A stretch of DNA of 21,690 nucleotides from a virus: the IMG/VR virus record IMGVR_UViG_3300048903_000264, positions 1 to 21,690 of that record; one strand, given 5' to 3'. A program made the translations under genes and the position numbers. Positions within the stretch are counted from its first letter, which is position 1. The number at the start of each line of letters is the position of its first letter. Below the pieces are notes generated by a model. The model did no database searches. It was given only the letters and a program-made list of their open reading frames with translations, and had not been told where the DNA came from. Shown piece after piece: positions 1 through 21,690 of this stretch.

Positions 1-162
1 CTGTCCAGGATGTCCGTTTTCGTGATTTCGACTCCCCTCCCCCCGTCCGGGGAGGAAATTCGGAGCGAAATTCTCGATCTTGAGGCTCTCAGAGGCCCCA
101 AAAACGGCTCCCGCGAGGCCGACTTGGGCCCTCACGCGAGCTCATTCTAGCGCCTGAGGGCC
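1..162. other. non-coding left edge with small hairpins
   Basis: No convincing gene is seen between the left edge and the HNH gene stop. The stretch holds a short inverted repeat at 36-55 (arms CCTCCCC and GGGGAGG, loop CCGTCC), two copies of GAAATTC about 14 bases apart near 55-75, a terminator-like hairpin at 106-120, and the 13-base palindrome CTGAGGGCCTCAG at 154-166, which overlaps the HNH stop codon. In many actinophages the cos site and terminase genes lie beside such an HNH gene, so a packaging site near here is possible, but nothing in these bases proves it. Confidence 0.4.
100..120 (-). terminator. possible intrinsic terminator after HNH gene
   Basis: Read on the minus strand, a short GC hairpin (GGcCTC, loop GCGG, GAGCC, with one bulged base) at 120-106 is followed directly by a run of five T at 104-100. 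It lies 43 bases beyond the HNH stop, at the end of the leftward gene run. The T run makes it the most classical intrinsic terminator in the window, although the stem is short. Confidence 0.4.
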
Positions 163-519
163 TCAGAATGTGAGCCTGGAGCCCTCTGGATGCGTCCTCT
201 GACGCCTGTCCTGCTCGCTTTTGATCTCGTGACAGGTCTGGCAGAGCGTCTGGACGTTGTCAGGGTCCCACTTCGAGCCCTGCTGGCTCAGCGGGATGAC
301 GTGATCGACCTCAAGATCCTTCTTCGAGCCGCACCAACGGCACTGGGGCTCTGCGGCAAGCCTTGCGGCCCTGAACTCGCGCCACTTGCGCGTGCTGCCC
401 GAGCCCCACGCCTTCGATCGATTGGCCCACGCCTTGCGCTTGTGCGCATCGCATCGGCCCTCGGTCGTGAGCTCATTGCATCCGCCCTCGGTGCACCGGG
501 ACGGAGGGGAGGTAGGCAT
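163..519 (-). CDS. HNH endonuclease
   Basis: A 118-residue HNH nuclease, a metal-dependent DNA-nicking fold. N-terminal cysteines C9, C14 and C23 may bind zinc. The HNH core has the CRWC pair (60-63), the D72-H73 of VDHVIP, N88 in DNVQTLC, and the CQTCH motif (93-97), so metal-binding and catalytic positions look intact. The ATG at 519 is preferred over an ATG 24 bases upstream because AGGAGG lies nine bases before it. Small HNH proteins of this form are commonly encoded beside the terminase genes of actinophages, where known examples assist cos cleavage and packaging. That role is inferred here, because the terminase would lie outside the window to the left. It is the last gene of the leftward run and is followed by a terminator-like hairpin. 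Confidence 0.9.
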   Translation of the reverse strand: MPTSPPSRCTEGGCNELTTEGRCDAHKRKAWANRSKAWGSGSTRKWREFRAARLAAEPQCRWCGSKKDLEVDHVIPLSQQGSKWDPDNVQTLCQTCHEIKSEQDRRQRTHPEGSRLTF

Positions 520-557
520 CCCCTTCTCCCTCCTCCCCATCACCCCTGCCCTGGGGT

Positions 558-938
558 CTACTGCCCCTTGTCCACCCCTGTGGACTCCCCGTTGACCTGG
601 GTGGCGAGCACTCTGGCCTGGGCTTCCTTGCGTACAGGTACGGGACAGAGGATGACCTTGCCGCCGTTCTCGATGGTGATGAACAGCTGGTTCATATCCT
701 TCTTGATCGCCAGAGCGAACAGCCCAGTGAGCAGTACGCGCGTGGCCGTGACGCGCTTCCCTGCCTCTTCCCCACGCTCGATGGTGATGCGTGCGCCCTC
801 GACAGGCACGGGATCCTGGTTGGGGGCCCTGAACTGTCCCCCCATGACGGTGAGGCCTGCCGAGGCTGCTGTGGCAGTGATCTGCCGCATGCGCTTGGCT
901 GCTGCCTTCTCCTCGTCGGTCTTCTTGCTGCCGAACAC
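558..938 (-). CDS. hypothetical protein, 126 aa
   Basis: Not recognised. The start is GTG, with a GAGGGGG ribosome binding site about five bases upstream. The N-terminus is lysine-rich and charged (FGSKKTDEEKAAAKRMRQ); the rest alternates short hydrophobic strands with charged turns and suggests a small beta-rich cytoplasmic domain (for example ARITIERG and QLFITIENGGKVI). There is no signal peptide, membrane segment or cysteine motif. It lies 38 bases upstream of the HNH gene in the same direction and is probably cotranscribed with it. An alternative overlapping reading frame beginning MADLNREQ (ATG near 973) has no ribosome binding site and poorer codon use, so it was not chosen. Confidence 0.75.
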   Translation of the reverse strand: MFGSKKTDEEKAAAKRMRQITATAASAGLTVMGGQFRAPNQDPVPVEGARITIERGEEAGKRVTATRVLLTGLFALAIKKDMNQLFITIENGGKVILCPVPVRKEAQARVLATQVNGESTGVDKGQ

Positions 939-1016
939 GGCAACCCCCTCTGTTCGCGGTTCAGATCAGCCATGGTGACTGATGATCCGTGAGGTGTCAG
1001 GGGATCAGAGGGACGA

Positions 1017-1259
1017 TCAGGCTGCGTTGGGGCGCCGTTGGGGCGTGCGCCGGTAGGTCTTGGCGCGCTCCTGGATCTCGGGCAGGGCGTACATGGTCTT
1101 GTACTCGTGCCCTTGCCCGGAGTACCGCCCGTCGCCTTCGTACCGGCGGATCTTGCCGCGCCTAGCCCATTGCCGGATGGTGGGGCCCGGCACTCCGGTC
1201 GCCTCGGTCGCTTCGTGTTCGTAGACGAGGTCTTCGGGATACAGCTCGGCCGGTCGCAT
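1017..1259 (-). CDS. MerR-like helix-turn-helix DNA-binding protein
   Basis: An 80-residue protein with a MerR/excisionase-type HTH: the segment ATGVPGPTIRQWARRGKI is the classic recognition-helix pattern seen in small phage regulators, followed by a basic wing (RRYEGDGRY) and a short helix ending in an Arg-rich tail. It probably binds DNA as a small repressor or accessory factor. The ATG at 1259 is chosen because GGGGGTG lies just upstream; the ATG at 1274 is possible but comes straight out of a hairpin and lacks a ribosome binding site. It is separated from its upstream neighbour by about 150 bases containing a hairpin and a candidate promoter, so it may be an independent unit. An excisionase role cannot be judged, because no integrase is visible in the window. 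Confidence 0.75.
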   Translation of the reverse strand: MRPAELYPEDLVYEHEATEATGVPGPTIRQWARRGKIRRYEGDGRYSGQGHEYKTMYALPEIQERAKTYRRTPQRRPNAA

Positions 1260-1279
1260 GGCACCCCCGGACATGCAGA

Positions 1280-1305
1280 AAGCCCCCGGCAGATGCTGGG
1301 GGCTT
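1280..1305 (-). terminator. strong hairpin before the MerR-like gene
   Basis: Inverted repeat AAGCCCCCGGCA (1280-1291) and TGCTGGGGGCTT (1294-1305), one mismatch in twelve pairs, with a two-base centre. On the minus strand it is followed only by TTTCTGC, a weak T run. It ends 20 bases before the ATG at 1259, so it could terminate transcription from the gene to the right or act as an attenuator in the leader of the MerR-like gene. Confidence 0.6.
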
Positions 1306-1341
1306 AGAGGCTTGCGGGCACACGTGTACTGCCCTGAGGGC

Positions 1342-1371
1342 ACTGTGACATACGGTGATCGGCCCGGTCAA
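1342..1371 (-). promoter_or_regulatory. candidate leftward promoter with palindrome
   Basis: On the minus strand TTGACC (1371-1366) is followed after 18 bases by CACAGT (1347-1342), an acceptable vegetative actinobacterial promoter. A 13-base palindrome, TGCCCTGAGGGCA (1330-1342), sits at the end of the -10 box and the expected start site, a good place for an operator. It would drive the MerR-like gene through the hairpin at 1280-1305. This is inferred from consensus only. Confidence 0.35.
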
Positions 1372-1409
1372 GCAAGGGTCGGATCAGGCCGGATATTCGC
1401 GGTGGCTGT

Positions 1410-1763
1410 TCAGCCGACGCTGCCGTCGATCGTGCCGTTGTCGTAGTAGTCGAGCATGTCCTGGTCCTTCTTCGGCATGTTGTCGAGCACGTTCCCGATG
1501 ACGAGGGCGTCGTAGTCGTCCTCCTTCACGCCGTCGCAGGCGTCGGGCTTTCCGGAGCCCCCGGCGGCGGCCTGAGCGGCGAGCGCCTTCTTGCAGTCGG
1601 CGACGGTGTCTTCGTAGGAGCGGCCGGTCATCCACACGACGGTGGTGATGATGGCCAGGACGGCGGCGATTCCGGCGACGATGATCCATCCGGTGCGTCT
1701 CGTCATGCCCGGCTTGGGCGCCTGGGTGGGCATGGGTGGCATGGCGGGCTGAGGCGTGGTCAT
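1410..1763 (-). CDS. single-pass membrane protein with Pro-rich N-terminus
   Basis: A 117-residue protein. Residues 1-20 form a proline- and methionine-rich cytoplasmic tail (PQPAMPPMPTQAPKPG), followed by TRR and one clear transmembrane helix (about 25-46, WIIVAGIAAVLAIITTVVW). The rest would be outside the cell: it contains two cysteines (in ADCKKAL and DACDGV) that could form a disulfide, and many acidic residues. This is the usual design of small actinobacterial membrane-anchored proteins of unknown role. The ATG at 1763 is preceded by GGGGGAA. Its position beside the transfer-like genes suggests an envelope function such as entry exclusion or transfer support, but that is only a guess. 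Confidence 0.8.
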   Translation of the reverse strand: MTTPQPAMPPMPTQAPKPGMTRRTGWIIVAGIAAVLAIITTVVWMTGRSYEDTVADCKKALAAQAAAGGSGKPDACDGVKEDDYDALVIGNVLDNMPKKDQDMLDYYDNGTIDGSVG

Positions 1764-1857
1764 GATTCCCCCGGGGTTGCGTGGAGTCGGGATGCTAGCG
1801 GCGGGCGGTGGGGTTACGGGCGGGTCTGGGCGAGGTTCATCGGATCGGGTCCGGCGG

Positions 1858-2367
1858 CTACAGGACGCGGGCGTGGGCGAGTTCGGCGGCCCGGTCGAGG
1901 TAGCGGGCGGGCAGTCGGGGGTCGCGCTGGTTGTCGTTCCAGGACGGGACGGTCTCGGCGGTCGGGAAGTCGCGGCGGATCGCCTCCAGCAGGATCACGC
2001 AGGCGTCGTCGGCTGCCCCGCGGCTGGGTGCTTCGGTGCGGATGGCGCCGATCAGGCAGGCCGCGCCCTGCTCGTCGCGGAGCTGCCCGGTGCACCAGCC
2101 GGCCGCGTCGAGGCGCAGCCGGGCCTGGTGGAGGGTGGCTGCGACCGGGGTCGGGTACGGGCACGGGGCCGCGGTGGGGGTAAGCGGTAGCGGGGAGGCG
2201 ATCTCGGGGATGGGGTCGGCTGCCGGGATGTGGGCGGTGTCGACCTCGAAGGACAGGTTGGCGAGGGAGAGGCGTTCATCCATGACGGCGCCCACCAGGG
2301 CCAGCCGCGCGTCCAGGTCGAGGACGACCGGGGCCGCAGCTGTCGTGACCGTGGTGGGCGCGCGCAT
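1858..2367 (-). CDS. DUF6197-like protein
   Basis: A 169-residue protein. The C-terminal half (from about residue 85) matches what I recall of the actinobacterial DUF6197 pattern: GWCTGQLRDEQGAACLIGAI, a helix with an ADDACVILLEAI-type core, the SWNDNQRD segment and a terminal helix (ARYLDRAAELA). The function of this family is unknown; members are common in Streptomyces genomes, plasmids and phages. The N-terminal half is Pro/Ala-rich and probably flexible. The ATG at 2367 shares one base with the stop of the upstream gene (TGATG), so the two are translationally coupled. Family assignment is by memory of the motif, not a search. Confidence 0.8.
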   Translation of the reverse strand: MRAPTTVTTAAAPVVLDLDARLALVGAVMDERLSLANLSFEVDTAHIPAADPIPEIASPLPLTPTAAPCPYPTPVAATLHQARLRLDAAGWCTGQLRDEQGAACLIGAIRTEAPSRGAADDACVILLEAIRRDFPTAETVPSWNDNQRDPRLPARYLDRAAELAHARVL

Positions 2368-2951
2368 CAGGGAGACACCTTCACGGGAGTTGCCCTCACG
2401 CTCGGGGCCGCCGCGGGTGTTGCCGCCATGGCCTGCGCGTACCAGGCCCCGCCGACGCTCTTCGCCTGGTGCTTCTTCTTCTCGTGCACGCGGAGCGACT
2501 TGGTCGCCTCGCGGGCGTCTCGGAAGCGGGGCTTCTCCTTCTTGCCGCAGGGGCAGGTCCAGCCGACCAGGCCCGTGTTCCTGTCGGGGCCGAAGCGGCT
2601 GGCCTTGTAGACGGCCCACTTGGAGACGCGCTGCTTGGTGGGCTTGGCGGGGCAGGGCTTGGAGCCGGTGAAGGATCCGTCCTTGCCCTTGGTGAAGATC
2701 TGTCCGTTGCCGTTGCACTTGGGGCAGCCTTCATGGGTGGCGCGGAGGATCGCCGCGTCCTTGCGGGAGCGGATGACGTCGCCGTGGTCGTCGAGGTGTC
2801 GGACTGCGAAGAGGACCATGCGGCCTGCGATCTGGGCGTGGAGCGGGCCGCCTCGCGGCATCTTGACGCGGGCGGCGCTGCGCTTGCGGGCGGTGGAGGT
2901 GCGGCGGGTCGCGGTGGTGGTTCGGCGGGCTGGCTTGCGCTTCGGGGGCAT
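2367..2951 (-). CDS. basic zinc-finger protein
   Basis: A 194-residue protein. The first 30 residues are extremely basic (KRKPARRTTTATRRTSTARK) and could bind nucleic acid. The middle carries a DnaJ-like or zinc-ribbon pattern (CPKCNGNGQ, then KPCPAK), then a CPCGKKEKP motif about 50 residues later that, with two histidines in VHEKKKH, could make a C2H2-type site. The tail is Ala/Pro-rich. A DNA- or RNA-binding role is likely; no enzyme motif is seen. The ATG at 2951 follows GAGGAG. It is the first gene 3' of traB, separated by the 11-bp repeat array and a candidate promoter, and is coupled to the DUF6197-like gene. Confidence 0.8.
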   Translation of the reverse strand: MPPKRKPARRTTTATRRTSTARKRSAARVKMPRGGPLHAQIAGRMVLFAVRHLDDHGDVIRSRKDAAILRATHEGCPKCNGNGQIFTKGKDGSFTGSKPCPAKPTKQRVSKWAVYKASRFGPDRNTGLVGWTCPCGKKEKPRFRDAREATKSLRVHEKKKHQAKSVGGAWYAQAMAATPAAAPSVRATPVKVSP

Positions 2952-2978
2952 GATCAGGGCTCCTCTTCAAGAACTTCA

Positions 2979-3006
2979 TATATATGGACCAATGGGGTGG
3001 CGGTAA
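2979..3006 (-). promoter_or_regulatory. candidate promoter upstream of zinc-finger gene
   Basis: On the minus strand TTACCG (3006-3001) and TATATA (2984-2979) are separated by 16 bases. The CATATATATG tract is one of the few AT-rich spots in the window. Transcription would start near 2972, giving a leader of about 20 bases with a GAGGAG ribosome binding site. The -35 box abuts the 11-bp repeat array, so a protein bound to the repeats could control it. Confidence 0.45.
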
Positions 3007-3049
3007 CCCGGCGGAAGCCCGGCACGTGCCCGGCGGACACCCGGCGACC
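3006..3049. repeat. four tandem 11-bp repeats, clt-like, 3' of traB
   Basis: Four direct repeats start at 3006, 3017, 3028 and 3039, exactly 11 bases apart: ACCCGGCGGAA, GCCCGGCACGT, GCCCGGCGGAC, ACCCGGCGACC (consensus RCCCGGCGGAM). A degenerate fifth unit, GGGTGGCGGTA, precedes them at 2995, and an inverted copy, TCCGCCGGGT, lies at 3069-3078. The array is non-coding and lies between the traB stop and the next gene. In Streptomyces conjugative plasmids the clt locus, which carries short GACCCGGA-type TraB recognition repeats, is found in a comparable place. The similarity of the CCCGG core is suggestive. The alternative is an operator for the adjacent promoter. Confidence 0.7.
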
Positions 3050-3089
3050 TGCACCGATGCGTTGGATGTCCGCCGGGTCGACGCCGGGG

Positions 3090-5153
3090 CTACGCCGCCT
3101 TCACGCCGGGGCCCTGCCGGGTCTGCGCCGGGTCCAGGAGGCCGGCCGCGGCACGCTCGACGTCCTCTCGCCGCCAGCCCCGCAGGTAGGCCCCTTCGGG
3201 GCAGTCGGTGCGATCGGACTTCGCGCCGGGCGCGTGCTTGCGGAGCCGGTTGGACAGGGCGGTCGCGTCGACTCCTTCCACGCCTGCCGCCTCCAGGACC
3301 GGCAGCAGTACCTCGCTGGTGGGCAGGAAGGTCCGGGCCTTGGCGTGGAAGGCGCGGAGCAGGGCGGCGATGAGCGGCGCGTCGGTGTGGGCGACGGCGT
3401 CGAGGCGTTCGGCGAGGTTGTCGCGCTGCCCGGCTGTGGTGAGGGTGGCGCCGGCCTTGAGGACGGTGTCGCTGTCCATGCGGTTGGCGCCGGCGGTGAG
3501 GCGGTCGGGTACGACGGCGCTGATCTGGTCGCGGGTGTAGCTGTTGAACTGGTAGCGGATGGCCCGGTTGAACAGCCCGCCCATGATCATGGCTTGGCCT
3601 GCGTCGTTGGCGACGGGGCCGACGGCGGGCTTCATGCGGTCGGCGCGCCAGCCCTGGGCGCCTGCGCCCGGCCCGAAGGCAATCTTGATGTCTTCGAAGC
3701 GGCAGGCCATGAGGATCCGGTAGGCGACGATCATTGCGATGGCGTCGCCGAGAGCGTCGGCGGTGGCCTCCTGGCCTGCCATCAGCAGGTAGATGCCGTA
3801 CTGGCGGCCGGTGCGCAGGATCTTGATGGCGAGTTCCTTGCCGCGGGGGCTGAGCTGGATGAACTCGTCGATGTTGATGTACAGGTTGGGGTGCTTCTCG
3901 GTGGCGTGCCACCGGTCCCCCATGCCCAGGGTGGGCAGGAGCTGGCCGCGCGCGGTGACGTAGGACAGGGCCTCTTCGAGGGCTTTCTCGCACTCTTCGG
4001 GGGTTCGAGCACGCCGGGCCATGAGGTCGCCGAACTCGGCGAGCCCGCCCTTGATCGGGTCGAGGTCCCAGACGACGGCGTCGCGGCAGGCGGTGAGCGC
4101 CTCGTTGATCGTGCGCAGCGCTCCGAGGGTCTTGCCCGCGCCCATGGCGCCGATGATGAGGGCGCAGAACCCGTCGAGGGTCAGCTCGAAGACGCTGCCG
4201 TCCATGGCCCGGCCCATCGCGACGGTGTCGTGGACGGACAGGGACCGCGGGGCGTGAACGGCAGGGCGGGGCATGTCGGCGAACGGGTTGGACTGGACGA
4301 GACGCACGATGATCCGGGACTTGTCCCGCGGGTCCGGCTCGATCATGAACCCGCCGTCGGGCAGACCCATCTGCGACTCCAGCTGGTCGGCCTTCGCCTG
4401 GACGCCGCCCGGGGTGGAGCCCTTGAGGACGACCTCCAGCTCCCAGCCCCAGGCGTGGCGGTTCAGGGTCTGGATGTCCCGGTAGTCGGCGCCTTCCGCG
4501 TACAGGGCGCGGCCGAGGCAGTCCGCGGCCTGGCCGCCGGACTGCACCCAGGCGAGCGGGTACGGCTCCTCGCCGTCGGGGTGGTCCTGCTCAGCGATCG
4601 CCTGCATCGGCGCGATCCCGGGCGCATTGGCGCGGTAGCGGCCGTACCAAGTGATCGCTGCGACCGCCGCCGCCGCGGTCAGGCTGGGCGGGATCTTCCA
4701 CGACCAGTCGAGGGCCGTCATCCCGCCGAACTTCACGAGCGCCCACCAGCCGGCCAGGTTCAGCCCGGCGACCGCGCCGGCTGTCCAGCCGAGGAGCCGC
4801 CACCGCTTCCGCCGGACGATGTCGGTCTTGCTCCAGTCGGAGGACTTCGACATGCCGCCGATGGTTTCTTGGTAGTCGTGGGCGCGGACGTAGCGCCAGC
4901 CGAGGAAGCCGACGGCGCGGACTCCGGTGAAGAACCAGCGGGCGGACAGCCCGCACGCCCGGCCGGTGACCGAGGCGACGACCATCGCCGCCGAGCCGGT
5001 CCTGGCAAGGACGGCCGGGCGCGGCTCGTAGGTGGCGACGATGCCGGGCGCGATGTCCTCGCCGGACAGGTCGTCGGGCACGAGGAGTTCGCCGGGGATC
5101 ACCTTCGACGTGTCCCAGCCGGCGGGGAACTCGGGGTGCTGATCGAGGCTCAT
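3090..5153 (-). CDS. traB: TraB/FtsK/SpoIIIE-type DNA translocase
   Basis: A 687-residue membrane-anchored ATPase. Hydrophobic segments at about 71-88, 119-141 and 155-172 would anchor it; a linker leads to the motor domain with Walker A GAMGAGKT (335-342), the DLDPIKGG segment (363-370) and Walker B LYINIDE (424-430). The C-terminal 70 residues, including ALSNRLRKHA and the GAYLRGWRREDV segment, look like a winged helix, as in the FtsK gamma domain and TraB, where it reads short DNA repeats. In Streptomyces plasmids TraB forms a septal hexamer that moves double-stranded DNA into the recipient. The ATG overlaps the stop of the SpdB-like gene by four bases (ATGA). The length fits TraB-type proteins better than full FtsK. 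The gene symbol reflects similarity of type, not proven orthology; a phage-specific DNA segregation role is the main alternative. Confidence 0.88.
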   Translation of the reverse strand: MSLDQHPEFPAGWDTSKVIPGELLVPDDLSGEDIAPGIVATYEPRPAVLARTGSAAMVVASVTGRACGLSARWFFTGVRAVGFLGWRYVRAHDYQETIGGMSKSSDWSKTDIVRRKRWRLLGWTAGAVAGLNLAGWWALVKFGGMTALDWSWKIPPSLTAAAAVAAITWYGRYRANAPGIAPMQAIAEQDHPDGEEPYPLAWVQSGGQAADCLGRALYAEGADYRDIQTLNRHAWGWELEVVLKGSTPGGVQAKADQLESQMGLPDGGFMIEPDPRDKSRIIVRLVQSNPFADMPRPAVHAPRSLSVHDTVAMGRAMDGSVFELTLDGFCALIIGAMGAGKTLGALRTINEALTACRDAVVWDLDPIKGGLAEFGDLMARRARTPEECEKALEEALSYVTARGQLLPTLGMGDRWHATEKHPNLYINIDEFIQLSPRGKELAIKILRTGRQYGIYLLMAGQEATADALGDAIAMIVAYRILMACRFEDIKIAFGPGAGAQGWRADRMKPAVGPVANDAGQAMIMGGLFNRAIRYQFNSYTRDQISAVVPDRLTAGANRMDSDTVLKAGATLTTAGQRDNLAERLDAVAHTDAPLIAALLRAFHAKARTFLPTSEVLLPVLEAAGVEGVDATALSNRLRKHAPGAKSDRTDCPEGAYLRGWRREDVERAAAGLLDPAQTRQGPGVKAA

Positions 5154-6415
5154 GACGCGTCCTTCTGGCGGGCGTTCTTGGCGGCGATGGAGGCTTGGCG
5201 GCGGGCGCCTGCGGACTGCTTCGGGGCGTCACCCTTGGTGCGCTTTCCGGGGCGTGCTGGCGGGTTGTAAATGCGGGGCGGCTTGGCTCCGAGCACTTGC
5301 GATGCGACCTGCTGTGATGATCCGTTTACGGGGCGCTTCTCGCGGGCTGCGGCAACCCTCGCTTCGGCGGCGTTCCGCATGCGGATTACCTCCGCAGACT
5401 CACCCGGCTTGGCGCCCTCGACGTCGAGCTTGGCTCGATCCCAAATCGCGTCGGTGACAGTCGCCTGACCGAGGTCGGCGGCGAGCTTCACGGCGTGCTC
5501 CCAGACCTTCGGGAACATCGTTTCGCGTCGGGCGGCGAGCGTCGCCGCAGCCTCCTCGGCTGCCTTGCGCGCGGCCTCTTCCTTGGCGGCCCGCTGCTTG
5601 GCCTCGGCAGCCAGGCGTGCGGCCTCGGCGCGTTCCGCCTGACGCTTCGCTCGCCGCTCGCGTCGGGTGAGTGCGCCGTCGCGCTTACGAATACGGCCGT
5701 GTTCGTGGAGGTCCCAGACGCCGGGGCCGGCGATCGACGCGAACGCGGTTCCGATCGCGGTGGCGGGGTCGAAGGCGTTGAGGCCATGCCACAGGTTGAT
5801 GCCGGCGGCGATGAACGCGAGGAGCCAGGCGATCAGCCGGTAGTGCCAGTGCGGGCGGTGTGAGGCGACCGCCGCGGCGGCGCCCTTGAGGACGACCCAG
5901 GCGCCACCTTCGAGCATGAGAGGCGCGGCCATCAGCCAGATCGCGTGCGGGTTGTAGAAGGCGTTGATCTGGACAGGCAGCGCGACGACGGCGCAGACGC
6001 GGTAGAAGTTCACCGCGTAGGAGCGCCAGCGGTCCTCGGCTTCGGCGACCTCGCTGGCCTGTGCCGCCTCGGCCTTCTGCTGCTCCTCGGCCTGCCGCCG
6101 GGCTGCGTCGCGGGCTCGCTCGGTCTCCTCGCGTTCGGCGTCTGCCTTCGCGATCTTCGCCTCTTCGACGGCCCGCTCGCGGCGGAAGCGCAGCTCGTTG
6201 CGCTGGTTGGCGAGGCCCTGCTTCTCGTTCTCCAGCCGCAACTGCTCAGCCTGCTCGGCGGCCAGAGCTTTCGCGGCTTCGGCCCGCGCGAGCATCGCCT
6301 GGCGTTCGGCGGCGGCGCGGGCTCGGATCGCCTCCGCCTCGGCGACGCGCACGGGATCCACGCGCGGCTCGGAGGCAACGGACGTTCCGTTGACCTTCTC
6401 GACGGAGGTGGTCAC
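5150..6415 (-). CDS. SpdB/DUF2637-like membrane protein with coiled coils
   Basis: A 421-residue protein. Residues about 20-130 form a long Ala/Glu/Arg coiled coil. A four-helix membrane domain follows (about 131-230), with motifs such as NFYRVCAVVALPVQINAFY and GINLWHGLN typical of the DUF2637/SpdB2 group. A second coiled coil covers about 240-300, and the tail is basic and may touch DNA. In Streptomyces plasmids Spd proteins act with TraB in spreading plasmid DNA through the mycelium. The start is GTG at 6415 with AAAGGA ten bases upstream. Its end overlaps the traB start by four bases, so the two proteins are made together and probably form one envelope complex. Confidence 0.8.
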   Translation of the reverse strand: MTTSVEKVNGTSVASEPRVDPVRVAEAEAIRARAAAERQAMLARAEAAKALAAEQAEQLRLENEKQGLANQRNELRFRRERAVEEAKIAKADAEREETERARDAARRQAEEQQKAEAAQASEVAEAEDRWRSYAVNFYRVCAVVALPVQINAFYNPHAIWLMAAPLMLEGGAWVVLKGAAAAVASHRPHWHYRLIAWLLAFIAAGINLWHGLNAFDPATAIGTAFASIAGPGVWDLHEHGRIRKRDGALTRRERRAKRQAERAEAARLAAEAKQRAAKEEAARKAAEEAAATLAARRETMFPKVWEHAVKLAADLGQATVTDAIWDRAKLDVEGAKPGESAEVIRMRNAAEARVAAAREKRPVNGSSQQVASQVLGAKPPRIYNPPARPGKRTKGDAPKQSAGARRQASIAAKNARQKDAS

Positions 6416-6430
6416 AGCAGATCAGTCCTT

Positions 6431-6727
6431 TCAGGCGGGCGCGCTGGTGCGCGCCTTGTGGAATTCGCGGATGAACTCGTCGGTCAGGCCGGAGCCGATC
6501 GCCGCCCCGACCGGGCCGATCCCGGTCACGGAGGCCGCCCACAGCTCCAGCCACGCGGCCCGGATCGCCACGTAGTTGAGGACCGGGCGGGCGGCACGCA
6601 GCGGAAACACGACCGCCCCGAGCCCGACCATCACCAGCAGGGCGAGAAGCCGCACCGTCCACCGGCCCACGAACCGGGCGGCCCGAGTCGGCCGGCCAGG
6701 CTTCGCGGTGATCAGATAGGCGTGCAC
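6431..6727 (-). CDS. small SpdB-like membrane protein
   Basis: A 98-residue protein beginning at GTG, with AAGGAG six bases upstream. The basic N-terminus (KPGRPTRAARFVGRW) is followed by a strong transmembrane helix (about 25-43, VRLLALLVMVGLGAVVFPL) and a second, weaker hydrophobic stretch (about 50-80); the tail is short and soluble. It lies 15 bases upstream of the larger SpdB-like gene. Small membrane proteins in this place are usual in Streptomyces tra-spd operons, where they are called SpdA, SpdB or SpdC, but sequence conservation among them is poor, so the assignment rests mainly on context. Confidence 0.75.
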   Translation of the reverse strand: MHAYLITAKPGRPTRAARFVGRWTVRLLALLVMVGLGAVVFPLRAARPVLNYVAIRAAWLELWAASVTGIGPVGAAIGSGLTDEFIREFHKARTSAPA

Positions 6728-6744
6728 GGTGGGCTCCTTCCGGG

Positions 6745-6912
6745 TCAGTACAGGTCGATGTGGGTGGCGGTCTTCCGGCCGGGCAGCTTGCGGACCTCGG
6801 CCTGAATGTCGGTCTTGGCCTGCCGGTCGTCGGGGACGGTGGTGGTGCCGGTCGCGACGGTGATGTCACCGGTGCGGTGGTCGCGGATCGTGGCGGTGAA
6901 CTGGCGCTTCAT
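6745..6912 (-). CDS. hypothetical protein, 55 aa
   Basis: A short gene starting at an ATG with AAGGAGA seven bases upstream and ending 17 bases before the small SpdB-like gene. The protein starts MKRQFTATIRDHRTGDITVA and looks like a small beta-sheet domain with charged surface residues; it ends KTATHIDLY. No cysteines, membrane segment or known motif is seen. Codons are strongly G/C-ended throughout, which supports a real gene. It belongs to the transfer-gene run by position. Its upstream side carries the first of two duplicated hairpin trailers. Confidence 0.75.
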   Translation of the reverse strand: MKRQFTATIRDHRTGDITVATGTTTVPDDRQAKTDIQAEVRKLPGRKTATHIDLY

Positions 6913-6943
6913 CTGGTCTCCTTGCTGGGCTCGGGGCTGTCCC

Positions 6944-6996
6944 GGCTCCCCTCACCGCCCGTGCGAGACGGGCGGATCGGGCAGCAGGTCAGCGCT
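6944..6996. repeat. duplicated trailer hairpin, copy 1
   Basis: Hairpin arms CCGCCCGT (6955-6962) and ACGGGCGG (6968-6975) with loop GCGAG. The whole block of about 53 bases, from the TCCCCTC before the hairpin to the GGTCAGCGCT that holds the stop codon of the 52-residue gene, is repeated with changes at 7417-7472. On the minus strand it lies just after a stop codon, so it may act as a terminator or mRNA-stabilising stem. No T run is present. Confidence 0.65.
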
Positions 6997-7147
6997 TCTT
7001 GCCCTTCGCGGTCTTCTCGGCCTTGACGACGCGGTCGTGGGAGGCCAGGTAGGCGGGGCTGTTGGGGTCGGCGTCACGGTGGTTGAACTGGGCGTTGTGG
7101 TCGCGCTGCTCGGGGGTGCCGTTGAAGAAGTTGCTGAGCTTGCCCAT
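6989..7147 (-). CDS. hypothetical protein, 52 aa
   Basis: A 52-residue hydrophilic protein starting MGKLSNFFNGTPEQRDHNAQ and ending in a basic KTAKGKKR tail. It is not recognised; the Asn/Asp/His-rich middle and lysine-rich end suggest a nucleic-acid or protein contact role, but no motif supports this. The ATG at 7147 has AAGGACC upstream. Its leader (ACCGGAAGGACCCC) closely resembles the leader of the 62-residue gene that starts at 7659, and its stop codon lies inside the duplicated trailer block, although the protein bodies are unrelated. Confidence 0.75.
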   Translation of the reverse strand: MGKLSNFFNGTPEQRDHNAQFNHRDADPNSPAYLASHDRVVKAEKTAKGKKR

Positions 7148-7196
7148 GGCGGGGTCCTTCCGGTGGGTGTGGGTGATGGAGGGGGCGGCGCCCCGG

Positions 7197-7379
7197 TCAG
7201 CGGCGGAATGCGGCCCGGAACAGGCCGATCACGTCGTCGGTGCGGTCGGTGACTCGGCCGGACTCCAGGGCCTCCGCGCGGGCCGTGTACTTGTTGGCGG
7301 CGGTGTCCTTGCCACGGTCGCGGGCCGTCTGGGCGGCGGCGCGGTTGGTGGCGGCAGCCTTCTTGATGCGGTCGGCCAT
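7197..7379 (-). CDS. hypothetical protein, 60 aa
   Basis: A 60-residue, Ala- and Arg-rich helical protein (MADRIKKAAATNRAAAQTAR, later DDVIGLFRAAFRR). The start is ATG with GAGGAG seven bases upstream. It is predicted to be one or two amphipathic helices without cysteines or membrane segment. Similar Ala/Arg/Lys small proteins are frequent in Streptomyces tra operons, but no specific family is recognised. A short hairpin (GGGGC, GGC, GCCCC at 7182-7194) follows the stop codon. Confidence 0.75.
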   Translation of the reverse strand: MADRIKKAAATNRAAAQTARDRGKDTAANKYTARAEALESGRVTDRTDDVIGLFRAAFRR

Positions 7380-7416
7380 GCGGTACTCCTCAAGTCGGGA
7401 TTGGAAGCGCTGGCGC

Positions 7417-7472
7417 GGTTCCCCTCGACCGGGCCCGTGCGAGACGGGCCCGGCGGGCAGCCGGTCAGCGCT
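7417..7472. repeat. duplicated trailer hairpin, copy 2
   Basis: Hairpin arms CCGGGCCCGT (7429-7438) and ACGGGCCCGG (7444-7453), loop GCGAG, identical loop to copy 1 at 6944-6996. The shared ends (TCCCCTC on one side and GGTCAGCGCT on the other) show common descent. In this copy a TAG precedes the shared CGCTGA, so the gene stops two codons earlier than the shared TGA would allow. Compensating changes keep the stem paired in both copies, which suggests that the structure matters. Confidence 0.65.
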
Positions 7473-7659
7473 AGCTGCAGTTGGGGCAGTTCGGGTCGTC
7501 GCACAGTTCGATGCGTCCGCAGCCGATGGCGGCGGAGACGACGTTGGCGACCTTGCTGCCGGTCTCTCCAGCGACGGTGCGGCCGGCCTGCTGAAGGCGT
7601 CGGGCCACGGCCTCGCGGGGGTCCATGACCTCGGTGTCGCGCTTGCGGAATACGCCCAT
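7471..7659 (-). CDS. small protein with C-terminal cysteine cluster, 62 aa
   Basis: A 62-residue protein, MGVFRKRDTEVMDPREAVAR onward, with a helical middle (ARRLQQAGRTVAGETGSK) and a C-terminal cluster CGRIELCDDPNCPNCS. Four cysteines (49, 53, 58, 61) in this spacing could bind one zinc ion. The start at 7659 has AAAGGACC upstream and its leader is a near copy of that of the 52-residue gene. A longer open frame extends upstream but has no start with a ribosome binding site and overlaps the neighbour gene. The function is unknown; it may be a small protein-protein or nucleic-acid adaptor. Confidence 0.78.
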   Translation of the reverse strand: MGVFRKRDTEVMDPREAVARRLQQAGRTVAGETGSKVANVVSAAIGCGRIELCDDPNCPNCS

Positions 7660-7700
7660 GAGGGGGTCCTTTCGGGTGGGACGGTCGGATGGCGCGGGGG

Positions 7701-7865
7701 TCAGGCAGCGGCCGGGGTGCGCAGCCCGCGGATCTCGTCGGTGAGGCGCGGGCCGAACGGGTTGTGCTGGTCGTACTCGGCGGCCTCGTTCTCGATGCGG
7801 CGCATCGCCATCCGGTCGCCGTTCTGGCGGGCGGTCAGCCACTGGGTGATCAGGTCATTGGGCAT
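7701..7865 (-). CDS. hypothetical protein, 54 aa
   Basis: A 54-residue protein starting MPNDLITQWLTARQNGDRMA and ending LTDEIRGLRTPAAA; it is helical and charged. The ATG at 7865 is chosen because GAAAGG lies at proper distance; an ATG 24 bases upstream would bury this ribosome binding site in the coding region. The segment from ITQWLTARQNGDRMAMRRIEN resembles short helical modules in Streptomyces plasmid proteins, but I cannot name a family. It lies 41 bases upstream of the cysteine-cluster gene. Confidence 0.7.
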   Translation of the reverse strand: MPNDLITQWLTARQNGDRMAMRRIENEAAEYDQHNPFGPRLTDEIRGLRTPAAA

Positions 7866-7919
7866 GGGGGTGCCTTTCACGTGGATCAACGGAATGGGAA
7901 GGGGTGGTGCGGGGTGGGA

Positions 7920-7965
7920 GGCCGCGGGCGCGGGACGGGGGGAATGTCGGACCGCACCCGCGGCC
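7920..7965 (-). terminator. long GC hairpin after the small-gene cluster
   Basis: Arms GGCCGCGGGCGCGG (7920-7933) and CCGCACCCGCGGCC (7952-7965), one mismatch in fourteen pairs, 18-base loop. It starts 11 bases beyond the stop codon at 7977 on the minus strand. It has no T run but is a typical actinobacterial rho-independent or processing stem. It would set apart the first three coupled genes of the leftward operon from those that follow. Confidence 0.5.
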
Positions 7966-7976
7966 GAACAGGGGGC

Positions 7977-8054
7977 CTACTTCGGCCGGTTGGAGCTCCA
8001 GCGGTTGAGCTTCGCGAGCTTCTCGGACAGCTGCTTCTGCTCCTCGGCGGTCAT
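7977..8054 (-). CDS. very small protein, 25 aa
   Basis: A 25-codon gene, MTAEEQKQLSEKLAKLNRWS and a basic end (SNRPK), predicted as one charged amphipathic helix. Its ATG overlaps the stop of the upstream gene by four bases (ATGA), the same coupling used by the gene pairs around it, and codon use is in line with its neighbours. The ribosome binding site is weak, as expected for coupled translation. A longer upstream extension in this frame overlaps the preceding gene completely and is not supported. Confidence 0.55.
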   Translation of the reverse strand: MTAEEQKQLSEKLAKLNRWSSNRPK

Positions 8055-8206
8055 CGCTGGCCTGCCACGACGAGGTAGCTGTCGGAGTCGAGGTCCATGA
8101 CGACCTCGGCGGACTGGCCCTGCTCGCGGCGCCGGGCGGCTGCTTCCTCCGCCGGCCACGAGCCGCGCGGGTTACCGGCGGGGATGCGGTCCAGGACCTC
8201 GGCCAT
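8051..8206 (-). CDS. hypothetical protein, 51 aa
   Basis: A 51-residue protein: MAEVLDRIPAGNPRGSWPAE, a basic Ala/Arg helix, then a beta-like end (VVMDLDSDSYLVVAGQR). It overlaps both neighbours: one base with the upstream 99-residue gene (TGATG) and four with the downstream 25-residue gene (ATGA). This coupling gives good support that all three are real and made in fixed proportion. No motif is recognised. Confidence 0.7.
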   Translation of the reverse strand: MAEVLDRIPAGNPRGSWPAEEAAARRREQGQSAEVVMDLDSDSYLVVAGQR

Positions 8207-8505
8207 CACGCCACCTCGACCAGGTGCAGCATCCCCGCGGCGGCGAGGGTGGCGAGGGAGCCGGCCATCAAGTCCTCAGCGGCGGCGAGCGAGTCCGCGT
8301 CCAGGCCCGACATGGTGCCGGTCCAAGCGACGTTGCTGAGGTAGGCGGCGTGGACGGCAGCCGTCTCGTACACGGTCACGGCACGCACCACGGCGGGGGT
8401 GGCGAGGCGGCGCTCCAGGGAGCGCATCGCCGACACGGCGACCGGCGGAAGCGGAGCGGTGGGACGGGCGGTGCGCTCTAGTACACCGGATGTAATCTTC
8501 TGCAT
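8206..8505 (-). CDS. hypothetical protein, 99 aa, first gene of left operon
   Basis: A 99-residue, Ala-rich helical protein. The N-terminal part (MQKITSGVLERTARPTAPLP) is flexible; the rest forms amphipathic helices (VVRAVTVYETAAVHAAYLS, then DADSLAAAEDLMAGSLATL). The ATG at 8505 follows AGGAGA at eight bases. It is the first gene of the leftward run that leads to the transfer genes, directly downstream of the divergent promoter shared with the GntR gene, so it should be the gene most directly under GntR control. Its function is unknown. Confidence 0.78.
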   Translation of the reverse strand: MQKITSGVLERTARPTAPLPPVAVSAMRSLERRLATPAVVRAVTVYETAAVHAAYLSNVAWTGTMSGLDADSLAAAEDLMAGSLATLAAAGMLHLVEVA

Positions 8506-8540
8506 GGCTAGCTCTCCTGCTCATATCAGGTGGCTGGCTG

Positions 8541-8612
8541 CCCGGGAGCGGTGTGCTACCACCGCTCCCGGGACCCTCGGCTCCGGCTGGTGTGCTACCA
8601 CCGACCGGAGCC
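8541..8612. promoter_or_regulatory. two tandem hairpins with identical 14-base core
   Basis: Two inverted repeats lie between the divergent promoters and the leftward gene start. The first (8541-8572) has perfect 13-base arms, CCCGGGAGCGGTG and CACCGCTCCCGGG, around TGCTAC. The second (8579-8612) has arms GGCTCCGGCTGGTG and CACCGACCGGAGCC with two mismatches and the same TGCTAC loop. Both share the core GGTGTGCTACCACC, 39 bases apart. They would form stem-loops in the leader of the leftward mRNA or, as DNA, serve as paired operators for the GntR protein. Confidence 0.65.
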
Positions 8613-8622
8613 GTCTTGCGTG

Positions 8623-8652
8623 TTGCGTGGCCTTGCGGCCGGTGCCTAATAT
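8623..8652 (+). promoter_or_regulatory. promoter of the GntR gene
   Basis: TTGCGT (8623-8628), 18 bases, TAATAT (8647-8652). The -10 box lies in an AT-rich spot (CCTAATATAGGGCTATAG) rare in this window. Transcription would begin near 8659, about 37 bases before the ATG at 8696. The -10 box overlaps that of the leftward promoter on the other strand. Confidence 0.6.
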
Positions 8653-8677
8653 AGGGCTATAGAACACGGCCCCGCAA
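8648..8677 (-). promoter_or_regulatory. promoter of the leftward transfer operon
   Basis: On the minus strand TTGCGG (8677-8672), 18 bases, TATATT (8653-8648). It overlaps the GntR promoter, the two -10 boxes being offset by one base, so RNA polymerase can use only one at a time. The leader would be about 135 bases long and contain both GGTGTGCTACCACC hairpins. Confidence 0.55.
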
Positions 8678-8695
8678 CCCACAGAATGGAGAGAC

Positions 8696-9427
8696 ATGAC
8701 GCCCAGGACGGGCTACGCCGAGATCGCCGGGAAGTACCGGCGACTCATTCAGGACGGAGAGCTCGCACCTGGCGATGTACTTCCGTCCATGCGAGAGGTG
8801 AGCGAAGAGACCGGCGCCGCAATCGCGACGGTCAACCGCGCCTTTCAGATCCTCAAGTCGGAAGGTCTGACCGAAGTCAGGCCGGGCCGAGGCACCGTGG
8901 TTGCCGAGCACACGGACGTGGCCGTGACCGGTGCCGCCCGATTGGAGCGACTGAAGCGCACAGGGCAAACGCGTGCCCCGGGCGAGTCGTCCAGTCATCA
9001 CTGGCAGGCGATGCGGTCGGTCGCCGATCCGCTCATCGCCAGGCTGCTCGATGTCGAACCGCACGACGAGATCGTCATCCGTCGCAGGGTGCATCACCGC
9101 GAGGGTGCACCGTCCACCTTCGACAGTTCGTTCATTCACGTGCGCGCACTCGGCACTGTGCCGGAGATCCTGGAAGACGGTCCACTGGAGCGCTGGTGGC
9201 AAGAGCTGTACAAGGAGCGCACCGGCCGCGAGGTCACTAGGTCTCCGGAGCGACGTACCGCTCGGATCATCTCAAGCACCGAGCTGGAAGCCCTGGGAGT
9301 CGACCTGTCCCCCGAGGTCACCGCCGCCGTACTGGTTGTCGTCAACGTGTTCCATGACGAGGACGGTCCGCTTGAAGTCTGGGAGGACGTCTATCCTCCC
9401 GGCGCCTGGCAGGCCGACGCCGAATAA
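8696..9427 (+). CDS. GntR/HutC-family transcriptional regulator (KorA/TraR type)
   Basis: A 243-residue regulator. Residues 5-75 form the GntR winged HTH: GYAEIAGKYRRLIQDGELAP, then LPSMREVSEETG, the recognition helix ATVNRAFQILKSEG and the wing VRPGRGTVV. Residues about 95-235 match the UTRA effector domain of the HutC subgroup (IVIRRRVHHREG, PLEVWEDVYPPG). KorA of pIJ101 and TraR of pSN22-type plasmids are GntR regulators of similar size that silence tra genes and their own promoter. The divergent position opposite the operon leading to spdB and traB fits that role. The ATG at 8696 follows GGAGAG closely. What ligand, if any, UTRA binds is unknown; a metabolic GntR role is unlikely in this context. 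Confidence 0.9.
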   Translation: MTPRTGYAEIAGKYRRLIQDGELAPGDVLPSMREVSEETGAAIATVNRAFQILKSEGLTEVRPGRGTVVAEHTDVAVTGAARLERLKRTGQTRAPGESSSHHWQAMRSVADPLIARLLDVEPHDEIVIRRRVHHREGAPSTFDSSFIHVRALGTVPEILEDGPLERWWQELYKERTGREVTRSPERRTARIISSTELEALGVDLSPEVTAAVLVVVNVFHDEDGPLEVWEDVYPPGAWQADAE

Positions 9428-9506
9428 GCGAACGGCCGAGCGGTCGGCGTGCCGCTGGGGCGGCTGCCGGGGATGTATGAGCTGACCGAGGTCTGAGCGC
9501 GACGGT

Positions 9507-9534
9507 AGGGCTCCACCCGTTTGGGTGGGGCCCT
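9507..9534. terminator. bidirectional terminator between convergent genes
   Basis: Arms AGGGCTCCACCC (9507-9518) and GGGTGGGGCCCT (9523-9534) pair along all twelve positions with one G-U, loop GTTT. It lies between the GntR stop (9427) and the stop of the leftward gene (9538), so it can serve both strands. Confidence 0.8.
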
Positions 9535-9537
9535 TCG

Positions 9538-10152
9538 TCACGCCGCGGCCCGCCGTTCGGCGAGCGGCAGTCCGAGCGCCTCCGAGTGCCCGTACTGCGT
9601 CGAGCAGTCGGGGCAGCGGACGCCGGCCGTGTCCAACGTGATCCGGAGGACGTGTCCGCAGTCGCATTGCACGCCGATCTTGCGGGGTGGCTTCTCTCCG
9701 GTCGTGAGCCGTTCGGCCTGTGCGGTGATCTGCTGGATCTCGTCGGCGAGTTCCCGGGCGGCGGGGTGCTCGTCGCAGATGACGGTGAGGTTGGCGAGGA
9801 GGACGCCGCACGCCCAGTCGACGATGGCCTGAACGCTGGTGTAGTCGGGGATGTCCCACTGCTCGCGTTCGCACAGGTCGCGGGCCCAGCTGCCGACGAC
9901 GCCTTCGATGCCGCCGCGAGCCCGGAGGTCGAGGCTGTCGAGGCTGCAGGGGATGGGGGCGGAGCGGGTGCCGGTGCGTCCGTCGCCGCCTCGCCGTCCG
10001 GGCTGGAGGGCGTCAGCGAGCTGCCGGTACAGGCGGGGCAGGGCCCGGAGGTTGGCGGCGATGCGGTCGCGGCAGCCGGGGTGGACGCGGGTGCGGGACG
10101 CCTTGTCGCAGAGGGCGCACGGCGTGGTCTGCGGGGTGTCGTCGAGGAACAT
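9538..10152 (-). CDS. zinc-finger protein, 204 aa
   Basis: A 204-residue protein with two cysteine clusters: an N-terminal CALCDK with HPGC further on, and a C-terminal CDCGHVLRITL with CPDCST, each able to bind one zinc. Between them are helical segments (IAANLRALPRLYRQLADALQ, then VGSWARDLCEREQW). This pattern (CxLC, long helical middle, CxCG ... CPDC) is common in hypothetical proteins of Streptomyces phages and prophages. The ATG at 10152 has AAGGAG at nine bases; an upstream extension of the frame is Pro/Thr-rich with poor codon bias and was rejected. It is the last gene of the middle operon before the terminator. Confidence 0.82.
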   Translation of the reverse strand: MFLDDTPQTTPCALCDKASRTRVHPGCRDRIAANLRALPRLYRQLADALQPGRRGGDGRTGTRSAPIPCSLDSLDLRARGGIEGVVGSWARDLCEREQWDIPDYTSVQAIVDWACGVLLANLTVICDEHPAARELADEIQQITAQAERLTTGEKPPRKIGVQCDCGHVLRITLDTAGVRCPDCSTQYGHSEALGLPLAERRAAA

Positions 10153-10201
10153 CGGCGGGGCTCCTTGCGGCTGTGCGGGTGGTGGCGGGTGTGCTGTGGC
10201 G

Positions 10202-10462
10202 CTATTCGCCGTGGCGTTCGACGTCCCAGTTCCGGTCGGCTGCCGCGCATTCGGCGACGTCCGGCCCGGTGTCGTGCCCGGTCTCGGGTGCGACCGGCTG
10301 GAGTGCGGCCTGCCACCGGTCATAGAGGGCGGGCCGGATCGGGTTGACGGTCTGCCAGCCGATGACGCTGCCGTCGACGCGGGTGAGCGCGTACAGGCAG
10401 GCGAGGACTTCGGTGAGGGCGGCGGCTAGCCGGTCGGCGTGGAGGCGGTCGGGGTCGGTCAT
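10202..10462 (-). CDS. hypothetical protein, 86 aa
   Basis: An 86-residue acidic protein. The first half is helical (DRLHADRLAAALTEVLACLY), followed by VDGSVIGWQTVNPIRPALYD and an acidic end. It is not recognised. The ATG at 10462 has GAAAGG upstream. A long in-frame extension toward 10780 lacks a suitable start and shows poor third-position bias, while another frame there (10498-10626) shows good bias, so the short form is preferred. Confidence 0.75.
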   Translation of the reverse strand: MTDPDRLHADRLAAALTEVLACLYALTRVDGSVIGWQTVNPIRPALYDRWQAALQPVAPETGHDTGPDVAECAAADRNWDVERHGE

Positions 10463-10497
10463 CGGTTGGCCTTTCTCGCCACCTGTGCGGCCGCCTG

Positions 10498-10626
10498 TCA
10501 CGCCGCCGCCTCCCGCCGCGCCGCTACGTGCCCGTCTGACGGCCTCGCAGCCTCCCGGACGTCCGGAGCGCCGTTCGCGGGCTCCCGGGCGCTCTCGCGG
10601 GCGCACAGCGCCTCCTGGGGCCTCAC
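10498..10626 (-). CDS. small hidden gene, 42 aa
   Basis: A GTG-started frame of 42 codons (MRPQEALCARESAREPANGA onward) ending at a TGA at 10500-10498. The GTG overlaps the stop of the LuxR-type gene by four bases (GTGA) and has GGGAGG five bases upstream. Third positions are almost all G or C (four exceptions apart from the stop), better than in the competing frames of the same stretch. It is Ala/Arg/Glu-rich and predicted helical, with one cysteine. Without it the 160 bases between the LuxR-type gene and the 86-residue gene would be empty, which is unusual in this compact operon. Confidence 0.5.
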   Translation of the reverse strand: MRPQEALCARESAREPANGAPDVREAARPSDGHVAARREAAA

Positions 10627-10862
10627 GCAGCCTCCCGCTGTGCGTCGGGTACGTGGATCTCGTGGATGCCCAACTCCCCCACCGCGAGCGCGATCGCCAC
10701 CGCCTGCGCCCGATCTGAAGCCCCGAGCCGGCGGTAGGCGGCCGTGAGGATCTCCGCGACCGAGTGCGGGGTGACGCCACGCCAGGCAGCGATCTCCGCG
10801 TTGGAGTTGCCGTTCGCGGCGAGGAGCAGCACCTGCCGCTGCCGGAGCGTCAGGGTTCTCAC
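10623..10862 (-). CDS. stand-alone LuxR/GerE-type HTH protein
   Basis: A 79-residue protein consisting of little more than a LuxR-type HTH: LTLRQRQVLLLAANGNSNAE, then VTPHSVAEILTAAYRRLGASDRAQAVAIAL. The typical positions of the four-helix GerE fold are present, including the recognition helix in HSVAEILTAAYRRL, but no receiver or ligand domain is attached. Such small HTH proteins occur in many actinophages and integrative elements as DNA-binding regulators. The start is GTG, overlapping the upstream stop by four bases (GTGA). It probably regulates a phage or host promoter; the target is unknown. Confidence 0.85.
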   Translation of the reverse strand: MRTLTLRQRQVLLLAANGNSNAEIAAWRGVTPHSVAEILTAAYRRLGASDRAQAVAIALAVGELGIHEIHVPDAQREAA

Positions 10863-11017
10863 AGCCAGTCCCCCGTCGTGGTCACGTCTTGGATCGTGTG
10901 CAACTGCACGAGGGTGAGGCCTTGCCCGCGGAGGTCGAGGTCGCGCGGCTCGGGTTCGGCGGCGAGGAGGTCAGCGCCGATGTCGCACAGGTCGGTCCAG
11001 TCGATGTCGTCGATCAC
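10859..11017 (-). CDS. acidic small protein, 52 aa
   Basis: A 52-residue acidic protein (MIDDIDWTDLCDIGADLLAA, then EPEPRDLDLRGQGLTLVQLH). GTG start with AGGAGG six bases upstream; it overlaps both neighbours by four bases (GTGA on each side). The strong negative charge would suit a DNA mimic or an acidic protein partner, but no family is recognised. The double overlap and strong ribosome binding site give good support that it is translated. Confidence 0.72.
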   Translation of the reverse strand: MIDDIDWTDLCDIGADLLAAEPEPRDLDLRGQGLTLVQLHTIQDVTTTGDWL

Positions 11018-11211
11018 GGCTGCCTCCTGGGCTTGCCGGGTGCCAGCCGTCCCTCGCGCCGGGCCTTCTCGGCGAGGGCCTGCTCGATGACGAGAGCGGG
11101 CACGAGGCCGGGGAAGCAGTCGCGGAGCAGTCGCTCGGCGCCAGCGTTGATGTAGCGGCGGCGGGCGGGCCGGGTCGTCGGCAGGCCCTTGCCCGGCTGC
11201 GCGGCGGTCAC
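11014..11211 (-). CDS. basic small protein, 65 aa
   Basis: A 65-residue, strongly basic protein (MTAAQPGKGLPTTRPARRRY, later ALAEKARREGRLAPGKPRRQ). The middle, GAERLLRDCFPGLVPALVIE, forms an amphipathic helix. The GTG start overlaps the HIT gene stop by four bases and has GAAGG seven bases upstream. It is probably a nucleic-acid-binding accessory protein by charge; nothing more specific can be said. A longer frame reaching back across the HIT gene is a shadow of it. Confidence 0.7.
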   Translation of the reverse strand: MTAAQPGKGLPTTRPARRRYINAGAERLLRDCFPGLVPALVIEQALAEKARREGRLAPGKPRRQP

Positions 11212-11579
11212 TGCGCGGCCTTCGATCGCCCGCTGTACCAAGGCAGTGCGAGCCCGTCGTTGGCGGCGCGGGGCACGAGGTGCAGGTGGAGGTGGAACAC
11301 GGACTGCGTGGCCTCCCGCCCTCGGCTGGTGATCAGGTTCATGGGGCGCGTCGACCACTGCACCAGCTCGGCGGCACGTCGCATCGTGATCGCGGACACC
11401 CCCGGGTCGGAGGTGAAGTCGGCGACATGGGCCTTGGGGACGACGAGCGTGTGGCCCTCGACGACGGGGTTCAGCGGCACGAAGGCGACCGTGTCCGGCC
11501 AGTAGTCGGGTTGGACGATCCACTCGGCGGGCGCGCGTCTGGCGACGATCTCGCAGAAAGGGCAGGGCTGTTCAGGCAC
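11208..11579 (-). CDS. HIT-family hydrolase
   Basis: A 123-residue member of the histidine triad superfamily. The N-terminal CPFC (6-9) is the zinc-binding start seen in many HIT proteins; the domain continues through GHTLVVPKAHVADF (42-55) to the signature HLHLHLVPR (96-104), with the catalytic histidine in the middle of the triad. HIT enzymes split nucleotide phosphoramidates or dinucleotide polyphosphates. The GTG start at 11579 has AAGGAA upstream. It is cotranscribed with small phage-like proteins. A nucleotide-signal or anti-defence role is possible but is only an inference. Confidence 0.88.
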   Translation of the reverse strand: MPEQPCPFCEIVARRAPAEWIVQPDYWPDTVAFVPLNPVVEGHTLVVPKAHVADFTSDPGVSAITMRRAAELVQWSTRPMNLITSRGREATQSVFHLHLHLVPRAANDGLALPWYSGRSKAAQ

Positions 11580-11639
11580 GGGTGGTTCCTTCCGGTGGTG
11601 CGGGTGCCGCCCCCACGACGCAGGGACGGCAGAGCGGGG

Positions 11640-12599
11640 TCAGGCGGCGGGGGTCGGCCCGGGGCAGTGGACGTAGGCCATTCCGGGCTGCGGCCACCAG
11701 GCGTGCGGGCTGTGCGGCTGACGAAGCACCGCTTGGGCGCACGGCATCACCTGCACGCCCGGGGTGACGACATGCTCCCCGTCGTGCCCGGCGGGCTTGA
11801 TGCAGCCGGATCCGTCACCCGGGCCCTCGCCGTAGGGGCAGCTGGCCACGGCCTGCACCGCGTCCTGCCCTGTCTCGCCGGCCACACCACCCGGGCCGGA
11901 CGCGGCGGCGGCCAGGCGGCGCAGCAGCGGGCACGGGCCGCCATTGCACGCGCCGGTGCTACCGCACTGCGGGCACTCGGCTGCATGGCGGCGCAGCTCG
12001 GCCGTGGCCCACGTGATCCCGTTCTGCACGGCGATGGGAAACGGCGCGCGAGTCTCGTCGATGCGGTCGGCGGCCTCGCGGAGGATCGCGGGCCGGTCGG
12101 CGGGCTCGGGCAGCACGGCCAACACCGCGTCTCGGGCCGCATCCATCGCCGCTTCCAGGCCGTCGTCCCAGCCGGACTGGTAGTGCTTCGATCCGTCGGG
12201 CGACGGGGTCTTCAGCGCGAAGATTGCCCGGGTGACGTGCTTCGCCAGCTCGGCGGGTGCAGGCGACACCGGGGCAGACGCGGCGGCGTCGGGGTCGTGC
12301 AGCCGCGCCTCCTCGGCCAGCCACTCGGGCCAGTTGGCCGGGTCGCCGTTGTAGTGCTGCCCCGGCAGCTTCTCGCCCGAGGGCACCACCTCCCCGTCGC
12401 GGAGCCACTGACCCTTGACGTAGGCGTGGAAGCGGCCGAGCTGAGAGTCCTCGGCGGCCCGGTAGGTCAGCGACACCTCGGTCGGGACGAGGAAGCCGGG
12501 CCCGTAGGCGTTGGCCACCGGGGGCATGCCGCGCACCGCGTAGGTGACGTTGCGGCCGATCGGGATACGCAGGGGCTCGGCGGGCGTGGTGTCGGTCAT
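11640..12599 (-). CDS. hypothetical protein with cysteine-rich region, 319 aa
   Basis: A 319-residue protein. The N-terminal domain (about 1-110) begins TDTTPAEPLRIPIGRNVTYA and contains a GFLVPTEVSLTYRAAED segment with aromatic-rich strands (FHAYVKGQWLRDGE). A helical region follows. The C-terminal part has the CPQCGSTGACNGGPCPLLRR cluster and further pairs (SCPYGEG, GCIKPAGHDGEH) typical of modular Streptomyces phage and prophage proteins of unknown role. The GCIKPAGHDGEH motif recurs widely in actinobacterial hypothetical proteins. The ATG at 12599 has GAGGAG upstream; a longer frame upstream crosses a hairpin and has no ribosome binding site. It may be an adaptor assembled from small metal-binding modules. 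Confidence 0.8.
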   Translation of the reverse strand: MTDTTPAEPLRIPIGRNVTYAVRGMPPVANAYGPGFLVPTEVSLTYRAAEDSQLGRFHAYVKGQWLRDGEVVPSGEKLPGQHYNGDPANWPEWLAEEARLHDPDAAASAPVSPAPAELAKHVTRAIFALKTPSPDGSKHYQSGWDDGLEAAMDAARDAVLAVLPEPADRPAILREAADRIDETRAPFPIAVQNGITWATAELRRHAAECPQCGSTGACNGGPCPLLRRLAAAASGPGGVAGETGQDAVQAVASCPYGEGPGDGSGCIKPAGHDGEHVVTPGVQVMPCAQAVLRQPHSPHAWWPQPGMAYVHCPGPTPAA

Positions 12600-12636
12600 G
12601 TGCTGCTGCTCCTCGGGCTGTGATGGACTGGGGGTG

Positions 12637-12667
12637 CGGCCGCCCCTGATTGCGACAGGGGCGGCCG
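12637..12667. terminator. hairpin between two leftward genes
   Basis: Perfect 12-base arms CGGCCGCCCCTG (12637-12648) and CAGGGGCGGCCG (12656-12667), loop ATTGCGA. It starts 13 bases after the stop at 12680 on the minus strand. No T run follows. It is probably a terminator or mRNA-stabilising stem between the 88- and 319-residue genes. Confidence 0.6.
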
Positions 12668-12679
12668 TGCTGCGTTCGG

Positions 12680-12946
12680 TCACGGGGTGGGGCGGAGCGG
12701 GATCACGTCGGCCAGCCGCTCGCCGGTCTGACCCGCAGCAGCCAGGCAGGCCGCCACGACGGCGATCACCGGGCAGCGCGGCGTGAACTCGGCGATCCAC
12801 TCCGGGCCATTGCGGATCGCGGAGTCTCCCGGCTGGGTCGTCGCCCGCCAGTGGATGTCGCCGTGGCGCAGCTCGCCCTCCCGGGCGGTGCGGGTCCAGC
12901 CAGCGGCGAGCAGAGCCTCGGTGACCTCAGGGCGGTAGTCGGTCAT
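12680..12946 (-). CDS. hypothetical protein, 88 aa
   Basis: An 88-residue protein (MTDYRPEVTEALLAAGWTRT onward). It resembles small Streptomyces prophage proteins with a GWTR ... GDIHWRA ... GPEWIAEFTP layout: a helix, a beta hairpin and a C-terminal helix (VIAVVAACLAAAGQTG). No catalytic motif is seen. The ATG overlaps the upstream stop by four bases (ATGA), so it is coupled to the 128-residue gene. Its function is unknown. Confidence 0.75.
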   Translation of the reverse strand: MTDYRPEVTEALLAAGWTRTAREGELRHGDIHWRATTQPGDSAIRNGPEWIAEFTPRCPVIAVVAACLAAAGQTGERLADVIPLRPTP

Positions 12947-13329
12947 CGCTGCGCCCCCTCGGCGGTGGCCGCGTGCACGGCGGCGATGACGGAGGCGCGC
13001 ATCTCCTCGGGCATGCTCGGGTCGAAGGCGAAGTGGATCCGCGCCCCGGCGATGTCGACGTGCTCTTCGTCGGGCTCCAGTCCGTCGGCGCCGAGGTTGA
13101 TCGCCCAATCGGACACGTCGGCCGCTTTGCCGAGCAGGTCGTCGATGGCGCGCTGCGCGGCGTCGAACTCGCCGTCGCCGAGCTGGTCCCACGTCGTGCC
13201 GGTGGAGTCGATCTCGGAGCCGTCCATCATTTCGCCGATGCCCATGAAGTCCGGGTCGGCGGCGAGGATGCGGTGCTGGTGCGCGGCTTCGGCGCGAAGG
13301 TCTTCGTCGGTGTACGGCTGGTCGGTCAT
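12943..13329 (-). CDS. acidic hypothetical protein, 128 aa
   Basis: A 128-residue, markedly acidic protein: TDQPYTDEDLRAEAAHQHRI, MGIGEMMDGSEIDSTGTTWD, and a C-terminal helix ending EGAQR. It contains no cysteines or membrane segments. The ATG at 13329 has GGAG at six bases. Proteins of this type occur in Streptomyces prophages without known role. About 100 bases of non-coding DNA lie between it and the methyltransferase gene, with a weak inverted repeat (CCCGG and CCGGG near 13399-13416) and no clear gene. Confidence 0.75.
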   Translation of the reverse strand: MTDQPYTDEDLRAEAAHQHRILAADPDFMGIGEMMDGSEIDSTGTTWDQLGDGEFDAAQRAIDDLLGKAADVSDWAINLGADGLEPDEEHVDIAGARIHFAFDPSMPEEMRASVIAAVHAATAEGAQR

Positions 13330-13430
13330 CAGTTACTCCGTTCGGTTCATCCGGTTTTCGCGTCCCGTCCGGGTCGGGCAGGAGCGTCGTGCACCCGGTC
13401 CGCAGGCCGGGCGGGGAACAACGGGCGAGG

Positions 13431-14546
13431 TCACGCGGCCCGGTCGTGCTGGCGGGCGGGATTGTGGGTGGCGCGGGCGTGGAGGAGGCGCAGCGCGTGG
13501 GCGCCTTGCTGCCAGACGACGCCGTTGCCGATGGCGCGCAACTGATCCTCACGGCTGAGGTCGGGGACGGCGGTGACGTGGCCGGCGGGCAGGCCCTGCA
13601 TCCATTCGCTGAAGGCGGGGTTGAGGCGCCGGTTGCCGCGGGTGCCCGGCTGGGTCGGTTCCGGGGCCGGTCGGCCGGTGACGGTCTCCCAGCGGCGGAT
13701 GGCGGGCCCGTAGTCGACGCCGTTGGTGCCGATCCAGTCGCCGCGGCGGGGCAGCCAGTTCACGGCGAACTCGTTGAGCGGCCGGGCGTTCGCCTCCATT
13801 AGGTTGGAGGCGCCGGACTTCCAGTCCCGGGACGCCGGGGTGGGCAGCAGGGTCACGTTTCCTGCGGCGGCAGCAGCGTGACCGCGGTCCGCAGGTTCAT
13901 TCCGCCCTTGCGTTTCTCCGAGGTTCCCGGCCCGCCCGTCCCGTCGGAGGTCGTTGGGGTCGGCATCAGTGCGCCAGGCGAGGATGATCTCCCGCCAGCG
14001 TTCGTGGCATGCTCCGACGGCGGGATCGCTGGCGGGTAGACCGATCCATTCCGCATCGAACCCGAGGTCGGCCAGGTCGCCAAGTACAGCTCCGAGTGCT
14101 CGCAGAACAGGTTCGTCGCCCCGGTCTCCCACACACCACGTGCAGGGTTCCAGGTCGCTGTGGGCTGGTCGGGAGAGGATGCCGCGGACATTTTCGATCA
14201 CCACGTATCGGGGGTTGAGGGCGTCAATGCCTGCGACGCAGTGCAGCCACAGACCGGATCGGGTACCGGGGGCAATGCCCGCGCCGCGGCCCGCGAGGGA
14301 CAGGTCGGTGCAGGGAAACCCCATGGCGGCGAGATCGATCGGCCCGTGCTCGGCCGCGACCTGGCGCCAGTTGAGCGCGGTGATGTCGCCGAGGTTCGGG
14401 ATGGTCGGCCAGTGGTGGGCGAGGATCTTCGACGCTCCCTCGTCGGGGTCGGCGTGAAAGACCGTCTCGCCGCCGAACGCAGCCTGCACCGCCATCTCCA
14501 GGCCGCCGAAACCCGAGCAGAACGACGCGATACGCAGGGCGGTCAT
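13431..14546 (-). CDS. DNA (cytosine-5) methyltransferase
   Basis: A 371-residue C5-methyltransferase. Motif I FCSGFGGLE (9-17) binds S-adenosylmethionine; motif IV GFPCTDLSLAGR has catalytic Cys79; motif VI is ENV (118-120); motif X QLRAIGNGVV lies near the C-terminus. The motif VIII position reads HERWR (181-185) in place of the usual QxRxR, a mild departure. The segment LLPTPASRDWKSG and RRLNPAFSEWMQGLP near the target region are typical of actinophage enzymes. The ATG overlaps the upstream stop (ATGA). No partner restriction enzyme is seen, so it is an orphan enzyme, probably protecting the element's DNA from host restriction. Its target sequence cannot be read from the protein. Confidence 0.92.
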   Translation of the reverse strand: MTALRIASFCSGFGGLEMAVQAAFGGETVFHADPDEGASKILAHHWPTIPNLGDITALNWRQVAAEHGPIDLAAMGFPCTDLSLAGRGAGIAPGTRSGLWLHCVAGIDALNPRYVVIENVRGILSRPAHSDLEPCTWCVGDRGDEPVLRALGAVLGDLADLGFDAEWIGLPASDPAVGACHERWREIILAWRTDADPNDLRRDGRAGNLGETQGRNEPADRGHAAAAAGNVTLLPTPASRDWKSGASNLMEANARPLNEFAVNWLPRRGDWIGTNGVDYGPAIRRWETVTGRPAPEPTQPGTRGNRRLNPAFSEWMQGLPAGHVTAVPDLSREDQLRAIGNGVVWQQGAHALRLLHARATHNPARQHDRAA

Positions 14547-14833
14547 GCGGCTTCTCCTTCGGCGTGCTGGTGCGGGCGGGGTAGGGCGACGACAGCGGCT
14601 TGCTCGCACTTCGGGCAGGTGCAGCGGCCGTGGGTCGGGGTCGGTCCGGTGGCGGTGGTGCCGATGGGCCAGCCGCCCTTGTGGGCGATCCGGTAGCCGG
14701 GCTCGGCGGGGGCCGCGGTCTCGGCCGGGGCCGGCTTCGGGGTGGCGGTGCGGCCGGTGAGGTACTGGAAGTACTCGCGGAGGCTGCCGTCGGCTCGCAT
14801 GGCGGCGATGTCTTCGATCGTGGGTTCGGTCAT
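14543..14833 (-). CDS. small protein with C-terminal zinc motif, 96 aa
   Basis: A 96-residue protein. The N-terminal helix (TEPTIEDIAAMRADGSLREYF) is followed by a Pro/Ala linker, then GGWPIGTTATGP and the RCTCPKCEQ motif with downstream histidines (PHQH), a possible zinc knuckle. It is coupled to both the helicase gene upstream and the methyltransferase downstream by ATGA overlaps. It may be a helicase or methylase partner by position, but the sequence does not prove it. Confidence 0.78.
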   Translation of the reverse strand: MTEPTIEDIAAMRADGSLREYFQYLTGRTATPKPAPAETAAPAEPGYRIAHKGGWPIGTTATGPTPTHGRCTCPKCEQAAVVALPRPHQHAEGEAA

Positions 14834-16209
14834 GTCTGTGCCATGTCGACGAAGCGGCTGTAGTGGCCTTGGAATGCGGTGGTGATCGTGGCGGTGGGGC
14901 CGCCGCGATGCTTACCGACGATCAGGTCGGCTTCGCCGGCCCGCGGGTGCTCCCGCTCGTAGGCGTCCTCGCGGTGCAGCAGGATCACGATGTCGGCGTC
15001 CTGCTCGATGGCTCCGGATTCGCGGAGGTCGGACACCATCGGCTTCTTCTCGGTGCGCTGTTCGGGGCCGCGGTTGAGCTGGCAGAGGACGATGACGGTG
15101 ATCCCGAAGTCCTTGGCGATCAGCTTCAGGTTGCGGGAGATCTCGGCGACGGCCTGCTGCCGGTTCTCGGCGCGCGGTGCCTGCATCAGCTGCAGGTAGT
15201 CGACGATCACGAGCCGGAGCCCCTTGGTGCGGACCAGATTGCGGATGCGAGCCCGCAGAGTCGGCAGGGACAGCAGGGCACCGTCGTTGATCCACAGTGG
15301 AGCGGCTGCGATGTCCGGGGCCCGGCGCGCGGCGCGGAGCATGTCCTCGTCGGTGGCGATCCCCTGCTTCAGGTGGTGCAGGGCGATGCGCGCTTCGGCG
15401 GAGAGGGTGCGGTCGGAGAGTTCGTCTTTGCCCATCTCCAGCGACTCGAACAGGGTGGGGATGGCGTTACGGATGGCGGCAGCGCGGGCGAAGTCGAGGG
15501 CGACGGTTGACTTGCCCATGGCGGGCCGGGCGCCGACGACGACGAGCTGGCCGGGCGCCCAGCCGCCGGCGAGGAGGCTGTCGAGATCGATGAACCCGGT
15601 GGGGATGCGGTCTTCGATGCTGGGCGGGGTGGTGGCCCGGTCGATGCTGCCGCCGAGGAGTTCCCCGATGGGTGCCAGGTTTTCCTCATCGACCGGGCGG
15701 ACGGCGCCGTCGAGGTCGGCCTGGATGGAGGCGACGTCGCTGTCTTCGTCGAAGGCGGGCGAGCTGCCTTTGAGGATGGCGTCGTAGCCGAGGGCGACGA
15801 CTCGGGCGGCGACGGCTTTCTTGGTGACGCGGATGGCGTACCAGGAGGCGTTGCCGTAGTGGGCGTGGTTGCAGAGCTCCATGAGCTGGTCGGCGGCGGG
15901 CACGCGGGTGGGCATGCGGCCGTCAGCGTGCCAGGTCTCCAGTTGGCGGTGGACGGCGAGGTGCTTGAGTTCGCCGTCACGGAAGCCGGTGCGGAGTTCC
16001 TCGACGGCAAACCAGGACCACCGCAGCCAGTCGGTGGTGATGTCGGCGGGGTCGAAGCCTTCGGCACCGAGTTCGTCGATGACCGCGGGCTGCATGATCG
16101 CGGTGGCGACGAGGACGCGTTCGGCGTCGACGTCACGGGGCCGCTCGGGCGGTCGCGGCCCGGTGTCGGCCGTGAACGCGTCGGGGGGCCACAGTTCGCT
16201 GTCGATCAC
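14830..16209 (-). CDS. dnaB: replicative DNA helicase, DnaB-like
   Basis: A 459-residue DnaB-family helicase, close to the usual length. Residues about 25-130 form the N-terminal helical collar. The RecA-like motor begins near 195 with IPTGFIDLDSLLAGGWAPGQ, Walker A GARPAMGKST (226-235), a catalytic glutamate in SLEMGKDELSDR, Walker B LVIVDYLQLM (333-342), and LCQLNRGPEQR with SDLRESGAIEQDAD, all diagnostic. It would unwind DNA at the element's replication fork. The GTG start at 16209 overlaps the loader gene stop by four bases and follows GGAGGG. Order initiator, loader, helicase is the standard phage layout. Confidence 0.95.
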   Translation of the reverse strand: MIDSELWPPDAFTADTGPRPPERPRDVDAERVLVATAIMQPAVIDELGAEGFDPADITTDWLRWSWFAVEELRTGFRDGELKHLAVHRQLETWHADGRMPTRVPAADQLMELCNHAHYGNASWYAIRVTKKAVAARVVALGYDAILKGSSPAFDEDSDVASIQADLDGAVRPVDEENLAPIGELLGGSIDRATTPPSIEDRIPTGFIDLDSLLAGGWAPGQLVVVGARPAMGKSTVALDFARAAAIRNAIPTLFESLEMGKDELSDRTLSAEARIALHHLKQGIATDEDMLRAARRAPDIAAAPLWINDGALLSLPTLRARIRNLVRTKGLRLVIVDYLQLMQAPRAENRQQAVAEISRNLKLIAKDFGITVIVLCQLNRGPEQRTEKKPMVSDLRESGAIEQDADIVILLHREDAYEREHPRAGEADLIVGKHRGGPTATITTAFQGHYSRFVDMAQT

Positions 16210-16916
16210 GCGGCCCTCCGGCGGCGGTCGTCGCCCTTCATCGGGACGCGCTCGCACATCTCGCGGAGCCGGCTGATGACGCGGTCTCCGAGGCGCCCGG
16301 CCAGTTCCTTCGGGTCGACGTTGGAGGTCATGAGCGTCGGCAGGTGGTGCTCGTACCGGTGGTTGATCAGCCGGAAGTTGATCTCTTCGGTGAACTCGGT
16401 GGGTTTCCGTTCGGCGCCCAGGTCGTCGACGAGGAGGAGGCGTGCGTCGCGGTAACGGCGGAACTCGGCCTCGGAGTCGATGCCGTGGCGCGGGCGGAGG
16501 GCCGCGTACAGGTCGGCGGCGGTCGTCACCGACCACTGCCCGTGAACGCCGGTGACGGCCAGTTCGCGCATCGCCCCGTAGGCCTCGTGCGTCTTGCCGA
16601 CGCCGGTCTGGCCGAGGAGCAGCAGCGACGGGCCCACGTTGATCGAGGCGATGGGTGCGCCGCGTTCGGCCTGCCGTTCCTTGGCGGAGGCGACGAGGTC
16701 GTCGATCCACGTGCGCAGCTGCGGCAGCGACGACACGGCGGTCCGGTAGTGGAACGGGACCTGGCTGGAGACTTCGAGGTAGGTGAACCGGGCGACGTTT
16801 GCCGGGGAGTGCGGGTCGAAGTCGTTGGTGTTGAACCAATCGGCGCTCAGGCCGCGGGCGGCGAGCAGCGGGGCAATGTCGTGGCCTCGAAGGTTCGAGG
16901 GCGGGATGTAGTACAT
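16206..16916 (-). CDS. dnaC: DnaC-like AAA+ helicase loader
   Basis: A 236-residue AAA+ ATPase of the DnaC/IstB group. Walker A GQTGVGKT (102-109), Walker B LLLVDDLGAE (160-169), sensor-1 TSNVDP (197-202) and the arginine in LGDRVISRL (209-217) are in place. The N-terminal 60 residues would contact helicase or initiator. It loads DnaB at the melted origin. The ATG at 16916 lies one base beyond the upstream TGA; a longer form starting in the initiator gene has no ribosome binding site. IstB transposition helpers share the fold, but no transposase is seen and the helicase neighbour settles the role. Confidence 0.93.
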   Translation of the reverse strand: MYYIPPSNLRGHDIAPLLAARGLSADWFNTNDFDPHSPANVARFTYLEVSSQVPFHYRTAVSSLPQLRTWIDDLVASAKERQAERGAPIASINVGPSLLLLGQTGVGKTHEAYGAMRELAVTGVHGQWSVTTAADLYAALRPRHGIDSEAEFRRYRDARLLLVDDLGAERKPTEFTEEINFRLINHRYEHHLPTLMTSNVDPKELAGRLGDRVISRLREMCERVPMKGDDRRRRAA

Positions 16917-16917
16917 C

Positions 16918-17778
16918 TCAGAAGTCCTCGTCGTAGATGGATTGATCGGCGGGGTTGCGGTACGGCTGGTAGCCGCCGGCAACGGCGCGGAGCTGTGGAC
17001 GGTCGGTGCCGGCGGGAGGCAGCGGCGGGAGTTCGCCCCAGCCTTTGAGGAAGTAGTTCGCCGACTCGACGTCGGTTCGGGCTGAGGCTTTGCGGGCGTG
17101 GTCGACCATGGCGGGCACGCCGCTCTTGGCGATCATCGCGAGGATGGGGAACCAGCCGTTGCCCTTGAAGGGCCAGCGGACGTAGATGCCTGCTGCGGTG
17201 ATGCCGTCGACGAGCGGGCGGGCGTCTTCGGGGATTCCGTAGCCGAGGGCTCCGGGCCGGCTCTCCTGCTTGCTAGCTAGAGGGGTAGTAGTTGAGGGGT
17301 TAAGAGGGGTAGGGGTCCCGGAATCCGGGACACTGACGTCCCGGATTTCCTGACACTGAGACGGCTCAGTGTCCGCATTTCCCTGACACTGACCGTTCGG
17401 GTCAGTGTCAGGAGTTCCGGGACTCTGAGGGCCGTCAGTGTCCCGGTTTCCGGGACTCTGAGAGGGCGGCTCAGTGTCAGCGATTCCGGGACACTGAACC
17501 TCGGGGAACTTGGCGAGCTGGTACTTGGCGGTGCCGTTCTTCTGGCCGGCTGCGAGCTTCGTGAGGACACCCTTGGCGGCCAGCGACTTGAGGACCGCGT
17601 AGAGCTGCGAGCGACTGAGCTTCGCCCCGCGGAGTACCTCGGGTCGCTCGACGCTGTTCCACGTGACGCGGGTGTCGTCGTTGGCGTCCTCGGCCAGGAC
17701 GACGAGGAGGAGCTTCTCCCTGTGCGTCAGGGCCTCGGGTGCGCTGGTGAGCACCTCGACGATCAGGCGGATTCCCAC
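16918..17778 (-). CDS. replication initiator with iterons inside the gene
   Basis: A 286-residue protein. Residues 1-92 form a winged helix (LTHREKLLLVVLAED, then LSRSQLYAVLKSLAAKGVL and a basic wing AAGQKNGTAKYQL). Residues about 94-155 are a low-complexity stretch of 11- to 12-residue repeats such as SPGNRDTDG, SPGTPDTDP and CQGNADTEP, which are the translation of DNA iterons. The C-terminal part (about 175-270; YVRWPFKGNGWFPILAMIAK) resembles DnaD/phage replisome-organiser domains that recruit the loader. This is the arrangement of lambda O and similar initiators, which bind iterons in their own gene. GTG at 17778 is chosen after GAGAGAAG; the frame extends upstream through the promoter and is not used. 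Confidence 0.82.
   Translation of the reverse strand: MGIRLIVEVLTSAPEALTHREKLLLVVLAEDANDDTRVTWNSVERPEVLRGAKLSRSQLYAVLKSLAAKGVLTKLAAGQKNGTAKYQLAKFPEVQCPGIADTEPPSQSPGNRDTDGPQSPGTPDTDPNGQCQGNADTEPSQCQEIRDVSVPDSGTPTPLNPSTTTPLASKQESRPGALGYGIPEDARPLVDGITAAGIYVRWPFKGNGWFPILAMIAKSGVPAMVDHARKASARTDVESANYFLKGWGELPPLPPAGTDRPQLRAVAGGYQPYRNPADQSIYDEDF
17281..17316. other. low-GC purine-rich tract beside the iterons (possible unwinding element)
   Basis: Reading plus, GAGGGGT or AGGGGT occurs at 17281, 17294, 17304 and 17311, separated by TAGTAGT and TAAG, with CTAGCTAG just before. The tract is all purine and T, clearly lower in GC than its surroundings, and directly joins the iteron array. Lambda-type origins have an AT-rich element next to the iterons where the strands open, so this is the likely counterpart. 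The encoded peptide (PTPLNPSTTTPL) is a plain Pro/Thr linker, consistent with selection on the DNA. Confidence 0.5.
17310..17497. repeat. six 27-bp iterons, putative replication origin
   Basis: Six copies of a 27-base interrupted palindrome lie at 17310, 17333, 17366, 17402, 17435 and 17471. The four rightmost have both arms, TCAGTGTC and GAC(A/T)CTGA around 11 bases often reading CCGGNNTTCCGG. The two leftmost keep the GACACTGA arm only. Spacing is 33 or 36 bases for the last four and 23 between the first two. All fall inside the coding sequence of the winged-helix protein, whose own N-terminal domain is the probable binder. Confidence 0.85.
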
Positions 17779-17821
17779 GGGTGTCTTCTCTCGATCGCAA
17801 CTGCGTGCAGGGCTGGCGGTG

Positions 17822-17851
17822 TTGGCAGGGCCGGTCCTCCGCTGCCATACT
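17822..17851 (+). promoter_or_regulatory. promoter of the Phd-like gene
   Basis: TTGGCA (17822-17827), 18 bases, CATACT (17846-17851). Transcription would start near 17858, giving a leader of about 28 bases that contains the ATTGG repeats and the ribosome binding site. Confidence 0.5.
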
Positions 17852-17876
17852 ACTTTAAAGATTGGCCACATTGGAA
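17847..17876 (-). promoter_or_regulatory. promoter of the replication operon
   Basis: On the minus strand TTCCAA (17876-17871), 18 bases, TAGTAT (17852-17847). Its -10 box overlaps that of the rightward promoter with an offset of one base, and its -35 box lies in the ATTGG repeats. It would drive initiator, loader, helicase and the rest of the middle operon. Confidence 0.5.
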
Positions 17877-17883
17877 GGATTGG
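17861..17883. repeat. three ATTGG repeats at 9-base steps
   Basis: ATTGG occurs at 17861, 17870 and 17879 (units ATTGGCCAC, ATTGGAAGG, ATTGGAAAT). The set covers the leader and ribosome binding site of the Phd-like gene and the -35 box of the leftward promoter, a fitting place for an autoregulatory operator. The repeats are short, so chance is possible. Confidence 0.4.
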
Positions 17884-17885
17884 AA

Positions 17886-18125
17886 ATGACTTACACTCTT
17901 GCCATGGCTGCTGACCAGGGCATTCAGATCGCCGACGACGGCGTGGCAGAGGTCTCGATGACCAAGGCCCGTGCCTCGCTGACCGCGTTGATCCGCGAGG
18001 TGGCGTGGGGCAAGAAGGTCGGCGCCTTCAAGGAGCGCGGGGAGCGCGCCGCCTACCTGGTGACGCCGGACTTCTACCGGCAGGCCATCGAGGACCGCGC
18101 TCGTCTCGAATCGCTTGAGACCTAG
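17886..18125 (+). CDS. Phd/YefM-like antitoxin or regulator without toxin
   Basis: A 79-residue protein. The pattern AEVSMTKARASLTALIREVA (about 20-40), then KERGERAAYLVTPDFYRQAI matches the N-terminal DNA-binding fold of Phd/YefM antitoxins (typically ...S...AR..L..L...V ... RG...A.LV....Y). The ATG at 17886 has GGAAGG at suitable distance; an ATG 24 bases earlier lacks one. Antitoxins of this kind repress their own operon and neutralise a toxin encoded next to them, but here the gene is followed at once by a terminator and a convergent gene, so no toxin partner exists. It may be a solitary repressor or an antitoxin that counters a host toxin. Confidence 0.8.
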   Translation: MTYTLAMAADQGIQIADDGVAEVSMTKARASLTALIREVAWGKKVGAFKERGERAAYLVTPDFYRQAIEDRARLESLET

Positions 18126-18152
18126 TCGGTGCATCGCTCCTCCTCTCCTCCC

Positions 18153-18174
18153 AGCCCCACCTTCCGGCGGGGCT
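18153..18174. terminator. terminator between convergent genes
   Basis: Arms AGCCCCACC (18153-18161) and GGCGGGGCT (18166-18174), one mismatch, loop TTCC, followed on the plus strand by TCGTCGTG. It lies 27 bases after the Phd-like stop and 14 before the leftward stop at 18189. Confidence 0.75.
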
Positions 18175-18188
18175 TCGTCGTGTGCGGG

Positions 18189-19064
18189 CTAGGCGGCTTG
18201 CTGCTGCCGGCGGTCGCGCTTCTGTCCGGTGCGCCAGTCCTGAACGATCTGCCGGACGGTGGAGATCGACATCTCGCCGTTGAGTCGGTCGACGATCTGT
18301 TCGGGGGTGTCGCCGTGCCAGGCGAAGTGGATGATCTCTTCGCGGCGGAGGGCGGCCCGGTCGAGGAAGCCGGGTTCGCTGAGGGTGGCGGCCGGATCGA
18401 AGTCCGGGTCGTCGAGGCCCTCCTCGTCCCACCAGGCGGTACCCATCCATCCCTTCGCGGCGGCCCGGTCGCGTGTTCTCTGTGCGAAGTGGGCGGCAAC
18501 GCCGTTGTCTTCGGGCTTGAGGGGAGAGAGCTCCGCGTAGAGCTCCTTGACGTAGGACGCGACCCAACGACGGACGGCGATCTCTCCGGGCTGGTTCTGC
18601 AGGTAGACGATGAATTGCTTGGCCTTGCCGCTGCGTCGGCCGAGCTCTGCGGCGGTCCATCCGTCGGCGGCCAGCGCCCGCAGGCGCCTGACGGTTCCGA
18701 GGCCGGGAATGTGGGTGCCTGAGCCGCGGAGTTCGGTGTCGCGAGGCTTGACGGCGAGGACCCGGATTTCGGTGCTGCGGTGGATGGTTCCTGCAAGTCG
18801 GACGATCCGATAGAACACGTCCTGGCCGATGAGCGCGTCGGCCATGATCTCCATGTCGGGCATGCCGGCGTTGCGAAGGCGGGCGATGTGGCGGGCGGCT
18901 CGTTCCGGGGTGGTGGATCGGCCGCGACCGGTGGCTCGCAGGAAGCGCCCTTGTAGGACTTCGGCGGTGATGCCGTCGGTGCACTGGCGGCACCTGCAGC
19001 CGCGTCGGTAGCGGCGGGCGTCTCCGTGTTCGAAGGCTTCGGCGGGGATGGCGGGCCTGGTCAC
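18189..19064 (-). CDS. multi-HTH DNA-binding protein
   Basis: A 291-residue protein. The N-terminus (FEHGDARRYRRGCRCRQCTD) is a small cysteine motif found at the start of many actinophage DNA-binding proteins (HG...GC.C..C). Three HTH-like units follow: HIARLRNAGMPDMEIMADAL, GTVRRLRALAADGWTAAELG with GRRSGKAKQF, and a C-terminal AALRREEIIHFAWHGDTPEQ with STVRQIVQDW. The last resembles the HTH of phage sigma-like or replication regulators. The GTG start overlaps the upstream stop (GTGA) with AAGGGAG upstream. It likely regulates phage genes; target sites are unknown. Confidence 0.82.
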   Translation of the reverse strand: MTRPAIPAEAFEHGDARRYRRGCRCRQCTDGITAEVLQGRFLRATGRGRSTTPERAARHIARLRNAGMPDMEIMADALIGQDVFYRIVRLAGTIHRSTEIRVLAVKPRDTELRGSGTHIPGLGTVRRLRALAADGWTAAELGRRSGKAKQFIVYLQNQPGEIAVRRWVASYVKELYAELSPLKPEDNGVAAHFAQRTRDRAAAKGWMGTAWWDEEGLDDPDFDPAATLSEPGFLDRAALRREEIIHFAWHGDTPEQIVDRLNGEMSISTVRQIVQDWRTGQKRDRRQQQAA

Positions 19065-19291
19065 GGCGTCTCCCTTCGCGGGCTGGGCAGCTTGTAGATG
19101 GCGTTGCAGGTGTCGAGGTCGGCTTGCCGGCGGGCGGCTTCCGTCTGCCGTTTCCGGCGTTCGTCCCGCCGGTCGAGGACGGCGCCGAAGCCGAACCAGC
19201 CGACGAGGGCGACGACCGCGGGCGGGGCGAGTACGGAGGGGACCGGGTGCTCGGCGATGAGGTTGATGACCCAGTCGGCGATGGGGCTCAC
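19061..19291 (-). CDS. small membrane protein with cytoplasmic coiled tail, 76 aa
   Basis: A 76-residue protein. Residues about 19-38 form a transmembrane helix (PSVLAPPAVVALVGWFGFGA), followed by a very basic, charged helix (DRRDERRKRQTEAARRQADL). The GTG start overlaps the stop of the 42-residue membrane gene by four bases. Two adjoining tiny membrane proteins resemble holin pairs, but lysis genes are usually far from replication genes and no lysin is near. A membrane anchor for replication or exclusion is the alternative. Confidence 0.7.
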   Translation of the reverse strand: MSPIADWVINLIAEHPVPSVLAPPAVVALVGWFGFGAVLDRRDERRKRQTEAARRQADLDTCNAIYKLPSPRRETP

Positions 19292-19416
19292 GTCCGCCTC
19301 CCGTTGACGTGCTCGACGGCGAGGCCGACGGCCGCGTACAGGGCGCCTGCAACAGCTCCGGCGGCGATCAGGGCGAGGTACAGGCGGCCGAGGGGGACGT
19401 CCTCCAGGCGGGCCAT
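19288..19416 (-). CDS. tiny membrane protein, 42 aa
   Basis: A 42-residue protein (MARLEDVPLGRLYLALIAAG, then AVAGALYAAVGLAVEHVNGR) with one hydrophobic helix of about 22 residues. It overlaps its upstream neighbour by one base (TGATG) and its downstream neighbour by four (GTGA), good evidence of translation in a coupled set. Its function is unknown; it may pair with the 76-residue membrane protein in the bilayer. Confidence 0.68.
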   Translation of the reverse strand: MARLEDVPLGRLYLALIAAGAVAGALYAAVGLAVEHVNGRRT

Positions 19417-19793
19417 CACGCGGCCTGCTTCCGCTGCTCGATGCGGGCGGCCTTGCGCTGGGCGGCGATCTGGCGGCCCTTGACGGTCAGCGTCCAGACC
19501 GCGATCCGGTGCCCGTGCGTGTTGGCCTGGGTGGACGGCACCATCCGCCCGGTGTGGGCGATGATCCCGCCGGTGCGCAGGGAGTTGATGACGGCGCCGA
19601 GGAACCCGTGGCCGAGCTCCGGCAGCACGTCGCGGAGGTCGTTGCACGACCATTCGTCGTGGCGCTGGCCGAAGTGGAAGACGGCCCGCTCGACGAGGAA
19701 CTGGTCCCACGAGGACTGGTCGGCGATCTCCTCCAGCAGGAGATCCTTGTCGGCTGAGGCGAGACGTTCAGCAGGGGTGAGCTTGCGGGCCAT
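19416..19793 (-). CDS. winged-helix-like protein, 125 aa
   Basis: A 125-residue protein. The central part (SSWDQFLVERAVFHFGQRHD, then WSCNDLRDVLPELGHGFLGA) and VINSLRTGGIIAHTGRMVPS have the helix-turn-helix and wing layout of a winged-helix domain; the C-terminus is basic (KAARIEQRKQ). The ATG at 19793 has AAGGAG upstream. Proteins of this type, often next to phage recombination genes, probably bind DNA in replication or regulation; I cannot name a family. Confidence 0.75.
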   Translation of the reverse strand: MARKLTPAERLASADKDLLLEEIADQSSWDQFLVERAVFHFGQRHDEWSCNDLRDVLPELGHGFLGAVINSLRTGGIIAHTGRMVPSTQANTHGHRIAVWTLTVKGRQIAAQRKAARIEQRKQAA

Positions 19794-19834
19794 GGCGGGC
19801 TCCTTGTCGCTGTGATGTCCTTGTCTGGTGGCGA

Positions 19835-19859
19835 CCGGCCGTATTTCGGGTACGGCCGG
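19835..19859 (-). terminator. hairpin after the ATPase gene
   Basis: Perfect 9-base arms CCGGCCGTA (19835-19843) and TACGGCCGG (19851-19859), loop TTTCGGG, 17 bases after the stop at 19877 on the minus strand. There is no T run; the stem could slow or end transcription between the recombination genes and the winged-helix gene. Confidence 0.55.
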
Positions 19860-19876
19860 CCGCCGAACGGGGTGGG

Positions 19877-20659
19877 CTACTGCTGGGCGAGTTCGTTCTC
19901 GGCGTCGGCCTGCGGTTCGGCGGCCAGCCAGGCGAGGAGCGGGCCTGCGATGTCGCGGGCTCCCTGCGGGCGCGGGATGACCTTGCGGGTCAGGGCCGGG
20001 CAGCGGGACTTGAGGACTTCGAGGGTGTTGTCGATGTCCATCGCGACGGCCACGTCGAACTCGTACTCGATGCCCTTGCGCTGCTCGGGCCGGGTACCGA
20101 CCTGCTTCGGCTTGCCGCCTTCCAGCACCCACTCCGTGTAGGAGCGCATCGAGGCGACGACGTGGCCGGGGTAGGCGAGGATCGCGGCGACCATGTCGTT
20201 CTGCATGGGGGTGCCGTCTTTCCAGCCGGCGAACTTGTTGCCGCCGTACTTGGCCTTCGCCTTCTCGACCTGCTCCAGGGTTCCGTCGGTGCCCTTCCAG
20301 AAGTGGGAGAGGCTGTCGACGAACACGGTCGGGTATCCGGCCTGGGCGGCGGCGTCGAGGGCGCGGGCGAGGTCGCGGGGGTCGTAGCGGTCCATGGCGA
20401 GGGTGTCGAATTGGATGCCGCCGATCCCGGCGTAGAGGCTGGCGGCCCCCTTCTCGGTGTCGATGACGGCGAACTTGCGGCCTCCGGACAGGCCGTGGCA
20501 GATGCCGAGGCCGGTCCACGTCTTGCCGGAGCCCGACATGCCCTGGATGGACAGGCGGGCCTTGCGGCCGGCCTTGCTGGCGGGGGCGAACGTGAACTGC
20601 GGGGAGCCGTTGTCCGCGGTGCGGGGTGCGGTGCGGACGGGCTGGCCGAGCTGGGACAT
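19877..20659 (-). CDS. RecA-like single-domain ATPase (Sak4-like, AAA_24)
   Basis: A 260-residue P-loop ATPase. Walker A GMSGSGKT (40-47) is followed by VIDTEKG, Walker B TVFVDSLSHFW (111-121) and a conserved central part (QNDMVAAILAYPGHVVASMR, EYEFDVAVAMDID). This is the profile of phage nucleotide-binding proteins related to Sak4, a single-strand annealing and recombination ATPase working with a phage exonuclease and SSB. The ATG at 20659 has AGGAG, which overlaps the upstream TAG stop. The neighbour exonuclease strongly supports a recombination role. Confidence 0.87.
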   Translation of the reverse strand: MSQLGQPVRTAPRTADNGSPQFTFAPASKAGRKARLSIQGMSGSGKTWTGLGICHGLSGGRKFAVIDTEKGAASLYAGIGGIQFDTLAMDRYDPRDLARALDAAAQAGYPTVFVDSLSHFWKGTDGTLEQVEKAKAKYGGNKFAGWKDGTPMQNDMVAAILAYPGHVVASMRSYTEWVLEGGKPKQVGTRPEQRKGIEYEFDVAVAMDIDNTLEVLKSRCPALTRKVIPRPQGARDIAGPLLAWLAAEPQADAENELAQQ

Positions 20660-20669
20660 GCGGTGTCTC

Positions 20670-21512
20670 CTAGGCGTACTGGCGCTCGACCCACGAGGGC
20701 AGCGCAGTCATCGGGTTGGGCAGGTAGCCGGGCCATTCGCCGGTCTCGCGGCAGATGGCGTAGGCGTTGAGGGCGACCGTGTTGAGGTGGCGGCCGATCT
20801 CGCGGGCCATCGGGTCGCAGGTGGTGACGACGACCAGGTAGGGCGGCTCTTTCTCCTGCAGCACGAACTGGAACGGCTTCTCGGGGTCGGCGACGTCGAG
20901 GGCGAGGCCGGCGTCGAGGTACCACTCCTGCTGCTGCATGTAGCCGTGCTCGTTGAAGGTGCGTTCGAGGTCTTCGCGGCGGCAGGACCGGGCCGTCTTG
21001 TAGTCGACGATCTGGCCGTCGTGACGCAGCCAGTCGAAGCGGGCCCGCCGCCAGACGCCGTGGTCATCCCAGAACGCGGACTGTTCGGCGGTGCCGGAGC
21101 CGGGCTCCAGAAGGGCCGCGGCTTCCGGGTCGGCGCGCAGTGCGGCGGCCATGGCGTTGACCTGGTCGAGCTCGGCGCGCTTGAGCGGGATGTTCCCCTC
21201 GGCGCGAATTGCTTCGACCTCGGCCTTGATGGCGTTGGTGTTCCACTTCTCGGCGTCGACGAGGACGAGTTCGGGACCGTCGTCGAGGACGAGCTTGTGG
21301 GCGGCGGTGCCGAGTTCGAGGGCCTTCTTCGGCGGCTCCCGGTTGTCGAGCCAGTACTTGAACTTGGCGGGACACTCGGCGACGAGCTTGCGGGCGCCGC
21401 TGGAGGAGAGACTGCCGCCGGGGATCGGGTCGGAGTGGTAGAGCTCGGCGTCGATGTCGTACAGGCCCGGCTCGACCGCAGCCGGCGCCTCGACCTCGAC
21501 GGCGGCGGTCAT
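20670..21512 (-). CDS. PD-(D/E)XK exonuclease, RecE/YqaJ-like
   Basis: A 280-residue nuclease of the PD-(D/E)XK fold. Signatures: SLSSSGARKLVAECPAKFKY (34-53), the GTAAH histidine (68-72), RARFDWL with D160, and IVDYKT (168-173) giving the D-x-K catalytic pair; a long C-terminal helix carries HGYMQQQEWYLD, the usual Q-rich motif. These enzymes chew double-stranded DNA 5' to 3' for phage annealing recombination. The ATG overlaps the upstream stop by four bases (ATGA). The downstream RecA-like ATPase completes the pair. Confidence 0.9.
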   Translation of the reverse strand: MTAAVEVEAPAAVEPGLYDIDAELYHSDPIPGGSLSSSGARKLVAECPAKFKYWLDNREPPKKALELGTAAHKLVLDDGPELVLVDAEKWNTNAIKAEVEAIRAEGNIPLKRAELDQVNAMAAALRADPEAAALLEPGSGTAEQSAFWDDHGVWRRARFDWLRHDGQIVDYKTARSCRREDLERTFNEHGYMQQQEWYLDAGLALDVADPEKPFQFVLQEKEPPYLVVVTTCDPMAREIGRHLNTVALNAYAICRETGEWPGYLPNPMTALPSWVERQYA

Positions 21513-21631
21513 GCGGCACCGTCCCCGGGGACGAGGCGCTCGCAGTCCTCGCACAGGCCGGCCTCGGGAACGAACGGGCCGTCCTCGTCGCCGCAGCGGG
21601 TGCAGCGCAGCGGCTGCTGGGTGCTGGTCAT
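21509..21631 (-). CDS. small zinc-ribbon protein, 40 aa
   Basis: A 40-residue protein (MTSTQQPLRCTRCGDEDGPF, then VPEAGLCEDCERLVPGDGAA). CTRC and CEDC form a clean four-cysteine zinc ribbon. It overlaps the exonuclease gene by four bases and the preceding gene by one (TGATG). It may guide the exonuclease or bind single strands, but no specific partner is known. Confidence 0.78.
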   Translation of the reverse strand: MTSTQQPLRCTRCGDEDGPFVPEAGLCEDCERLVPGDGAA

Positions 21632-21690
21632 CAGAACGGGTACTCCTCGGTGGTTGTGCGGCCGGGCCAGAGGGGCAGTCGCCAGGTGCG
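21631..21690 (-). CDS. partial gene cut by the window edge
   Basis: The last 19 codons of a leftward gene, ending TTTEEYPF and TGA. The end of the protein (acidic residues followed by an aromatic-Pro-Phe tip) recalls the C-terminal tip of single-strand DNA-binding proteins, which would suit the place just before an exonuclease and a recombination ATPase, but eight residues are too little to decide. Confidence 0.55.
   Translation of the reverse strand, partial: RTWRLPLWPGRTTTEEYPF

Follow-up and report, generated by a model that had tools for sequence, protein, structure and literature searches.

A two-armed array of 11-bp repeats at the 3' end of a traB-like gene is a putative clt-type loading site that co-varies with the winged helix of its translocase

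The window that we analyzed is the whole of a virus record of 21,690 bases (IMGVR_UViG_3300048903_000264), in which a repeat array lies at the 3' end of a traB-like translocase gene (Table 1). The 687-aa translocase has an FtsK/SpoIIIE-like match in PHROG (E value of 5.5e-92), and its Walker motifs, Walker A GAMGAGKT and INIDEF, both align to those of pIJ101 TraB. The similarity of the motor to pIJ101 TraB is only remote (E value of 8e-4; hhalign probability, 24%), and we found neither a Pfam match nor a PDB sequence match for the motor. An AlphaFold2 model of full-length TraB was too poor for use (pLDDT of 45), while a model of residues 568 to 687, built from 16 aligned C-termini, reached a pLDDT of 81.5 and places helices and strands in the order H-E-H-H-E-E-H. 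The structural matches of this predicted domain are generic winged-helix proteins only (Z up to 5.9), with no Foldseek match at an E value of ≤0.001 and no PDB sequence match. FtsK gamma domains were not among the Foldseek matches listed, which excludes nothing.

Table 1. Positions of the array, the translocase gene, and neighboring features in the window
Feature	Coordinates	Strand	Basis or remark
Arm B, four 11-bp units NNCCCGGCNNN	3005-3048	+	Repeats first reported
Arm A, six 11-bp units GACCCGGCGNN	3069-3134	-	One unit degenerate, five with intact CCCGGC
Spacer between the converging arms, 20 bp	3049-3068		
Conserved core YGCAGGY	3047-3053	-	TGCAGGT in the window
Flank CCATTGGTCCATATATATGAAGTTCTT, type ATTGATCCATATATGTGAAGTTC	2969-2995	-	Between the array and the next gene
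traB-like gene, 687 aa, FtsK/SpoIIIE-type motor and C-terminal winged helix	3090-5153	-	ORF; PHROG
C-terminal winged-helix domain of TraB, residues about 590-679	3117-3386	-	AlphaFold2; proposed array reader
Predicted recognition helix alpha3, residues 630-640	3234-3266	-	AlphaFold2 model
Predicted wing, residues 647-657	3183-3215	-	Separates CCCGGC-type from CCCGTCT-type TraB
Upstream gene, 421 aa, overlaps traB	5150-6415	-	SpdB-like position; no family match
Downstream gene, 194 aa, basic N-terminus, CxxC motifs	2367-2951	-	No family match

Arm B lies just past the translocase stop codon, where the original prediction had placed the repeats. Its units start at 3005, 3016, 3027, and 3038 on the plus strand, with invariant CCCGGC cores at 3007, 3018, 3029, and 3040. 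These had been described as four exact 11-bp units; the spacing and the core are indeed exact, but the unit varies at its remaining bases. What had been noted as an inverted copy nearby proved to be a complete second arm, arm A, which is larger than the reported one and has six registers, starting at 3134, 3123, 3112, 3101 (degenerate), 3090, and 3079 on the minus strand, where they read GACCCGGCGCA GACCCGGCAGG GCCCCGGCGTG AAGGCGGCGTA GCCCCGGCGTC GACCCGGCGGA. The first four registers fall within the last traB codons, and the degenerate one extends into the stop codon, so that arm A begins inside traB and crosses its end. Tandem Repeats Finder reported a period of 11 in the region of arm A, from 3071 to 3136. 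The array thus spans 3005 to 3134 as two converging arms, one of them partly inside traB, rather than the interval from 2995 to 3078 first assigned to it. A degenerate fifth plus-strand unit, also proposed at the outset, is not convincing, and its place is occupied by the nonrepeat sequence YGCAGGY.

The array stands out from the rest of the window, in which CCCGGC is the sole 6-mer with at least four consecutive copies at any spacing from 8 to 15 bp. Runs of at least three CCCGGC at 11 bp were absent from all 1,000 dinucleotide-preserving shuffles of the window, as was any 6-mer run of four or more at spacings of 8 to 15 bp from all 300 shuffles examined for it. In relatives of 88.6 and 84.8 kb, runs of at least three CCCGG at 11 or 22 bp occur only behind traB, and array-type runs were found nowhere else in the 195 kb that these two elements and the window comprise. 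When codons for the same residue were compared, 86% were identical over the last 17 traB codons and 60% over the preceding 63 codons, a difference that points to selection on the DNA of arm A itself.

We then read the corresponding region in ten viral contigs, two genome contigs, four plasmids, and further loci from searches of 393 and 395 genomes; a megablast of the whole window against phages had returned methylase fragments only. A repeat array is present in all 36 traB relatives that have an intergenic gap, among them phage records, plasmids, and chromosomes, and YGCAGGY is present in 35 of them; locus L010 has a weak, diverged array without this core. The core was found in 29 of 29 scored loci, with 0.007 expected per locus, and in 7 of 7 held-out loci. 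Conserved repeats behind traB, which the original prediction had proposed to look for, are thus kept in relatives, in favor of that prediction, which their absence from close relatives with traB was to have refuted; the exceptions are the BE-type phages, which lack an intergenic gap.

The repeat unit itself, in classes assigned by eye, is CCCGGC in class A, CCCGTCT in class B, CCCGTCC in class C, TGCTC in class D, CGTGAC in class E, TGCTA in class F, and CTCTAC in class G, and locus L064 has a further unit, GATCAG. Classes A and B show the 11-bp step and the converging arms most clearly; the other classes are less regular. YGCAGGY, between or beside the arms, persists even where the repeat units are entirely different, and in most loci of classes D to G it is accompanied by an inverted second copy on the opposite side. 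The 194-aa downstream protein adjoins the array in most loci of the window type, and a different gene is found beside class E arrays. The flank listed in Table 1, which separates the array from the next gene, is kept across classes A to C despite the changing unit and lies close to where the L008/L009 swap described below ends on the right; it could be a regulatory element or a recombination boundary. The 84.8-kb relative G006 (L053 to L057) carries integrase, portal, large terminase, major head protein, tape measure, and tail genes together with traB and the array. G006 can be described as a tailed prophage that also carries a conjugation-type module, and from its head, tail, and integrase genes, at least some array carriers are tailed temperate phages.

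With array similarity computed on the noncoding part only, the array followed the winged helix across 30 loci once motor similarity was removed (partial r of 0.707; P = 0.0005), and the partial r with the motor, once winged-helix similarity was removed, was 0.09. Across 34 loci, the value for the winged helix was 0.715 (P = 0.0005; motor, 0.13). It was 0.687 (P = 0.0005; motor, 0.11) when the tail of the winged helix, which arm A encodes, was omitted and 0.669 (P = 0.0005; motor, 0.03) when the proximal arm was omitted too, leaving the distal arm alone. Array class changes 10 times on the motor tree and 7 times on the winged-helix tree, the minimum possible being 6. For seven held-out loci, the unit predicted from the nearest winged-helix neighbor was exact in five and near in one (TGCTA for TGCTC), and the seventh locus had a new unit. 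The winged helix and the array are physically adjacent, so linkage alone gives some co-inheritance.

Individual loci document joint replacement of the two. The motors of L008 and L009 are 98% identical, and their winged helices and arrays are clearly different: the DNA is about 90% identical until 360 bases before the stop codon, drops to about 57 to 64% over the winged helix and array, and returns to 91% from position +140. The winged-helix/array pair of L009 matches that of L034 to L037. In addition, L033, L039, and L063 have window-type motors joined to a D/F-type winged helix and a D/F-type array. Winged helix and array thus appear to have been exchanged together between phages, plasmids, and chromosomes. 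Taken together, the co-variation and the joint swaps give good support to the view that the TraB winged helix would set the specificity of the array. Residue 635, in predicted helix alpha3, separates class A from class B TraB in the alignment comparison, which points to this residue and the predicted wing as candidates for the choice between CCCGGC and CCCGTCT. The GntR protein and the 194-aa downstream protein, also considered as determinants of the array, do not follow array class.

These results speak for the clt-like site that the original prediction had proposed for the winged helix of the translocase, as the array follows the winged helix and not the motor and the two are swapped together. 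Because the array changes sequence only with the DNA-binding tail of TraB, it is very probably a cis-acting clt-type site at which the adjacent translocase, a DNA pump, would be loaded. A role in which TraB binds the array mainly to orient or stop the motor, in the manner of KOPS, or to regulate traB, instead of loading for transfer, seems unlikely to us. FtsK-family winged helices do read polar DNA signals, and the arms converge, but the repeats form clustered runs once per element and are not spread as polar signals.

We consider it improbable that the array is an operator for a regulator of the transfer genes, such as the GntR protein (8696 to 9427), the MerR-like protein (1017 to 1343), or the downstream 194-aa protein. 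The repeats do lie between two genes, a GntR-UTRA gene is present within the window, and GntR-type (Kor) regulators often control the transfer genes of Streptomyces. However, G005 and G006 share the array class of the window, yet their GntR proteins are no more than 30 to 40% identical to the window protein; L033 has a different array class, yet its downstream protein and that of the window are 75% identical; and part of the array lies in protein-coding sequence inside traB.

Plasmid centromeres such as parC of R1 also have 11-bp-spaced repeats in two arms, and phage-plasmids need sites for replication and partition. That the array is such a centromere or a set of replication iterons is nevertheless very improbable, given that its position at the traB 3' end is constant and that its sequence follows the winged helix of TraB. 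The neighboring genes, examined for a ParR/ParM or Rep gene that could read the repeats, have no family match. The window also holds repeats GTCAGTGTC..TTCCGGGACACTGA with a period of 33 to 36 bp at 17315 to 17497, inside a replication-initiator-like ORF (16918 to 17871), and these are better candidates for replication iterons. An RNA hairpin or terminator after traB is hardly credible despite the inverted arms and an MFE z score of -2.3, because cross-arm pairing, at 91 to 92% in the unit cores, is 51 to 60% in the bases between them, making a conserved RNA stem unlikely, and neither a T-run nor an Rfam match was found. A promoter at the array was considered alongside the terminator and rejected.

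The reading that we favor for the array, a loading site for TraB, can be set out by analogy with TraB systems studied experimentally, in which the winged helix reads 8-bp repeats, the protein forms a hexameric ring, and double-stranded DNA is transferred (PMC3583192, PMC5133688, PMC4170104). We infer that each 11-bp unit, one per helical turn, would be physically bound and read by one TraB C-terminal winged helix, that the two converging arms would assemble a TraB hexamer or hexamers on double-stranded DNA, and that the motor would then feed the element across the membrane, either in transfer or in spreading through the mycelium. The array and the adjacent sequence coding for the winged helix would be exchanged as one cassette, and through such joint exchange new DNA specificities would arise with the reader already matched. 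More tentatively, the winged helix and array may form a self-matched specificity cassette that moves among Streptomyces phages, conjugative plasmids, and chromosomal elements and sets which DNA TraB pumps, with YGCAGGY as a second element that all classes need, for example, as a start point or the site of a shared partner. It is possible, if doubtful, that tailed temperate phages could thereby spread as double-stranded DNA between hyphae without particles.

In the literature searched, the two-armed, 11-bp-phased form with a core shared across classes is new, as are the seven or more repeat lexicons and the natural swapping of winged-helix/array cassettes. With at least seven lexicons paired with reader domains, the natural domain swaps are ready-made experiments, so that both the code by which TraB recognizes DNA and the way transfer specificity evolves become directly testable. 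The arrays also predict that pFP1/SCP2-type plasmids and tailed prophages carry transfer sites absent from their annotation.

Several known elements share parts of this arrangement. The Streptomyces plasmid-phage pZL12 is likewise a tailed phage with an FtsK-type tra gene, behind which we found no array. BE-type Streptomyces phages (Jay2Jay and kin; L024 to L027) encode an FtsK-like translocase with a motor 35 to 40% identical, but they have no array and no intergenic gap, the next gene abutting, which indicates that an array is not always required in the wider family of translocases. The pFP1/SCP2-type plasmids (L028 to L031) have an array behind an FtsK-type gene with the same CGCAGGTC core, but their unit is CTCTAC / GTAGAG and they have two inverted copies of the core; no array feature is among their listed annotations. 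A clt that overlaps the 3' end of the translocase gene and has direct and inverted repeats is already known from pWTY27, where it begins 16 bp inside traA and the repeats were footprinted by TraA (PMC3583192). The window array likewise starts inside the 3' end of its translocase gene, but by about four units, and the pWTY27 motifs, TGACACC and CCCGCCC, are different. TraB of pSVH1 reads its 8-bp repeats through alpha3 of the winged helix (PMC5133688, PMC3583192), much as we propose for the putative reader here. The suggestion of a new recognition specificity is weak for the CCCGGC unit: GACCCGGC, the best-matching form in the window and one found in several units, agrees with the literature consensus of the pSVH1 TRS, GACCCGGA (PMC5133688), at 7 of 8 bases without being identical to it. 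The case for new specificities appears clearer in the relatives (CCCGTCT, CCCGTCC, TGCTC, CGTGAC, and CTCTAC). The window also differs from pSVH1 in its 11-bp-phased units, its two converging arms, its central YGCAGGY, and its presence on a virus record. It shares with the TraB/clt systems an FtsK/SpoIIIE-type motor, a predicted C-terminal winged helix, and a cis array at the 3' end of traB.
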